Under the pieces are notes generated by a model, which was not told the DNA's origin, searched no databases, and saw nothing but the letters and a program-made list of their open reading frames with translations. From positions 2,232,001 through 2,296,000 of the forward strand of contig NZ_AP024488.1 of NCBI RefSeq assembly GCF_021654575.1: a stretch of DNA of 64,000 nt, read 5' to 3'. Made by a program: the position numbers and the translations under genes. Origin of the DNA: Desulfoluna limicola (GTDB taxonomy: Bacteria; Desulfobacterota; Desulfobacteria; Desulfobacterales; Desulfolunaceae). How positions within the stretch are numbered: position 1 is the first letter of the stretch; each line of letters starts with the position of its first letter. Below, piece by piece: positions 1 to 64,000 of the stretch.

Positions 1-3000
1 CCGCCCCGAGCCACGAGCCGCTCTTGGTATATTCCTTTTTGATCTTGTTTTGCTCCACCACCGTCGTCCAGCCATACCGCAGCAGTTCATTGGGTTGATA
101 GCTGGAGCTGTAACCGATGATGGTTTCAGTTCCCGTATGACTCGGATTACTGGACCCATTGGTGGTCAACAGGACCCCGTCTTCTGTCCACTGGTAGAGC
201 GAGGTGTAAGAGTCTGTGGTATCCGCATCGATGCCGGAAACAACGGGCGCTCCGTTGGCCTTGTCCTGAATAATCAGTGTCCCTTTGCCCCGTTGCGACA
301 CATCCAGTCGGTTGACCACGAGGTCAAAGTCGGTGGTGTTGTTGATCTCAACGCTGGCATACCCGCCCAGAAGACGGATCTCACCGGTCCCGGTGTTGAG
401 AATGTTGCCAAAGAGTTCGATATAGCCACCACTGGTCTTCAGCTCGCTCACTTCAAACTGCTGTGTCGCCGAGTTGAAGTAAACCGAAAAGCCCGGATTG
501 GCCGCAGAGGTTTCCTTCAGGTAGATCGGGCCGCTTTTGCCCTGCGCCATCTCAGCCCTGGCTTCGGCATAGGCTGCGTCATCGATGTCAAGAACATAGC
601 TGTCGCGACCACTCTGCATGATGCCGTTGATATTGATGTATTCGGCATCGATGTGGATGCGATCACCATACATGCTGTAGGGCTGGCTTTGCGGATCATT
701 CGCCACATTGGTCACCGCAGTATCTGAGGCCGGTTTAACGCCCGCAGCTGTGGCCCAACCGGCACCATAGGTTCCCGTTGTCCCACCGGGCTCGTTGCCG
801 AGGAGGCCGGCCGGTTCCCCCCCTACGGGATAGCTGCTCACGCCGGTGACAAACACATCGCCCCCGGCAATCACATTGAGGTTGGCTGCCCGCACGGTGC
901 CCTCAATGCGAATGCTCCCTTTGCCGCTTGGCAATGTCTGCAGGGTAACGGTGCCACCATCATTGTAAATCCCCAGGCCACCGTCATCAGGCCCGAGAAC
1001 CGTGATATCGGGCCAGGGGTAGCTGCCACCGTTGGGGGGTATGACCCCTGCGACATCAAGATCGTTTCTCACCGTGATTGTGGGGGTATTTTCGCCGCCT
1101 GTTTCGGGCAGATCAAAGCCTGCCTCGCCAACCTCAACCGTCGGATCAACACCGCTGAACCCCTGGGCATTGTCATCATCAGCGTTTATGCTGTTCACAT
1201 CGCCGATTTGGTCGTTATCTTCGATGAGTACGCCATTTAAGAAGAGTCCGCCATTGACATCGGGAATGGTGATTCCGAGCAATTCAATAAATGCCGGTGT
1301 GTTGTTGATGATCTCAACAGAGGTATCGCCGGGTGCAATGAAATCGCCACTCCCCTGCAGCTGGTCAGAACGGACGTCGATCACCCCGGCCTGGGCCCAG
1401 ATCGGGTTCACCGTGACCGTCAGGACATTCTTTTTCGGGTAGATGGTCGATACGGTGCCATCGGGTGCCGTGACCTGTTCGCCAAGGCCGGATGCATCGA
1501 GTTCAGCCTTGATTCGGGCAATTTCCCCTTCATAAAAGCTCTTCAAGGTGGCATTGGTATGGCCGAATTCAGCTAAAACCTGCTCCGCATCATTCAGCTC
1601 TTGAACCAGGCCATTTTCGATATTCTTGAAATCGGTGGTAAAGGTGAGGCCCAGGTCAGAGGTCGCATCGACAGTCCCGGCCACGGCATCCCATCCGGAG
1701 AGAACCAGCGACTGGTGGCGGGTCAAGCCTGTCTGGATGGTCCCGTCCACGGTGACAACACCGTGCGATTCCGCCAACTCCTTCCCTTCGAACTGCTCGT
1801 CACCGCCACCGCCAAGGACCGAATTCAGTCCGTCACCGGCTTCACTGACCCAGCTCACCGCCTTGGCCTTGCCGGTCAGGTTCACCAGGCCTTCGCGGTC
1901 GGCGTAGAGGTTGGCCTGTCGCCCTGTCTTCAGGATTGCCCCTGCAGCCACATCGATGGCATTCTGCTGAATTATAAAGGCCTTGGCGTCTATATCTGAA
2001 ATTGGGATCGCCGATCCGGCAAAGCCATCCCAGCGTGCCTCAACGGTGTAACTATCCGACGCTGTGATCATATTCGGATCGGAACTGCGCCCTGTCGAGA
2101 GGCTCAGGTCCCCAAAGGCAAGCAGTTCGGCATCGCCATTGATATCAATCTGGTTGTCAGGGTGAAGCTCAACCCGTGTTGTGCCCACGGCCACCGTCCC
2201 GGCACCGTAGGTTTCGACAGAGACAAGGCCATGAACGTCACCCTGACCGCGTGCCGAAATGTCCATGGCTCCGGCCGCGTGCAGTGTGGCACCGTTGCCG
2301 ACCGTCACCCTGGCAAGGTCCTGGGTGGTCTTAATGGTCAAGTCCGCCCCGGCCCCGGAGAGAGCCCCGCCCGTGGTGAAGATCACCTGGTCTGTGACAT
2401 TGAGGATATTCAATGCTTCAAGGCTGAAGGTGTGGTCGTTGGAGGCCACACCAACCACCTCCAGCCAGGCATTCTCCCCAACCTTCACCTGGGTATCCAG
2501 ATCAATCAGCGTATCGCTGTCAACGCCGGCACCGCTGACAACGCCACCGGTGCTGCCTTTGATGTAATTGTCCCCGTCAATCCGATTGGTGGCCAACAGG
2601 TCGATGTCTTTGGCTCGGATATCGGCCACGGTCTTGCCGGCCCCGGCCGTATAGTTCTCCACCGCTGCCAGCACCGTGGCATCAATGGTGCTGTCGGCAT
2701 CGGCTCCGGATCCGGCAAGGGCTCCGTAGGCCTCAGTCAGAACCCTGGTCGCGAAGATCGCACAGTGCGACGCCTTGACATCCAACTCACCGCTTCCCGC
2801 CCCGGTCAGATCGATGACCGTGTCACCCTTAATCGTTGCGGTGGTTTCACTGGTATTTATCGTCTGAGGACGGGCGGAGGCTGCGGCAACGACGCCGCCT
2901 GAGCCAGGTGACGCTTCAGCATCATTGTCATCTTCTGCCGTCGCCAGGACGGCAAGGTTGCCGGCAGCAATATCGCTGTTCGCACCGATATATGCCGTGG

Positions 3001-6000
3001 TGGTTGTATCGGAAGAGGCGGTGGCTGCCGTTATCCCGGCGGCGACAATCCCGACGACGTTGCTGTCGGCAGTGGCCTTCTGTCGGGTTTCAGCCGTGGC
3101 GGCAACAACCATATCCCCGCTCACGGTCAGGGTTGCGTTATCCTCGATATAGCTGCGTGTACTGTTGGTGTTGGTCACCGTGCTGATGGTGGCATCAACC
3201 CCGACCAACGCACCGGCCGAGCCAGAAGCGCTGGCCTGTGCCGCATGTTCCGTGTTGAATGCGCCCTGGGTCGCACGAACCGAGAGCCCACCGGCAGACA
3301 GGGTGCCGCCAACAGACGCCTCGACGGTTGAATTTAACGTCGTCTCGGTTTTAGACACACCGACGGCGGCAAGCCCGGCATTCACCCCTTTGGAGTCGGC
3401 AACGGCAGAAACGTTGGACTCGGCGTTCACCGTCACGTCCCCATCGACACGGACCGCGGCATCACCAATATACGCCTGAACCGTTGGATCGACCTCGGCC
3501 TTGGCCCAGTTAAAGGAGCCGGCCCCGATTCCTGCGGAAACCGCCATAACGTCCGAATGAACCTCGGCATCGGAGACTCCAGAAAGGGTGATGGCACCGA
3601 CGGAAGCTGTCCCCATCCCAACCTCAGCAGATGAACCGATATAGGCTTCGACAGTTCCCCCCACTTCGGAATGAGCCTGTGTCGATCCGGCGGCGACAGC
3701 CCCAACGCTGGCCCCCATGCTCAGGGCATTGATCTTGGATGTCGAATGGGCGTTTAATGTCAAGTGCCCTGCTTTGACAACCTGCGCAGGGGCGCCCGGC
3801 GATGTCCCGTCAATGAAGGCCGAGGCCTCGTTATTCACCGAATTGAAGGCGAACGCCCCGCCAATGGCTGTGCTGATTGCACCGGCAAGGCTCAGCCCGA
3901 GCGAGTCAATGCGACTGTTGTCAATGGCATCGAGGGTGATGTCCCCCGCAGCCGAAAGGACGGCTCCGCCCGAAACACCGGCACTGATGGTATTGGCAAT
4001 CTCATTTTTGGTGATGGAAGCATTCAGCGCCACCCCACCGGCAATCCCTACACCGGCATTCACCGCAACGATGCCGGCCTTGGAATCCCCTGCCAGGTCG
4101 ATGGCCCCGGCCGAGGACGTCACCGAGGCTTCGGTGATCAGCGCTTCGGTGCTGTTGGTGATAACGTTGCCCGACACCACCGCATTGGCCGCCAAACCAC
4201 CGGCGCCGGCAATGCCGATATTGACGGACACAATATTGGCCGTCAGGTCGAAGGGGCACTCTTTTAAAGAGTCTGTCAGCTCCTCCTTGACGGACTTGTC
4301 ACTTGAATCCGGATCGTCGGGGATCAAGGCATCGATGGCCGTCAGGAAAGCGCCCCCGCCGGGTTCCACCTCCAGGGCCGTCAGCTTGACATCCCCGACA
4401 GCATGGACGACAGAACCACTGATCATCGAACTGACATCATTTGTGATCGCATTGCCCAGGACAGTGAGCTGGGCGGCAAATCCTCCGGAGCCGGAAATAC
4501 CAAAGGCCAGCGCACGGATACTTGCCGAGGACTCGGAAAACAGCGAAAGGCCAGCGTCCGTATCCAGGTCCGTGCCGCTGACCAAGGTTTCAACGCTGTT
4601 GTCTATCACGTTCGCGGCTGCCGCGAGCCCCACCGCGCCACCGCCGCTGCCCGCGACGCCGAAGGCCAGGGTATCGATGCTGGAAGTGTCCTTCGCCGAC
4701 AGGGTGATCGCGCCATCGCTGTCGATATCGGACCGGCCATCCTCATCGCTTTTGATCGCAGCGCGCGTGGTGTTGCTCACCACATTCCCTGAAAGCGACA
4801 TCATACCTGCACCGCCACCGGCCCCTGCGACGCCGGCGGTAAACCCAAGAATCGCCGCAGAGTTTTCCGCCATGAGCTCAAGGGTCGAACCACTGTCGAC
4901 CTTTGAACCGGAAACCTCGGCCACGGCATCATTGGCAATGATATTGGCCCCGGCCAGAAAGCCCACGGCAATGCCACCTGTTCCGGCCACACTGACGCCG
5001 AGGGATCGAATCTGAGAGCTGTCGTCCGCAGTTAAGCGGATCGCACCACCGCTGGTGACGTCGGAGCCTTCCGCAATGGTCGCCTGTGTGTTGTTCCCGA
5101 TGTCGTTGCCAAAGCCGGTGGCATTCACGGCCACGGCGCCGGAGCCGGCAACCCCCACCGTTAACGCCATAATGCCGGCGCTGGAATCGCTGTCGAGGAT
5201 GATATCCCCGGATGTTGAGGTGACGGTTGAATCCACAATGGCCGCCTCAACGTCGTTGGTGATGATGTTGCCGGTAAAAGCCCCGTTCACCGCCACGCCC
5301 CCCGTTCCGGCCACACTCACCAGTACGGCGACGATATTGGAATTGGGATCGATGGGAGACCCTTGCAGGGCATCCGACAGTTTGCTGCGGCTGCTGCGGG
5401 TATCCTCGGCCGATGAGTCGCCGTCATCATCCGGAATAAAGCTTCCGATGGCCGTCATGAACGGCACGGCACTCGGCGCCAGGTCCCTGGCTGCGAGGGT
5501 GATATCATCGGCTGCGGTCACCGTTGAGCCACTGATCATGGCTGAGGTATCGTTGGCAATCACATTGCCCATGGCCGTAAGCTGAACGGCGGCCCCGCCG
5601 GAGCCCGACACGCCGATGGCCAGGGTGCGGATAATCGCAGACGAAGAGGAGGTGAGCGCAAGGGAGGTGTCGGTGTCGACCTCGCTGTCACTGATTTCCG
5701 TCTCGATACGGTTGGTGATCACATTGGCGGCCAGGGCCGCTCCACCGGCGACACCGCCGGTGCCTGCCACGCCCACGGCCAGGGTGTTGATCTCTGATGA
5801 ATCGGTTGCGGTGAGGGTGATGGCCTCATCGGCATCCACATCGGAACGGGTCACGACATTGCCGTCGTCATCCAGCGTCGCGCTGATGGCGGCACGCGTT
5901 GTATTGTCGATCACGCTCGCCGAAAGCGAGAGCATCGCAGCGCCACCGCCAGAACCGGCCACGCCGACAGTCAGGCCAAGGATGTCGGCATCATTGGTGG

Positions 6001-9000
6001 CCGCCAGGTTTAAGGTGGCCCCACTGTCCACCGTTGAACCGCTGATCTCACTGATCACGGCGTTGGTGATCACGTTGGCACCAATGAGGGCGCCGACAGA
6101 AACACCGCCTGTTGCGGCAACACTGACCCCTGCCGAGCGGATCAGCGAAGAATCATCGGCGGTCAATGCAATGCCGCCAAGGGACGTTGTGACCGCCGCC
6201 CCCTCTTCAATGCGAGCTTGCGTGCTGTTGGCGATCACATTGCCAAACCCCGTGGCATTGACGGCCACCGCACCGGAACCGGCCACCCCCACGGTCAGGG
6301 CGACAATCCCGGCATTGGAATCGGCGTCAAGCACCACATCCCCAGCGCTGGAGGTAACGGTTGAGGATTCAATGGTGGCGACAATGTCATTGGTAATCAC
6401 GTTGCCGGAGAAGGCCCCATTGACGGCCACCGTGCCCGAGCCGGCCACGCTGATCATGACAGCCAGGATGTTGGCGTCCAGATCGATGGGAGAGCCATCC
6501 AGAGAATCATTGAAGTCAGCACTGTGGTCGGCCGGAACCATCCAGTCGGGGATCACGCTCGGATCGTCATCCCTCGCCTTGAGGGTGACATCCCCCACGG
6601 TATCCACTTCTGAGTCACGAATCAGGGCGATGACATCATTGGTGACCACATTGCCCATCGCCGTGACCTGGACGGCCACGGCCCCGGAACCGGAGACACC
6701 GAGGGCCAGGGTATGGATCCCCGCCGAGGAATTTGAGGTGAGATCGAGGGTTGACTTGCCATCGACATCGGCATCACTGATGCGCGTCTCGACGGTGTTG
6801 GTAATCACATTTGTGGACAACGCCACCCCGACGGCACCCGTAGAAGAGCCGGAGACGCCAAAGGCCAGCGAGTCGATGGTGGAGGTGTCGGTGGCAGACA
6901 GGGCAATGGCTCCGCCGGCATCGATATCGCTGCCGGCGCCTTCAATGATCGCCCGGGTGCTGTTGGCAACAACATTGCCCGATAGAGAGGTACTCACCGC
7001 CACCGAACCGGAAGCGGCGATGCCACCGGTGAAGCTGAGGATGTCGGCATCGTTGCCGGCCGTCAGGGATAAAGCGCCCCCGCTGGCAACGGTGGAACCG
7101 GAGATCAGCGTGGCAACGCTGTTGGTGATCACGTTAGCCCCGATCAACACCGAGGCGGCAACACTTCCCGAGGCGCCGATACTTAAACCGAGGGCACGGA
7201 TCTGGGATTGATCGCGGGCGGTGAGATCGACCAGGCCGCCACTGATCACCGTCGAACCCCCGACGATGTCTGAAGAGATATGATTCGTGATCACATTGCC
7301 GAAACCACTGGCCTGAACCCCAACGTTTCCTGCGGCCCCCACACCGACACTCAGGGCAATAATCCCGGAATCGGAGAGGGTGGTTAAAACGACATCCCCA
7401 TCGCTGTTCAGCACGGTTCCATCAAGGGCCACACCGGCCCGAACCGTTGAGCCATCAATACGGGTGTGGGCGGTGTTGGTGATCACGTTCCCCATGAGCG
7501 CCACGCCGACCCCCACCTTTCCTGAGCCGGCCACACTGACCTGCAGGGCCAGGATGTTGGCATCCAGGGAAATGGGTGAATCATCAAGGGCCTTATCGAC
7601 AGCCGTCTGCTGCTCGATCGTGAGCATCCAGCCAGGCAAGGCGATGGGCGCCTGATCCCCGGTCGTGAGGCGCACGTCATCGCCGGCAAAAACTGTCGAG
7701 CCACCGATGGTCGCCGTCACGTGATTGGTGATGTCATTGCCCAGCACCGAGGCAGAGACCGCCACCGACCCGGCCCCGGAGACGCCCATTCCGAGGGTAC
7801 GGATGAGCGCTGACGAGAGGGATTCCAGCACCACATCACCAGCCGTGGCCGTGACCGTTGAATCGCTGACCAGCGTGGTTATGTCGTTGGTGATCACGTT
7901 GGCAGCAATGGCGCCGCCACCGGCAACCTTGCCCGATCCGGCGCCACCAAAGGCCAGAGCGTCGATCACCGCCTTGTCGCTGGCGGCCAGGGTGACATCC
8001 TGAGCGGCATCTACCGTTGCACCGTTAACAATGCTCGCTTCGACATCGTTGTCGATGACGTTTACCGATATGCCCACCCCGCCGGCAACCTTACCCGATC
8101 CGGCCCCGCCGATGGTCAGGTTGAGGATCTGGCCGCTGTTTTCTGTGGGCAGAGCCACGCCGACCAGGTTGGAGTTCAGGCTCGACAGCCCGTCATCGGT
8201 CGCCGGTTTCTCAAAGCCCGCCAACAGGCTGACACTGCCGGCCGTTGACTCAACCGCACTGTTGTCGATGGTTGCCGTGATCTCATTGCCAACGTGGGTG
8301 GTGCCAATGGCCGCCCCGACAGCCGCATCCTTGGAACCGGCAAAGCCACCTGCGATGACAATCATGGTTGAGCTGTCGCCGGCTGTCAGGCTGATATCGT
8401 TACCGGCACTGACGCTGGCGGTGGTCACATCGGGATCAGCTGATGTTTGGGGTAACCCCTCAGAATTGGTGATGCCTGCGGTGACACGATTGTTGATGTC
8501 ATTAACGGAGATCGCTCCGCCCAGGGCAAATTTTTCGGCCCCGGCACCGCCGATGGCGACACTGACCAGCACCTCTTCGGCACTGGCATCAACATCCAGC
8601 GTCGTTCCGGCCGAAATATAAGAGCTGTCGATCTGAGCATTGACATCGTTCCAGATCAGATTGGCGCCAATACCGGCACCCACAGCGCCCTTGTTCGAAA
8701 AGGCCAGGCCGCCGGACACGGCGACACTGCTCGTCCGGTCGGTGGCATCCACGTCGACCGAGCCATCCACCCGTATATCGCTGGCTGTCACGAGACCGGT
8801 GTCTTCGTCAACGCTGGCTGAGATATGAGCGTCAATGGAGTTCGACACGACATTGGCCGCCACAGAGCCTGCCACGGCATATTTCCCGGCACCGGCCCCA
8901 CCGACACAAACGGTGGTCAGCAGGCCCTTCTCTTCGGCAGCCGTTCGCAGGTTGCCGGTGGTGACAAGCGTAGAGCCTTCAATACGCGAAACAATCTCGT

Positions 9001-12000
9001 TGTCGAGCAGGTTCAGGGCAAAAGCGATGCCGACGCCGGCGGTTTTGCCATAGGCAAACCCACCTGCCATGGAGTAGATGGCGGCGCTGTCATCGGCCAG
9101 CAGGGAGATATCACCGGTTGACCCGGCAAGGGTGGTGCTGTCAACGATGAAGGCATCCACCAGGTTATCGATCAGATTGACAGAGATCGTTCCGGCAACG
9201 CCATAGCCCTTTTCCCCCCCGCCACCGGTTCCAACACCGACGGCTCCCACCGCCGAGATGATCATCCCGTCAGAAAGCGCTTTGATATCGACATCGCCGT
9301 GGTGGGTAAGCCCGGTGACATGTTCGAAGCCAGAGGTGATGGTGTTCTTGATATCGCTGAAGGCGATGGCCGCGCCCACCCCGGCCTTGCCGCCGAAACC
9401 ACCCGCACCGGCGATCAGGACAACGTTGCTGTCGTCGTGCGCTTCAAGGAGGATATCGCCATCCACGGTCCCGCTTGCAGTTCGGAGCGCGGTCTCCGTG
9501 GTGTTCATGCTTAATGAAAACGCCAGAGAGCCCCCCACCCCGTAACCGCTTTTCCCTTTGGCACCACCGGCTCCGGCCGAGAGGGAAACAATCGAGCCGG
9601 TGCGGTCGGCGTGCATCTCCAGACCGCACAGTGTGAGATCGACGCCATCGACAAAGGCCGAGGTGGTTCCGGTGACAATGTTGATACCGACACCGCCTGC
9701 GACACCCACGGCCGTTTTATCATCCTGGGTCTTGGCAAAGGCAACGGAACCGGCAAGGGATGCGATCATCGTGCCGTCGTCAGCATCGAGGCTGAGGTTC
9801 CCCGCGTCGACCGAGATGATATTGCGGACACTGGCCTGCGCGTTGTCGTGGATAAAGTTGACGGTAAAGGCACCGGAGACCGCATAGCCAGACTTGGCGT
9901 TACCGGTGGTTTTGCTCACCTGGTCAACCGAATCCTTCACCGCGGTGGCATTATCGGTGACCTTGCCCGACTCCTTCATCTCTTTGAGGACATCGCCCAT
10001 CCGCGTCTGCCAATTCAGCAGGGCCGCATCCGACTTCGTGCTGCCATCGGAGCCCTGGGTGCCACCGGTGCCGTTGAACGGGGTGACCCCGGGATCCTCC
10101 GCATTATCGGAGCCGCCATCGTCCGAGGTGCCGGCCGAGGTGCTCGCCCCTGCGACGGCAAAACTGCCGATAAACCCATCGTTCCCGGCTGAAACCAGGA
10201 TATCCCCTGACGTCGTCACGCTTCCGTCGGCAACCAGCCCGCCATGTTCATCTCCAATGACGGCAGCCGTATCTCGGACACTCACGTTCACTGCCAGCGA
10301 CCCGCCCACCCCGACACTCTTGGAGCTGGCCACCCCTCCCGAAACAGCAAACACATAACTGGTATCCGTCGCATCGACAAAGATGGAGGCTCCCCCCCCA
10401 TCGGCATCGGAAACACCGCCGCTTCCCACCTCAATGTTGGCACCGGTTTCAATCTGAGCCAGGGTGGTGTTGTTGACCACATTGGCCCCGAACGCACCAT
10501 TAAAGGCAAAATTGTCCGATTGACCGCCCGAAAGGAGCATGGTCACCGCAAGCTCCTGATTCTCGGCATCAACCTCAAGGCTGTCCGCATACAGGTCAAC
10601 ATCATTGGCAATTTTTGCGGTCACGGTGTTGTCGTACCAGTAGAGACCCAGGCTGGCACCTGCCCCGCTGCCCCCTTCGGCACTGGAGACGCCACCGCCG
10701 ACCTTCGGCAGGCTGAACTCAAAGTTCCCCACAAGATTGACGGCATGATTGACACTCAGGGCCTCAACCACGACATCCTGCGTGCCGCTGCGAAAATGGG
10801 TATCGTTCAGCGTGCCATCTTCATCCTGGTTGATCTGCGCGCCTTCTTCAATGACAGCGGTGGCATCATGATCCAGAATCAGAACCGTTCCCGACCCTGC
10901 CGTCGCGACCTTTTGCCCCTTGACCTTTGCATTGGAATAGGAATCGACCAGGGTATCTGTCAAGCCCATGTTTCCGTTCAGGTAGGTCATCAGGGTGCCG
11001 ACAAACCCCATGCCGATGCTTTTGACCGGATTGCCCAGGTCCTTCCACATCGTCTCGTCGTTGAAGTCGGCTTCCGAGAGATCAATGTCGACCGCCGGGG
11101 CGCTCCCCACATACTCATACCAACTGCCGACATCCCCCTCACCGGTGTGGTTGTCGGTAACGGCAACGGTTTCCCCCAGTTTTACCGTCACCGGCCCTTC
11201 GGTATCGGTATCATGGGTGGCATGCGTATTTTCGTTCAAGAAAGGAGAGATGAGATTGGCGCCCCACAGCCCCAGGGGATCAATCTGGTTCAGCGTCTGC
11301 GACTGGACAAGAAGTTGCTCTCTGGCATCCACAAAGGCATCGCCCGAAATGGTTGCATCGGCGTTGTCGTTGTAGATCCCGACACTGGCAGCAACGGAAA
11401 GCCCGAAGCCGGCAGTGGCCTGGGCAGGGTCCGTACTGGTTGTCTCATTGTTGACGCTGGATGTTGCAGAAATTGCAGGACGATTTTCAGTGACGGCGAT
11501 GACGCTGATCGTACCATCGGCTTCAACATCAGCACGGCGACTGCCATCCGAAATGTCCCCATCGCCAATCCGGGCCTCAACATTGTTCGCATCTATTGAT
11601 ACGGCCACAGCGCCGCCAATATCGAATTTATTTGTCGTTGGTGACTCAATGAGCTTCTTGATGGTGTCATTCTTCTTGATGAACTTCATGACCGAGTCAG
11701 TAACGGCGGTTGTGGCCTTTTTGACAAAGGGGATATCCTTGGCCTTTTCGGTCGCCGTCTCCTTCACTTCATCCTTGAGCACCCCGGCAAGATCCCCCCA
11801 GGAGCCATCATCCCCGACATCCGCCTCGGCGGACACACCATTTTCATCGGCAGGAATGATCCAGAGTTCCTTGCCCTCCACGGCCTCTTTCTTCTGCAGT
11901 GCTTCAACGCTGATATTCCCGGCGACATCCGCGACCCCATCGAGGTAGGCATCGGTGTCCCCATGTTCCACGCTGATTGCAGCGGCAATGTTGAACTTGC

Positions 12001-15000
12001 CGTCGTTCTCCGTGGCCGAAGAGGCGCCGGTCCGATTGCGATCGATGGTATCGCCGCGAACAAACAGGTCATCGCCCACCGTCAGGTGCGCCTTATCCGT
12101 CACATGGGCGCTGACATCGGAATGGAGCACCGAAACTGCAACGGCAAACCCAACCGCATCGTCCTCCACCTCGGCGACGACATCCACGGTGTTGTCCCCT
12201 GTAGCACGGACGGTGAGGTCCCCTGCGGTTTCAACAGTGCCCTCGATGGTGACTTCAGACGTCGTGTTGGCAACCCCGACAGCGACAGCGAGAAACGTTC
12301 CTATCGGTTGTGACCTGACGTACACATCGGCTACCGTATGGGCGACAAAATCAGCGGCCGAGATCACCGCATGTTCCCCCACATCAATGGTTGCCGTAGA
12401 GGTCGCAACAGCCACGCCGCCGACAAGAGACAAGCCCTCGACACCCCCGACACCCCCCCCAGCAACACCGGCCAGGGTGTCACCGATCCAACTCTCGCCC
12501 CAGTCGATATCATACTTTGCGGCTTCAGCCGTGGCACGCAGGGTGACATCCCCGCCGCGGATGGTGGCCTCACCGATGGTGATGTCGGCTTTGTTGTAAT
12601 CGACGTTGGCAAATCCGATGGCGGTAAAGTCTTTAAACATGTCCGCCGCGATAATACGGATGTCACCATCGTAGATCAGGCCATTGGCATAGTCATTGGT
12701 CATGCCGGTGGATTTTGCACTCAACACGGCACCGCCATCGATGGTGATGTGCTCCCCTTCGATGGTGATATTCCCCGCTTCACCCGCCGTATCCGTGCTG
12801 ATGGTGGCCCCACTGATATGGACTGTTTCCGCTCTGAACGCGACATCAACACCGGCTAAAGGAGTAGAACCAAAATGAAAGTCACTGTTAACTGTCAGGG
12901 TGTCGTCATTTTCATACGTCACCTGCAAGCCCTGGGTATCAGCAAAGCTTATCCAATCAAGGTCCGATTGCTGGATAAACTCCCCGCTGCCCAGAATCAC
13001 CAGTTCGTTGGCGGTCCCCCCGCCAAGATCGATGGAAACGCTCTCGCCGCTATCCACCTCCCCATCACCATCGGCATCGAGATTCGCTATATCGACACGG
13101 AACACATCGTCGCCACGCCCCCCCTTGAGGGTATCTGCGCCGCCCCCGCTCACCAGAGTCGTGGTGCCGTCAAACTCAGAGGCATCGATGGTCTGCGCAC
13201 CGCTACCGCCTGTCAGGTTTGCCCGCTCGATAGCATCCAGCAGCGTATCGCTGCCTTCTGAGCCGATAACCAAGCTGCTGTTGGTGAGGGTAAAATCATC
13301 CGACGTGGTTCGCGCCTCGATCAGGGTATCGGTGCCGGCACCACCCGTGATGGTATCCCCACCAAGTCCACCGGTCAGGATGTCATCCCCACTGGTCCCC
13401 GTAAGGGTATCGTTGCCGGCACCCCCATCAAGAACGACACTGCCGGCGATCAGATCATTCCCCTGCAGCCCTGCCGGCGAGCCGGTTACACCACTCAGAC
13501 CAAGGTCCGTTGCCGCACCCGACCCGTTCAGGGCCAGGACCGTCACCGTACCAGTGCCACCGGAACCATCGATCAAGTCTATGCCCGTATGGGTTGCATT
13601 GAGCTGTGCCGTCAGGTTTTCATCCGCAGCGCTGATGGCATCGAGAATATCCTGGACCGTTTCAGTGGGGCTCAGGTCGATGTCCACCTCCGTGCCATCG
13701 GAGAGGACGACCCGGATATCTGCGGAGACACCGACAAACGGGAGTCCGTTCAGGGTGTCCCCCGTGCCGGTCATGAGGATTCCCAGATCTTCTGCGGCCC
13801 CCGACCCATTGAGCGCTGAAACCGTTACATCACCGGCACCAGCCGTTGCATCGACAATCGTGAGCCCATTGCCATCGGCATTGAGGGTCACCGTGAGGCT
13901 GTCGCTTCCCGCTTCAATGGCATCGATCACATCCTGAAGGGTTTCGGCGTCGCTCAGGTCGATACTCACCGGGCTGCCATCGCGCAGGGAGACCTGCAGA
14001 TCATTGCCCGTGACGACGGCCACCCCTTCACCGACATTCAACGCTGCCAGCGGGGTTGACGCTTCGAGCCCTGTCAGGTCAACTGACGAGATGTCGCTGG
14101 TCCCCACCCCTGCGCCGTTGTTCAAAAAAGTACGCGCCGTATCGGCCGACAAGCCGGTAAAGCCTTCGGCATTGATGATGTTGTTGCCGTCGCCACCGGT
14201 CAGGTGCGCCATTTCGATGCCGCTGAGGCTATCGGTTTCCGTATCTAAGGTGATCCGGGTATTGGTCAGGGTGATGGCGGACGCATCGGTGCTTTCGATG
14301 AGCAGATCGATCCCTTCCCCCCCGTCAAGGGTGTCGTCGCCTGTTCCTGCTGTCAACTGATCGTTGCCGAGCCCACCCAATAATGTATCTGACCCTGAAC
14401 CACCGATCAGCCGGTCATCGCCACCAAGCCCCGAAAGGATCGCCTCCCCCTCAAAGGCAGCGGCATCCATCAGGTTGCCACTGCCACCACCGGTCAAGTC
14501 GACTTTTTCGATCCTGGTCAGGGTGTTGAGCCCCTTGCTGCCCTGGGTTATCGTCGCCAAGATGGGGGTCACTGAGCCACCGGTTAAACCACTTCCGTCG
14601 ACACTGATGTCGGCGACATTGAGCCCCGCCTTATTGACACCAAAGGTGATCTCCCATGGCCCCATTTTATTGGTGAGCACCGTCCCCTCAAGAATAGCGC
14701 CATCACCGCTGCCGATCAGGCCCAGATCAGCCGCCGCCGTCGACCCGTTCAGGGCGCTCACAACCAGGTTCGTGCCGTCATCTGCGCTGTCGGTGATATC
14801 AACACCGGTTCCGGCAGCGTTAAGGGTCGCCGTAAGCCGATCATGGGCACCGTTGATCGCATCGAGAACATCCTGAATCGTCAGGGCGACACTGAGGTCG
14901 ATATCACATTGGGTGGTGCCGTCGGTCAAGGTGATGCGCAGGTCATCGCCAGCCACGGTGGCAACGCCTGTGGCATCGTTTAAGGTGCTGAGCTGCGCGG

Positions 15001-18000
15001 TTGTCTCCAGAGGAATGCGTACCCTTTTGACGGAAAAATCCTGACTGGCGAGGGCCGGCAACAAGGTCAGCGCCTGTTTGAGAGCCTGGGCATCGGCATC
15101 CCAGGCAATGGCGTCGGTTTCCTCGCCATCGAAGCTGAGGGTGAAGGTGCCGCCGGCAACGGCACGGTCGAGGCTTATGGTAACCTGCTCATCTGTCCCT
15201 TCGCCCATATCAAGGTGGTATTTATCATCGATTAAAGGATCGATTACATGGTCGAACACAAAGCGGCTGTTGCCACTTTCAAGAAGGGTGTCGGTTCCGT
15301 CGCCACCGTCAATGGTATCAATCCCTTCGCCACCGGTCAGGGTGTCATCCCCTCTACCACCAGTAAGCGTATCATTGCCCGCACCGCCAACGAGGACGAC
15401 GCTGCCCGCAGTAAAAGCCAAGGCATTGATGGTGTTATCGCCCTCTCCACCGATCAGCTCGGCATGGCTGATCCCGGTCAGCTTATCAACTTCAGCACCG
15501 ATTAACAGCGAGCTGTTGGTGAGGATAAAATCGGCATCGCGTTCTTCAATGACGGTATCGATACCGCCGTTCCCGATGATTTTATCGTCCCCTTCGCCGC
15601 CGGAGAAGAAATCGTCGCCGCTGCCACCGGTCAGCGTGTCATCGCCGCCCCCACCAGACAACGCGACCTTGCCGAGGGTAAATCCGGCGGTCTTGATATC
15701 GTTTGCACTGTCCCCACCACTTAAGAACGCTTCCTCGATCCCCGAAAGGTTATCCGTTTCACCATCAACGACCAGCGACGCATTTTCAATGACCGTTGTG
15801 CCGACAATATCGGGGCTGTCTGAAAGCACCATGGAGACCGCATCCTGTTCTTCGACAAGGGTATCGAGGCCGCTGCCCCCGATAATCTGATCTTCACCAC
15901 TGCCACCGGAGAGCCTGTCGTCCCCTTCACCGCCGTCGACAACATCATTGCCACCGCCGCCGCTGAGGGTGTCGTGCCCTTCCCCGCCGAGCAGCAGGTT
16001 GGCCTCATCACCGCCATAAATGCGGTCATCGCCGACGCTGCCGACAACGTTTTGTATCCGGCTGATCCCCCTTGTGTTGGACGCCGAACCGCTGGTCCCG
16101 GCCTCGTCCGGTTTCAGCATATCGACATAGACATTGAGGTCACTGAAGGCGGAGTAGTCCACAAGGTTGGTGCCGCCAGCCCCCCCATCAAAGGTGCCGT
16201 CAAACACGGCGCCGTCTTCAAAAACAAAGGTGGTGTCGCCACTGCCGCCGATCAGGTGATTCACCTGGGCGCCCGTTAACACTGCTGTCCCACCACTCAG
16301 CGTCACGCTGCCGTCGGTTTGAACCGTGTAACTGCCGTCGCTGATGGAGACCGAGCCATCGGTACGGATCACAAAAACGAGATCTGACGCCAGTGCCGAA
16401 AAATCAAGGGTATCCCGGCCGGAACCGCCGAGAAACCGGCTGACTGTTCTCGCCGTGATGGTGTTACCGTATGCGGAGTCCCTCACCGCAACCTCGGTCA
16501 ACGAACTGAAGTCAAAGGTGAGATCGCTTGCAACATGTGTAAAGTCCAGAACATCGCTGCCTGCGCCACTGTCGAGGATGACATCACCAAGGCTGAAATC
16601 AGACAGGTCAAAGGTGCTGTCCCCACCTTGTGCCGTAAAGGAGAACTGCTCGATCCCCTCAAGAAGTTCAGACTCGTCACCCACGATCAGGATGGCGTCA
16701 TCAAGCGCGTCCGTATCCCAATGGTCGGTGAGGGTCACATCGACATCGCCTGCTTCAACCAGGGTGTCGGTGCCGCTGCCGCCGTCAAGGGTATCGACAC
16801 CGGCACCGCCGGTGAGGGTGTCATCCCCTTCGCCACCAATCAGGATGTCGTCACCAGTGGTCCCGATCAGGACATCTGCGCCTCCCGCACCATCCAGGGA
16901 CACGGGTCCAGAATGAAAGGCTTCTGCGCTCAGCGTGTTGTCGCCGGCACCTCCGGTTAATTCGGCCGTCTCGATGCCAATCAGATGACTGGTCTCCGAA
17001 CCGAGTGTCAGAGAGCTGTCGGTCAATGTCATGTTTGCATCAGCCGATTCAACCAGTGTATCGCTGTCGTCGTCACCAGCTGCACCACCCCCATCAACGA
17101 TATTCACACCGCTGCCGCCGCTGAGGCGATCGTTGCCGGCCCCGCCAAGCAAGGTATCGTTGTCGGCACCGCCGCTGAGGATGTCATCACCGGAACCCGC
17201 ATCAAGAAAGTCATCTCCGGCGCCGCCATCGAGGGTATCGGCCTCCTCGCCACCCGTTAAGGTGTCCGCACCGTCGCCACCGACCAGCTCATTCTGAAAG
17301 CCATTACCTGTGAGAACATCGTCACCACGACCACCGATCACGTGTTGAATCCGGCTGATACCGGCGGTGGCCGTTGCACTGCCCGCGCCCAGGTCAACCG
17401 TTATCGCCGTGGTGAAGGCCGAATAGTCGAGGCGATTGCCCGTCTCGCCATTGCTGCCATCAATGGTGCCGGGTAACAAAGCGCCGCGTTCAAACACAAA
17501 GGTGCTCGCGCCCGTGCTGCCGATCAGGTTTTCGACAGATGTGCAGTTTATTTCGCCACTGCCCCCGGACAGCGTCACCAGGCCATCGCTGCCGACTGTA
17601 TAATCGCCATCGCTGACGGTCACGCCGCCACCGGCTCGGATAACGAATACCAGATCGGAATTCACTTGTGAAAAATCAAGGGTATCGTCACCGCTGCCAC
17701 CGGAAACGCTGACTGTCTGGGTTGCAACAAGGGTGTTTTCCGGCAGCCCGTCACTGACCTTGAGTTCATCCAACGCCGTAAAGGTGAAGGTCAGGTCACT
17801 GGAAAGTGAAGAAAAATCGAGGCTGTCGTTGCCACCGCTGACAGATTGATCGACCTTATCCGTCCCCCAGTCCTCAGCAAAAACGAATCGATCATCCCCG
17901 GCGGTGGCGTGGAGCGTCTCATCGCCCCCAGTGCTCACGACATCGCCGAGGTTGAACTGATAATCATCGACAGCAAATGAACGCGTGGCAACCTCGCCGG

Positions 18001-18907
18001 AACGGTATTCCAGCTGCCAGTCACCACTGTGTCCCGTGGCATCGTCAGAGGCAGCCACATCGGCACCGGTCACCCTGGAAAGGTTTTCCACAAAATCGAT
18101 GCCAGCCTGGCCGTCTGCAACTTGGCATCCGTACAGCAGGATATCGGCGTCTGAGGTGAGGGAAGCCCCCCAGCCGCTGAGAAGCCCCCGATTCTCATCA
18201 AGGGAGGCCGCATCAAGGGTCCCGGAACCGAAGGTCAGGGTCCCTTCCGAGCCGTGGGAGAGAATGTGAACCGCCTCGATGGCCTCATACCGGTCAAGCA
18301 CCTCGGTGATCTGCGTCACCGCGTCCCGTTCCGAGTTAAGGGCAATGATTCTGATCCCTGAGTCGGGGGTGGTCTCAGGGGTCTCCATGCTTGAAGAAGA
18401 CAAATGTCCGGCCCCGGTCGCCTCCGGGGCCAGGCTGGCATCCGTCAGGTCAGTCTGACTTACGATCTCTCCAAGCAGATGTTCATAATCGGGCACGGAG
18501 GTGTCAACAAAGATCAGTTCACGGGCGGAGGTGTCATGAAGGGCAGATGAAGAAACTTGCGGCCCATGGGTTTGGGGCGGTGCAGAGGCAATGCCGTCCG
18601 TGTTCTCGCCGGCATGCTCGGCAAGGATGGCGGGTTGTCCTGCAGCCGTCATCTTTTCAGGCGCGTCGCCGGCCGAGGCGTCTGTTGAGGACTCACGCTC
18701 AGTTTCGATCACCACCGAAGCAGACTCTGCCGGCAGCCCCTGGTCGACTTGTCTCCCCTGATGCTCTACACCAAAATCAGCCGAGAGAAGAATCCTCTCC
18801 TCCATGGGTTCGAACAACATTTTCTGTCGTTTCGAAACGGGTTGTGAGGCGCCTTTTCCAGCCCTCTTTTTACCGGCTTTGATGAGAGACTTCAAACGAT
18901 CAAACAT
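1..18907 (-). CDS. Giant type I-secreted RTX/beta-repeat adhesin, N-terminal part (continues off left edge)
   Basis: A single open frame runs from an ATG at 18905-18907 (preceded by a G-rich stretch about 5 nt upstream) to the window edge, giving about 6300 residues with no stop. Residues 31-44 read LFEPMEERILLSAD, an LEPR-XLL-like motif found at the start of giant surface proteins. Residues about 127-310 match DUF4347 (ELIFVDTSVPDYEHLL, then VHILSHGSEG and ILLYGC). Residues about 330-2000 are RTX-type calcium-binding repeats (for example GGAGDDFLDAGSGDDILSGG). From about residue 2015 onward there are tandem beta-strand repeats with the recurring pattern VAGSGAVAVN...NVIxN, as in filamentous adhesins. 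It lies directly downstream of a TolC-like gene, which supports type I secretion to the cell surface and an adhesive or matrix role. The C-terminus, where the secretion signal would sit, is outside the window. Family assignment is strong; the ligand is unknown. Confidence 0.9.
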   Translation of the reverse strand, partial: MFDRLKSLIKAGKKRAGKGASQPVSKRQKMLFEPMEERILLSADFGVEHQGRQVDQGLPAESASVVIETERESSTDASAGDAPEKMTAAGQPAILAEHAGENTDGIASAPPQTHGPQVSSSALHDTSARELIFVDTSVPDYEHLLGEIVSQTDLTDASLAPEATGAGHLSSSSMETPETTPDSGIRIIALNSERDAVTQITEVLDRYEAIEAVHILSHGSEGTLTFGSGTLDAASLDENRGLLSGWGASLTSDADILLYGCQVADGQAGIDFVENLSRVTGADVAASDDATGHSGDWQLEYRSGEVATRSFAVDDYQFNLGDVVSTGGDETLHATAGDDRFVFAEDWGTDKVDQSVSGGNDSLDFSSLSSDLTFTFTALDELKVSDGLPENTLVATQTVSVSGGSGDDTLDFSQVNSDLVFVIRAGGGVTVSDGDYTVGSDGLVTLSGGSGEINCTSVENLIGSTGASTFVFERGALLPGTIDGSNGETGNRLDYSAFTTAITVDLGAGSATATAGISRIQHVIGGRGDDVLTGNGFQNELVGGDGADTLTGGEEADTLDGGAGDDFLDAGSGDDILSGGADNDTLLGGAGNDRLSGGSGVNIVDGGGAAGDDDSDTLVESADANMTLTDSSLTLGSETSHLIGIETAELTGGAGDNTLSAEAFHSGPVSLDGAGGADVLIGTTGDDILIGGEGDDTLTGGAGVDTLDGGSGTDTLVEAGDVDVTLTDHWDTDALDDAILIVGDESELLEGIEQFSFTAQGGDSTFDLSDFSLGDVILDSGAGSDVLDFTHVASDLTFDFSSLTEVAVRDSAYGNTITARTVSRFLGGSGRDTLDFSALASDLVFVIRTDGSVSISDGSYTVQTDGSVTLSGGTAVLTGAQVNHLIGGSGDTTFVFEDGAVFDGTFDGGAGGTNLVDYSAFSDLNVYVDMLKPDEAGTSGSASNTRGISRIQNVVGSVGDDRIYGGDEANLLLGGEGHDTLSGGGGNDVVDGGEGDDRLSGGSGEDQIIGGSGLDTLVEEQDAVSMVLSDSPDIVGTTVIENASLVVDGETDNLSGIEEAFLSGGDSANDIKTAGFTLGKVALSGGGGDDTLTGGSGDDFFSGGEGDDKIIGNGGIDTVIEERDADFILTNSSLLIGAEVDKLTGISHAELIGGEGDNTINALAFTAGSVVLVGGAGNDTLTGGRGDDTLTGGEGIDTIDGGDGTDTLLESGNSRFVFDHVIDPLIDDKYHLDMGEGTDEQVTISLDRAVAGGTFTLSFDGEETDAIAWDADAQALKQALTLLPALASQDFSVKRVRIPLETTAQLSTLNDATGVATVAGDDLRITLTDGTTQCDIDLSVALTIQDVLDAINGAHDRLTATLNAAGTGVDITDSADDGTNLVVSALNGSTAAADLGLIGSGDGAILEGTVLTNKMGPWEITFGVNKAGLNVADISVDGSGLTGGSVTPILATITQGSKGLNTLTRIEKVDLTGGGSGNLMDAAAFEGEAILSGLGGDDRLIGGSGSDTLLGGLGNDQLTAGTGDDTLDGGEGIDLLIESTDASAITLTNTRITLDTETDSLSGIEMAHLTGGDGNNIINAEGFTGLSADTARTFLNNGAGVGTSDISSVDLTGLEASTPLAALNVGEGVAVVTGNDLQVSLRDGSPVSIDLSDAETLQDVIDAIEAGSDSLTVTLNADGNGLTIVDATAGAGDVTVSALNGSGAAEDLGILMTGTGDTLNGLPFVGVSADIRVVLSDGTEVDIDLSPTETVQDILDAISAADENLTAQLNATHTGIDLIDGSGGTGTVTVLALNGSGAATDLGLSGVTGSPAGLQGNDLIAGSVVLDGGAGNDTLTGTSGDDILTGGLGGDTITGGAGTDTLIEARTTSDDFTLTNSSLVIGSEGSDTLLDAIERANLTGGSGAQTIDASEFDGTTTLVSGGGADTLKGGRGDDVFRVDIANLDADGDGEVDSGESVSIDLGGGTANELVILGSGEFIQQSDLDWISFADTQGLQVTYENDDTLTVNSDFHFGSTPLAGVDVAFRAETVHISGATISTDTAGEAGNITIEGEHITIDGGAVLSAKSTGMTNDYANGLIYDGDIRIIAADMFKDFTAIGFANVDYNKADITIGEATIRGGDVTLRATAEAAKYDIDWGESWIGDTLAGVAGGGVGGVEGLSLVGGVAVATSTATIDVGEHAVISAADFVAHTVADVYVRSQPIGTFLAVAVGVANTTSEVTIEGTVETAGDLTVRATGDNTVDVVAEVEDDAVGFAVAVSVLHSDVSAHVTDKAHLTVGDDLFVRGDTIDRNRTGASSATENDGKFNIAAAISVEHGDTDAYLDGVADVAGNISVEALQKKEAVEGKELWIIPADENGVSAEADVGDDGSWGDLAGVLKDEVKETATEKAKDIPFVKKATTAVTDSVMKFIKKNDTIKKLIESPTTNKFDIGGAVAVSIDANNVEARIGDGDISDGSRRADVEADGTISVIAVTENRPAISATSSVNNETTSTDPAQATAGFGLSVAASVGIYNDNADATISGDAFVDAREQLLVQSQTLNQIDPLGLWGANLISPFLNENTHATHDTDTEGPVTVKLGETVAVTDNHTGEGDVGSWYEYVGSAPAVDIDLSEADFNDETMWKDLGNPVKSIGMGFVGTLMTYLNGNMGLTDTLVDSYSNAKVKGQKVATAGSGTVLILDHDATAVIEEGAQINQDEDGTLNDTHFRSGTQDVVVEALSVNHAVNLVGNFEFSLPKVGGGVSSAEGGSGAGASLGLYWYDNTVTAKIANDVDLYADSLEVDAENQELAVTMLLSGGQSDNFAFNGAFGANVVNNTTLAQIETGANIEVGSGGVSDADGGGASIFVDATDTSYVFAVSGGVASSKSVGVGGSLAVNVSVRDTAAVIGDEHGGLVADGSVTTSGDILVSAGNDGFIGSFAVAGASTSAGTSDDGGSDNAEDPGVTPFNGTGGTQGSDGSTKSDAALLNWQTRMGDVLKEMKESGKVTDNATAVKDSVDQVSKTTGNAKSGYAVSGAFTVNFIHDNAQASVRNIISVDAGNLSLDADDGTMIASLAGSVAFAKTQDDKTAVGVAGGVGINIVTGTTSAFVDGVDLTLCGLEMHADRTGSIVSLSAGAGGAKGKSGYGVGGSLAFSLSMNTTETALRTASGTVDGDILLEAHDDSNVVLIAGAGGFGGKAGVGAAIAFSDIKNTITSGFEHVTGLTHHGDVDIKALSDGMIISAVGAVGVGTGGGGEKGYGVAGTISVNLIDNLVDAFIVDSTTLAGSTGDISLLADDSAAIYSMAGGFAYGKTAGVGIAFALNLLDNEIVSRIEGSTLVTTGNLRTAAEEKGLLTTVCVGGAGAGKYAVAGSVAANVVSNSIDAHISASVDEDTGLVTASDIRVDGSVDVDATDRTSSVAVSGGLAFSNKGAVGAGIGANLIWNDVNAQIDSSYISAGTTLDVDASAEEVLVSVAIGGAGAEKFALGGAISVNDINNRVTAGITNSEGLPQTSADPDVTTASVSAGNDISLTAGDSSTMIVIAGGFAGSKDAAVGAAIGTTHVGNEITATIDNSAVESTAGSVSLLAGFEKPATDDGLSSLNSNLVGVALPTENSGQILNLTIGGAGSGKVAGGVGISVNVIDNDVEASIVNGATVDAAQDVTLAASDKAVIDALAFGGAGSGKVAGGGAIAANVITNDITTLVSDSTVTATAGDVVLESLSSALIRTLGMGVSGAGSVAVSASVLGNDITNHVTATIGGSTVFAGDDVRLTTGDQAPIALPGWMLTIEQQTAVDKALDDSPISLDANILALQVSVAGSGKVGVGVALMGNVITNTAHTRIDGSTVRAGVALDGTVLNSDGDVVLTTLSDSGIIALSVGVGAAGNVGVQASGFGNVITNHISSDIVGGSTVISGGLVDLTARDQSQIRALGLSIGASGSVAASVLIGANVITNSVATLISGSTVASGGALSLTAGNDADILSFTGGIAASGSVAVSTSLSGNVVANSTRAIIEGAGSDIDAGGAIALSATDTSTIDSLAFGVSGSSTGAVGVALSTNVITNTVETRISDADVDGKSTLDLTSNSSAGIHTLALGVSGSGAVAVQVTAMGNVVTNDVIALIRDSEVDTVGDVTLKARDDDPSVIPDWMVPADHSADFNDSLDGSPIDLDANILAVMISVAGSGTVAVNGAFSGNVITNDIVATIESSTVTSSAGDVVLDADSNAGIVALTVGVAGSGAVAVNATGFGNVIANSTQARIEEGAAVTTSLGGIALTADDSSLIRSAGVSVAATGGVSVGALIGANVITNAVISEISGSTVDSGATLNLAATNDADILGLTVGVAGSGGGAAMLSLSASVIDNTTRAAISATLDDDGNVVTRSDVDADEAITLTATDSSEINTLAVGVAGTGGVAGGAALAANVITNRIETEISDSEVDTDTSLALTSSSSAIIRTLAIGVSGSGGAAVQLTAMGNVIANDTSAMISGSTVTAADDITLAARDLAPSAVPFMTAIGSFIPDDDGDSSAEDTRSSRSKLSDALQGSPIDPNSNIVAVLVSVAGTGGVAVNGAFTGNIITNDVEAAIVDSTVTSTSGDIILDSDSSAGIMALTVGVAGSGAVAVNATGFGNDIGNNTQATIAEGSDVTSGGAIRLTADDSSQIRSLGVSVAGTGGIAVGFLAGANIIANDAVAEVSGSKVDSGSTLELMAENSAAILGFTAGVAGAGGGAGMMSLSGNVVSNTTRAAIKSDEDGRSDIDSDGAITLSAKDTSSIDTLAFGVAGSGGGAVGLAAAANVIDNSVETLVSGTDLDTDAGLSLFSESSASIRALAFGISGSGGFAAQLTVLGNAITNDVSSMISGSVVHAVGDVKLTALEVEPGGGAFLTAIDALIPDDPDSSDKSVKEELTDSLKECPFDLTANIVSVNIGIAGAGGLAANAVVSGNVITNSTEALITEASVTSSAGAIDLAGDSKAGIVAVNAGVGIAGGVALNASITKNEIANTISAGVSGGAVLSAAGDITLDAIDNSRIDSLGLSLAGAISTAIGGAFAFNSVNNEASAFIDGTSPGAPAQVVKAGHLTLNAHSTSKINALSMGASVGAVAAGSTQAHSEVGGTVEAYIGSSAEVGMGTASVGAITLSGVSDAEVHSDVMAVSAGIGAGSFNWAKAEVDPTVQAYIGDAAVRVDGDVTVNAESNVSAVADSKGVNAGLAAVGVSKTETTLNSTVEASVGGTLSAGGLSVRATQGAFNTEHAAQASASGSAGALVGVDATISTVTNTNSTRSYIEDNATLTVSGDMVVAATAETRQKATADSNVVGIVAAGITAATASSDTTTTAYIGANSDIAAGNLAVLATAEDDNDAEASPGSGGVVAAASARPQTINTSETTATIKGDTVIDLTGAGSGELDVKASHCAIFATRVLTEAYGALAGSGADADSTIDATVLAAVENYTAGAGKTVADIRAKDIDLLATNRIDGDNYIKGSTGGVVSGAGVDSDTLIDLDTQVKVGENAWLEVVGVASNDHTFSLEALNILNVTDQVIFTTGGALSGAGADLTIKTTQDLARVTVGNGATLHAAGAMDISARGQGDVHGLVSVETYGAGTVAVGTTRVELHPDNQIDINGDAELLAFGDLSLSTGRSSDPNMITASDSYTVEARWDGFAGSAIPISDIDAKAFIIQQNAIDVAAGAILKTGRQANLYADREGLVNLTGKAKAVSWVSEAGDGLNSVLGGGGDEQFEGKELAESHGVVTVDGTIQTGLTRHQSLVLSGWDAVAGTVDATSDLGLTFTTDFKNIENGLVQELNDAEQVLAEFGHTNATLKSFYEGEIARIKAELDASGLGEQVTAPDGTVSTIYPKKNVLTVTVNPIWAQAGVIDVRSDQLQGSGDFIAPGDTSVEIINNTPAFIELLGITIPDVNGGLFLNGVLIEDNDQIGDVNSINADDDNAQGFSGVDPTVEVGEAGFDLPETGGENTPTITVRNDLDVAGVIPPNGGSYPWPDITVLGPDDGGLGIYNDGGTVTLQTLPSGKGSIRIEGTVRAANLNVIAGGDVFVTGVSSYPVGGEPAGLLGNEPGGTTGTYGAGWATAAGVKPASDTAVTNVANDPQSQPYSMYGDRIHIDAEYININGIMQSGRDSYVLDIDDAAYAEARAEMAQGKSGPIYLKETSAANPGFSVYFNSATQQFEVSELKTSGGYIELFGNILNTGTGEIRLLGGYASVEINNTTDFDLVVNRLDVSQRGKGTLIIQDKANGAPVVSGIDADTTDSYTSLYQWTEDGVLLTTNGSSNPSHTGTETIIGYSSSYQPNELLRYGWTTVVEQNKIKKEYTKSGSWLGA
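4250..7700 (-). repeat. About 1.1-kb super-repeats inside the adhesin gene
   Basis: Within the beta-repeat region a distinctive spacer (a D-S/D-D segment followed by SPIDLDANI-like residues) recurs near 4252, 5356, 6489 and 7573, giving periods of about 1104, 1133 and 1084 bp. Each period (about 365 residues) contains the same ordered series of smaller VAGSG/NVITN units. This indicates duplication of a multi-unit block rather than of single repeats. The outer boundaries are approximate. Confidence 0.75.
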
Positions 18908-19137
18908 GATACCCCCCCGGGTTCATCGTTCATCTATCGATCTTAATTAATCGGAATATTCACGACACGGATTCTATGCATCTAACCCAACCACAAAAAA
19001 ACAGGTAGCTTCCGGCGGCCCTGCAGGGAGCTAAATTTTTAAAAAATTTAACAAACAGGTCTTAGAAAAAGCCCCTACATCATTTCCGCACTAAAAGCGC
19101 ATCCGTAACCCGCTTTCAAGGTGGCACACCTTGCTCG
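18908..19137. other. Intergenic gap between tolC-like gene and adhesin, with repeat copy
   Basis: This 230-bp gap holds a degenerate copy of the interspersed repeat from about 19008 (GCTTCCGGCGGCC) through an AAATTTTTAAAAAATTT palindrome and AACAAACAGGTCTT to about 19134. The remainder, next to the adhesin start, is AT-rich and may carry a promoter, but no clear -35/-10 pair was identified. Confidence 0.6.
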
Positions 19138-20523
19138 TCACGACTGTTCAAGAAACTGATTGATATAAGTAAGGTCGGTATCGCTTAACTTTCCGGCGGC
19201 ATGTTCAAGCCTGAACATCTGAATGATGTAATCGTAACGGGCTGCGGCATAGTCTCTTTTTGCGTAATGATAATCTCTCTCCGCATCCATCACCATCAGG
19301 CTTGTGTTGAGGCCGGAGTCAAATCCCTCGCGCTTTGCTTCAACGGCTGTTTTCTGGGCTTCCACCGTCTGTTTCAAGGCATCGGCCCGGCTCATGGCCG
19401 ACAACACCCCGAGGTAGGAGACCCGGACTTCCCTCTTTACGGCAAGTTCCTTCTCCCTTAACTGCTCCCGTTCCGCCTGCAGAAGAGAGGCGGCCTGCCG
19501 AACCCGGGAATTGGTGTTCCCCCCCTTGAAGACGGGGACCGAAACATTGACGATCAACTCCTCTTTCCTCACTTCGCTTCCCCCGCCAAAGGCGGTCCCT
19601 TCCGTGTCATCCCAGCTGTGTCGGCCCTCCAGGGTAACAACGGGGTAATGATCGCCCTTGAGCCGGGACACCTCCTTTGCCGCGACCTCCACACCATGCT
19701 TCATGGCCAGGACCTCAAGGTTCTGCGCCAGGGCCATCTCAGTCCACGCCTCCGGTGATGCGGGTTCGGGTCGGGCCAGGACCATTTCCGGACTTAAATC
19801 CGCAAAATTCTGGCCCATCTGGCCACTGATCTTATATAATGCCTGGATGGCGTCATCGAGCATGTTTTCAGAGGCAATAACGTCCGCATTCACCGAGAGC
19901 ATCCTGGCCTTGGCATCAAGAAAGTCGGTGACAGGAGCAAGGCCCATGTTGTAGCGCCCTTTGACCAGCTCAAAATGCTCCCGCACCGCGGCAGCTTCAG
20001 CCATAAACGAATGGTGGTTATTCTGAGCGGCAAGCACGTTGAAATAGGCACCTGCGACATGCAAGACCAGCTTTTTCCTCTCCGCATCGTACCGGGCATC
20101 CGACAACAGCAACTCCTTTTTTGCCTTTGAGACGCCCACAAAGGAAGAGTAGTCAAACAGAGGCTGCACCAGCGATACGGAGTAGCTGTCGGTGGGATAG
20201 TAGGTGGTGCCTTTGGCAAAAAGGGTGTTGTCGCTGCTGACAATACGATCACGCGTGTTGACATGCTGCGCATAAGCAGAGACCTCCGGAAGCAGCTTGG
20301 AGTAAGCCTGTTTCAATATCTCTCGGGAGGCATCGTGTTCGTATTCCGAGCGTTTGAGGTTTGCATCGAAAGTGCGGGCGTGTGTGTAGAAATAAAGCAG
20401 GTCTTCCCCGATGGCAGTCAATGGAGCACAAAAAATCAGAAGAAGCACCATCAGAACCTGCGGTACAACAGGGTTTACAGATCCATCGGCAGAGGCGCCT
20501 GCTTTCGTAAAAAATGGATTCAT
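19138..20523 (-). CDS. TolC-family outer-membrane efflux/type I secretion protein
   Basis: This 461-residue protein would form the outer-membrane channel-tunnel of a type I secretion or efflux machine. The ATG at 20521-20523 was chosen over an upstream in-frame start at 20655 because it has an AAAGGTGG ribosome-binding site and opens a proper signal peptide ending near LIFCAPLTAIGED. The mature part shows the two-fold TolC arrangement of long alpha-helical segments (ILKQAYSKLLPEVSAYAQ at the start; KREVRVSYLGVLSAMSRADA and AERDYHYAKRDYAAARYDYI near the end). It is encoded 230 bp upstream of the giant RTX adhesin on the same strand, so it most likely exports that protein. No ABC transporter or HlyD-type adaptor is seen nearby; these may lie beyond the left edge. 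Confidence 0.9.
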   Translation of the reverse strand: MNPFFTKAGASADGSVNPVVPQVLMVLLLIFCAPLTAIGEDLLYFYTHARTFDANLKRSEYEHDASREILKQAYSKLLPEVSAYAQHVNTRDRIVSSDNTLFAKGTTYYPTDSYSVSLVQPLFDYSSFVGVSKAKKELLLSDARYDAERKKLVLHVAGAYFNVLAAQNNHHSFMAEAAAVREHFELVKGRYNMGLAPVTDFLDAKARMLSVNADVIASENMLDDAIQALYKISGQMGQNFADLSPEMVLARPEPASPEAWTEMALAQNLEVLAMKHGVEVAAKEVSRLKGDHYPVVTLEGRHSWDDTEGTAFGGGSEVRKEELIVNVSVPVFKGGNTNSRVRQAASLLQAEREQLREKELAVKREVRVSYLGVLSAMSRADALKQTVEAQKTAVEAKREGFDSGLNTSLMVMDAERDYHYAKRDYAAARYDYIIQMFRLEHAAGKLSDTDLTYINQFLEQS

Positions 20524-20694
20524 CAAAAACCACCTTTGCTTTGAGAAAACAGTTAGGGACCGGGCAAATAAATATCGTACAAGGGAGAATGCCGGCCGAA
20601 TCAACGGTGATGCGTATCCACATGGCGTTAAGGGTGGTTGCTTCACCGTCAACATTCGGTGTGCACATATTTTATTTTTGCCTGCCCCCTTATA

Positions 20695-21549
20695 TCAAAA
20701 TTTCGCATTGACGAAGGGAAGGCACGAAAAACGTCCATTTTCAATCACATTGACCAGGCCCGTCTGGATGCCTTTCATTTCATCACACCGGTTGACCAGC
20801 CCCAGCTGAAACCCTGAGGCCTTCTCCGCCGTATTGTACAGGCCCAGCTGCATACCGGAGAGCGCCACACTTTCATTGAACACCCCTACCTGAACACCAT
20901 GGGTTCGGTTCGCCCGGTTCACAAGGGCCGCCTGAAACCCCGTCATGTCGCCCGTCTCCTTCTCTTCCAAAAACCAGGGCAGGATATTGTTGGCAAAGGC
21001 AAGTTGAAGACCGACCATCTTCCCCACCCCCTCATTCCAGCCCACCTGGATCCCGCAGCTGTCGCCTCCCACCTCGTTCCAGCCGATCTGAATGCCGGTG
21101 GCATCCCCTTGAACCTCGTTATCCCCGAGTTGAAGGCCGAGCATCTTCCCCCCGACATCGTTTCGGACAGGCTCAAAAAGAAGGGAGAGGGGCGAGAGCT
21201 GAACTCCCATCACATCTCCGTCTACGCGATTTCCAAGCAGCGCCACCTGAATGCCGTAGGCACCCCCTCGGCACTCATTGTAAACTCCAGTTACCTGAAT
21301 GCCCTTCATGTGATGCGAACGGCTCCTCACCAGGCCCAGGTCCAGGCCAACCACGTCAGCCGAGCTCCCATAGAGAAAATTCGCCCTCAAGCCGTAGACG
21401 TTCCGGTCCTCGGCAAAGGCCTGCACAGATGGCCAGAGGGACACCTGAACCGGGGTCCACCTCTTTTCAAGCCCCCCATCGCCGGCAAAAGCCCCTGGCG
21501 TAAAAAGCGCAACAATCAACATGACCACACAGCTTATTCTCTTCTTCAT
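20695..21549 (-). CDS. GLQxGLxN surface-repeat protein (LA_2272-type)
   Basis: This 284-residue exported protein starts at the ATG 21547-21549, preceded by GAGG about 10 nt upstream; an upstream in-frame start would only add residues ahead of the signal peptide. The N-terminus (MKKRISCVVMLIVALFTPGAFAG) is a clear signal peptide. The mature part is built of short repeats of the form G-hydrophobic-Q-x-G/A-hydrophobic-x-N, such as GMQLGLYN, GFQLGLVN and GIQTGLVN, typical of the LA_2272-type surface repeat family. It lies about 170 bp upstream of the TolC-like gene on the same strand and could be co-transcribed with the adhesin secretion genes. Molecular function is unknown; surface or outer-membrane location is inferred. 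Confidence 0.75.
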   Translation of the reverse strand: MKKRISCVVMLIVALFTPGAFAGDGGLEKRWTPVQVSLWPSVQAFAEDRNVYGLRANFLYGSSADVVGLDLGLVRSRSHHMKGIQVTGVYNECRGGAYGIQVALLGNRVDGDVMGVQLSPLSLLFEPVRNDVGGKMLGLQLGDNEVQGDATGIQIGWNEVGGDSCGIQVGWNEGVGKMVGLQLAFANNILPWFLEEKETGDMTGFQAALVNRANRTHGVQVGVFNESVALSGMQLGLYNTAEKASGFQLGLVNRCDEMKGIQTGLVNVIENGRFSCLPFVNAKF

Positions 21550-22492
21550 AACTGAATAATCCTCACGGTGAAGCATCGTGAACCCTAGATGTGAATGTTC
21601 TTCGTACCCCGTGACCCAAGGTACCTTAGTAATGGTGCGCACGCATCACGGCTGAACCTGAGACATTAAGGGCTCATGCGTTACATCCGCATGAGTCCGT
21701 CTCCGGGGTTCAGAGAGGCACAAGGGGGCAGACTGTAGGATTAAGGCTCGGGCAAATAATTGCTATACAATGAAACGCTGCAGGCCGCCTCATCGGTGAC
21801 GCCAATCATCATGTCAGTCATGCAGGTCGCAATTTCATGTGTGCCAGAGCACTTACCTGCATTCCAAGCTAAGCTACAGAGGCCGGACACCTTTCCGGCC
21901 GGGCCGAGTATTGCTGGTTCCATTAAAAAACATATAAAAAATTAAGGAGGGGGGGGGAATATCCAAACCGATCACCAAACCTGTTATTGGATATCAAGTA
22001 GTTATCATCTACTCACCATTTCAATCAAGACAAAACAAAAAATCATTTGTTTACGTAGCAATACCCTTATCAAAAATAAGATTCTCTGAAGCGCCTTTAT
22101 TCAAGCCATTGCCCCACCACAAAGAGAGAACGCTGAGTCAAATCAAAGAAAAGGGCCAGATAAAAAACAGAGTAGCCCATGGACTGACGAGAGAAAAAGC
22201 GTTCCCGACTGAGAAGTAAAATCATTCACGCCCTGTTTTTTTCGTAAATGCCTGAAGGTGTAGCCGTGGCTGGCGTAACGAAGAAAAAACCACAAAGAAG
22301 GAGTCGGGTCCCACCCAGGAATGGTGGACCTGCAGGACGTCCTTTAAACATGCAGGTCAGGAAGCGTTGCCATGGTGCATGGATTCAAGACGTCCCAATT
22401 TTTTGGAAAAAAGAGAGGCATGGAAATGCCATAAGGAATGAGGGAAAAATCAAATGTGCCCCGAAAGCTGTTCGGATGCATGCCAGACTAAC
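21550..22492. other. Long non-coding gap with hairpin
   Basis: About 940 bp without a supportable gene. It contains an 8-bp-stem hairpin at about 21673-21695 (CTCATGCG / CGCATGAG), an AT-rich stretch around 21930-22230 and a G-run near 21945. The surface-repeat gene must have its promoter here, but no confident -10/-35 was seen. Short frames in this stretch lack homology and ribosome-binding sites. Confidence 0.5.
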
Positions 22493-23095
22493 TCACACGG
22501 CCATAAGAACGGCCAGTACGCAGAGGATAAACCCGCAACCCCGTGAAACGGCATTCTGATAGCGTTCGTAGTGGATTCTGAAGGCAGGGCGATCCAGGAG
22601 CATGGAGAAGAGCACCCAGACAAGAAAGCCTTCAAGGACAAGGGCCAGGCCGAACAGGGCGCGGATATGTGTGGGGGTCTCCGGGGCAAGGAGCTGGGAG
22701 AAGACACTCAGGATAAAAAGGGTCACCTTGGGGTTTAACAAATTGCAAAAGAGGCCGTCCCTGAACGCCTGCCCGAAGGGCGCTGCGGGTTTTTCCTCCG
22801 CTTTGAAGGTGAGCCCGGAGTTTCCGGTGAGGCACCGGATGCCGACATAGAGGATGTAGATGGCACCGGCGTAACGGATGGCGTTAAAAAGCATGGGGCT
22901 GGTTCGGATCACAACGGCAAGGCCGGCAACGGACAGGGTCACATGGACGGTAAGGCCCAGGCAGATCCCCAGCACGCAGGCCATGCCCGCCCGAAAGGAG
23001 GTGGTGGTGTGGCGAAAAATAAGCATCATGTCAGGGCCCGGGGAGAGTTGAGCGGCCAGGGCCACCCCCAGAACAACCACAAGGGATTCGAACAT
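22493..23095 (-). CDS. LysE/RhtB-family amino-acid exporter
   Basis: This 200-residue inner-membrane protein has about six hydrophobic segments and the family's N-terminal signature (GVALAAQLSPGPDMMLIFRH), followed by GICLGLTVHVTLSVAG and AGAIYILYVGIRCL. Members export amino acids such as lysine, arginine, threonine or homoserine using the proton gradient; the substrate cannot be told from sequence. The length is normal for the family and the ATG start has no competitor. The next gene to the right is a LysR-type regulator on the same strand, separated by a 216-bp repeat element. LysE genes are often paired with LysR-type regulators, but this one is not divergent, so the link is weak. Confidence 0.9.
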   Translation of the reverse strand: MFESLVVVLGVALAAQLSPGPDMMLIFRHTTTSFRAGMACVLGICLGLTVHVTLSVAGLAVVIRTSPMLFNAIRYAGAIYILYVGIRCLTGNSGLTFKAEEKPAAPFGQAFRDGLFCNLLNPKVTLFILSVFSQLLAPETPTHIRALFGLALVLEGFLVWVLFSMLLDRPAFRIHYERYQNAVSRGCGFILCVLAVLMAV

Positions 23096-23138
23096 CGTCA
23101 GGTACTCCGTTTGTTTTGTTACTATTCAGCTCAAGATT

Positions 23139-23354
23139 GCCTCCGGCGGCCCTGCCGGGGGCCAAACTTTTGAAAAGTTTGACAAACAGGTTTTAAGGGC
23201 TATTCGCAAGCATCCTCGATGGTGGCAATCCATATGGATCTGGCTTAACGGGTAAGCCGCCTCCTTTTCTCTCAACCCGTCAGGTGTGAGAGAAAAGGAG
23301 GCGGCAACCGAAAAGTTTGCGGAAGCCATGTTCAAAAAGCGACCCGCCGGAGGC
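23139..23354. repeat. Interspersed repeat R1, copy a (216 bp)
   Basis: It starts GCCTCCGGCGGCCCTGCCGG and ends GACCCGCCGGAGGC, so the ends are inverted repeats. After the left end comes the palindrome AAACTTTTGAAAAGTTT and the motif GACAAACAGG. The centre holds a long inverted repeat (GCCGCCTCCTTTTCTCT / AGAGAAAAGGAGGCGGC). Flanks carry TTCAGC and GCTGAA, extending the symmetry. Confidence 0.85.
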
Positions 23355-23471
23355 ATGGCTGAACAGATACATTTTTTTCAGTAAATTCCTACAGAGGTAA
23401 CGATAGTCGAAAGAGGGCATGATGTAAAATTCATGACTGGCATAACAAACATTCCAAATAGGAATATCTGT

Positions 23472-24389
23472 TCAATGGGAGTAGTCGGAGATCTGCAACT
23501 GCTCGATGAGCCTCCGGCGCAGCCAGGTGTGTGCGGCATCCCTTCGATGCCGCTCGTGCCAGAGAAGCCCGTACCGAAAGGATGGCACCTCAAAGGGGAG
23601 CGGAACCACAGCGGTATCATAACGGCGGGACAGGTGGCGGGCGATGTGGGCAGGAAGTGTCAGAATGAAATCGCTCTGTTTCACGATCTCCATGGCGGAG
23701 GCAAAAAGGGAGGTCTCCAGGGCCACCCTCCGCTTTCTCCCCAAACCGACCAGTGCCCTGTCAATGGGCCCTGCCTTGTCACTGCCGCCTGTCACCACGA
23801 TATGCGGGGCTTCAAGATAGCCATCGATATCAAGACTCTCTGCAAACGGATGTTTCTTTGCCACCACACAGGCAAAGTGGTCGATTTCGATCCACCGACA
23901 CACCACCCCTGCCGGAAGCTCACCCTGCCCTTCTATGGAACTGGCCACCTGAATGCGGTTCTCCACAAGATCCTCCACCACCGTTTCAGAGCCTTCCGTG
24001 ACAACAGAAATCTGGACTCCGGGGGCTTCCCCGTGAAGGGACCAAAGAAGATCGGGAAGGACAAACTGCGCCACATAATCGCTGACAGCCAAGGTAAACC
24101 GCCTTTGGCACCGGGCCGTATCAAAGGGCGCATCGGCCGTGATGGCAGCAAACTCTGCCAGGATCACCTCAAGCCTCGGCCGTATGTCATGGGCCCTCTC
24201 CGTCAATTCAAGGCGGTTTCCCACACGAACGAGCAGCTCATCTGAAAAGGCCTCCCGCAGCTTTCCCAGAATCTTGCTCATGGCCGACTGGCTCACCCGC
24301 ATCCGCACGGCCGCACGCGTGACATGGCGCTCTTCAAGAAGCAGTCCCAGAGCTTTCAGGTGGGATGGCGACAACGAATCAATGGACAT
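23472..24389 (-). CDS. LysR-family transcriptional regulator
   Basis: This 305-residue protein has the standard LysR layout: an N-terminal winged helix-turn-helix (residues about 5-65, with HVTRAAVRMRVSQSAMSKIL and LTERAHDIRPRLE) and a C-terminal periplasmic-binding-protein-like effector domain starting near FTLAVSDYVAQFVLPDL. The ATG at 24387-24389 with an AAGGG ribosome-binding site gives the normal family length; the 70-residue upstream extension runs into an intergenic repeat and is rejected. The effector domain resembles the NodD/PnbR-like subgroup. Target genes are unknown; the downstream exporter or the upstream SulP transporter are possibilities only by proximity. Confidence 0.9.
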   Translation of the reverse strand: MSIDSLSPSHLKALGLLLEERHVTRAAVRMRVSQSAMSKILGKLREAFSDELLVRVGNRLELTERAHDIRPRLEVILAEFAAITADAPFDTARCQRRFTLAVSDYVAQFVLPDLLWSLHGEAPGVQISVVTEGSETVVEDLVENRIQVASSIEGQGELPAGVVCRWIEIDHFACVVAKKHPFAESLDIDGYLEAPHIVVTGGSDKAGPIDRALVGLGRKRRVALETSLFASAMEIVKQSDFILTLPAHIARHLSRRYDTAVVPLPFEVPSFRYGLLWHERHRRDAAHTWLRRRLIEQLQISDYSH

Positions 24390-24411
24390 GAAAAACCCTT
24401 TAAAAAGAAGA

Positions 24412-24580
24412 GCCTCCGGCGGCGAGGTGAGCCACCTCGAAAGCCAATTACGAATGCACTTTGTCCCTCGTTCCTCGGGCCAAAATCCATTCGCCTTTGC
24501 CGCGGGCTTCGCGGGTATTGTTACACGTCCGTCAGGATATGGGTGAGATATCGCAATCACAACCCAGGCATCCGGCGGAC
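24412..24580. repeat. Interspersed repeat R2 copy upstream of LysR gene
   Basis: It begins GCCTCCGGCGGCGAGGTG, contains the R2 hallmarks GAGCCACCTCGAAAGC and CCTCGTTCCTCGG, and fades near 24580. It forms a false N-terminal extension of the LysR frame. Confidence 0.65.
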
Positions 24581-24629
24581 CAAAAGAATAGATAGACACC
24601 AGTCTGTTTATCAGACTTTTAAAAAAAAT

Positions 24630-24875
24630 GCCCTCCGGTAGAAGCCACCGAATGGTATTCAGGCCATTATCCCTTCAGAAGATTCGAGTGTTTCAACCTG
24701 GCAATATAAACATACATTATTACATCAATCGACACCTATGGCAGCACATTGAGAATGTGCGCAGCCCGTCATCGAATGTGATCGACCCGAGGAACGAGGG
24801 GCGGAAGCATTCGCGAACCTGGGGTCCAGGGGGTGGCGAAGCCACTTTAGCTAAAAAACCCTGGCCGCCGGAGGC
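24630..24875. repeat. Interspersed repeat R2 copy, reversed
   Basis: It runs from GCCCTCCGGTAG to CCTGGCCGCCGGAGGC. The core includes CGAGGAACGAGGGGCGGAAG and GGTGGCGAAGCCACTTTAG, which match other R2 copies in reverse orientation. It lies just downstream of the SulP gene. Confidence 0.7.
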
Positions 24876-24897
24876 ATGCTTTTTGCCCCACCCCAGA

Positions 24898-26679
24898 CTA
24901 TCCCCTGTCACACTCCTTGAAAATCCGGCATGTGCATTGCCTGCCGCAGGAGGCGTCCTGTTTTGCCACGAAGGCTGCGATGGCTTCGCTTTTGTGCTCG
25001 AAGATATGGTCTTCGCCGATACGGCCGAGGAAGCCTACGTGGGTGATGAAATTGCAGACGCTGCTTTTAAGGTTGCAGAAGTAGAGGCCCCCTCCCCTTG
25101 CCTTCAGGGTATCGGAGAGTTCCACCAGCAGCTCGGCCCCGGCCAGGTCGATGAAGTTGATCCCTTCGCTGACGATGAGCATGTTCGTCACATGCTCCGT
25201 TTCCATCATCGCTTCAATGCGGTTCTGGATGCTGTTCACCGACCCGAAGTAGAGGGACATGTCGATGCGGATGATTTTCATCCGGGGGCATTGGTGCAGG
25301 GGCCTTTTGGCGATGTTGGTGAGCTGCCTCGATTTCTTGCCGGGGTCCGGGGCCATCACCACGATGTCCGGTGTTGCCGATCGGGAGAGAAAGACAACCA
25401 GGGAGAGAAACACCCCGATGTAGATGGCGAACTCCAGCTCCAGAAACAAGGTGGAGAGAAAGGTGACGACAAGAATCGCCGACTCTGAAGGACTTACATG
25501 AAGGATAAAGCGGATGTGTTTAAAGTCGATAAGATTCCACGCCACAATAAGGATCACTCCGCCCATGGCTGCAATGGGAAGATAGGCCGTCAATGGCGCA
25601 ATGAGAAGCACAAGAAGCATCAGGGCACCGGCGGCGAATATGGCGGACAGCGGGGTCTTTGCTCCTGCGGAAAAATTGATTCCGGAGCGGGTAAAGGAGC
25701 CGGATCCCGCGTAACTTGAAAAGAAACTTCCCACCAGGTTGGAGAGACCCTGGCCGATAAACTCCTGATTGCCGTTGATCCGCTGCCGGGACTTGGTCGC
25801 CACAGACCGTGCGATGGAGACCGCTTCAATGAGTCCCAAAAGGGCAATGGCAAAGGCCTCGGGGGCCAGCTGCCGAATGACGGGGATCGAGAAATCCGGG
25901 AACGAAAAGGGCGGAAGCTGCGATGGGATCTCCCCGAGAAGCCTCACCCCATGTGCCGGGCCATTCAACGCTAGGCAGGAGAGACTCCCCGCCACCATCC
26001 CGATAAGGAGGTTGGGGGCCTTGGGCTGAACCCGCCTTGAGATGACGGCGCACCCGATGGTAACGGCGGCGATGAGCATCACATACCCGTTGACCGACTG
26101 GTACTGGGCGCCCATATCCATCCATGTGTCAATAAACGACTCCCCGCGCGGCAGGGTCAGGCCAAGCACATGCTTCAACTGGCTGGTGGCGATCAAGATG
26201 GCGGCCCCGGCCGTAAAACCTGTCACCACGGTGTGGGAGACAAAGTTTACGAGGGTTCCCAGCTTGGCCACCCCGAAGGCGAGCTGAAAAAAACCTGCCA
26301 GAAAGGTAAGGGTCAGGGCATACTGTATAAACGCTCCGCTGCCCGGCTCGGCAAACTGACTGATGGCCGAAAACACCACAATGGAGATGGCCGTGGTGGG
26401 CCCGGAGATCAGGTGGTATGAGGACCCGAAAAGAGCCGCCACAACAGGTGTCACCATGGCGGTGTAGAGACCGTATTGAGGTGGCAGACCGGCAATGGCA
26501 GCAAAGGCAACCCCTTGAGGCAGCACAATCACCGCTCCGGTGAGCCCTGCGATGAGGTCGGATTTCAACGACTCCCGGTCAACAAGGGCAAGCCACTGCA
26601 AAAAGGGGAAAAGTTTCGTGATCACGTTCCACGTCCTGGAGTAAAATTGGGGTTTTATGAACCATTCAGGCCATGTCAA
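24898..26679 (-). CDS. SulP-family inorganic anion transporter with STAS domain
   Basis: This membrane protein of about 593 residues belongs to the SulP/SLC26 family (sulfate, bicarbonate or related anions). The transport core has the family signature in GLTGAVIVLPQGVAFAAIAG and LISGPTTAISIVVFSA and many further hydrophobic spans up to about residue 420. A cytoplasmic STAS domain follows (about 450-570; EGINFIDLAGAELLVELSDT). A Cys-rich tail (CGRQCTCRIFKECD) is unusual. The longest frame uses a TTG at 26677-26679; a GTG at 26623-26625 preceded by AGGA is an equally possible start. In a presumed sulfate reducer it could import sulfate, but bicarbonate or another anion cannot be excluded. Confidence 0.9.
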   Translation of the reverse strand: MTWPEWFIKPQFYSRTWNVITKLFPFLQWLALVDRESLKSDLIAGLTGAVIVLPQGVAFAAIAGLPPQYGLYTAMVTPVVAALFGSSYHLISGPTTAISIVVFSAISQFAEPGSGAFIQYALTLTFLAGFFQLAFGVAKLGTLVNFVSHTVVTGFTAGAAILIATSQLKHVLGLTLPRGESFIDTWMDMGAQYQSVNGYVMLIAAVTIGCAVISRRVQPKAPNLLIGMVAGSLSCLALNGPAHGVRLLGEIPSQLPPFSFPDFSIPVIRQLAPEAFAIALLGLIEAVSIARSVATKSRQRINGNQEFIGQGLSNLVGSFFSSYAGSGSFTRSGINFSAGAKTPLSAIFAAGALMLLVLLIAPLTAYLPIAAMGGVILIVAWNLIDFKHIRFILHVSPSESAILVVTFLSTLFLELEFAIYIGVFLSLVVFLSRSATPDIVVMAPDPGKKSRQLTNIAKRPLHQCPRMKIIRIDMSLYFGSVNSIQNRIEAMMETEHVTNMLIVSEGINFIDLAGAELLVELSDTLKARGGGLYFCNLKSSVCNFITHVGFLGRIGEDHIFEHKSEAIAAFVAKQDASCGRQCTCRIFKECDRG

Positions 26680-27909
26680 CTGAAAGGAGCCTTGCCTGGG
26701 GCCACTCTTTTTAAAAGCCAGACCTACAGGTTTCGAGGCCTGTTCCCATTCATTTGAAGGGGTTGGTTTGCTGGCGACACTCCCCCTGAAAAGCCCCCCT
26801 TTTGGCGCTCATGTCACAAAGCGACCCGCCGGAGGCATACAGAATAGTGACCCGATTATTCTTATAAAAATTTGAGGGGATAGATGGCTACCGGAAGCAA
26901 CAGAGTTGTGAGGAATCTGAAATCGTATTGCCCACACATTCAGATTAAATCAACCCGGTTGCGCCCTGATTTGACCAAGGCTGAAAGATCTGTCAATACG
27001 CTGAGAGAGCGTCCGTTACATCAATTTCGTTGACATGACCAATTGTAATCAATCATACGGGACACTGCAAGTAACATAACAAGCGGGTCAAGACAAGGTA
27101 GAAAAGAGACGCTTTACGGGGTACAAACCGGTGAAACGACCCTGCCGAGATCACCGGCGACACGATCAAAAGCCCGGAAAACGATGGCAAGGGTTGCGCC
27201 TGTGATTTTTTTTTCGGGACGCCCCCCATTTGAAACCGACTCAGCATGATTTCAAATGCTCTGAGGGGTTCCCTCACCTTCCTTGACACCCACACGCCAA
27301 GCCTGTATTTTTGAAGAGTATAACTACCCCTTGCACTGTGCAAAACCCTTCTCCACGACACCCCTGACCCATCGCCCACAGGGTACCATTCATAACCGAT
27401 CTGGCTGCCATGATAACGAACCAGACATACTGTTTTATCTTTCCATGACACCACCGTGCTGTCATGTGCACAGTCACTTCTTGTTTTGCCCAGGAACGAA
27501 AGTTTCATACGTCGCACAAAAATAAACCGTCGCAGACAACCGAATTCTGTTTCATAAAAATGCGCTTCGGTCCCCAGCTTTCAGGGCGGCTGACCTTGCC
27601 GCCGGAGGCAGCCCGGTTAAAGATGCCTCCGGTGGCCCTGACGGGGGCCAAACGTTTGATAAACAGGTTTTCATACATGATTCCACTCTAACATCGACTC
27701 AAAAACGAATGTGATTTGCTCCGAGGAACCAGGGGCGAAGCACGCATGTTTTTCCGAACGTTAACCATAGAAGGCTTGCTTGTTGCGCATGATATTTAAT
27801 GCGTGTTCCTCAGTAAACCTGTTCGCAGGTCCCAGCTCGCATAAAGAATCCATGGGCACCCGGCCGCACCCTACAAACGAGCACAGCATGATGATGGAGG
27901 ACTCAACGC
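26680..27909. other. 1.2-kb intergenic region with repeat fragments
   Basis: It contains a degenerate R1-type repeat at about 26693-26836 (ending GCGACCCGCCGGAGGC) and two repeat ends meeting near 27599-27670 (GCCGCCGGAGGC then GCCTCCGGTGGCC...GATAAACAGG). A 154-codon minus-strand frame (27053-27517) has no recognisable domain, no good ribosome-binding site and unusual composition; it is not called as a gene. The PPDK promoter should lie near 27700-27890. Confidence 0.5.
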
Positions 27910-30636
27910 GTGGAAAAGTACATCTACAGCTTTAACGGGGAAGAGACCGAAGGCGATGCATCGCAAATGAACCTTCTCGGGGGCAAGGGAGCCAACCTGG
28001 CGGAAATGGCCCGCCTCGGCATCCCGGTGCCTCCGGGGTTCACCATCACCACCGAGTGCTGCAATGCCTACCTCCAATCAGGTGGAGACTACCCCAAAGG
28101 GTACGCAGACCAACTGGAAGAGGCGCTTACACGGCTTGAAAGGAGCATGGGCCTGACCTTCGGGGATCCTGACAACCCCCTGCTCGTCTCCTGCCGATCG
28201 GGCGGCAGGCAGTCCATGCCGGGCATGATGGAGACGGTTCTCAACGTCGGGCTTACCACAGAGACCATCCCGGGACTCATCAAAAAGACCGGCAACGGAC
28301 GGTTTGTCTATGACTCCTACAGGCGCCTCATCATGATGTACTCGGATGTGGTGATGGAAAAAGCCGAAGGGATCGAAACGGAAAACGGAAATGCCATCCG
28401 GCCGCAGCTTGAGAGGATCCTCTCGGCATTCAAAGAGACCCGGGGTGTCGAAAGCGATGCCGAGCTTTCCGAAGAGGACTTAAAGGAGATCTGCATCCGC
28501 TTCAACAAAAAGGTGATCCAGGTCCTGGGCCGGGAATTCCCGGACTCTCCCAGGGCCCAGCTCGAAGGGGCCATCGGCGCGGTTTTCAAAAGCTGGAACG
28601 GAAAGCGGGCCCGCTCCTATCGGCGCATTGAAAACATTGCCGACAACTGGGGAACCGGCGTCACCGTCCAGGCCATGGTCTTCGGCAACATGGGGGAGAC
28701 CTCGGCAACGGGCGTTGCCTTTACCCGCAACCCCGCCACCGGAGAAAACACCTTTTTCGGCGAGTGGCTGCCCAACGCCCAGGGCGAAGACGTGGTTGCC
28801 GGCCTCCGAACCCCCTCCCCCATCAACGAGGCCACCAAACGCGAAAAAAACAAGGCTGTCCAATCCCTTGAGGCCGCCATGCCCGATGCCTATCGGGAAC
28901 TGGAGTCCATCCGTCACACCCTGGAGCAGCACTACAAAGAGATGCTCGACATCGAGTTCACCATCCAGAAGGAACGGCTCTTCATGCTTCAATGCCGCGT
29001 CGGCAAACGCACCGGCACCGCATCCATGGTCATGGCCATGGAGATGCTCGACGAGGGGCTCATCGATGAGGTCACCGCCATAAAGCGGGTAAAACCCCAC
29101 CAGCTTAACGAACTGCTCCACCCCATTGTGGACCCCGACGAAGAGCGCCGGGCCAAGTGCCTCACGGAAGGACTTCCGGCCGGGCCAGGCGGGGCCTTCG
29201 GGCACCTCGCCTTCACATCGGATGAGGCCGTGAAGCTCGCAAAAACCCACCCCCACGTCATCCTGGTGCGCGAAGAGACCAACCCCGAAGATATCGAAGG
29301 CATGCGGGCCGCCTCCGGAATTCTCACCGCACGGGGAGGCATGACCAGCCATGCGGCTCTGGTGGCAAGGGGGTGGGGAAAGTGCTGCATCGTGGGCGCA
29401 GGGGGCATCACCATCCACCCCTCCCTGAAAAAGATGACCATCGACGGAACAACCTTCAAGCAGGGTGACATCCTCACCCTGAACGGCACCAGGGGCCGTG
29501 TTTACGAAGGAAAACTCAACATGGTGGACGCAACGGAGGATCCAAGGTTTCAAGGGTTCATGGAGATGGCGGATAAATACCGCACCATGGGCGTGCGGGC
29601 CAACGCCGACACCCGGGAGGACGCCCTGGTGGCCAAAAGCTACGGAGCCCAGGGGATCGGCCTCTTCCGTACCGAGCACATGTTCTACAGCGCCGGACCG
29701 GAAGACCCCCTCTTTATCCTGCAAAAAATCATCCTGAGCGATACGGAGAGCGAAAGGCGATCCGCCATCCTGGAGCTGGCCCCCTTTGTCAAGCAGGAGA
29801 TAAAAAACACCATGGAGGCCATGGACGCGATGCCTGTCACCATCCGAACCCTGGACCCACCGCTGCATGAATTCGTCCCCCACGCCCGGGCCAAACAGAT
29901 GGAGCTGGCAGAAGCCCTCGGGGTGGACTTGAATGAAATCAAACGTCGTTGCGAATCGCTCCAGGAGAGCAACCCCATGATGGGGCACCGGGGCGTGCGG
30001 CTCGGCATCAGCTTTCCGGACATCACCGAAATGCAGGTACGGGCCGTTTTCGAGGCCACGGCAGAGCTTGCAAAAAGCGGCCACCACCCCCAGCCGGAGA
30101 TCATGATCCCCGTCACCTGCGATGTCAACGAGCTGGTCTTTGTTCGCAAAATCGTCAACAGAATCTGCGAGGACGTTGCACGGCAACACGGCCTGGCCGG
30201 CCTCGTCTACAAGTTCGGCACCATGATCGAAATCCCGCGTGCCGCACTAAGGGCCCGGCAGATGGCCGAGTTGGCCGAATTCTTCTCATTCGGGACCAAC
30301 GACCTTACCCAACTCACCTACGGCTTCAGCCGGGACGACGCCGGTGAGTTTATGCCCACCTACCTCGAGAACAAGATCCTCCCCGCCGACCCATTCCAGA
30401 CCCTCGACCCCAGGGGCGTGGGCGAACTCATCAAAATAGCCGTGGAACGGGGGCGCAAAACCCGCCCCGACCTTAAAATCGGCATCTGCGGCGAACACGG
30501 CGGCGACCCCGCCAGTGTCAGGTTCTGCTACAAGGCCGGTCTCGACTACGTCAGCTGCTCTCCCTACCGCATCCCCATCGCACGCCTCGCGGCCGCCCAC
30601 GCAGCCATCGAAGCATCGGAAAAGGACGAAGGGTAA
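27910..30636 (+). CDS. ppdK: Pyruvate, phosphate dikinase
   Basis: This 908-residue cytoplasmic enzyme interconverts pyruvate + ATP + phosphate and phosphoenolpyruvate + AMP + pyrophosphate. The N-terminal ATP-grasp domain begins GGKGANLAEMARLGIPVPPG. The swivelling phosphohistidine domain carries TARGGMTSHAALVARGWG with the catalytic His at about residue 481. The C-terminal PEP/pyruvate barrel includes GLFRTEHMF, the GTNDLTQ loop and the acid/base Cys883 in DYVSCSPYR. Length is normal. Translation starts at a GTG (27910-27912) with GGAGG about 9 nt upstream. It appears monocistronic. In a strict anaerobe it would feed gluconeogenesis from pyruvate or recover energy from pyrophosphate (inference). 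Confidence 0.97.
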   Translation: MEKYIYSFNGEETEGDASQMNLLGGKGANLAEMARLGIPVPPGFTITTECCNAYLQSGGDYPKGYADQLEEALTRLERSMGLTFGDPDNPLLVSCRSGGRQSMPGMMETVLNVGLTTETIPGLIKKTGNGRFVYDSYRRLIMMYSDVVMEKAEGIETENGNAIRPQLERILSAFKETRGVESDAELSEEDLKEICIRFNKKVIQVLGREFPDSPRAQLEGAIGAVFKSWNGKRARSYRRIENIADNWGTGVTVQAMVFGNMGETSATGVAFTRNPATGENTFFGEWLPNAQGEDVVAGLRTPSPINEATKREKNKAVQSLEAAMPDAYRELESIRHTLEQHYKEMLDIEFTIQKERLFMLQCRVGKRTGTASMVMAMEMLDEGLIDEVTAIKRVKPHQLNELLHPIVDPDEERRAKCLTEGLPAGPGGAFGHLAFTSDEAVKLAKTHPHVILVREETNPEDIEGMRAASGILTARGGMTSHAALVARGWGKCCIVGAGGITIHPSLKKMTIDGTTFKQGDILTLNGTRGRVYEGKLNMVDATEDPRFQGFMEMADKYRTMGVRANADTREDALVAKSYGAQGIGLFRTEHMFYSAGPEDPLFILQKIILSDTESERRSAILELAPFVKQEIKNTMEAMDAMPVTIRTLDPPLHEFVPHARAKQMELAEALGVDLNEIKRRCESLQESNPMMGHRGVRLGISFPDITEMQVRAVFEATAELAKSGHHPQPEIMIPVTCDVNELVFVRKIVNRICEDVARQHGLAGLVYKFGTMIEIPRAALRARQMAELAEFFSFGTNDLTQLTYGFSRDDAGEFMPTYLENKILPADPFQTLDPRGVGELIKIAVERGRKTRPDLKIGICGEHGGDPASVRFCYKAGLDYVSCSPYRIPIARLAAAHAAIEASEKDEG

Positions 30637-31073
30637 AAAAGCGTGCCTCCGGCGGCCAGGGGATAACCCCCTGGACCCCTGGTTACGGATGCGATGTGCT
30701 CCTCGTACCTCGGGACACATCGCATCCGCCGTTGGCACGGGCTTCGCCAGATTTAAGAGAGGGAGACTACCCGGCATTGCCACGAGTTCAGGCAAACCGC
30801 AGTTACGATGGCGTAACACAAGCGAATCAACGTTACTCCGAATGCCCTGGAGCCAGTTTCCGCTGAATTTTTCATCAAGAAGTGCCGCTATTCCCGTCAC
30901 TGGAGTTCTTCCGGTACCAATAACCCCATGCGTCAACACTGAAGCACCAGCAGCCCAGACTCCTTCCATGCACGATGAGTGATGTCACACATCATGGGAA
31001 TGCGGATGCGAGGTGCATCGGATAACGACACCCGTTGCGCATTCGCCACAGGATTTCGAGGTAGGCTCTTGGT
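30637..31073. other. Intergenic region with type-3 repeat
   Basis: From 30645 it carries GCCTCCGGCGGCCAGGGGAT and a CCCCTGGACCCC hairpin, then a GGATGCGATGTG / CACATCGCATCC inverted repeat. The segment from about 30928 to 31065 (CATGCGTCAACACTG, GATGTCACACATCATGG, AATGCGGATGCGAG) is a diverged copy of the sequence at 34705-34868. No gene is seen. Confidence 0.6.
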
Positions 31074-31796
31074 TTATTCCCCGAGCTTTTTCCCATGCCG
31101 GGTGTCGGTAAGGCGAGCTTCCTTGATGAGGTTGATGCCGAAGAGCAGGAGCTTTTCCATCATGTAGCCGGCGAGCTCTTCGTCCTTTTTTTCAAAAGCG
31201 GCCACAAGGCTCCTCTGGTAGTCGATAATCCCTTTGGGGTCGTCACCGAGGTTGTAATAATAGGTGAGGTAGTTGATGAAGACGGGCTTCAGTGTGTTGA
31301 AGATCAGCTGCATGGCCAGGCTGTCGGCCAGCTGGAAGATGTACTCGTGAAAATTGTAATCGCAGTTGGCGAGAATATGGCCGTCCGAAGCGTTCTCCAG
31401 TTTTTCATCCAGCAGGGTGTGCAGGTACCGGATATCGTCGGGGCCCATGTGGTGAACGGCCCGCCTCACGGCAAAGCGTTCGCAGACCAGCCGGAAATCC
31501 ATGAAGGAGTTGAGCACCTCATCATTCAAGTCCAGGCTGTTGTCAATGTAGTAGATAAGAAGAGACAGGGCCGCTTCCTTGCGGTAGTCCGTCACGTAAG
31601 TGCCACTCTGGGGGATTCGTTTCACCAGTTTCATGTGATCAAGGCGACTCAATGCGTCCCTTACGGTGTTCCTGCTTGCATCAAACCGTTCGGCCAGTTC
31701 CCTCTCTGAGGGGAGCCTGGTTCCCACCTCGTAACGACCTGTGAAGATATCCCGCCTGATGCTTTCAAAGACTGTGTCTGCAATGCAATTTGCCAT
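31074..31796 (-). CDS. GntR/FadR-family transcriptional regulator
   Basis: This 240-residue regulator has an N-terminal GntR winged helix (VFESIRRDIFTGRYEVGTRL, LPSERELAERFDASRNTVRD) and an all-helical FadR-type (FCD) ligand-binding domain. The FCD features include FRLVCERFAVRRAVHHMG, a histidine/aspartate set around NCDYNFHEYIF and the segment DYQRSLVAAFEKKD. The ATG at 31794-31796 with AGGA 8 nt upstream gives the family length; the longer frame is rejected. It is divergent from the acyl-CoA dehydrogenase gene across a 600-bp regulatory region containing two palindromes with FadR-like TGGT/ACCA half-sites. It is likely an autoregulator and regulator of that gene, with an acyl-CoA or carboxylate effector inferred. 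Confidence 0.9.
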   Translation of the reverse strand: MANCIADTVFESIRRDIFTGRYEVGTRLPSERELAERFDASRNTVRDALSRLDHMKLVKRIPQSGTYVTDYRKEAALSLLIYYIDNSLDLNDEVLNSFMDFRLVCERFAVRRAVHHMGPDDIRYLHTLLDEKLENASDGHILANCDYNFHEYIFQLADSLAMQLIFNTLKPVFINYLTYYYNLGDDPKGIIDYQRSLVAAFEKKDEELAGYMMEKLLLFGINLIKEARLTDTRHGKKLGE

Positions 31797-31910
31797 GGAA
31801 CCATCCTGACGCGCCAGAACCCAAACGCCCAAAATATTGTATAGAGGCAACGATCCAGCCCGACCAACACCGGTCATACTGTCCCATCCCAAACAAAAAT
31901 AGAAAACACT

Positions 31911-32037
31911 GCCTTCGGCGGCAAGGGTGGCGAAGCCACATTGGGCAAAATACCTTGAAAGCAGGTTGCGGATGCGCTTTGTTAAGACCTGTTTGCCAAA
32001 CTTTTTGTGAGTTTAGCCCGGCAGGTCCATCGGAGGC
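31911..32037. repeat. Interspersed repeat R2 copy (127 bp)
   Basis: It starts GCCTTCGGCGGCAAGGGTGG and ends GTCCATCGGAGGC. It contains GGCGAAGCCACATTGGGCAA, AATACCTTGAAAGCAGGT and GACCTGTTTGCCAAAC. It gives the undisturbed version of the sequence that a MITE interrupts at 42463-42705. Confidence 0.75.
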
Positions 32038-32169
32038 ACAAGCTGAATAATGGCAAAGGCCTTCTTTAATAATAAGGTGACCTGACCCATTTTTGTGCCT
32101 CACGGGCCACACGGTACTATACTTTTTACCGCATGTTAAAATGTACATCACAAGTAATACGGCGTTCGA

Positions 32170-32185
32170 AATTGGTCAACCAATT
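32170..32185. promoter_or_regulatory. Palindrome, candidate operator 1
   Basis: AATTGGTCAACCAATT is two perfect 7-bp arms (AATTGGT/ACCAATT) around CA. It lies in the region between the divergent FadR-type regulator and the acyl-CoA dehydrogenase. The half-sites match the second palindrome at 32311, which supports a shared binding protein. Confidence 0.5.
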
Positions 32186-32310
32186 TTATTTTTTATGTTG
32201 CACACAAACAATATCCAACCCCCTTTACCCCTGTAAATAAAGGAAATTTCAATATTACCCCCAGAGGGAACTGTTGTACACCATCAAAAATACCTTGATA
32301 CCCCCCACTA

Positions 32311-32323
32311 TTGGTGCTACCAA
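32311..32323. promoter_or_regulatory. Palindrome, candidate FadR-type operator 2
   Basis: TTGGTGCTACCAA has perfect 5-bp arms with a 3-bp spacer, the TGGTNNNACCA form bound by FadR-subfamily GntR regulators. It lies 69 bp upstream of the acyl-CoA dehydrogenase ATG, in the 5' untranslated region or promoter. Confidence 0.55.
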
Positions 32324-32391
32324 AACAATGTTTCTCAAGATTGGAGTGGAGTCAATTTTTTGCTTATTTATGTTGTTCAGGAGGTGAACCC

Positions 32392-34101
32392 ATGGTCCTT
32401 TTAAACCCAAAAAAATATCAAGATCGAAACTATCCCGACGCGCGATCCAAAGAGATCATGCTGAAAACCATTGAATGGTTTGAGAACAAGGGACAGGCGG
32501 CGGTCAAGAAAGACTATCAAGACCGAACCTTCAACCAGGATTTCGCAGACTTCATCCGTGAAGAGCGTATCTTTGAGACCCTCTTCCTGCCCGCTGGCTA
32601 CGGGGAAGACCCCAACCAGCACTACAGCACCTACAAGATGTTCGAGTTCTCTGAGATCTGTGGTTTCTACAGCTCCTCCTACTGGTACATGTACCACGTC
32701 TCCACCCTGGGTCTGGACCCCGTTCTCCTCGGCGACAACGAAGAAGCCAAGCACAAGGCAGCCGCCAAGCTCAAGGAGAACCCCCTCTGCGCCTTCGGCC
32801 TCTCCGAGCGTGAGCACGGCGCCGACATCTACTCCAGCGACATGAAACTCTACCCCCAGGGCGACGGCACCTTTCTGGCCCAGGGCGGAAAATACTACAT
32901 CGGCAACGGCAACGAAGCCGGCACCGTCACTGTATTCGGCAAGATGGCCGACACCGGCGACTACGTCTTCTTCGTTGTAGATTCCCAGCATGAGAAGTAC
33001 GAGTGCGTGCAGAACGTCATCGCCTGTGACCAGATGTATGTCTCCGAGTTCAAGCTCCACGACTACCCCATCACGGAAGCCGAGATCCTCTCCCGCGGTC
33101 AGAAGGCGTGGGACGACATGCTCAACACCATCAACATCTGTAAGTTCAACATCGGCTCTGCCGCCATTGGCCTCTCCACGCACTCCCTGTACGAAGGCCT
33201 GAACCACGCAGCACACCGTGAAATCTTCGGCAAGAAAGTTACCGAATTTGCCCACATCAGGCAGCTCTTCTTCGACTCCTACATCCGCATCGTGGCCATG
33301 AAGCTCTTCGGCCTGCGTGCCACCGACTACATGCGCGCTGCCAACGCAGAAGACCGCCGTTACCTCCTGTACAACCCCCTCATGAAGATGAAGGTGGCCA
33401 TCCAGGGCGAGATCGTTCACGAACTGATCTGGGACGTTCTGGCAGCCAAAGGCTTTGAAAAGGATCAGCACTTCGAGCACGCCGCCGTTCAGATCAAGGG
33501 CATGCCCAAGCTGGAAGGTACCAAGCACGTGAACATGGCCCTCATGGCCAAACTGATCCCCAACTTCATGTTCAACCCCAAAGAGTACGAAGAAGTTGGC
33601 CGTCGAAATGGTGCGGAGAACGACGACTTCCTCTTCAACCAGGGCCCCACCAAAGGCTACGGCAAGATTCAGTTCCACGACTACATGCCTGTATTCGAGA
33701 GCGTGGACCTGCCCAACGTCAAGGTATTCACCAAGCAGGTCGAGCTCTTCAAGCAGCTCCTCATGGAGTCTGCCAACGACCTCATGGGCCAGATGGGGAA
33801 CTTCGACTTCCTCTTTGCCCTCGGTGAGATCTTCTGCATGGTTCCCTACGGCCAGCTCATCATTGAGAGCGCCAAGATGGAAGGCATCGAAGACGACATC
33901 CTCGACTCCATCTTCGACGTGTTCGTTCGAGACATGAGCCGTTACGCCCTTGACCTCGCCATGAAGCCCTCCAGCACCGAGAAGCAGCAGGAACTCTGCA
34001 AGGAGATGGTGATGAAGCCCGTGGTCAACGAAGAGCGATACGAGCGCGTGATCAACGACCACCTCTACGCCCTCGTAGACGAGTACAAAATGAATCCCTA
34101 A
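32392..34101 (+). CDS. Acyl-CoA dehydrogenase (long form)
   Basis: This 569-residue flavoenzyme would oxidise acyl-CoA to enoyl-CoA in beta-oxidation or a related anaerobic pathway. The core has an N-terminal helical domain, the beta-domain (LCAFGLSEREHGADIYSSD, GGKYYIGNGNEAGTVTVFGK) and a C-terminal helical domain (GLSTHSLYEGLNHAAHREIFG). It is longer than the usual 380 residues, with a C-terminal extension of about 150 residues that is also found in some multi-domain acyl-CoA dehydrogenases. The ATG at 32392 has an excellent AGGAGGTG ribosome-binding site. Codon use is extremely biased to C-ending codons, suggesting very high expression; this creates a spurious 587-codon antisense frame. 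A strong terminator follows, so it is a single-gene transcript. Substrate chain is unknown. Confidence 0.9.
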   Translation: MVLLNPKKYQDRNYPDARSKEIMLKTIEWFENKGQAAVKKDYQDRTFNQDFADFIREERIFETLFLPAGYGEDPNQHYSTYKMFEFSEICGFYSSSYWYMYHVSTLGLDPVLLGDNEEAKHKAAAKLKENPLCAFGLSEREHGADIYSSDMKLYPQGDGTFLAQGGKYYIGNGNEAGTVTVFGKMADTGDYVFFVVDSQHEKYECVQNVIACDQMYVSEFKLHDYPITEAEILSRGQKAWDDMLNTINICKFNIGSAAIGLSTHSLYEGLNHAAHREIFGKKVTEFAHIRQLFFDSYIRIVAMKLFGLRATDYMRAANAEDRRYLLYNPLMKMKVAIQGEIVHELIWDVLAAKGFEKDQHFEHAAVQIKGMPKLEGTKHVNMALMAKLIPNFMFNPKEYEEVGRRNGAENDDFLFNQGPTKGYGKIQFHDYMPVFESVDLPNVKVFTKQVELFKQLLMESANDLMGQMGNFDFLFALGEIFCMVPYGQLIIESAKMEGIEDDILDSIFDVFVRDMSRYALDLAMKPSSTEKQQELCKEMVMKPVVNEERYERVINDHLYALVDEYKMNP

Positions 34102-34162
34102 GAACGACCCCAGCCAGCCCCTCCCCTGAACCCCGGGGGTAGGGCCTGACGTCATGAAATAC

Positions 34163-34194
34163 AAAAGGCAGACCCTACGGGGTCTGCCTTTTTT
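34163..34194 (+). terminator. Intrinsic terminator after acyl-CoA dehydrogenase
   Basis: AGGCAGACCC, a TACG tetraloop and GGGTCTGCCT form a 10-bp perfect stem followed by a run of T residues. It sits about 60 bp after the stop codon of the acyl-CoA dehydrogenase gene. Confidence 0.92.
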
Positions 34195-34226
34195 CGTATA
34201 GACACCACCGATAATGACTCAGCCAT

Positions 34227-34330
34227 GCCTCCGGCGGCAAGGTGTGCCACCTTGAAAGCTGATAACTGCTGCGCTTTGCCCCTGTTGACCTCTCCTCACG
34301 CCCAAAATGACCCGCGTCACTCTCGTCCGT
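34227..34330. repeat. Interspersed repeat R2 fragment
   Basis: It starts GCCTCCGGCGGCAAGGTGTG, continues CCACCTTGAAAGC and GCTGCGCTTTGCCCCTGTT, the R2 hallmarks, then loses similarity. No closing CCGGAGGC end is seen at the expected distance. Confidence 0.6.
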
Positions 34331-34458
34331 TTAAACAAGCGACCTCAGGCCATGCAGATAGCGACTTGCAACACACTGACATCGATGAGTATTTCCCTCA
34401 TCTTTCATCCCGCCACTTGACCACGTCAGTCATTTTTTCATCACCCCCAGGAGAACGC

Positions 34459-34702
34459 ATGAGACACACAGCCCTTGCCATCATCGTCACCCTTTTCATC
34501 TCGGCGCCCGCATTGGCCGTGGAGAACCCGTGGACCCAAAAGCTTCCGTTCAAGCAAGGGGTGGTCTCCTACGAGATCTCCGGAACCATGACTGGAAAAG
34601 AGACCGTCCCGTAAGCCGTCAGGAACGATCCATGCATGAAAGCCTTTCAGCAGATGCAGCAAAACGGTGGGATGGAGACCCTCCAAAAACAGATGATTGT
34701 AA
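34459..34702 (+). pseudogene. Remnant of an exported protein gene
   Basis: A 51-codon frame (34459-34614) starts at an ATG with an AGGAGAA ribosome-binding site. It encodes a clear signal peptide (MRHTALAIIVTLFISAPALA) followed by only about 30 residues (PFKQGVVSYEISGTMTGKET) before a stop. Just downstream, in a plus-strand frame starting at 34636, KAFQQMQQNGGMETLQKQMI looks like the C-terminal helix of the same type of protein. This suggests a gene with a large internal deletion and a frameshift. The original function is not identifiable. Alternatively it is a genuine small exported peptide. Confidence 0.5.
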
Positions 34703-34704
34703 TC

Positions 34705-34868
34705 AACCCATGCGTTGATACTGGAGCTCCGGCAGATCAAGCTCTTGTGACGCACAGTGAGCGACGTCATACATCGTGCGAATGCGGACGCGAGATAGTA
34801 CCGCAACCCAACACCCGTGTCGCATTCGCCACCGGGTCTCGAGGTGCCCCCACCTCGCCGCCGGAGAC
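34705..34868. repeat. Type-3 repeat copy (paired with 30928-31065)
   Basis: ACCCATGCGTTGATACTGGAG, GACGTCATACATCGTG, GAATGCGGACGCGAG and GTCGCATTCGCCAC correspond in order to the segment at about 30928-31065. It ends GCCGCCGGAGAC, the usual right end of the repeat families. Confidence 0.6.
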
Positions 34869-34880
34869 ACGCTCTTCATC

Positions 34881-35156
34881 CTACCCCGCCTTTTGCGCTT
34901 GAAAACAATTCGGCGTATCTCGTCCCTCTTCCACCGAAATTCCCCGGACATCGTAAAGTTTTTCCAGCTGCTTGATAATCTGGGGAAGCCTCTCGTCGGT
35001 TTTCACCAGCAATTGCATGCGGCTTTCCGAGGTACCTGTCAGGCCCACCACATAGACCCCGTCGAGGTTGTAGTTGCGGCGTGCAAAGAGGCCGGCAATC
35101 CGGGAGAGAACCCCGGGGTGGTTGGCAACGGTAAGGGTAATCACTTGATCATGCAT
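34881..35156 (-). CDS. ilvN: Acetolactate synthase small (regulatory) subunit
   Basis: This 91-residue ACT-domain protein (VITLTVANHPGVLSRIAGLF, ARRNYNLDGVYVVG) is the regulatory partner of the catalytic subunit encoded immediately upstream. It is the short enteric IlvN-like form, comprising one ACT domain and lacking the longer C-terminal half of many bacterial IlvH proteins. It binds the branched-chain amino acid effector (usually valine) and activates the large subunit. Its ATG overlaps the end of ilvB by 8 bp, indicating translational coupling. It is the last gene of the ilvBN unit. Confidence 0.93.
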   Translation of the reverse strand: MHDQVITLTVANHPGVLSRIAGLFARRNYNLDGVYVVGLTGTSESRMQLLVKTDERLPQIIKQLEKLYDVRGISVEEGRDTPNCFQAQKAG

Positions 35157-36819
35157 GGTGTTCTCCTTCGATCATCCGAGTGTTTGCGGCTCCCGGAGGA
35201 ACCATGGGGTAAACGTTTGCTTCCTGGGGGGTGGCGATGTCCAGAAGTGCCGGACCGTCGGTATCAAGAAAAGCCTTCAGCTCCTTATCGGAACAGGCGG
35301 AAAGGGGCAGCTGCCCCCCCCTTATGCCGAACCCCTTGGCAATGGTGGCAATGTCCGGGTTCCTGTCGTACTGGGAGGCAATGTATCGCCCGCCGAAGAA
35401 CAGCTCCTGCTGCTGGCGAACCAACCCCAGGGCTCCGTTGTTCAAAATGATGATCTTCACGTTCAGGTTCTGCTCGGCCAGGGTGGCCAGCTCCTGGATG
35501 TTCATCATGATGGAGCCGTCACCGGAGAAGCAGATCACCGGGGCCTCCGGATTTGCAAGGGCAGCCCCGATGGCGGCGGGAAGGCCGAACCCCATGGTCC
35601 CCAGGCCACCGGACGTAAGAAGCCGACCTGGTTTTTGATGGGGGTAATACTGTGCCACCCACATCTGGTGCTGCCCCACGTCGGTGGTGACAAAGGCATC
35701 ATCATCGGCAAGGTGGCCGATACGCCGGATAAGAGCGGCGGGTTTTGCATTGTCCAGCTCGCTTTCAGGGGTCGGGTATTGAGTTTTCATGGCGGTGATG
35801 GACTCTTTCCACGCCCTTCGCTTCCTGAACGCCACCATGGGGGCCAGTCGGGAGAGGATCTCGCCTGCATCCCCTTTGATGCTGCAGTCCGATGACCTGA
35901 GCTTATCAATTTCCGCCCCGTCGATATCCATGTGAATGATGCGGGCATGGGGACAAAAGGAGGCAAGCTTGCCGGTGGCCCGGTCGTCGAACCGAACCCC
36001 GGCGGCAATAAGCAGATCCGCCTTGTCCAGGGTGAGGTTTGTGGAACGTGAGCCGTGCATCCCGAGCATCCCCAGCGACATGGGGGAATCAGAAGGCATC
36101 ACGCCAAGCCCCATGAGGGTGGTGACAACGGGAATCCCCGCCCTCTCACACAGGGCCGTCACCTGCGCCCCTGCCCCGGAGTTTACAATGCCCCCGCCCG
36201 CATAGAACACAGGCCGATCTGCCTTATCAATCATCTCTGCCGCGGCAATCAAACCGGCCTCGTCAGGCGATGCCGCGACACGCCTCGTGCCCGGTTCCGG
36301 GAAGGCCTCAACACACAATGTTGCCGTCTGAACATCCTTCGGAATATCCACCCAGACAGGCCCCGGCCGCCCGCTCATGGCAATGCGAAATGCCTCGGGG
36401 ATCACCTCCAGAAGCTCTTCCGCGCTGCGGACCAGAAAGTTGTGTTTGGTCACAGCCAGGCTCATGCCGAAGGTATCGACCTCCTGAAAGGCATCTGTCC
36501 CCATGAGAGACATGGGAGTCTGGCCGGAGATGGCCACCACGGGCACCGAGTCCAGATGGGCATCGGCAATGGCCGTGATCAGGTTCGTCACCCCGGGACC
36601 TGATGTGGCAAAACAGACCGCCGGGCGCCCCGTGGACCGTGCCATGCCTTGGGCAATAAACCCTGCCCCCTGCTCATGACGGGCCAGGACATGGGTCATG
36701 CTGCTCCCCTGCAAGGCATCGTAGAGGGGAAGGTTCGTTCCCCCCGGAATCCCTGCGATGGTCTCAATCCCCTGCCGTTCAAGCATCCGGATAACGATCT
36801 CCGCTCCTGAATACTCCAT
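35149..36819 (-). CDS. ilvB: Acetolactate synthase large (catalytic) subunit
   Basis: This 556-residue thiamine-diphosphate enzyme condenses pyruvate (or pyruvate and 2-oxobutyrate) in the first common step of valine, leucine and isoleucine synthesis. The TPP glutamate region (HVLARHEQGAGFIAQGMARS), the central FAD/DHS-like domain and the C-terminal TPP motif GDGSIMMNIQELATLAEQN...ILNN are all present. The ATG at 36817-36819 has an AAGGAGAG ribosome-binding site; the 26-residue upstream extension is repeat sequence and is rejected. It overlaps ilvN by 8 bp. Upstream are two Val-rich leader peptides and two terminators, so expression is very probably controlled by transcription attenuation responding to Val/Ile charging. 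Confidence 0.96.
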   Translation of the reverse strand: MEYSGAEIVIRMLERQGIETIAGIPGGTNLPLYDALQGSSMTHVLARHEQGAGFIAQGMARSTGRPAVCFATSGPGVTNLITAIADAHLDSVPVVAISGQTPMSLMGTDAFQEVDTFGMSLAVTKHNFLVRSAEELLEVIPEAFRIAMSGRPGPVWVDIPKDVQTATLCVEAFPEPGTRRVAASPDEAGLIAAAEMIDKADRPVFYAGGGIVNSGAGAQVTALCERAGIPVVTTLMGLGVMPSDSPMSLGMLGMHGSRSTNLTLDKADLLIAAGVRFDDRATGKLASFCPHARIIHMDIDGAEIDKLRSSDCSIKGDAGEILSRLAPMVAFRKRRAWKESITAMKTQYPTPESELDNAKPAALIRRIGHLADDDAFVTTDVGQHQMWVAQYYPHQKPGRLLTSGGLGTMGFGLPAAIGAALANPEAPVICFSGDGSIMMNIQELATLAEQNLNVKIIILNNGALGLVRQQQELFFGGRYIASQYDRNPDIATIAKGFGIRGGQLPLSACSDKELKAFLDTDGPALLDIATPQEANVYPMVPPGAANTRMIEGEHHA

Positions 36820-36850
36820 GGTTCTCTCCTTTCCTTGTGAATAAAACAAC

Positions 36851-37053
36851 GCCTCCGGCAGCCCTGCCGGGGGCCAAACGCTTGAAAAGTTTGACAAACA
36901 GGTATTAAAATCGATTTTGACGATGCCAATGCTTTCAACTTATTAAACTGGCAGCAGCCTCTGCCTTCAGCCCCTTTCAGGGCTGAAGGGTGAGGCTGAT
37001 GCAACCGGAAAGTTTTTGGTCCAGCTTTTTTCAAAAAGCCGGCCGCCGGAGGC
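36851..37053. repeat. Interspersed repeat R1, copy b (203 bp)
   Basis: It starts GCCTCCGGCAGCCCTGCCGG and ends GGCCGCCGGAGGC. It includes CTTGAAAAGTTTGACAAACA and an inner inverted repeat (GCCTTCAGCCC / GGGCTGAAGG). It lies between the second ilv attenuator and ilvB, inside the untranslated leader. Confidence 0.85.
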
Positions 37054-37064
37054 ATCACTGAATA

Positions 37065-37104
37065 AAAACAAAAAAACCCCGGTCGGTTGTTCCGGCCGGG
37101 GTTT
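37065..37104 (-). terminator. ilv attenuator 2
   Basis: Read on the minus strand: AACCCCGGCCGG, loop AACAA, CCGACCGGGGTT and a T-rich tract. It lies about 29 bp after the stop of the second leader peptide and upstream of ilvB, the position expected for an attenuator terminator. Confidence 0.9.
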
Positions 37105-37132
37105 TGATCAGCTTGATGTTCGTCTCTGATGC

Positions 37133-37222
37133 TCACCCCGGCCCGCGCACGCACACCACCACACCCACCACCACGACGACGATGGCGATCAAAGAAGAGA
37201 TATGTACGGAGCGGTTCAGCAT
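37133..37222 (-). CDS. ilv leader peptide 2 (Val/Ile-rich)
   Basis: A 29-residue peptide begins at the ATG 37220-37222, with an AAAGG sequence upstream. Its C-terminal half reads IAIVVVVVGVVVCVRGPG, containing eight or more valines and two nearby isoleucines. It is followed directly by an intrinsic terminator and then ilvBN. This is the layout of enterobacterial ilvB leader peptides: ribosomes stalling at the valine run when charged tRNA is scarce would favour an antiterminator. The peptide itself probably has no function. It was too short for routine gene calling and was found by reading the region upstream of ilvB. Confidence 0.88.
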   Translation of the reverse strand: MLNRSVHISSLIAIVVVVVGVVVCVRGPG

Positions 37223-37251
37223 GAAGCGTTGTTTCCTTTGGGGGTGTATAA

Positions 37252-37288
37252 AATAAAAAAGCCCGGTCGGTGTTAACCGGCCGGGCTT
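37252..37288 (-). terminator. ilv attenuator 1
   Basis: Read on the minus strand: AGCCCGGCCGGT, loop TAAC, ACCGACCGGGCT, then TTTTTTATTT. It closely resembles attenuator 2 (CCCGGCCGG / CCGACCGGG) and follows the first leader peptide. Confidence 0.9.
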
Positions 37289-37312
37289 TGTCTCATCGTA
37301 TGGGAGAAAGCC

Positions 37313-37405
37313 TCAGCCGGAGCACACCACCACGCGCACCACCACACCCACGACACGTACGGTCATGTTGGAGGCAGTCATCATGGTGTTTACAGGGCTG
37401 AGCAC
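37313..37405 (-). CDS. ilv leader peptide 1 (Val-rich)
   Basis: A 30-residue peptide most likely starts at the GTG 37403-37405, which has GAAAGGAAA about 6 nt upstream; ATGs at 37384 and 37381 lack a ribosome-binding site. The C-terminal half reads VRVVGVVVRVVVCSG, rich in valine codons (mostly GTG) and without isoleucine. It is followed by attenuator 1 and then by the second leader peptide and attenuator 2. The two leaders share the V-runs ending in V-V-V-C, implying duplication of the leader-attenuator module. Confidence 0.85.
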   Translation of the reverse strand: MLSPVNTMMTASNMTVRVVGVVVRVVVCSG

Positions 37406-37442
37406 GTTTGCTTTCCTTTCATTAAAAAAAATTGAATGATGT

Positions 37443-37473
37443 TTAACATGAAGACATCAAAGATGTTTGTCAA
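37443..37473 (-). promoter_or_regulatory. Candidate ilv operon promoter
   Basis: On the minus strand TTGACA (37473-37468) precedes leader peptide 1. The best -10 candidate, TGTTAA, sits at about 19 bp spacing, which is longer than ideal, so the assignment is tentative. Confidence 0.3.
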
Positions 37474-37490
37474 CAGTTTTATGGAAATAT

Positions 37491-37556
37491 GCCTCCGGCG
37501 GCCCTGCCGGGGGCCAAACTTTTGGAAAGTTTGACAAACAGGCCTTAGACCGGAGC
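37491..37556. repeat. Short R1-end repeat
   Basis: GCCTCCGGCGGCCCTGCCGG, then AAACTTTTGGAAAGTTT and GACAAACAGG, closing with ACCGGAGC: a 66-bp version of the R1 left end, between the ilv promoter and the methyltransferase gene. Confidence 0.75.
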
Positions 37557-37564
37557 AATCCATT

Positions 37565-38416
37565 TTGAAAACAACACTGGATAGAATCAAAAAAGCAGCA
37601 GCACACCTTGCAAACGATCCCGATCCAACCATCCGAAGCCTTGCCCTATCACACCCCTTAAGGGAAACAATGCTCCACGATGTGATTCGCTACCTTCGCC
37701 TCCTACAGAACAGCTCCGGCCTCGACGTCGGATGCGGGATAGGCCTTCCCGCAATGATACTGGCCGGAGTGATGGGTGAAGATATTCGGGTCACTGGCAT
37801 CGACACCTCAGAAACATTCATTCAAACGGCACGAAGGCTTTCGGAAAAGGCAGGTTTCTCAAACCAGCTCCGGTTCGAGACAGGAAGCGCCTCCGCCCTG
37901 CCATATGGTGACGCCCTCTTTGACTGGGCCATGAGCATCGACTGTGTCAACTACGCCCCCACAGACGCCCTGCCCCTGCTCAAAGAGATGAAACGGGTGG
38001 TGAAACCGGGAGGAAAAATAGTCCTGCTCGGCTGGACTTCCCAACAGCTCCTCCCGGGGCACCCAGAACTGGAAGCAAAACTGAACGCCACACCGGAAGG
38101 CATCGCCCCGTTTAAAGCAGGCATGAATCCCGAGCGGCATTTCCTTCGCACCGCATCCCTTTTTGAAACACTCGGCCTCAAAAACAGAAAGGCGCACACA
38201 TTCATCGGCAATGTGTGCGCCCCTTTGACGCCTGATATTTATGACGCCCTGAAAGACCTTCTCTCCATGCGCTGGGCGGAGAGGCCGTCGGGCTTATCAG
38301 GTGACGAGGTGGCCCTTTACAAAGGCCTTACCCACCCGGATTCCCCGGGATTTATACTTAACAACCATGGTTACCATGGGTTCTTTACCTGCACTCTTTT
38401 CTCCGCAATGGTATAG
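37565..38416 (+). CDS. Class I SAM-dependent methyltransferase
   Basis: This 283-residue protein has a Rossmann-type methyltransferase core. Motif I is GLDVGCGIGLPAMIL (residues about 53-67), the acidic motif II is VTGIDTSETFIQTAR, the post-motif region is SALPYGDALFDWAMSIDCVN and motif VI is LKEMKRVVKPGGKIVLLGW. This matches the ubiE/Methyltransf_11 type. The substrate is unknown. The frame opens with TTG (37565-37567) with CGGAG about 10 nt upstream; no ATG occurs before residue 36. It is divergent from the ilv operon and starts just after a short repeat. Confidence 0.85.
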   Translation: MKTTLDRIKKAAAHLANDPDPTIRSLALSHPLRETMLHDVIRYLRLLQNSSGLDVGCGIGLPAMILAGVMGEDIRVTGIDTSETFIQTARRLSEKAGFSNQLRFETGSASALPYGDALFDWAMSIDCVNYAPTDALPLLKEMKRVVKPGGKIVLLGWTSQQLLPGHPELEAKLNATPEGIAPFKAGMNPERHFLRTASLFETLGLKNRKAHTFIGNVCAPLTPDIYDALKDLLSMRWAERPSGLSGDEVALYKGLTHPDSPGFILNNHGYHGFFTCTLFSAMV

Positions 38417-38497
38417 CCTCCCGATTTACCGCACCATAATTGCCTTCATCGGTGGAAGCTCATAAACCTGTCCGAAGGCAAAACACGAAGATGCCTT

Positions 38498-40273
38498 TTA
38501 TGGACCGCAATCGCCCCACAAAGCAAATCCATACGTCAAATAAAGACGTCCTTCGCTGTCACTGAAAAGCCAGTGCGCGTCCGCACAAAAAGATCCTGTG
38601 ATAGTAAAAGGCGACTTTACCCATTCAGGATTAGAGCTGTAACGGGGACTATAGACAATATCTTTAAAGGTCTCAGAATACGAATCAATGCCAACGATCA
38701 TGTTTACTGATTCAAACTGGGTTCTGCTGGGTTGAGTCCAGGCAAACCGGATATCTCCCCCATCATACATATTGTAACTCAACTCTGGGGCTGTAGGGCC
38801 TACAAAGAAATCATCCCGACGCCCTAGCACATAATCCTGAGATAGAGGAGCTTTCTCCAAAATGATGGTTTCGATTTCCGTGCTTCCATCATTCATCGAC
38901 AAGGTAAGGGTATATTCAGCCCCGTCAGAAAAGAGGGGGTCATCCGTGGCTACCAACTTCTCATAAGCAAGGGGGTAACCATAAAGCCATTGTCTGCTAT
39001 CTGTCAGGACTGTATCTGGCCCCTCTACAATACCCGGCCCAGAAACTGTCGCCTTAAAAATTTCGGTTGTATTGCCTTCGATGTAAAACAACATCCCACC
39101 AGAAAAGGAGTCGTCGTATAATTCGTATTTTGAAAGAGCCACAACCCCAGCGTGATACGCTTTCTGATTCCCGTAAAACTTCCAGCTGCCGTCTTCCTCC
39201 GCCAGAGTAAACCTCTCCCTGGCAAGGTAATGGCCCTGGCGGATTTTGCAGAACACCTCTGCGGTCCTGGGAGTTGCGGCAAGGTCCATCGATTTGATAG
39301 ACAACTCTTCAATAGCCATGTCCACCCTGTGAACTTCGCCCGCCTGATCGCTCACCCATGTGGCTTTGTCCTTGCCGGCATCCTGATAGGTGTCCGCTAC
39401 CAATGCCTCCAGGGTCCCCAGCTTGCCGTTTTCCGCCGAGGGCAAAGCGCCTTCGAAGACCGCCTCGTAACTCCCGAACAGCTCAAGTATGGCTGAGGCT
39501 GCCAGTGCGCCCTCTTCCAGGCTGCCTGCCTCCGTAAAAGCCCCGACATCCGCAGGATCGGTCAGGTCATCTTCCAGCACCTCTCCGGTCACCACATTGA
39601 CAATTTGATAAATGGTTGTCGGGTTTCCTTCCGCATCGGTTTTAAGGCGCAGCTCAAGCACATCCAGGAGGGCATCAAGTCCCGTGTGGTCCGCATCAAA
39701 GGGTGTCCGCAGAAGGTCCACCTCCCCTTCCAGTCCCAGTGAATCAACCATCACGGCAAACCGCGCCTCCAGAGCTTCCCGAGCCGAGGCAAGCAAAGCG
39801 GGGGTCAAAAGCGGTGCATGGGTCTCCGGGACATAACCGTCGAAGAAAGCCTCCGCCAGCTGGCCCGATGCATTGGAAAGAATCAGATCGGTGAGAGGGG
39901 TGATATTAATGGTTCCCCCGATGTCGGCTTGCCCTGCCACCGAATGAATCACCACCGAACGGCCTTGAAACGTGCCCTCCGCCCGCAGGAGAAAAGGCGG
40001 GGTCATGCCGCTCACATCCACCTGATACCGTCCTCCTGTGCCTATGGTGACCACCTTTGTGGCGGCGGGATCGGCACTGTCCTTTACGGACACAATGCCT
40101 GCCAGTGCTGCGCCGGTTGCCACGGTCCCGCTGAGGGTCGTTGACGGAACATTCGCACCCGTGATGGTCGTTGTCGGTGATGGAACGTCCCCTTCGTTCG
40201 AGTTTCCATTGCCCCCGCAACCCACCATCAAGAGAAGGGCCATGGCTAGCACCCCCCAAAACCTTTGACTCAA
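38498..40273 (-). CDS. Predicted lipoprotein with N-terminal carboxypeptidase-regulatory-like domain
   Basis: A lipoprotein of about 591 residues. The best start is a TTG at 40271-40273 with GAAGGAAAGAGA immediately upstream, giving the signal SQRFWGVLAMALLLMVGCGG, with lipidation at the cysteine. The longer TTG at 40312 gives an implausible signal peptide. A low-complexity linker follows, then a beta-sandwich-like segment (TLSGTVATGAALAGIVSVKD, GGRYQVDVSGMTPPFLLRAEG) of the type found in surface lipoproteins. The remaining 400 residues are not recognised. It is likely outer-membrane or periplasmic. It stands alone between repeats. Confidence 0.75.
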   Translation of the reverse strand: MSQRFWGVLAMALLLMVGCGGNGNSNEGDVPSPTTTITGANVPSTTLSGTVATGAALAGIVSVKDSADPAATKVVTIGTGGRYQVDVSGMTPPFLLRAEGTFQGRSVVIHSVAGQADIGGTINITPLTDLILSNASGQLAEAFFDGYVPETHAPLLTPALLASAREALEARFAVMVDSLGLEGEVDLLRTPFDADHTGLDALLDVLELRLKTDAEGNPTTIYQIVNVVTGEVLEDDLTDPADVGAFTEAGSLEEGALAASAILELFGSYEAVFEGALPSAENGKLGTLEALVADTYQDAGKDKATWVSDQAGEVHRVDMAIEELSIKSMDLAATPRTAEVFCKIRQGHYLARERFTLAEEDGSWKFYGNQKAYHAGVVALSKYELYDDSFSGGMLFYIEGNTTEIFKATVSGPGIVEGPDTVLTDSRQWLYGYPLAYEKLVATDDPLFSDGAEYTLTLSMNDGSTEIETIILEKAPLSQDYVLGRRDDFFVGPTAPELSYNMYDGGDIRFAWTQPSRTQFESVNMIVGIDSYSETFKDIVYSPRYSSNPEWVKSPFTITGSFCADAHWLFSDSEGRLYLTYGFALWGDCGP

Positions 40274-40781
40274 TCTCTTTCCTTCACATACTTCGTTCAA
40301 ACCTACCCCCAAATGTATTTTGTAAAGAAGTACAGGCCATCATCAACAACCCAACGTCTCCAGACAACGCCACAAACGAAACCGGAGGTCACAAGCATTG
40401 AGCTGTCGAGGAATATCGAATAATAAGTGAACAGATAGGCTTAAGTCAATTATATAGTCAAAAACAGACAACACACAGCCTCCCCAACCTTCACCATAGT
40501 AGTAGCAAAAAAAGCCACAAAAGCCCTTTCAAACAGGAAAATAGTGAACCCCTACACCATTCCAATGGCATTATTCATAATGAACCAGACAAAATGACTT
40601 AGTGATCGGTCCCAGCTTTTCTGCGCGACCACATGGGCCACTCAAAATAGATACGGTGAGACATGTGGTAAGGGGTGGAGGGTGTAATATGAGGACCTGT
40701 GCCGGGAATTCTTCAATGGTGAGAGGCCATAACGGCCTTGTGGACTTTCAAACACAAAGTGTAACTGTTCAGACCATATTT
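40274..40781. other. AT-rich intergenic region, no gene seen
   Basis: About 500 bp of low-GC sequence upstream of the lipoprotein gene, presumably containing its promoter. No frame with a recognisable product or clear signal structure was found. Confidence 0.5.
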
Positions 40782-41000
40782 GCCTCCGGCGGGTCGCTTT
40801 TTGAAAAAAGCTTCGCAAAAACTTTCAGGTTGCCGCTTCCATTTCTATCAGCCCCTGCCGGGGCTGATAGAAATGGAAGCGGCATACTCGTTAAACCAGA
40901 AGCATATAGTTTGCAACACCGGTGGAGCAGGCAGTTCGCCTGAACGACCTGTTTGTCAATCTTTTTCAAAAACTTAGCCCCTGACAGGGGCGCGGGAGGC
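40782..41000. repeat. Interspersed repeat R1, copy e (219 bp, reversed)
   Basis: GCCTCCGGCGGGTCGCTTTT at the left and GGGGCGCGGGAGGC at the right. The centre has a near-perfect long inverted repeat (GCCGCTTCCATTTCTATCAG / CTGATAGAAATGGAAGCGGC). Flanks AACTGTTCAG and CTGAACAGTT are themselves inverted repeats. The orientation is opposite to copies a-d. Confidence 0.85.
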
Positions 41001-41030
41001 AATATTGAGCTGAACAGTTACAGTACCGGC

Positions 41031-42035
41031 CTAAAAACCGAACACCGCCTTGAACACATCCTGTTCGGCCATATAGCCCAAATCGGCTTCCAGGCGCACC
41101 TCGATCCCCGGATTGGGCTCGCGGTTGTGCTCGTATGGAAAGCCTACCTGAGGCACCACCGCTAAAACCAGCCAATCACGGTAGAAGCGTTGCCGATAGT
41201 GAACCCTGAACTGCAGATCGGTCCTTCTATAGACAGGTTCTGTATCAAAATAGTTGCTGATTTCATACTGCAGGACCTGATGCCGGTTAAGGATGTGATA
41301 CAATCGAAAACTCAGTGTGTGGGGCAGTCCGTCCTGTTCTTTATACCAGTTGACGCCCCCACTGGTACGGAAAAACCAACGCCTTGATAAATGGCGCTCC
41401 AGGTCCAGGCTTAACTTATTTTGTAACCCGTCGTCAGTGTAGTACCTGAAATTGTCGGTGACACGACCAAGCCAGGCCCCGAAGTCATACTCATAACGAT
41501 AACGCAACCCCGCATACATGTAGACCCAAGAGACACCAACGGTGGTGGACAAATGATAGTCTTTGCCCACTTTCAGGGCATAGCGCAGGGCCGCGCTCAA
41601 CTCGCTCTTTTCATACTCATCATTACGCGGATTATCCGAAATCGGGTTATCACGGAGATCAAATTCATCGTCATCCGCGGCACCGATAATCAGAAGTGCC
41701 TTTTTTGATAACCTGGGCAATTTGAGCCGGATGTTTACCATCGGACTGAAATCGAATTCACCGAAACGTGAATAGCCTAAGGAAAAGCGCAGTTTGGCCC
41801 GGGTGGTGTTTTCCTCGGCAATGTACCGGTCATCATCATAAAACGAATCCAGCCAATACGCGGCCGACACCAGGAGCTGGGATGCTTTCTGATGGGTTTC
41901 GTCGACCTTGCGCTCCTGTTCATCGCTGATCAAAGGAATATCGTCGTCCTGAGGACCTGGATCGGAATCGAAGTCAGCCATCGACGACGAAACACAAGCC
42001 AAAAGTATACCCAATGCAATCAACATAATATGCAT
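41031..42035 (-). CDS. Predicted outer-membrane beta-barrel protein
   Basis: This protein of about 334 residues has a signal peptide (MHIMLIALGILLACVSSSMA) starting at the ATG 42033-42035; no good ribosome-binding site is seen. The mature part has alternating aromatic/polar strands (KLRFSLGYSRFGEFDFSPMV, LSTTVGVSWVYMYAGLRYRY, DLQFRVHYRQRFYRDWLVLA) and ends in VFKAVFGF, a C-terminal Phe typical of proteins inserted by the BAM complex. The acidic stretch after the signal is probably periplasmic. No specific family was recognised; an OM protein of unknown role is the safest description. Confidence 0.75.
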   Translation of the reverse strand: MHIMLIALGILLACVSSSMADFDSDPGPQDDDIPLISDEQERKVDETHQKASQLLVSAAYWLDSFYDDDRYIAEENTTRAKLRFSLGYSRFGEFDFSPMVNIRLKLPRLSKKALLIIGAADDDEFDLRDNPISDNPRNDEYEKSELSAALRYALKVGKDYHLSTTVGVSWVYMYAGLRYRYEYDFGAWLGRVTDNFRYYTDDGLQNKLSLDLERHLSRRWFFRTSGGVNWYKEQDGLPHTLSFRLYHILNRHQVLQYEISNYFDTEPVYRRTDLQFRVHYRQRFYRDWLVLAVVPQVGFPYEHNREPNPGIEVRLEADLGYMAEQDVFKAVFGF

Positions 42036-42101
42036 GAGCGGTGCGTTTGGTTTTACGGATAAAGCCACTGGATAAAGAGCCTGTTCCTCGGGTTCCCTGG
42101 T

Positions 42102-42311
42102 GCCTCCGGCGGCCCTGGCGGGGGCCAAACTTTTGAAAAGTTTGACAAACAGGATTTGAGCACAGTTTCGATTACATCGCCGATGCCTTCAATCCATACA
42201 ACTGGGGCTTAACGGGTCTGTGGTTCCCTTTTCTGTGAGCTACTACGGGGTAAAGGGAACCACAACCGGAAAGTTTTCGGGGCTCATTTTAAAAAGCGAC
42301 CCGCAGGAGGC
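42102..42311. repeat. Interspersed repeat R1, copy c (210 bp)
   Basis: GCCTCCGGCGGCCCTGGCGG, AAACTTTTGAAAAGTTT, GACAAACAGG at the left; GCGACCCGCAGGAGGC at the right; inner inverted repeat GTGGTTCCCTTT / AAAGGGAACCAC. It overlaps the false N-terminal extension of the beta-barrel frame. Confidence 0.85.
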
Positions 42312-42374
42312 TAAACTTATGCCCGATCTGAAGGAGTGGGTTTAACAAACAGGTTTAAAAAAAAGGCCCTCTAT

Positions 42375-42739
42375 CATTCCCGCACTGAAGGCGAGTGTGA
42401 TTTGACACGATGTATGAGGGGCAAAGCGCAGCCGCTACCTGCTGTCAAGGTATTTTGCCTAACCCGGATATTTCATGAGAAAACGATCAAACCAATGCAA
42501 TAAAAGTGATTGCAAAGGGTTATTGTGAGAAATGCCGTTATTTCAAAAATGCAAAATGTAAGTCACGATTTTCTATTCGATTTTCTCACCCTTCGGGCGA
42601 GCCGAGTGCACTCATCTGCCGCGTTATCAGAACCTTGAGGTAACCACTGCATCTGCAGCTCTGATGCCTTGCATATGAGCGCACCCAACGCGTGAAATAT
42701 CCGGGCTAATGTGGCTTCGCCACCCTTGCCGACGGAGGC
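42375..42739. repeat. R2 repeat copy interrupted by a MITE
   Basis: Left part GGGGCAAAGCGCAGCCGCTA...CAAGGTATTTTGCCTAA, right part CTAATGTGGCTTCGCCACCC...GACGGAGGC. Joined at CTAA these reconstruct the reverse of the R2 copy at 31911-32037. The left boundary is approximate. Confidence 0.75.
42463..42705. mobile_element. 243-bp MITE with 13-bp terminal inverted repeats
   Basis: Perfect 13-bp ends CCCGGATATTTCA / TGAAATATCCGGG flanked by a direct CTAA duplication (42459-42462 and 42706-42709). There is no coding capacity. The TIR sequence and 4-bp duplication resemble non-autonomous IS1380-type elements (family assignment from memory, tentative). The insertion is inside an R2 repeat. Confidence 0.85.
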
Positions 42740-42759
42740 TGTTTTTCGGAACTGAATCG

Positions 42760-43266
42760 TTACTCTTTTTCCAAATAACGAATTTTCGATATATAAAGGA
42801 CGTTCATTCCTTTTGGCGAAGAAAACTTGATTTCATCATTCACTCGCTTTCCCAATATGGCCTTCCCTAAGGGCGAATCCATACTGATTTTTCCGTCAGC
42901 AACATTAAACTCATCGGGCCCGACAATACGATACTCGACCTCTTCCCCGTCTTCATCCTCGAGGGTCACGAACGCACCAAAATAAACTTTATCCTGATCT
43001 TCAGGAATACGATCGACAACACTCATCCCGTCTAGGCGATTCGTCAGAAATCGAAGCCTGCTGTCAATTTCGCGCAAGCGTTTCTTGCCATAAATGTACT
43101 CGGCATTTTCGCTACGATCACCTTGTGCGGCAGCCTTCGCAACTCTGTCGGTCACATCGGGTCGCTCAACGGTCCACAAGTACTGCACCTCTTCCGTTAA
43201 TTTTCGCGCACCTTCAGGGGTGATATACTTGGAACCTTGGACTGCAGGGGGACGCCATCTACCCAT
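42760..43266 (-). CDS. greB: Transcription elongation factor GreB
   Basis: This 168-residue protein rescues backtracked RNA polymerase by stimulating transcript cleavage through its secondary channel. The N-terminal coiled coil contains AAAQGDRSENAEYIYGKKRL with the conserved acidic tip DRSENAEY, followed by LREIDSRLRFLTNRLDGM. The C-terminal FKBP-like domain has EYRIVGPDEF and SMDSPLGKAILGKRVNDEI. YIYGKKRLREID is the GreB rather than GreA version. The ATG at 43264-43266 has only a weak GAGAG upstream. It is flanked by repeats on both sides and is apparently monocistronic. Confidence 0.95.
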   Translation of the reverse strand: MGRWRPPAVQGSKYITPEGARKLTEEVQYLWTVERPDVTDRVAKAAAQGDRSENAEYIYGKKRLREIDSRLRFLTNRLDGMSVVDRIPEDQDKVYFGAFVTLEDEDGEEVEYRIVGPDEFNVADGKISMDSPLGKAILGKRVNDEIKFSSPKGMNVLYISKIRYLEKE

Positions 43267-44233
43267 GTTAAACTCTCAGTATTTTATGGACTATCTTATC
43301 CGGGGTCAGCTTTTTAAAGCATACACGCATAAAGGGACAGGCTCTTTATGCAATAAAACAAACAATGCCGTCCAGTAACAATTCAACTCAACATTGACTC
43401 CGGCGGAGCTGCCAGGATCCAAACGTTGATACGTTTGACAAACACGTTTTAAACGCTGCTCGCCCGTTTCACCGATGCTATATTGTTCATTGGTTAACGC
43501 GTATGCCGCCTCTTATCCCTCAGCCCAACAGAGCGGATATAGGAGGTGACAACCGAAAAATTTTACGGAGCTTTAAAAAAAGCGACCCGCCGGGGGCATA
43601 GCCGGATGGCTACGCCGACCAATCAACAATATACGTACGTCACCAATATACCATAAATGTGCTTATGGGCCCTGGTTAATCGAACGATCTTGCAACTATT
43701 CAGCAGGAGCCCTGGACCCGATGATCCCCGAATCCGTAAAATATCGGGTTCTGTATCGAAACCGCCTTTGCCGGGTCAGCTCGCCTTTCTCTCTCTTTTT
43801 GAATGGATGGCCATCCAATGCAGTGCTGCCGATCACATGATACGCGGCCTTTTACCGGAATCCGTGAGGACCATACGGGAAATGTGTGCCATAGCCCCCT
43901 CCTCCCTGGTCGTTCTAAAATGTCATGTGGGTTGTAAAGGTTGGATTGCGATAACAATTACAGCAAATTCGTCTGTTTTGAACACATCTCACAATTGGGT
44001 CCGGACATCGTGTATAAACAGTGTGGCCCCTATTCTCTATTCTTTCAGAATTTCTTAAGTCACCACTTCAAATCTCCCCAAAAGCTTGATATAGTGGAAA
44101 AATATCCAAGCAAACAAAACATGTGCTTACCTTCTGCATCCCATTCCCGTCCCTATATCTTCATGAGCTGACTTATGCCTGTATCGTCAAAACAGTCTGC
44201 CCAACCTGACATTAACCATTACAAAACGAAATC
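43267..44233. other. Intergenic region with R1 copy d
   Basis: It holds an R1 repeat at 43396-43597 (GACTCCGGCGGAGCTGCC...GCGACCCGCCGGGGGC, inner GCCGCCTCTTATCC / GGATATAGGAGGTGAC). The remaining 630 bp before the diguanylate cyclase has only short frames without recognisable products. GGGACAGGCTCTTTATG at about 43337 also occurs in near-identical form at 45530. Confidence 0.6.
43396..43597. repeat. Interspersed repeat R1, copy d (202 bp)
   Basis: Diverged copy: left GACTCCGGCGG, AAACGTTGATACGTTTGACA, right AAGCGACCCGCCGGGGGC. The order of internal blocks is the same as in copies a-c. Confidence 0.75.
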
Positions 44234-45334
44234 ATGATGAAGCTAATAAACAAAACACTTCTGGAACAAATGAGAATTCATGATGCAGAAGTACACCATC
44301 GAAAAGAATTACTAAATTTCTCGAAAAAAGATGAAAATCTTCTTCTGAAATGTCGAAACCTTATAGAGGCAAACATCGACAATATTGCTCATGATTTTTA
44401 TGATATAATCACATCTTTCGATGAAATAACACTGACTATTGGAGATGCCGATACATTTGAGCGTTTAATCTTTGCACAAAAACAATACATAATAAGGCTT
44501 TTCAGCGGAGGGTATGATCTGGACTATGTTAACAGTAGATTGCATGTTGGGTTAGTACATAAACGAATAGGCGTAGATCCGAAATATTACCTTTCGGCGG
44601 TTAAAACGTTGAAAGACATTCTTATAAATAGAATTGAAAAAGAAATTGACGACAAAGAAACAAGGGAAGAGACTATCAATGCATTAGAAAAACTGATGTG
44701 GTTTGATATTGGTCTCATATTTGACACATATATCAGATGTCTTGTTTCGGCAATCCAGTCGGCAAAAGACAAATCGGAAACATATGCCCTCAACCTTGAA
44801 AGGAAAGTCCAAGACAGAACCCAGGAACTTCATGAATTATCCAGAAAAGACGGGTTAACGGGACTCTATAATCATCGCGCTTTTCTTGAATTGTTGGAAA
44901 GAGACATCTCATATGCTGAAAGAAACAGCTCGCCCCTTGCCCTGGTCTATTTTGATGTCGATAATTTCAAATCGATCAATGACACATCGGGGCATCTTAA
45001 AGGCGATGAAATTTTAAAATCAGTGGGGTCTGTTCTGAAAGAATTGACCCGTGAGGTTGATGTTCCCTGCCGTTACGGAGGTGATGAATTCTGTGTGATT
45101 CTGCCAGGCAACACGTCCAAAGATGCAGAGAAATTCTGCCAGCGTTTAATTCAGAGTTTTTCAGCGAAATACGATGATGTTACATTCAGCATCGGAATTG
45201 CTCAGACAGGGCCGAAAGACTTCGTTGACAGTGACACCCTAATAAAACACGCAGACAGCTCCATGTATAATGCCAAAAAAAACATTGGTTTTCATATTGC
45301 AACAAGCCCCACCCCACAATCACAAACACCGTAA
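44234..45334 (+). CDS. Globin-coupled diguanylate cyclase
   Basis: This 366-residue cytoplasmic signalling enzyme makes cyclic di-GMP from two GTP. Residues about 20-170 form a protoglobin-type sensor with the haem-proximal His at about 109 in LVHKRIGVDPKYY, implying oxygen or other gas sensing. A short coiled linker (NLERKVQDRTQELHELS) leads to a GGDEF domain with an intact active site GGDEF at 282-286. An RxxD inhibitory site (R273-D276) sits exactly five residues before it, so product inhibition is likely. It resembles DosC/BpeGReg-type proteins. It lies between greB and the distal end of the integron. The start ATG has a weak ribosome-binding site. Confidence 0.92.
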   Translation: MMKLINKTLLEQMRIHDAEVHHRKELLNFSKKDENLLLKCRNLIEANIDNIAHDFYDIITSFDEITLTIGDADTFERLIFAQKQYIIRLFSGGYDLDYVNSRLHVGLVHKRIGVDPKYYLSAVKTLKDILINRIEKEIDDKETREETINALEKLMWFDIGLIFDTYIRCLVSAIQSAKDKSETYALNLERKVQDRTQELHELSRKDGLTGLYNHRAFLELLERDISYAERNSSPLALVYFDVDNFKSINDTSGHLKGDEILKSVGSVLKELTREVDVPCRYGGDEFCVILPGNTSKDAEKFCQRLIQSFSAKYDDVTFSIGIAQTGPKDFVDSDTLIKHADSSMYNAKKNIGFHIATSPTPQSQTP

Positions 45335-45516
45335 TAAAAGGACATTGCGGCGCCCTCTCCCCCTATTTCAGAGATTTGACCGAGGCAGTATTAGATGGGG
45401 AAATGAATTCACATCTACTAGTGTGAAGTATCTTTCGTTTTTTTGGCAGGGCCCTACTTGAGTTAACTTGCGTCCGATTCCAACATTTGTAAAAAAATCA
45501 GAGAAATTAGTATAAA

Positions 45517-46122
45517 TTAGGTGATTAGGGACAGGTTCTTTATGTACTCTTTCTCTTCCAGATGCCCGTCCTCCTGTCGTACCGGAGCACGGAGCCATCT
45601 TTCAGTATACAGGATCTGCCAAGACTCCTTGACATGCTTTCTCACGGCCCTCAGTAGCAGGCCATGATCAATTTCTTCAAAGAACCCCTTGATATCCATA
45701 TCCAGCACCCATCCCCGCCTGTCGCATCGTTCCTTGACCTTCAGCAACGCTTGATGTGCCGACTTGCCAGGACGATACCCATAGGAATCCGGATGAAAAT
45801 GCCGTTCCAAGTCAGGTTCGATCAGAAGCTTTACCACCATCTGGGCGATCCGATCTGCTACCGCTGGGATGCCCAAGGGGCGAGACCCTCCGTCGGACTT
45901 TCCGATATGCACCCGACGCACTGCCGATGGATGATAGCTCCCGGAAGACAACCGGTTCCAGAGCTTGTAGAGGTTGTTCGCAAGATTCTTGTCAAAATCC
46001 CGAAGACTCTGACCATCAACACCCGCTGCCCCCTCGTTCGCTTTCACCCGGTTGTAGGCTTCAAAGACAATATGTTTTGGAATGGTAAACGGTTTTTGTC
46101 TTGATCCGAGAGTTCCTCCCAC
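45517..46122 (-). pseudogene. Truncated group II intron reverse transcriptase
   Basis: A frame of about 200 residues carries the N-terminal RT blocks of an LtrA-like intron protein: VFEAYNRVKANEGAAGVDG, SDGGSRPLGIPAVADRIAQM, HPDSYGYRPGKSAHQALLKV and WVLDMDIKGFFEEIDHGLL. It stops after block 3, so the catalytic YADD, the maturase domain and any endonuclease domain are missing. The last few residues (YIKNLSLIT) are unrelated sequence after the breakpoint near 45545. It cannot be an active reverse transcriptase. The start codon is uncertain. Confidence 0.85.
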
Positions 46123-46641
46123 CTTGTGGTTGACCCTCGTTTCTCGACTGGGCAGGCTGTCCCCTTCGCTCCACTCCCATTACAGAAGCTTCCACACTAC
46201 TACGAGACAGTCCGCCCCTGTGCCCTGCATTGGTACTCTTTGGATGCGGATCTTCCACACCGATTCTCCCTTAACATCAGGACGACAGGTTCTCATGTTC
46301 CGCATCAACGCCTGTTTCTGAATTCATGCCACCTGAATGCCGGCTGCCGCTTCGCCCGTTGTCCAGATTACGTCGAAACTTATCCCGGAAATACGCTCGG
46401 TCCCCGGTTTTGACAGCACTTCCTCATATCGACACCCCATCAGTGGTTCATTTGCATTCATCTCTTCAGAACACACCTGACAGATTTCTTTCTGCCTTTT
46501 CCCTATCGCTCACGACCATCGCTCTTAATGAAAGCCGCATAGGGCGGTTTGGGCCCAATCTCTGGTGATCGAGTCCGAGGGGCCTTCCCTCATCATTGAT
46601 ACAGCAGGAAAGAGGTTCTTCTTTCGTTCATGACACACGAG
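45545..46641 (-). mobile_element. Truncated group II intron at distal end of the integron array
   Basis: About 520 bp of non-coding sequence (46122-46641) precedes the broken RT frame, the size expected for intron domains I-IV, beginning near GTGTGTCATGAACG (46641 leftwards), a GTGYG-like 5' end. The 3' half, including domains V and VI, is absent. It abuts the truncated attC of the last cassette. The 5' boundary is a best guess. Confidence 0.6.
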
Positions 46642-46700
46642 CGGAGCGAGGGTACCCGTAGCGCAGCGGAGGGCGGTCCGACACAATGCATTTGTTAAGG
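46642..46700 (-). repeat. attC of cassette 9, truncated
   Basis: On the minus strand CCTTAAC (R'' core, 46694-46700) follows the cassette 9 gene, exactly complementary to the core that opens this cassette (GTTAAGG, 47173-47179). TGTCGGACCGCCC follows as the left arm, but the right arm is missing, apparently removed by the intron insertion or deletion. Confidence 0.65.
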
Positions 46701-46704
46701 GATT

Positions 46705-47163
46705 TTATTCATTGGCCAAAGCAATTGAGTTAATGTGGAACCCAAAAAGTTGCCACTTATCGCCTTTTTTGATTGCAGTTATATTTATTGTTGCCGGGCC
46801 ACTTTCGAATTCTGCTTTCGCTACATATTTTCCGGAAATTTGCTTGCCGGTATTTGGTGAAACAAATATATTTGCCTCTCCAATTGACCCTTTGTATTCT
46901 TCAAACTTACCAAGCTTTGAGAACCAATTAAAAATTTTATCGTATTCTTCTGGAGATGCTGAGTTTATAAGCTCATCGCCTGCATACTGAAATAGAGTTT
47001 CTTTGTTTAAGTGGGCTAAAATAATTGGTGTCACTTCATCTACATAATCTTTGCTTTCCTTGTCTAAAGCTGTGCCTTTTACCGCTAAGACAGAAAAACC
47101 AACGACCCCAATAACAATTAAAACAACAAAAATACCACCAAGTATCATTAATAGTTTTTTCAT
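46705..47163 (-). CDS. Cassette 9: small membrane-anchored protein, unknown function
   Basis: This 152-residue protein has one N-terminal membrane anchor (ILGGIFVVLIVIGVVGFSVL) and an exported domain ending GDKWQLFGFHINSIALA. The pattern suggests a small NTF2-like or DUF-type periplasmic domain, but no family is certain. It lies between attC sites (47173-47300 upstream, truncated site 46642-46700 downstream), so it is an integron cassette gene. The coding sequence is clearly more AT-rich than the flanking chromosome. Confidence 0.75.
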   Translation of the reverse strand: MKKLLMILGGIFVVLIVIGVVGFSVLAVKGTALDKESKDYVDEVTPIILAHLNKETLFQYAGDELINSASPEEYDKIFNWFSKLGKFEEYKGSIGEANIFVSPNTGKQISGKYVAKAEFESGPATINITAIKKGDKWQLFGFHINSIALANE

Positions 47164-47172
47164 TATTTATCC

Positions 47173-47300
47173 CCTTAACGCTGGAATTCACCGGGCGGGC
47201 GACGAGGATCGGCAACGGTGAATAGGTTTAATTGTTTGTAAACCGGAAGCGCTCGCCAAAGAGCAGCTGTAAGCCCGTCCGGTGTAATGACTTGTTGGGG
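47173..47300 (-). repeat. attC of cassette 8 (128 bp)
   Basis: Minus strand: CCCCAAC at one end and GTTAAGG at the other. The arms ACACCGGACGGGC and GCCCGCCCGGTGAA are complementary, giving the folded single-stranded shape used by integron integrases. Confidence 0.88.
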
Positions 47301-47310
47301 CGTAGAGTTA

Positions 47311-48075
47311 TTAAAATTTCGATATATCGCTTTTTTGATATTGGGCTTTTATCTGGTTCTTCTTAATCGCTTTTTCTTGTTCACCAATTCTTTGAATTTT
47401 TGTGTCTTTGTAAAGCAATACACCCCCAGATGCACTAAAGCTTGACTCTATATTAATATGTGGTTTTGGAGACCAATGATATGTTTTGCCAAATACTTCA
47501 GTGGATAGTTTCTTGGGTCCCCCATATTTTTTCATGATGATGTTTTTAACTTCTTTTTCAAGCTCCAATTTGTCTTTAGAACCTGTATTATTCCAACGTA
47601 TGGATAGAGAGTGCAACAGCTTACTTTTAGGGGTAAGAAATAGTTCGACCTTACAATACTGTCCAAGAAGTTTTGTGTTGTAGTAGTACTTTGTAGCTGA
47701 ATTAGCGTATTTTCTACAGACTTTAGGATTAAAGTTTTTGTTTGTTGAGATTAGCCCATCCCTGTGAAGAGGAATGTTGTTATTTCTCGCAATCGTGAGA
47801 ATTTCATAGATATCAATACCGGATTTCCAAATATCAAATTTGAAACCATTCTTTGTAAATTTCGTTGGATTCGATTTTTTAACATAGGCCACATCTTTCA
47901 AATCAAATGAAACAGAAACCCCATCTAAAAAACAGTACACTCTTCCATTTTTTGTCCAGGTTTTATTAGAAGTTATGGTTCGGCCGCTATTTAATCGAAT
48001 TGTATCAGCAATTGAGTAACTTGAGTTCAACGATGCAAATATGACACATATAAAGATTGATATTTTTAATTTCAT
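47311..48075 (-). CDS. Cassette 8: exported protein, unknown function
   Basis: This 254-residue protein starts at the ATG 48073-48075 with GATGAGAG upstream. A signal peptide (MKLKISIFICVIFASLNSSY) precedes a domain starting DTIRLNSGRTITSNKTWTKN and continuing FDLKDVAYVKKS, which looks like a small beta-rich unit followed by a mixed domain (YGGPKKLSTEVFGKTYHWSP). No family was identified with confidence. It is the gene of the eighth cassette, between the intron-split attC 7 (48113-48233 + 50246-50250) and attC 8. Confidence 0.8.
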   Translation of the reverse strand: MKLKISIFICVIFASLNSSYSIADTIRLNSGRTITSNKTWTKNGRVYCFLDGVSVSFDLKDVAYVKKSNPTKFTKNGFKFDIWKSGIDIYEILTIARNNNIPLHRDGLISTNKNFNPKVCRKYANSATKYYYNTKLLGQYCKVELFLTPKSKLLHSLSIRWNNTGSKDKLELEKEVKNIIMKKYGGPKKLSTEVFGKTYHWSPKPHINIESSFSASGGVLLYKDTKIQRIGEQEKAIKKNQIKAQYQKSDISKF

Positions 48076-48112
48076 TTTGCTCTCATCGTTTAATGGACTG
48101 TACCGCAATGAG

Positions 48113-48233
48113 CCTCAACGTAAAGCTAAGAGGCCGGCGGCGCATACCGAAAGCGGCCATGGGCCCGAAGCGGTTGATTAATTGAATCGTCTGGGAACGC
48201 ACTGCAGTAGCCGGTCCCTTTTGAGCGATTTGT
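48113..48233 (-). repeat. attC of cassette 7, larger part (split by group IIC intron)
   Basis: Core GTTGAGG at the 48113-48119 end; arms GGGACCGGC and GCCGGCC are complementary. The other five bases (ATCTA, 50246-50250) lie beyond the intron. Rejoined, the site is 126 bp with an ATCTAAC core that matches the GTTAGAT core opening cassette 7. Confidence 0.88.
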
Positions 48234-50245
48234 GTACGCCCGGCATGGGCGTGATCTTATGAGGTGACCCGCAAGTTTTATCGGGAAGTCCTCTGTACGT
48301 GAATCCTGCTGAGCTTACAACGGTTTAGCATAAGTACTAGCCTAAGACAAGGGCGGCACCGTGAGGTTCCGTCTGGAGGAGATGGAGCGAAGCGGAATCA
48401 CGAGCGGTAGCGAGAGTGACCGGAGGGAACGGTCACTCTACGGCAAATCTATGAGCCGACGAACAGAAACAGCATACAAGGCTAAGTCTCCGGATGAGTC
48501 AGCACAACATGACGAAGTCCCGGATTCGAGGAGATATGGTAAATGCTGCGGTTGTGTAGAGAAAGATCACGCAATTATACCCCTCAAGGGGGCACTGAAC
48601 TGAGTCCGGGGAGACCTGACCGACATGGCGGTTGCATAGGGCATCAGCGCCTGCCGTGGAAACACGACGGGTGATCGGTCAGGAGTCAGCAGAGGTCATA
48701 GTAGGTGTGAAATGACGTCCCTTTGTTCCAAGGGCGTTAATGAAACGAGCCGCGAGATACCCCGAGGTAATCGCTGGAGGTCTCACCCACTGAAGGACCG
48801 AACATGAAGGATGAGGAGGTGACATCATGAGCTTGCAGTACATAATGAATCCGAACGGAGGAATGTTATTGCAGCGCGTCATGGAGGGAATCCCCTCAGG
48901 AGACAACCTACTGGAACAGATCCTTTCTACCGAAAATGTGCACCATGCATGGAAACGGGTAAGGTCCAATAAAGGGGCATCCGGTATCGACAACATCAAG
49001 GTAACGGATTTCCCTGAAGTCTATCGGCCCAAATGGGAAGGGATCAAGAAATCGTTAATGGAAGGCACCTATATGCCATCACCTGTTCTGCGCGTGGAGA
49101 TTCCCAAGCCGGACGGCAGCAAGCGTCCTCTTGGGATACCAACAGTACTGGACAGGCTTATTCAACAATCTATCGCACAAGTTCTCTCAAGAATATTCGA
49201 TCCCGGTTTTTCCGAGCATAGCTATGGGTTCAGACCAGGCCGTTCCGGCCATCAGGCTGTCAGAGCGATGAAACGGAATATTCGGGATGGATACTACGTG
49301 GCAGTGGACATGGACCTCTCTAAGTTCTTTGACAAGGTGAAGCACGATACCCTTATGGCGCGCGTATCCCGGAAAATCAAAGACAAGCGAGTCCTGAAAC
49401 TTATCGGTAAATATTTACGAGCCGGAGTGGTCGTTGACGGTCGTCTTCAGTGCACCCGAGAGGGTGTACCTCAAGGTGGGCCTCTCTCTCCTTTGCTCGC
49501 AAATGTCATGCTGGATGACCTCGATAAAGAGCTGGAGAAACGAAATCACAGATTTGCGCGATACGCCGACGATTTCACCATTCTCGTTAAGAGCCAAAGG
49601 TCTGGGGAACGCGTGATGCAGAGCATCAAGCGGTATCTTGAACGCCGACTGAAGCTGACGGTGAATGAGAAGAAAAGTCAGGTAGATCGTGTAAACCGGT
49701 GCTCATTTCTTGGGTTTACTTTTATTCGAGGGAAAATCAGGTGGACCGAAAAAGCCTTTGCCAAGTTCAAGAGTGAATTGAAACGTTTGACAGGCCGAAG
49801 TTGGTTTGTCCCAATGGACTACAGGATGAAGAAACTCGGGGAATATATCCGAGGCTGGATCAACTACTACGGGATCTCGGAGTACTACCGCCCGATCCCG
49901 GGGCTCGATCAGTGGCTGAGGAGGCGCATCAGGATGTGCTACTGGAAGCAGTGGCCAAGGTGTCGCACCCGTGTTCGGAATCTTATCAGACTGGGATGTC
50001 CGTTGGACGACGCGATAGCGGTTGGAATGAGCCGGAAAGGACCGTGGCATCTGGCGAAAACATTTGCCACACAACGTGCTATGAGCAACGAATGACTTGA
50101 AAGGCAGGGCCTGATTTCTATTAAAGAGAAGTGGGTGAAGATCCATTACCCGGCTACGGCCCGGTAGTCTTTGTGAACCGCCCGGTGCGGACCCGCATGC
50201 CGGGTGGTGTGGGGGCTGGGGGAGAGAAACCCCCGGCTACCCGAT
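48234..50245 (+). mobile_element. Group IIC-attC intron (2012 bp)
   Basis: It begins GTACGCCCGGCATGGGCGTG (group IIC introns typically begin GTGCGCCC) and ends with a domain V/VI-like region (GAACCGCCCGGTGCGG, CGCATGCCGGGTGGTG, CCCCCGGCTACCCGAT). It encodes one RT/maturase. It is inserted within the R'' core of an attC, in the orientation opposite to the cassettes, which is the known habit of group IIC-attC introns targeting the attC bottom strand. Removal restores TTTGT+TAGAT. Confidence 0.88.
48827..50095 (+). CDS. Group IIC intron reverse transcriptase/maturase
   Basis: This 422-residue multifunctional protein would splice and copy its host intron. RT blocks are complete: VRSNKGASGIDNIKVTDFPE, PKPDGSKRPLGIPTVLDRLI, EHSYGFRPGRSGHQAV, VAVDMDLSKFFDKVKHDTL, TREGVPQGGPLSPLLANVML and the catalytic FARYADDFTIL. 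The X/maturase domain contains LGEYIRGWINYYGISEYYRP. There is no H-N-H endonuclease, as usual for class C introns, which insert into folded or single-stranded targets. The ATG at 48827 has a strong GAGGAGGTG ribosome-binding site. All catalytic motifs appear intact, so the intron could be active. Confidence 0.95.
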   Translation: MSLQYIMNPNGGMLLQRVMEGIPSGDNLLEQILSTENVHHAWKRVRSNKGASGIDNIKVTDFPEVYRPKWEGIKKSLMEGTYMPSPVLRVEIPKPDGSKRPLGIPTVLDRLIQQSIAQVLSRIFDPGFSEHSYGFRPGRSGHQAVRAMKRNIRDGYYVAVDMDLSKFFDKVKHDTLMARVSRKIKDKRVLKLIGKYLRAGVVVDGRLQCTREGVPQGGPLSPLLANVMLDDLDKELEKRNHRFARYADDFTILVKSQRSGERVMQSIKRYLERRLKLTVNEKKSQVDRVNRCSFLGFTFIRGKIRWTEKAFAKFKSELKRLTGRSWFVPMDYRMKKLGEYIRGWINYYGISEYYRPIPGLDQWLRRRIRMCYWKQWPRCRTRVRNLIRLGCPLDDAIAVGMSRKGPWHLAKTFATQRAMSNE

Positions 50246-50251
50246 TAGATT

Positions 50252-50830
50252 TTAGTCCCAAAGAAGTTTAGGTAATTTGATATTGAATTTATTACTTTCG
50301 TTTTCAAGGAAGTAGTTGATTTGATCATAATCGTTTCTGTTGCTCATTAGGGCCCACTTTGATTGGTATTTATCATATTGATTTTGAGTTATATATGGTT
50401 TAATCGCTCTCATTCTTTGGTTAAATGAAGTGTTCATTTGCAAGCCAGCAAAATTTAAGGACAATACAAATATAGCGCTGGTAAGTAAAAAGACTTTGTT
50501 AAGAAGGCGAAATGCGATGAATAGTTTTGACGGTTCATGGTTAGACGTATTGTCTCTGTTCTGCAATATTAAAGTAATCAGTGGGGCAACTATAAAAAAC
50601 AAAAGTATAAAACCAATAAACATAATAAATAAGGAGAAAGAATACTTTTCCCTTAATCCAAGCGCAGCCTCTTGATATAATTGATTAGAAAAACCAACAT
50701 AAAGCATGTCACCAATCCAAACAAAAAACATGGCAGCATAGTTCAATATTGGCTGTATAAAAATAATAACTACTATTGATGCAATTATACTTGCATAAAT
50801 ACTTTTTTTAACAGTTGGATCATTAAGCAT
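50252..50830 (-). CDS. Cassette 7: multi-spanning membrane protein, unknown function
   Basis: This 192-residue protein has about four hydrophobic segments (IYASIIASIVVIIFIQPILN, FSLFIMFIGFILLFFIVAPL, VFLLTSAIFVLSLNFAG) and a charged C-terminal tail. No family was recognised. It starts at the ATG 50828-50830, 16 bp inside the cassette boundary at attC 6; its stop codon lies just beyond the attC 7 core and 7 bp from the group IIC intron. The sequence is strongly AT-rich. Confidence 0.8.
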   Translation of the reverse strand: MLNDPTVKKSIYASIIASIVVIIFIQPILNYAAMFFVWIGDMLYVGFSNQLYQEAALGLREKYSFSLFIMFIGFILLFFIVAPLITLILQNRDNTSNHEPSKLFIAFRLLNKVFLLTSAIFVLSLNFAGLQMNTSFNQRMRAIKPYITQNQYDKYQSKWALMSNRNDYDQINYFLENESNKFNIKLPKLLWD

Positions 50831-50845
50831 TTTAACCTCGAATAA

Positions 50846-50905
50846 ATCTAACGCCGCTAATCAGCGGCGCGGCTTTTTGCGTCCGCTGAATTAGCCTTGT
50901 TAGGC
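50846..50905 (-). repeat. attC of cassette 6 (60 bp)
   Basis: Minus strand runs from GCCTAAC to GTTAGAT with complementary arms TTCAGCGGACGC and GCCGCTGATTAGCGGC. A short-type attC, differing from the cassette 2 attC at 55393-55452 only in the last core bases. Confidence 0.93.
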
Positions 50906-51316
50906 ATCTATCTCATCCGTTTTATATGCATTTGTAAAAATCAACAAAGTAAATATAAAGCCAAAATTGATGTTATTAATTTCGCCGATTGTGGATGTAA
51001 GCGCATGGTCTACAGTAGGTCCAGCAAAAGGAACTAATGCAACCAGCAAAAAGGCAACAACTATATATATTTGCTTAGCCCATGGCTTGTAAAGAAAAAG
51101 ACCTATCGAAGAAATTAAATAAACTACAAGTAATAAGATCACTGGAATAAAAATAAGATTTTCCGTAATCGTGAGTTCCTTATTTGCTTCCCACTTAAGA
51201 TAATCTTGCAATTGTGATGGGAGACTCGACTCTAAAATTTCTGAAACCACGACATATAAGATTGTTGTAAACCAATCAAAAATTATTGCCATTCTTAATA
51301 TTTTTTTTAAACTCAC
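50900..51316 (-). CDS. Cassette 6: small membrane protein (duplicate of cassette 2)
   Basis: This 138-residue protein has three to four hydrophobic spans (NLIFIPVILLLVVYLISSIG, QIYIVVAFLLVALVPFAG, FGFIFTLLIFTNAY). The start is a GTG at 51314-51316 with AGGAGAA upstream; the stop TAA overlaps the attC core. The nucleotide sequence is identical to cassette 2 (55447-55863). Function is unknown. Confidence 0.8.
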   Translation of the reverse strand: MSLKKILRMAIIFDWFTTILYVVVSEILESSLPSQLQDYLKWEANKELTITENLIFIPVILLLVVYLISSIGLFLYKPWAKQIYIVVAFLLVALVPFAGPTVDHALTSTIGEINNINFGFIFTLLIFTNAYKTDEIDA

Positions 51317-51331
51317 GAGTTCTCCTGAAAT

Positions 51332-51459
51332 GCCTAACGTAAAGCTAACGGGCCGAGCGGCGTATTGCGACAACGGCCTACAAGCGACAATGTTTGAATT
51401 GAGAAACCGCTGGAGGAGCGGGCAGCATAGCCCGGTCCGAGTTGAGCGATTTGTTCTGC
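51332..51459 (-). repeat. attC of cassette 5 (128 bp)
   Basis: Minus strand GCAGAAC...GTTAGGC with complementary arms CGGACCGGGC and GCTCGGCCCG. It is similar in length and arm sequence to attC 4, 7 and 8. Confidence 0.92.
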
Positions 51460-51466
51460 AAAAGAT

Positions 51467-51835
51467 TTAAATACTCATCATTGCCAAAAAATGATTTATA
51501 TTACTGATATTCAGTATAAAAAAAGAAACTCCAAACCCTATAGCAAAGTAAAATTTACCAGTCTTAAAATAGCAGACTGTTGAAATAACCGATAACACAG
51601 TACAGACAAATGTTAAAAAATTTCCGATTGCATTTGTCCATAAAGGTATTCCCGTATTTGGCATTATAGAGTGTAAGCTCGCAAAGACTCTAATCACAAG
51701 ACTGAGTGGGGAGAAGGCAATTGATGCAAAAATATATGTTAATGAATTATACTCACAAAAAATAGAACCAATGGCAGTACCAAAGATCAAACTGGTGATA
51801 AAAATTGCACCCCATATTAAGATTTTATTTGCCAT
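51467..51835 (-). CDS. Cassette 5: small membrane protein, unknown function
   Basis: This 122-residue protein has four hydrophobic segments (ILIWGAIFITSLIFGTAIGS, YIFASIAFSPLSLVIRVFAS, NFLTFVCTVLSVISTVCYF, FYFAIGFGVSFFILNI) and almost no soluble part. No family was recognised. The ATG lies 15 bp inside the cassette start. It is flanked by attC 4 and attC 5, one gene per cassette. Confidence 0.78.
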   Translation of the reverse strand: MANKILIWGAIFITSLIFGTAIGSIFCEYNSLTYIFASIAFSPLSLVIRVFASLHSIMPNTGIPLWTNAIGNFLTFVCTVLSVISTVCYFKTGKFYFAIGFGVSFFILNISNINHFLAMMSI

Positions 51836-51849
51836 AGTCTCTTTATATT

Positions 51850-51975
51850 GCAGAACGCCGTGCTAAGGGGCCGGCGGCGTTTAACGACACAGGCCGTTAC
51901 CCCATAAAGCTTGAATTATTGAATAATTTGAAAAAACCCTGCAGTAGCCGGTCCCACTTTAGTACATTGTTGGGC
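51850..51975 (-). repeat. attC of cassette 4 (126 bp)
   Basis: Minus strand GCCCAAC...GTTCTGC, with complementary arms AAAGTGGGACCGGC and GCCGGCCCCTTAG. It shares CTGCAGTAGCCGGTCCC (plus strand) with attC 7. Confidence 0.92.
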
Positions 51976-51979
51976 AGTA

Positions 51980-52306
51980 TTACCGTTCTTTACTTTCTTG
52001 GACAATCAAACCAACTACAGGGTCTAAAAGTAAAATTAGTCCGCAAAGTCCAAGTGTATAAGTAAATATGTAATTCTGCGCTTCAAATATAAAGAGTCTA
52101 CGTAGCGTTTCAAAAATAAAGGCAACGCCAATGAACCATTTGATGACTCGTAAAAACATAGAACTTTTGGCAACTGTGGCCGAGAAAAAAATAAAAAAAG
52201 TCAGTGAAAGAAAAACTGCAACAATTCCATGGAGATCTAAAAATAGAGAACCCCAGAAACCAATGAAGCAAGACAACGCAATAAATATAGTGTGTAATCG
52301 TTTCAT
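51980..52306 (-). CDS. Cassette 4: small membrane protein, unknown function
   Basis: This 108-residue protein starts at the ATG 52304-52306 just inside the cassette; the upstream extension translates the attC and is rejected. It has three to four hydrophobic segments (LHTIFIALSCFIGFWGSLFL, VAVFLSLTFFIFFSATV, YTLGLCGLILLLDPVVGLIV) and a short charged tail. No family was recognised. Confidence 0.78.
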   Translation of the reverse strand: MKRLHTIFIALSCFIGFWGSLFLDLHGIVAVFLSLTFFIFFSATVAKSSMFLRVIKWFIGVAFIFETLRRLFIFEAQNYIFTYTLGLCGLILLLDPVVGLIVQESKER

Positions 52307-52315
52307 TTTTTTTGA

Positions 52316-52421
52316 GCCCAACGTGTGGCTATGCCGACCCAAAAAGCTGATAGAGGCGGCGATTGAAGTTACGAAAGACGTGGCCAGCTTTTTGGGGTCG
52401 GCCATAAGCCAATTGTTATAC
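52316..52421 (-). repeat. attC of cassette 3 (OLD nuclease cassette, 106 bp)
   Basis: Minus strand GTATAAC...GTTGGGC with strongly complementary arms GGCCGACCCCAAAAAGCTGG and CAGCTTTTTGGGTCGGCA. The GTATAAC core matches GTTATAC, the core that opens cassette 3 at 55393-55399. Confidence 0.93.
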
Positions 52422-52472
52422 CTAAGCTTCAACGGTAATCATCCCATTTTTAGTGGGCCTCAAAAGTAGAGG

Positions 52473-53306
52473 TTATGCGGCCATTTTCATTTTTTGTATT
52501 GGGGTGATTCCGCCAATTCCCATGTTGGGACGTTCATTGTTATATGCCCAAAGCCATGTTGTGGCATAGTCCTGCACCTCCTCGATACTCTCAAAAAGGT
52601 GCTGACACAACCAATCGTATCGAACGGTACGGTTATAGCGTTCGATATACGCATTTTGCTGTGGCTGTCCTGGCTGGATATAGTTGATTCGTATATTTTG
52701 ATCTTCAGCCCACTCCTGAAGCTTGTTGCTGATATACTCCGGCCCGTTATCACAGCGAATGGCCGAGGGCTTGCCCCGCCACTCAATCACTTGCTCCAGG
52801 GCTCGGATTACACGTTCCGAGGGTAATGAAAAGTCGGCTTCAATGGTAAGCCCTTCACGGTTGAAATCGTCAATAACATTAAACAGACGAATACTTCGAC
52901 CATCTTGTAGCTGGTCGTGCATGAAGTCCATTGACCATACTTCGTTGATCTCTTTGGGCTGAATGAGTGGTGCTGGTTTTTCGCGGACAATCCGTTTTTT
53001 AGGCTTTATGCGTAGGTTCAGCTCCAATTCGCAGTATATGCGGTAGACCCGTTTATGGTTCCACTTGTAGCCTTTGACATTACGAAGGTACAAAAAGCAA
53101 AGTCCAAAGCCCCAGTTGCGACGATTGGTGGTCAGTCGTTCCAACCAGTCCGCTATTAACTCGTTTTCAGTGGACAACTTGGGTTGGTACCGATAGCAGG
53201 ACTGGCTGATACCAAAGGCCTCACAAGCCTGACGGATGTTCAGAACGCCATCTTGCACCGCGACCTTGGCCATCTCAAGACGACGAGATGGCCTTACCAC
53301 TTTTTT
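52473..53306 (-). CDS. IS3-family transposase OrfB (integrase domain)
   Basis: DDE-type catalytic part of the transposase, made as an OrfAB fusion by -1 frameshifting at the A7 run on the minus strand (53301-53307). It has the N-terminal helix-turn-helix ([20 protein letters not shown]) and the rve core with the three acidic residues in [25 protein letters not shown] and [17 protein letters not shown]. The open frame extends upstream to 53480 but has no ribosome-binding site there. All catalytic motifs look intact. Confidence 0.9.
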
Positions 53307-53560
53307 TCCAGGGCCTCTTTGAGGACGTCTGCTTTCATCTGAGATTCTGCATACATCTTCTTTAGTCGCCGGTTGTCTTGTTCTAACTCTTTTAAGCGAG
53401 CCATCAGGGACGCATCCATTCCACCGTATTTGGCTCTCCATTTGTAAAAGGTAGCGCTGCTCATCCCATGCTCTCGACACAACTCGGGGACAGGGGTTCC
53501 ATTCTCGGCCTGTTTGAGGATACTCAGGATCTGGCTGTCACTGTAGCGCGATTTTTTCAT
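53294..53560 (-). CDS. IS3-family transposase OrfA
   Basis: This 88-residue DNA-binding protein has a helix-turn-helix ([40 protein letters not shown]) followed by a leucine-zipper-like helix ([20 protein letters not shown]). It ends just after the A7 slippery run, the usual arrangement for OrfA/OrfAB production. Confidence 0.92.
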
Positions 53561-53627
53561 GTAGAATCTCCTTGATATTCTTTTACGAGAAAATTCTACT
53601 TTTCAGAACCACTTTTTTTCGGGGGGA

Positions 53628-55367
53628 TTACCCAACCTCCTGATAACGTTCGATTACTATATTCTCTAAGTATTCTGGGGTAAATTCATTTTCTAACTTT
53701 ATATTATTCGCTATGCATTTTAAAAAATATACGATTGAAGCGTCTGATTCTAAGTTTAGTTCTTGTGCATATTCATAAGCTGACCATGGTTTTCCTTTAG
53801 TAGTGTCATGAGAATACCCATGTGCATCTTCGAAGTTCTGAACAGAAACAAACCTTTTACATAATTCTTTTTCTATGGAATTAGCCTCCAGAACTTTTGT
53901 CCAAATCGTATCATTAAGTGTCCATGAACTGTTCGCTTTGGGAGTACCATCTTTTTTTCTTTTAACAGTACCATCTTTCTCATATTGATATCGACAGTCA
54001 CTGTCATGAATTATATGGTGCTTAATACGAAAGTGAGTCAGTATATCCATAAAAAATGGCATGTTATTTTTTGTGCCTGTGTTTAGAACAAAAATATCTC
54101 GAGTGGGAAAATGTATATTTAATAACTCGCGTAAAACAATAGCTTCTGTATCACCCTCCACAAGTATTACCTCGTCTGCAAAAAATGTTTCGCATAAATG
54201 TGGGTTGAATCGATTGAGCATTAAAATTTTATTTCTATATTCTTCATTAGAAGCAAAAATATCTTCTCCAACTTGGTGGATTTCTGTTTTACCATCACCG
54301 AGTTTGATTATTCTTGCTAATGTTGTGTGGGGTTTTGAAAGGTCAATAAGTTGAGGATTGTGAGATACACAAAGCATTTGAAACTTGCTGTTTGTGCATA
54401 ATTGATAGAGTGTATCTTTCAGCAACCGTATGCGTTTAGGGTGTAAATATAATTCTGGCTCTTCAAAAAGAATAATATATTCTTTTGAGACATTTTCATC
54501 AGCAGTATTTGAAATATTATTTTCGGACAAACCCAAAAAGTTAAACATTGCTTGTCTAATAACACCATGACCATGTGAGTTAAACGAAGATTTATTATTT
54601 TCTGAGCTTTCTTCCTCACAGGTGCTTCTCTGAATTGCAACGTTAAATTCTTTCTCTAATGCCTTGGATATATCAATTTTATGACCAGGCTCAGGTGAAA
54701 TCGAAAGTTCTAATTCAGGGAACACTTGCTGAAAACTCATATTTGCATTTAACGCAATACCTTGTATCAATTCTCGGGATTCTATTTCACTTTGTAAAAT
54801 TTCTAATTTATCAATGGCTTCCTGATAAGCAATAGCACTGTCTTCAGATAGTGATTTAAGTACTTTTTTCTTAAGGACATCTGTAACCCATTTCTCAAGA
54901 TCATTTGGGGTTGGCATAGCGGGTATAGAAATAGGCGTTGGGGCTGCTTTTGTTAAGTATGTTTCTAAACCACCAAATCCATCTTTCGTATATTCACCCA
55001 TTTCAGGTGAAAAAGTTTCTTTTTGTCCTTCAGTATCCGGTTGATTCCAAATTTTTCTAAATCTGATTGTATTATCTTCTAATACCCATTTGTCGAATCC
55101 CTTTTTTTGAAAATTCTTATCATCACCTGCCTCTTTATCAAAAACAGCTTCCATAATTATTGGGTTCCGAACATCATATTTATGAAAATCTGATAGTGAT
55201 GCTTTTTTCTTAGGTGCAACAAAATATTCATATGCTCTTAAAAATGAAGACTTCCCTAAATCATTTTGTCCGAATACAAATATTATATTAGCTCCATCAA
55301 ATTTAATTGTATTAGCGTTTCCGTTAATAGCTCTAAAGCTTTGAACTGTAAGTGATCGAAGTTTCAT
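53628..55367 (-). CDS. Cassette 3: OLD-family ATP-dependent nuclease (AAA ATPase + TOPRIM), 3' end altered by IS3
   Basis: This 579-residue protein has an ABC/SMC-type ATPase domain: Walker A FGQNDLGKSS at residues 32-41, signature-like region near HGVIRQAMFNFLGLS, Walker B YIILFEEPELYLHP and CVSHNPQLIDL. A C-terminal TOPRIM nuclease domain follows (VILVEGDTEAIVLRELL with Glu about 404; HDSDCRYQYE with Asp about 455 and 457). Class 1 OLD proteins, including GajA of Gabija, cut phage DNA, so phage defence is the likeliest role. The stop codon is supplied by the IS3 end: the protein now ends EVG, whereas the pre-insertion sequence reads EVEA-stop, so activity is probably kept. No GajB-like helicase is adjacent. 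One gene per cassette; very AT-rich. Confidence 0.9.
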   Translation of the reverse strand: MKLRSLTVQSFRAINGNANTIKFDGANIIFVFGQNDLGKSSFLRAYEYFVAPKKKASLSDFHKYDVRNPIIMEAVFDKEAGDDKNFQKKGFDKWVLEDNTIRFRKIWNQPDTEGQKETFSPEMGEYTKDGFGGLETYLTKAAPTPISIPAMPTPNDLEKWVTDVLKKKVLKSLSEDSAIAYQEAIDKLEILQSEIESRELIQGIALNANMSFQQVFPELELSISPEPGHKIDISKALEKEFNVAIQRSTCEEESSENNKSSFNSHGHGVIRQAMFNFLGLSENNISNTADENVSKEYIILFEEPELYLHPKRIRLLKDTLYQLCTNSKFQMLCVSHNPQLIDLSKPHTTLARIIKLGDGKTEIHQVGEDIFASNEEYRNKILMLNRFNPHLCETFFADEVILVEGDTEAIVLRELLNIHFPTRDIFVLNTGTKNNMPFFMDILTHFRIKHHIIHDSDCRYQYEKDGTVKRKKDGTPKANSSWTLNDTIWTKVLEANSIEKELCKRFVSVQNFEDAHGYSHDTTKGKPWSAYEYAQELNLESDASIVYFLKCIANNIKLENEFTPEYLENIVIERYQEVG

Positions 55368-55392
55368 AAGTAATCCTATGCCGTTAAAAAAG

Positions 55393-55452
55393 GTATAACG
55401 CCGCTAATCAGCGGCGCGGCTTTTTGCGTCCGCTGAATTAGCCTTGTTAGGC
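55393..55452 (-). repeat. attC of cassette 2 (60 bp)
   Basis: Minus strand GCCTAAC...GTTATAC. Identical to attC 6 except for the three outer core bases that belong to the neighbouring cassette, as expected from integrase-mediated joining. Confidence 0.93.
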
Positions 55453-55863
55453 ATCTATCTCATCCGTTTTATATGCATTTGTAAAAATCAACAAAGTAAA
55501 TATAAAGCCAAAATTGATGTTATTAATTTCGCCGATTGTGGATGTAAGCGCATGGTCTACAGTAGGTCCAGCAAAAGGAACTAATGCAACCAGCAAAAAG
55601 GCAACAACTATATATATTTGCTTAGCCCATGGCTTGTAAAGAAAAAGACCTATCGAAGAAATTAAATAAACTACAAGTAATAAGATCACTGGAATAAAAA
55701 TAAGATTTTCCGTAATCGTGAGTTCCTTATTTGCTTCCCACTTAAGATAATCTTGCAATTGTGATGGGAGACTCGACTCTAAAATTTCTGAAACCACGAC
55801 ATATAAGATTGTTGTAAACCAATCAAAAATTATTGCCATTCTTAATATTTTTTTTAAACTCAC
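55447..55863 (-). CDS. Cassette 2: small membrane protein (identical to cassette 6)
   Basis: Same 138-residue membrane protein as 50900-51316, with no nucleotide difference found on reading. GTG start at 55861-55863 with AGGAGAA. The longer in-frame extension upstream translates attC 1 and is rejected. Confidence 0.8.
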   Translation of the reverse strand: MSLKKILRMAIIFDWFTTILYVVVSEILESSLPSQLQDYLKWEANKELTITENLIFIPVILLLVVYLISSIGLFLYKPWAKQIYIVVAFLLVALVPFAGPTVDHALTSTIGEINNINFGFIFTLLIFTNAYKTDEIDA

Positions 55864-55878
55864 GAGTTCTCCTGAAAT

Positions 55879-55962
55879 GCCTAACGAATAGTTAAGGGAC
55901 AGTGCTTGAAGCGCCAATAGCCCCCGCTTAGCGAAGCTGTTCTCTTCAACGAATTGTTGAAC
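55879..55962 (-). repeat. attC of cassette 1 (84 bp)
   Basis: Minus strand GTTCAAC (55956-55962) to GTTAGGC (55879-55885). TTGAAG and CTTCAA arms are complementary, though weaker than in other sites. The GTTCAAC core is the exact complement of the GTTGAAC at 57453-57459, which predicts the start of cassette 1 there. Confidence 0.65.
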
Positions 55963-56202
55963 AGAGCCGCGCAATATCAGCTTCCGGGCCAACCCGACCC
56001 TATGGACGTTCGATACAAAACCCACGTTACGAAACGGAAATGTATGGGAAAAAATCTCTATGTCTGGCCGGTGACGGGTGGACTTTCATGAGATCTGAGC
56101 CCTTTGTGCTGTCGAATCAGTAAAAAAACTCAATACTCAGCAGAGTTAAATCAGAACTCACCCGTGCTGTCAATGCATGATAAACCGCACAATCAAAGAC
56201 AG

Positions 56203-57378
56203 TTAGTGGCTCCCGCAAATGATCATCCCGTGGGTACCCGGAGGGCTGTTCATCCTTGACTCTCTGTTGAAGGGTTCAATGGTTTGAGTGAGAATCAAGG
56301 CCTTTCCGCAGGTCGGGCAGGACGTCTTGGAAGGGTCTGATTTTTTGACTGCATCCTGCCATAGAATCTTTCTGGGTAACTCTACTCGCCCCTGACCGAG
56401 GGTTTGTCTGGCGATATTCAAGTTTTTCTTTTTGGCCTGGGCATAGAGACCGTAGGACCGAACAAGGACAGCCTTGGGAGGGGGAACGTGGGTTAAAATT
56501 CTGCGTATAAATTCTTCCAGTGGAAGCGAGAGCAGTTTCTCCTCTTCACGGCCATAATTAAAGACAACGTGGGATTCGGTTATTTGTTTGATGCGCGTAT
56601 TGGCTATGGGGCCACCTCGAAGGTAGCGGGCCAGATAAGTGGCGACACCACTGCCATGTCTATACTTCTTGAATATTTTAACATTCCATTTCTTGCGTCC
56701 CAGCTTGTTCAGAAGATTGATAAACTGCTGAGATCTCATATCGGAAGGTAGGATGAGTCGGTCTTTTTCTAAGGCTTTTTTTAGTGCGTCATTCATCTTT
56801 CCTCGGAACAGGGCACGAGCTGCTTGGTAAGGGAAGAGGAACATCCCTTTTGTGGTCACCCACTCCCCCCTTTCATTAAGCCCACCGCCGCTGATCAGGC
56901 AGTGGGTATGGGGATGAGGTTCAAGGTTCTTCTGCCAAGAATGAAAAGCGGCTATAATCCCGGGCTTTGCACCGATTCGTTTGGGGCTGAGGGACAACTC
57001 GAAGATGGTATCACGCGAAGAGATCAAAAGGATGTCGGCCAATATCTTGAAATTCATCTGAAGCAGAAACCGAAGTTGATGAGGAATCGTGAAGACGACA
57101 TGAAAGTGGGGACATTTTAAAAGCCTCGCTTTTTGTTTTTCGAGCCATGTCTCAACCTGAATGTAGGCACATTGAGGGCAGCTCCGATGTTTGCACGAGT
57201 TGTACCATACCCGGTGAAAATGGCCATCGGGGCACCCCTGAACATGCCCGCCAAGAGCTGCGGTACGGCATACCATCATGCTGTAGGCGGCGTCGCGTTT
57301 GAAAGAAGGAAGAGGATGAGAGTTGTCGTAGGATCGGTATGCCTGTTTAAATATCTGATTGACAGAGTATTTAGGCAT
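56203..57378 (-). CDS. IS91-family (HUH) transposase, in the attI-proximal cassette
   Basis: This 391-residue rolling-circle transposase has an N-terminal zinc-binding region (CPDGHFHRVWYNSCKHRSCP with a further C), the metal-binding HUH motif in EPHPHTHCLISGGGLN, a tyrosine-containing segment (GSGVATYLARYLRGG) and a C-terminal CPTCGK zinc motif. The length fits the IS91/IS801 type. It lies in the first cassette position next to intI, between a GTTGAAC core (57453) and attC 1. Whether it is a captured cassette gene or an IS inserted into a cassette or attI cannot be decided without the ends. Confidence 0.88.
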   Translation of the reverse strand: MPKYSVNQIFKQAYRSYDNSHPLPSFKRDAAYSMMVCRTAALGGHVQGCPDGHFHRVWYNSCKHRSCPQCAYIQVETWLEKQKARLLKCPHFHVVFTIPHQLRFLLQMNFKILADILLISSRDTIFELSLSPKRIGAKPGIIAAFHSWQKNLEPHPHTHCLISGGGLNERGEWVTTKGMFLFPYQAARALFRGKMNDALKKALEKDRLILPSDMRSQQFINLLNKLGRKKWNVKIFKKYRHGSGVATYLARYLRGGPIANTRIKQITESHVVFNYGREEEKLLSLPLEEFIRRILTHVPPPKAVLVRSYGLYAQAKKKNLNIARQTLGQGRVELPRKILWQDAVKKSDPSKTSCPTCGKALILTQTIEPFNRESRMNSPPGTHGMIICGSH

Positions 57379-57452
57379 TTGACTGTATTATAAACAGAGA
57401 TTTTAAAGCAAATAATTACTGTTTGAATGACTATCCCACGCGAAGCGGGTCT

Positions 57453-57459
57453 GTTCAAC
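57453..57459 (-). other. Predicted attI/cassette 1 junction core
   Basis: Minus strand GTTGAAC fits the core consensus GTTRRRY and is the complement of the R'' core of attC 1 (GTTCAAC). All other cassettes in this array show that same core pairing, so this is the expected recombination point between attI and the first cassette. Confidence 0.5.
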
Positions 57460-57905
57460 ATTGGGAATAACCCGCACTTTTTTCCATGTATCACCTATAT
57501 AACCCTGACATTTGGAGCGTATATCGTATATCCAAGGGGTTAAAGTGGAAAACCAGACGGGTTTTGGGTCCATGTTTGGTTGTTCAATACTACCGAACAA
57601 ACTTTCCAGTTATGCCGGATGAGATCATAGTTCGCATATCAAATCAAGAACAGATTGACAAACAGCGACAAAGAGATGTAATTATTTAAATTAGCATGCA
57701 AAAAGCCCATCTTATGACCTGATCTACTCCTGCCCTGTGCCTTCAGCGTATATTGATATTCCACTCCTTTTCCGTCCATGTTTTGGCTTTAATATCGCAA
57801 TAGGTGGACGAAATTCCACCTTTGACCATGGGTTTTCCATGTTTGCCCTCAGATATACCGATGCAACAAAGATTCGTGCACCGTCAACTATCAAAGGAGT
57901 GAAAA
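57460..57905. promoter_or_regulatory. attI/promoter region upstream of intI
   Basis: About 445 bp between the presumed first cassette and intI. It should hold attI, the intI promoter and the cassette promoter. A perfect inverted repeat AGGTGGA-N6-TCCACCT lies at 57802-57821, about 85 bp before the intI start, and could be an integrase or LexA-type regulator site. No canonical LexA box (CTG-N10-CAG) was recognised. Confidence 0.45.
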
Positions 57906-58904
57906 GTGGAACAATTCCGCCCCAATCCCGAGTTGAGACTGCTGGACCAGTTAACCCAGGTGCTCCGCTATCATCATTACGCATACACCACCCAGAAGAG
58001 CTATCGCTCATGGATCAGGCACTACATCGGATACCACCAAAACCGCCACCCGGCAGAGATGGGAAAGCTGGAAATCGAAGCATTTCTTTCATACCTTGCT
58101 GAGACGCGACGGGTTTCGGCCTCGACCCAGAAACAGGCCCTGAACGCCATCGTTTTCTTCTACAAGAGAGTGCTCTTTATCCCTGTGGACGAGGCCCTTG
58201 AGATGGTCCGGGCAAAAAAGCAGAAACGGATGCCTGTGGTGCTCAGCCAGGATGAAGTCCAATCCGTTCTTTTCAACATGAAGGGGACCTACCGTCTCAT
58301 GGGCAGATTGATGTACGGGGGTGGGCTTCGCCTCATGGAGTGCATCCGACTGAGGGTAAAAGACATCGATTTTTCAGGAGGGAAACTCTACATCCACATA
58401 GCAAAAGGAGGGAAAGACCGGGTAACCCTTCTTCCCCATGCCATCCGTGATGAGCTGGCGCACCATGTGCAGCGGGTGCTGGGCCTCCATGATGAAGATC
58501 TGACCGAAGGATTCGGTGCGGTCTACATCCCCCCTGCCCTTTTGCGGAAATACCCGTCCAGTGCCAAGGACCCTGGTTGGCAGTATGTCTTTCCTTCACG
58601 GAACCGGTCTATCGACCCTGCCAGCGGCATTGAAAGACGGCATCATGTCATGGAGTCCGGACTCCAAAAAGCTGTGAAACGAGCGGTGAGAGAGACAGGA
58701 ATCACCAAACGGGCCACCTCCCATACCTTCCGGCACTGCTTTGCCACCCACCTCCTTGAAAATGGCGTCAACATCCGGGTCGTTCAGGAGCTCATGGGGC
58801 ACAGCGATGTAAAGACCACAGAGGTCTATACTCATGTGATGAACAAGGGAATCAACGAGATTGCCTCTCCGCTCGATGTCGCCATGGGAGTGGGGCCCGC
58901 TTAA
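57906..58904 (+). CDS. intI: Integron integrase
   Basis: This 332-residue tyrosine recombinase recombines attC and attI sites. The N-terminal SAM-like domain (TTQKSYRSWIRHYIGYHQNR) and catalytic domain are complete, with Arg142, His273, Arg276, His299 and nucleophile Tyr308 (LRLMECIRLRV; SHTFRHCFATHLL; MGHSDVKTTEVYTHV). The extra patch unique to IntI proteins is present at about residues 195-232 (LHDEDLTEGFGAVYIPPALL, KDPGWQYVFPS), which separates it from XerC/XerD and phage integrases. It starts at a GTG (57906) with AAAGGAGTG. It is divergent from the cassette array, as in all integrons. No frameshift or lost residue was seen, so it appears functional. Confidence 0.97.
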   Translation: MEQFRPNPELRLLDQLTQVLRYHHYAYTTQKSYRSWIRHYIGYHQNRHPAEMGKLEIEAFLSYLAETRRVSASTQKQALNAIVFFYKRVLFIPVDEALEMVRAKKQKRMPVVLSQDEVQSVLFNMKGTYRLMGRLMYGGGLRLMECIRLRVKDIDFSGGKLYIHIAKGGKDRVTLLPHAIRDELAHHVQRVLGLHDEDLTEGFGAVYIPPALLRKYPSSAKDPGWQYVFPSRNRSIDPASGIERRHHVMESGLQKAVKRAVRETGITKRATSHTFRHCFATHLLENGVNIRVVQELMGHSDVKTTEVYTHVMNKGINEIASPLDVAMGVGPA

Positions 58905-58942
58905 ATAACAATAACTACTCAGTTCTTGTTAACTCAAAAGGA

Positions 58943-59055
58943 GGCTCCGGGAGGTCGGAAGCACATGCGAACCAACCATTGACGTGAAGGCTTGTTTGTC
59001 AAACCCACTTTTTAAATCAGGTAAAAGCTTGGCCCCCGGCAGGGCCGCCGGAGGC
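58943..59055. repeat. Interspersed repeat, short R1 type, reversed (113 bp)
   Basis: It starts GGCTCCGGGAGG and ends GGCAGGGCCGCCGGAGGC. It contains GGCTTGTTTGTCAAAC, the reverse of the GACAAACAGG block. It marks the return to normal chromosome right after intI. Confidence 0.75.
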
Positions 59056-59068
59056 TGACAAACCGATC

Positions 59069-59533
59069 CTACCCCACCAGATACGTCCCTGTGCCTGCTG
59101 CAATAAGCGACTCGTCATCGTTATGAAAAACGCTCCGCACCACGGCCACCTTGTTGCCCAGTCTCAGCAACTCACCGGTGACGGTGAAGTACTCGCCTTT
59201 TCCCGGTCGGATGTAATCAACCCGCATGTCTATGGTTCCCATGCGGGTCAGCCGCTTGGTCAGCTCTTCAGGGGTGGCGTGTTTCATCTTCTTGATCACG
59301 CTCAACTGAGCGATGACACCGCCCGTGAAATCCAGGGCTGCGGCAATGACGCCCCCGTGGAGAATGTGCTTGTGGGAGTTGCCCACAAGTTCATCCTTCA
59401 TGGCAATCTTCACCACGGCGGTCTCGAGGGTCAGGGTCTCCATTTTGATCCCGATCAGTTTATTAAACGGCATCATGTGTTCGTAAAACTCTGCCAGAAC
59501 TTCAAACAGCTCGTCATAATTAATGTCGGCCAT
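59069..59533 (-). CDS. PaaI-type hotdog-fold thioesterase
   Basis: This 154-residue protein has the hotdog thioesterase motif HKHILHGGVIAAALDFTGG followed by MRVDYIRPGKGEYFTVTGEL. It would hydrolyse an acyl-CoA or aryl-CoA thioester in the cytoplasm; the substrate is unknown. The ATG at 59531-59533 with GAGGGG upstream gives the family length; the longer frame translates an R2 repeat and is rejected. It is flanked by repeats and apparently transcribed alone. Confidence 0.88.
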   Translation of the reverse strand: MADINYDELFEVLAEFYEHMMPFNKLIGIKMETLTLETAVVKIAMKDELVGNSHKHILHGGVIAAALDFTGGVIAQLSVIKKMKHATPEELTKRLTRMGTIDMRVDYIRPGKGEYFTVTGELLRLGNKVAVVRSVFHNDDESLIAAGTGTYLVG

Positions 59534-59566
59534 AAGCCCCTCATCTGGTTTCATCCAACAAATTAT

Positions 59567-59737
59567 GCCTCCGGCGGCAAGGTGAGCCACCTTGAAAGCG
59601 GGTAGCGAATGCGCATTACCCCTCGTTCCTCGGGGTAAATCACATCCGCGTTCAAGCATAAATCTATCGAGCCCACGCACAAAGGACTGGTTGTCAAACC
59701 CAACACTTAGATCAGGCAAACGATCGGCCACCGGAGC
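59567..59737. repeat. Interspersed repeat R2 copy (171 bp)
   Basis: GCCTCCGGCGGCAAGGTGAG at the left, CGGCCACCGGAGC at the right, with GCCACCTTGAAAGCGGGTAG, CCCTCGTTCCTCGGGG and GGTTGTCAAACCCAACAC inside. Confidence 0.75.
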
Positions 59738-59782
59738 AATCCCAAACCAAGCGTATGCTATGACCTATCGCCTTTTAATGCC

Positions 59783-59982
59783 GGAGCGCAGCGACTCACT
59801 GAACGAAGAACCAAGAACCACGCACTAAGAACGATTTCCCTAAACCATTCGCCCTTAGCCTGTCATTACAATAGGAATGCTTTTCCCTATTCACTACTCA
59901 CCACTCACTATTCACCGGCGTAGCCATCGCGGGAGCGCAGCGACTCATTGAACGAAGAACCAAGAACCACGCACCAAGAACG
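59783..59982. repeat. Pair of 51-bp direct repeats
   Basis: GGAGCGCAGCGACTCACTGA...CACTAAGAACG (59783-59833) recurs almost unchanged at 59932-59982. Between them CCATTCGCCCTTAGCCTGT and CCCTATTCACTACTCACC occur, and related pieces are found again at about 61085-61185. This is a separate intergenic repeat family from R1/R2. Confidence 0.7.
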
Positions 59983-59996
59983 TTTTTCCATCTCTT

Positions 59997-60872
59997 TTAC
60001 AGCCCCCTCGCCCCCTCACTCCTGAGATGCCTCATATCACTGGAAGCAATCACGGCATCCACCGTCTCGATCATTGTCGCCCGGTCTTTCTGCAACTCCC
60101 CGCTCACCGGCAGGTAGTTGGAGGCATGGGCCCCCACGAACTTCAACCCATCGATGGTAATGTTCTCAAAGATGGTCCGCATCTCGTCAAGGGTCTCAAA
60201 GGGATCGGGAAGGACACGGTCGCCCTTTTCATAGGAATGAAAAAGGACGGTTCCGGGAACGGGGGTGTAGGTTAAGGCGGCAAGGTAGCGAGGTTTCATG
60301 AGGTTTGTGATCTCGGCGGTGGCCTCGGCGTGACGCCGTGCCGCGGCTCCCGTCCCTGCGATCCCCAGGAGCACCATGGAGGAGAGGTTGATATCGGCTT
60401 GGGCCAGGTTCAGCCCTGCCTGAAGCATCTCCTGGCTGGTGACGCCCTTTTTGATGGCGGTAAGCACCTCGTCATCACCGGACTCCACCCCGAGGTAGGC
60501 CTTGGTAAGACCCGCGGACCTGAGGACGGCAAGGTCGTCCCCCTTGGCCAGGGTACTTTGCGGCCCCACGTAGCTGCCCACATGCCGTAGGGAAGGAAAG
60601 GTTTGATAAAGGGTCGTCAGAATTTCCACAAGAACAGGGGTCTCCATGGCAATGGCATCGCCATCGCAGAGGAAGACCTTTTCAAGATCGCCGTAATGCT
60701 CTTTGGCCATGCGGATGTCGGTCATGATCTCATCCAGTGACCGAACCCGATACGTCCTGTCCTTGTACATCCCGCAAAAGGTGCACTTGTTGTGAGAACA
60801 CCCGATGGTGCACTGCAGAAGGTAGCTGTTGGCCTCACTGAACGGCCTGAATACCTGGCCTTCGTATCGCAT
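59997..60872 (-). CDS. Radical SAM protein, function unknown
   Basis: This 291-residue enzyme has an N-terminal iron-sulfur motif CTIGCSHNKCTFCGMY (Cys25, Cys30 and Cys33 with an extra Cys21), the pattern in a widespread clade of uncharacterised radical SAM proteins. FLCDGDAIAMETPVLVEIL and KAYLGVESGDDEVLTAIKKG follow, typical of the TIM-barrel and SAM-binding strands. It would cleave S-adenosylmethionine reductively; the substrate is unknown. The ATG at 60870-60872 has GGAG about 9 nt upstream. No adjacent biosynthetic partner suggests a role. Confidence 0.9.
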   Translation of the reverse strand: MRYEGQVFRPFSEANSYLLQCTIGCSHNKCTFCGMYKDRTYRVRSLDEIMTDIRMAKEHYGDLEKVFLCDGDAIAMETPVLVEILTTLYQTFPSLRHVGSYVGPQSTLAKGDDLAVLRSAGLTKAYLGVESGDDEVLTAIKKGVTSQEMLQAGLNLAQADINLSSMVLLGIAGTGAAARRHAEATAEITNLMKPRYLAALTYTPVPGTVLFHSYEKGDRVLPDPFETLDEMRTIFENITIDGLKFVGAHASNYLPVSGELQKDRATMIETVDAVIASSDMRHLRSEGARGL

Positions 60873-61179
60873 GGCGATAAACTCCTTTATTTTGAAAAAA
60901 AATGCCTCCGGCGGCCAGGGGATGATCCCCTGGACCCCAGGTATGCAAATGCTCCGGGGCTGCGCCCGTGGTTCATGGCTCTTCCCCGGCTGTAGAGTAG
61001 CCTGTCACGCCACCAAAAGCCGTGATTTTTTTTCTCTATGCCTATTTGCTATTCTTGGCGGAGCGTAGCGACTCCACCACCTTTAGCCTTCAGCCATTCG
61101 CCCTTAGCCTGTAATAACGCCAAGAACGCCTTTCCCTTCAGCCCTTTGCCTGGTTTTTCCCCTATTCACCACTCACCAT
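60873..61179. other. Intergenic region with type-3 repeat fragment
   Basis: From 60904: GCCTCCGGCGGCCAGGGGAT with a GGGGATGATCCCCTGGACCCC hairpin, like the one at 30645. From 61060 pieces of the 59783/59932 repeat family appear (GGAGCGTAGCGACTC, CCATTCGCCCTTAGCCTGT). No gene is seen. Confidence 0.6.
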
Positions 61180-62007
61180 TCACTGGCGAAGCCTCTTCCC
61201 TACGTCCTCCCACACCCTTTCCCACCCACACGAAAAATAGTGATCCTTTGCGTCATCAACCACAACCGTCCTCAGTAGTCCAGAACTCGCATCCATGGTT
61301 GTCTGATGGGGATACCAGTTGTCTTGTTGGGGAAAGAAGATTGTCACATCGGATTCCCGTTTGGCCAGCTCCGGCATGGAATCGATGCCGGGAATAAAGA
61401 GCGCCTTGAGGAATGTCCCCACGGGAAAGGCTCCGTTGGGGCCGTTCAGCACGGTTTCGAGGTTTCGGTCGTGCCAGTGTTCGGGCTCGAGCCAGGTGGT
61501 ATCGGCAAGGGTCTGCTTGAAAAATTCGGGATCACAGGCAAGGCGGGAAGTAACGAACACAAACTCACCGATGGTGCCTTTCTCGTACATGTAAAAGAGG
61601 GAGCGCCGGGAGTCGAGGACGGGTGCTGCAAAATAAAATGCCTTCACGGCAATGCCGCTGTCGGCGGCTTTGAGCCAGGCAGCGCACCCGCCGGAGTGGC
61701 CGAAGGCGGTCAGGGGTACCTCCGAAAGATTGCAGTGCTGAAGAAGGGTTTTCAAGTCATCGGCCGCTGTTTCAACGGAGAGATAGCCTGTGGAGTTGCC
61801 GTGGCCTCGGGGGTTGTAGAGGAGGACGTCCCAGCCATTTTTGGCAAACTGCTCCACGGGCATGGTGTACATCCGGCTGTCGCCGCCCATGCAGGGCCAG
61901 ACGACAAAGCAGCCTTGGGATTGGGGGGCGTTGGCGGGGATGAATGCGGCTTCGATGGTGACGCCGCAGGGCATGGGATGATTTGTCCAGTCAATTTTCA
62001 TTCTCAT
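61180..62007 (-). CDS. Alpha/beta-hydrolase
   Basis: A hydrolase of about 275 residues. The oxyanion strand region (CFVVWPCMGGDSRMYTMPVE), LLYNPRGHGNSTGYLSVETA and the nucleophile elbow AFGHSGGCAAW (Ser) are clear; a late His in DDAKDHYFSCG fits the triad. It is likely a serine esterase or similar; the substrate is unknown. ATGs at 62007 and 62001 both lack a good ribosome-binding site; the longer 62052 frame is less likely. It is 89 bp downstream of the FmdE-MoeA fusion gene on the same strand, so co-transcription is possible. Confidence 0.85.
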   Translation of the reverse strand: MRMKIDWTNHPMPCGVTIEAAFIPANAPQSQGCFVVWPCMGGDSRMYTMPVEQFAKNGWDVLLYNPRGHGNSTGYLSVETAADDLKTLLQHCNLSEVPLTAFGHSGGCAAWLKAADSGIAVKAFYFAAPVLDSRRSLFYMYEKGTIGEFVFVTSRLACDPEFFKQTLADTTWLEPEHWHDRNLETVLNGPNGAFPVGTFLKALFIPGIDSMPELAKRESDVTIFFPQQDNWYPHQTTMDASSGLLRTVVVDDAKDHYFSCGWERVWEDVGKRLRQ

Positions 62008-62096
62008 AACCCAAAAATTCAGCAAGATATAATAAGTACACCCGATAACCAAGCAACGGTATCCACCGTTTGGGGTTTGTTGCTTTCCCCGCCCCC

Positions 62097-63680
62097 TTAT
62101 GCGCCCACCAACAAGCCTCCGACGCCCATGGAATACACATCTTCTGGTGTCACCTCGATCCCGGCCAGCAGCCGCGGCAGGATCAGGTCAAAAGCAGTTT
62201 TCTTTGACGCCAGGGCCCCTGCGGGGACGCCCACCACGGCGGTCTCCTTGATTTTTCCGAGGAGGGTCATGGCGCCGGGGAGGATGGGGGCACGGGAGGA
62301 TGAGACCTCTGCCCCTGCTTGTTCGAGGCCGAGCTGGGTCACATCGTCGGGGTCCACGGAGAGGCCGCCGGTGACGATGATGAGCTTAAGGCCTTGGCCC
62401 GCCATGCGGGTGACCTCGGCTGCGAGCATGCTTGGGTCATCGGGGACGAAGGCGTGTGTGGCGATGGCGGCACCGTATGTGCCGAGCATCTTTTCGGCGT
62501 AGGGCAAAAAACCGTCCTTGATGCGGCCTTCAAAGACTTCCGTGCCGGTAACGATGACGCCCGCCTCTTTGACCACATATGGGGCCACATGGAACAAAGG
62601 GGTGTGGGCAAGGGCCATGCACCGGTTGAATTCCGGTTTTGAAAGAAACAGGGGGATCGCCCGGGTGCCGGCCAGAAGGTCTCCTTTGGCCACAGGAGTA
62701 CAGGCGTCAAGGGTGGAGAGAATAACGTCCGCCATGGCGTTGAGGCGGTTCACACGTTCGGTATCCACGTAAAAAAGACCGTTATGAGCGGCTTCAAATT
62801 CGATTTTGCCCTCTTTTGGAGGCCGGGTCACAGTGACCCCTTCCCCGCCCAGGGTATCTCCAAAGGCAATGGCCACATCGTTTTCGTGCACCAGGTTTTC
62901 CAGATCGTTCTCCTCTTCGAGGTAGATCCGGTTCTTGCCCATGTTTTTAAGGGTCTCGACATCTGCGTCGGTGATGCACTGCCCCTTGACGATGGCGGGT
63001 CCTTTCTGCTTTCGAGGCACGATAAGGGTCATGTCATGGAGGGCGTGGCTCCCTATGGCCTTTTCAAGGGGCGTTGCAGTCAGGGAGATGTCGTCCTGAT
63101 CTTGCGGCGTGTAAAGCGTGGTTTCACCCGAGCAGGCAGGGCAGATTTCTGCTGCCTCTTTTGCCCGGAAGCCCTCCCCGCACAGGCCGCAAAGATGAAT
63201 AAAACTGACGTTCTTTTTTTTCCCGCCGAGAAAGGACGAATCAAGGGAGACCTTTTCGCACTTAAAAAGCGACACCCCCCCATCGCGGATTTCGTTTAAA
63301 AGCGCTCGGGTATCCTGCTCTTTCTTGGGCACCAACTTTAACAGCCAGGCCTTGAACTGAGGCCAGTTGTCAAGCACCTCATGGTTCGGTGAAACCCGAA
63401 CGCCCTCGCCGGTGTGCTTGTCGTACATGGCCATGGCAAAACGCCCGGTGGGGACGATCTTGAGCCATCCGTTTCCGATGGTGCACGGCGTGAGGAGCTG
63501 AACGGCATCGGGAATGCAGGCCCGGGTCTCGCTCACGGCATCAAAAAATCCCCCTTGCGGGAGACTGGAAAGCGCCAGCTCCACCATGAAGCCCCCCGCC
63601 ACCATGCCCGGTGCCACATGGCCATGGAACGTCTTCACCTCGTCCACATATTCATCAAAGGAAAACCCGCGAATCGTCAT
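62097..63680 (-). CDS. FmdE-MoeA-like fusion protein (molybdenum/tungsten enzyme-related)
   Basis: This 527-residue protein starts at the ATG 63678-63680 with GGAGG 6 nt upstream. Residues 1 to about 210 form an FmdE domain (VKTFHGHVAPGMVAGGFMVE, TPCTIGNGWLKIVPTGRFAM) with a zinc-binding CGLCGEGF...CPACSG finger. The second half has a molybdopterin-binding MoeA/MogA-like fold (VIVTGTEVFEGRIKDG, LIIVTGGLSVDPDDVTQLGL, TAVVGVPAGALASKKTAFDL). FmdE proteins accompany molybdenum/tungsten formylmethanofuran or formate dehydrogenases; the fusion suggests a role in cofactor delivery or sensing (inference). No molybdoenzyme gene is in the window. Confidence 0.88.
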   Translation of the reverse strand: MTIRGFSFDEYVDEVKTFHGHVAPGMVAGGFMVELALSSLPQGGFFDAVSETRACIPDAVQLLTPCTIGNGWLKIVPTGRFAMAMYDKHTGEGVRVSPNHEVLDNWPQFKAWLLKLVPKKEQDTRALLNEIRDGGVSLFKCEKVSLDSSFLGGKKKNVSFIHLCGLCGEGFRAKEAAEICPACSGETTLYTPQDQDDISLTATPLEKAIGSHALHDMTLIVPRKQKGPAIVKGQCITDADVETLKNMGKNRIYLEEENDLENLVHENDVAIAFGDTLGGEGVTVTRPPKEGKIEFEAAHNGLFYVDTERVNRLNAMADVILSTLDACTPVAKGDLLAGTRAIPLFLSKPEFNRCMALAHTPLFHVAPYVVKEAGVIVTGTEVFEGRIKDGFLPYAEKMLGTYGAAIATHAFVPDDPSMLAAEVTRMAGQGLKLIIVTGGLSVDPDDVTQLGLEQAGAEVSSSRAPILPGAMTLLGKIKETAVVGVPAGALASKKTAFDLILPRLLAGIEVTPEDVYSMGVGGLLVGA

Positions 63681-63794
63681 AAAAACCTCCAGGTTCGCAA
63701 CTGCTCCGGGGCGTCGCCCCTACACAGTGGCTTACGGGCGCTGCCCGTGAAAAACGGCTTTAAACAACATAAAGTAACTATTCAGCTCAATATT

Positions 63795-64000
63795 GCCTCC
63801 GGCGGCCCTGCCGGGGGCAAAACGTTTACCTGTTTTATGAGATGGGTTTGACAAACAGGTCTTGAAAGCAGGTAGCGGCTGCGCTTTGCCCCTCGTTCCC
63901 CTGGGCAAATCACATCCGCCCTTAAAGCAGAAATCAACCTAATGACGGCTTTTTTAGACCCAATGTACTAAACGTTTACCTGTTTTAACAGGTCTTGAAA
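63795..64000. repeat. R1/R2 composite repeat reaching the window edge
   Basis: GCCTCCGGCGGCCCTGCCGG at 63795, GGGTTTGACAAACAGGTC, then the R2 block AAGCAGGTAGCGGCTGCGCT and CCCCTCGTTCCCCTGGG. ACGTTTACCTGTTTTA is repeated at 63823 and 63972. The right end is outside the window. Confidence 0.7.

Follow-up and report, generated by a model that had tools for sequence, protein, structure and literature searches.

A conserved pair of predicted valine attenuators in series upstream of ilvBN in Desulfoluna limicola

According to attenuation theory, transcription terminates when translation of a leader peptide reaches its stop codon and reads through when ribosomes stall. The region upstream of ilvBN in Desulfoluna limicola raises the question of whether two such attenuators can stand in series before the same genes, whether a single amino acid serves as the signal for both, and what the pairing would do to the response. 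The locus was analyzed in a window of 64 kb, the whole stretch of DNA under study, and compared with related genomes and with acetolactate synthase loci elsewhere.

Two leader-terminator modules upstream of ilvBN

Upstream of ilvBN, the minus strand carries both leader modules in the interval that separates ilvB (35149..36819, minus strand, ATG at 36819) from a divergently oriented methyltransferase gene (37565, plus strand). ilvB encodes an acetolactate synthase large subunit of the AHAS I (E. coli ilvB) type and is followed by ilvN (34881..35156, minus strand), encoding the small regulatory subunit of 91 amino acids. The best NCBIfam match of ilvB, PRK08155, falls under its curated cut-off, but TIGR00118 is above cut-off. 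On the ilvB tree the gene groups with those of E. coli, Azospira, and Accumulibacter. It is only ~46% identical to the second AHAS gene of the same genome (C1:2585954), which has no leader.

Module 1 begins with a leader ORF of 30 codons (37313..37405, minus strand, GTG at 37405 to TGA at 37313), which has the Shine-Dalgarno (SD) sequence GAAAGGAAAG and encodes the peptide MLSPVNTMMTASNMTVRVVGVVVRVVVCSG; its Val run has 8 Val in 10 codons, and its end carries VRVVGVVVRVVVCSG. Strand 2 (CCGGCTGAGGCTTTC; 37306..37320, minus strand), the predicted 5' arm of an antiterminator, overlaps the stop codon and also pairs with a protector, CTCAGC, at the leader start. Terminator 1 (37255..37289, minus strand) consists of strand 3 (AAAGCCCGGCCGG) and strand 4 (CCGACCGGGCTTT) with a U-tract; its hairpin of ~-21 kcal/mol begins 23 nt past the leader 1 stop. 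Module 2 has a leader ORF of 29 codons including 10 Val (37133..37222, minus strand, ATG at 37222 to TGA at 37133), with the SD sequence CAAAGGAAAC and the peptide MLNRSVHISSLIAIVVVVVGVVVCVRGPG; the ORF carries IAIVVVVVGVVVCVRGPG, and here too there are 8 Val in 10 codons. Its strand 2 (GGCCGGGGTGAG; 37132..37143, minus strand) likewise overlaps the stop codon as antiterminator 5' arm and is identical in 4/4 species of the genus. Terminator 2 (37070..37105, minus strand), formed by strand 3 (AAAACCCCGGCCGG) and strand 4 (CCGACCGGGGTTT) with a U-tract, begins 27 nt past the leader 2 stop, also at ~-21 kcal/mol. The two attenuators in series before ilvBN that an earlier note on this DNA had described, each with a strong T-tract terminator within about 30 bp of its leader, are therefore both present.

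Apart from leaders 1 and 2, no short ORF in the 64 kb reaches 6 Val per 10 residues. In Markov-1 shuffles (n = 20 windows), ORFs at or above this threshold averaged 0.05, and no ORF with at least 7 Val in 10 was found in the 20 shuffled windows, with or without a terminator.

In each module, strand 2 at the leader stop can pair with strand 3. This 2:3 pairing uses the terminator 5' arm, so antiterminator and terminator are mutually exclusive. The alternative antiterminator folds that the earlier note had proposed to look for thus exist in both modules of the window, and mutually exclusive 2:3 and 3:4 folds were obtained for 8/8 modules of four species in the genus, with energies of ~-18 to -22 kcal/mol for the terminator only and ~-17 to -27 kcal/mol for the antiterminator. 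The 2:3 pairing was matched by 0-6 of 200 dinucleotide shuffles in each of these eight modules. This shuffle test is crude: the proven E. coli ivbL attenuator gives no signal in it, which indicates that the test is insensitive, that only positives are informative, and that negatives, such as that of the L135 tandem described below, mean nothing. A protector (1:2) hairpin of module 1, GTGCTCAGC with GCTGAG(A)C, is clear in the folds of three genus members (G004, G005, and G001), and the complementary letters are also kept in the window, that is, in 4/4 species; the 1:2 pairing of module 2 varies between species. The terminator stems of the two modules differ in the orientation of one base pair, G-C in module 1 but C-G in module 2, again in 4/4 species. 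This swap makes cross-module 3:4 pairing (~-14 to -16 kcal/mol) weaker than each module's own (~-18 to -20 kcal/mol). We infer that it may insulate the modules from each other; one neutral ancestral difference would look alike. Rfam was searched with the gathering threshold and again with E<=5; no leader family scored above cut-off, and weak matches to His_leader and Trp_leader were both below it.

The earlier note had placed a repeat element between attenuator 2 and ilvB; this element does exist, and it is dispersed. The palindrome GGCCCCCGGCAGGGCnGCCGGAGGC, in several copies adjoining CCTGTTTGTCAAACTTTTCAA, occurs 7 times in the 64 kb versus 0 expected. Two copies flank the leader region, one between attenuator 2 and ilvB (36842-36902) and another upstream of the promoter (37491-37542); the other five include those at 23139-23190, 42102-42153, and 59031-59055. 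The repeat is present in G004, and an unrelated hairpin takes its place in G005 and G001, indicating that it is not part of the attenuator device. The window also has Rfam matches to group II introns (RF01999, RF02001, RF01998, and RF00029) at 46475-46591 (minus strand) and 48355-50245 (plus strand).

Conservation, amino acid specificity, and transcription unit

This ilvB is present in 4/6 genomes of the genus (81% identical to that of the window), and all four carriers (G000, G004, G005, and G001) have both leaders and both terminators. The pair, which the earlier note had suggested seeking in related species, was thus found in every genus member with this ilvB. The frame, SD sequence, GTG start, and Val run of leader 1 are common to the four species, with one in-frame 3-nt indel; leader 2 shares its frame and Val run among them, and its indels are multiples of three. 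Nine Val columns are invariant in leader 1, one of them being the GTG start codon, which is read as Met, and eight are invariant in leader 2; some of these columns show synonymous changes. At eight sites examined for further Val runs in the genus, no other convincing leader-terminator module was found. Judged by this conservation, which comes mostly from four related genomes, the sequence upstream of ilvBN is a real, conserved candidate tandem attenuator.

Conservation is less even in some details. The SD sequence of leader 2 is clear in the window and weak (AACGGA) in G004, G005, and G001, suggesting that module 2 may be poorly translated in those three, and module 1 of G004 shows a loss of Val and Cys residues from its leader as well as a weaker antiterminator strand 2. 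Both observations would fit a single active module, the other being a decaying duplicate or a constitutive terminator or insulator. We consider this unlikely, since reading frame, Val run, terminator, and antiterminator all persist in both modules of 4/4 species, and ilvBN would be shut off behind a dead constitutive terminator.

If both modules are active, they might still read different signals. The earlier note had envisaged valine alone being read first and then valine plus isoleucine, and the window's leader 2 does have Ile codons beside its Val run; AHAS, moreover, serves the Val/Leu and Ile pathways alike. Combinatorial control, in which module 1 would read valine while module 2 would read isoleucine (or leucine) in addition to valine, is nevertheless an unlikely reading, to which we give slightly less weight than to a single active module. 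The Ile codons are not kept in G005 (SSLVVCVVVVVVCV) and G001 (TTLVVCVVVVVVCV), so that isoleucine reading by leader 2 is not supported. In both leaders, Val, with 8-9 invariant positions in each, forms the only constant-residue run of the control block, and the single leader of E. coli ilvBN is likewise Val-rich. By their codons, then, both leaders are predicted to read valine.

A putative promoter, TTGACA - 17 nt - CATGTT (37445..37473, minus strand), with a weak -10 element (CAnnnT), precedes leader 1. Its TTGACA is found in 4/4 genus members and is conserved only at this position. A promoter between the modules, which the earlier note had named as the feature that would make them separate units, was looked for: none is conserved there in the four species, and a strict scan found none on the minus strand. 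The end of T-tract 1 is 32 nt from start codon 2 in the window and 32-50 nt across species. Two transcription units, with leader 2 under its own promoter and attenuators acting in parallel rather than serially, are very improbable, for the moderate promoter-like match between the modules in the window, TTAACA-17-TTTTAT inside terminator 1, lacks a counterpart in the three relatives, and the gap is short and empty in the strict scan. We favor, with good though not full confidence, a single transcript that would carry, one after the other ahead of ilvBN, two complete attenuators sensing valine by way of the translating ribosome.

Origin and distribution of tandem leaders

The earlier note considered the modules similar enough to be a duplication. 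Within one genome, modules 1 and 2 are indeed alike beyond shuffles, with z of 7.5-10, a score to which shared Val coding adds. Their first 45 nt are unlike each other; the modules likely arose by duplication, though perhaps not of the entire unit.

Distribution of leaders was analyzed for 105 acetolactate synthase upstream regions, of which 39 had one Val/Ile-type leader with terminator and 6 had two. The six tandems are those of the four genus members, L135 (from genome G517 of the same phylum, at 55% identity), and L060, which is upstream of ilvB in Breznakibacter xylanolyticus (Bacteroidota). The L135 and L060 tandems, of Val/Leu type, look like real pairs, with a hairpin and T-tract for each leader. 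In L060, both Val runs share the identical codon stretch GTCGTGGTCGTGGTGGTCT, which suggests duplication there as well. Among 25 further AHAS loci of the same order as the window, one leader was found in six and two in none. Single Ile/Leu/Val leaders with terminators also precede the second-type AHAS gene in other families of this order (L089, L092, L095, L096, L101, and L103).

The tandem state mapped onto the ilvB tree as three changes. L135 is sister to a clade comprising the single-leader G053 and the genus, a placement that fits either two gains or a single gain with a loss in G053. L060 is separate, on a long branch whose placement is unsure. Orthologues elsewhere are single-leader where a leader was detected (E. 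coli ivbL type), indicating that one module is the usual state. The tandem is thus a derived state, recurrent in a few lineages. No close ilvB relatives were found in the family of G517 or in the order of Breznakibacter. The AHAS I ilvBN cassette is patchy (5/148 genera in the class sample and 13/246 in the phylum sample). Within its order, the ilvB of Breznakibacter was closely matched in 1/149 genomes, namely its own. This patchiness and isolation suggest horizontal spread, often along with the leader.

Predicted serial attenuation and comparison with known systems

From the ORFs, the folds, their conservation, and the single conserved promoter element, we infer how ribosomes may behave at this locus, how the two modules may combine, and what benefit may follow. 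One transcript would start upstream of leader 1. When the Val codons are read, the ribosome at the stop codon would cover strand 2, and the 3:4 terminator would form. With uncharged tRNA-Val, the ribosome would stall in the Val run and leave strand 2 free, so that the 2:3 antiterminator could form and the polymerase proceed. Once the polymerase had passed module 1, a new ribosome would repeat the same test at module 2. Transcription of ilvBN would need read-through of both terminators, so if the modules are independent, their read-through probabilities multiply, and because d ln(Q1Q2) = d ln Q1 + d ln Q2, their logarithmic sensitivities add. Most likely, then, the two attenuators would multiply read-through on one signal, giving less leak and a steeper response, and the tandem arrangement probably provides tighter, steeper control. 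The theory of Elf and Ehrenberg addresses what makes attenuation hypersensitive to amino acid limitation (PMC1183508); their text makes no mention of tandem leaders or serial attenuators (PMC1183508).

A limited search of the open-access literature found no same-amino-acid tandem leader-peptide attenuators in amino-acid operons; on same-signal tandem leader attenuators, only mgtCBR and antibiotic-resistance leader pairs turned up in open-access sources. The predicted mechanism is standard; the interest lies in one signal being compounded and in the reappearance of this design across unrelated lineages. The broader proposal that same-signal tandem attenuators are a distinct, repeatedly evolved acetolactate synthase design, kept orthogonal by the flipped stem pair and selected because two serial tests would leak less and respond more steeply to tRNA-Val charging than one, seems to us about evenly balanced between right and wrong. 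With a natural same-amino-acid pair, one can ask directly whether attenuators are compounded in cells for sensitivity or for less leak, as is thought of tandem riboswitches. For synthetic biology, it would be a ready part, with two possibly orthogonal attenuators on one signal.

Several known leaders share part of this arrangement. In some Gammaproteobacteria, the rimP-leader has a second upstream terminator, giving tandem terminators and an antiterminator in the 5' leader, and the stem motif of one terminator is the inverse of the other's, according to the portion of PMC2965389 on this RNA; that portion describes no amino-acid leader peptide, whereas Val leader peptides are present here. Tandem T-boxes are same-signal sensors in series (PMC7583486), and tandem TPP riboswitches, each with its own expression platform, act as a more digital switch, as summarized in a passage of PMC2258182 citing Welz and Breaker 2007. 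Both resemble the ilvBN pair in placing same-signal sensors in series, but they sense by an RNA aptamer or by tRNA binding, whereas here sensing would be by ribosome stalling on a leader peptide. The Salmonella mgtCBR leader likewise has two short ORFs within one leader, mgtM and mgtP, as tandem attenuators; these respond to different signals (ATP and proline) and are additive, and Rho-dependent termination has been discussed for them (PMC3641672). In contrast, each ilvBN module has a strong intrinsic terminator, and Val alone is conserved in the two control blocks, pointing to one amino acid for both. Closest is E. coli ivbL-ilvBN (AHAS I), which is alike in its gene pair, with an AHAS I-type ilvB and a small ilvN behind a Val-run leader ORF, in ribosome-mediated control, as predicted here, and in a terminator 25-30 nt past the leader stop. 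E. coli and the other single-leader orthologues have one leader and one terminator, whereas four members of this genus have two of each.
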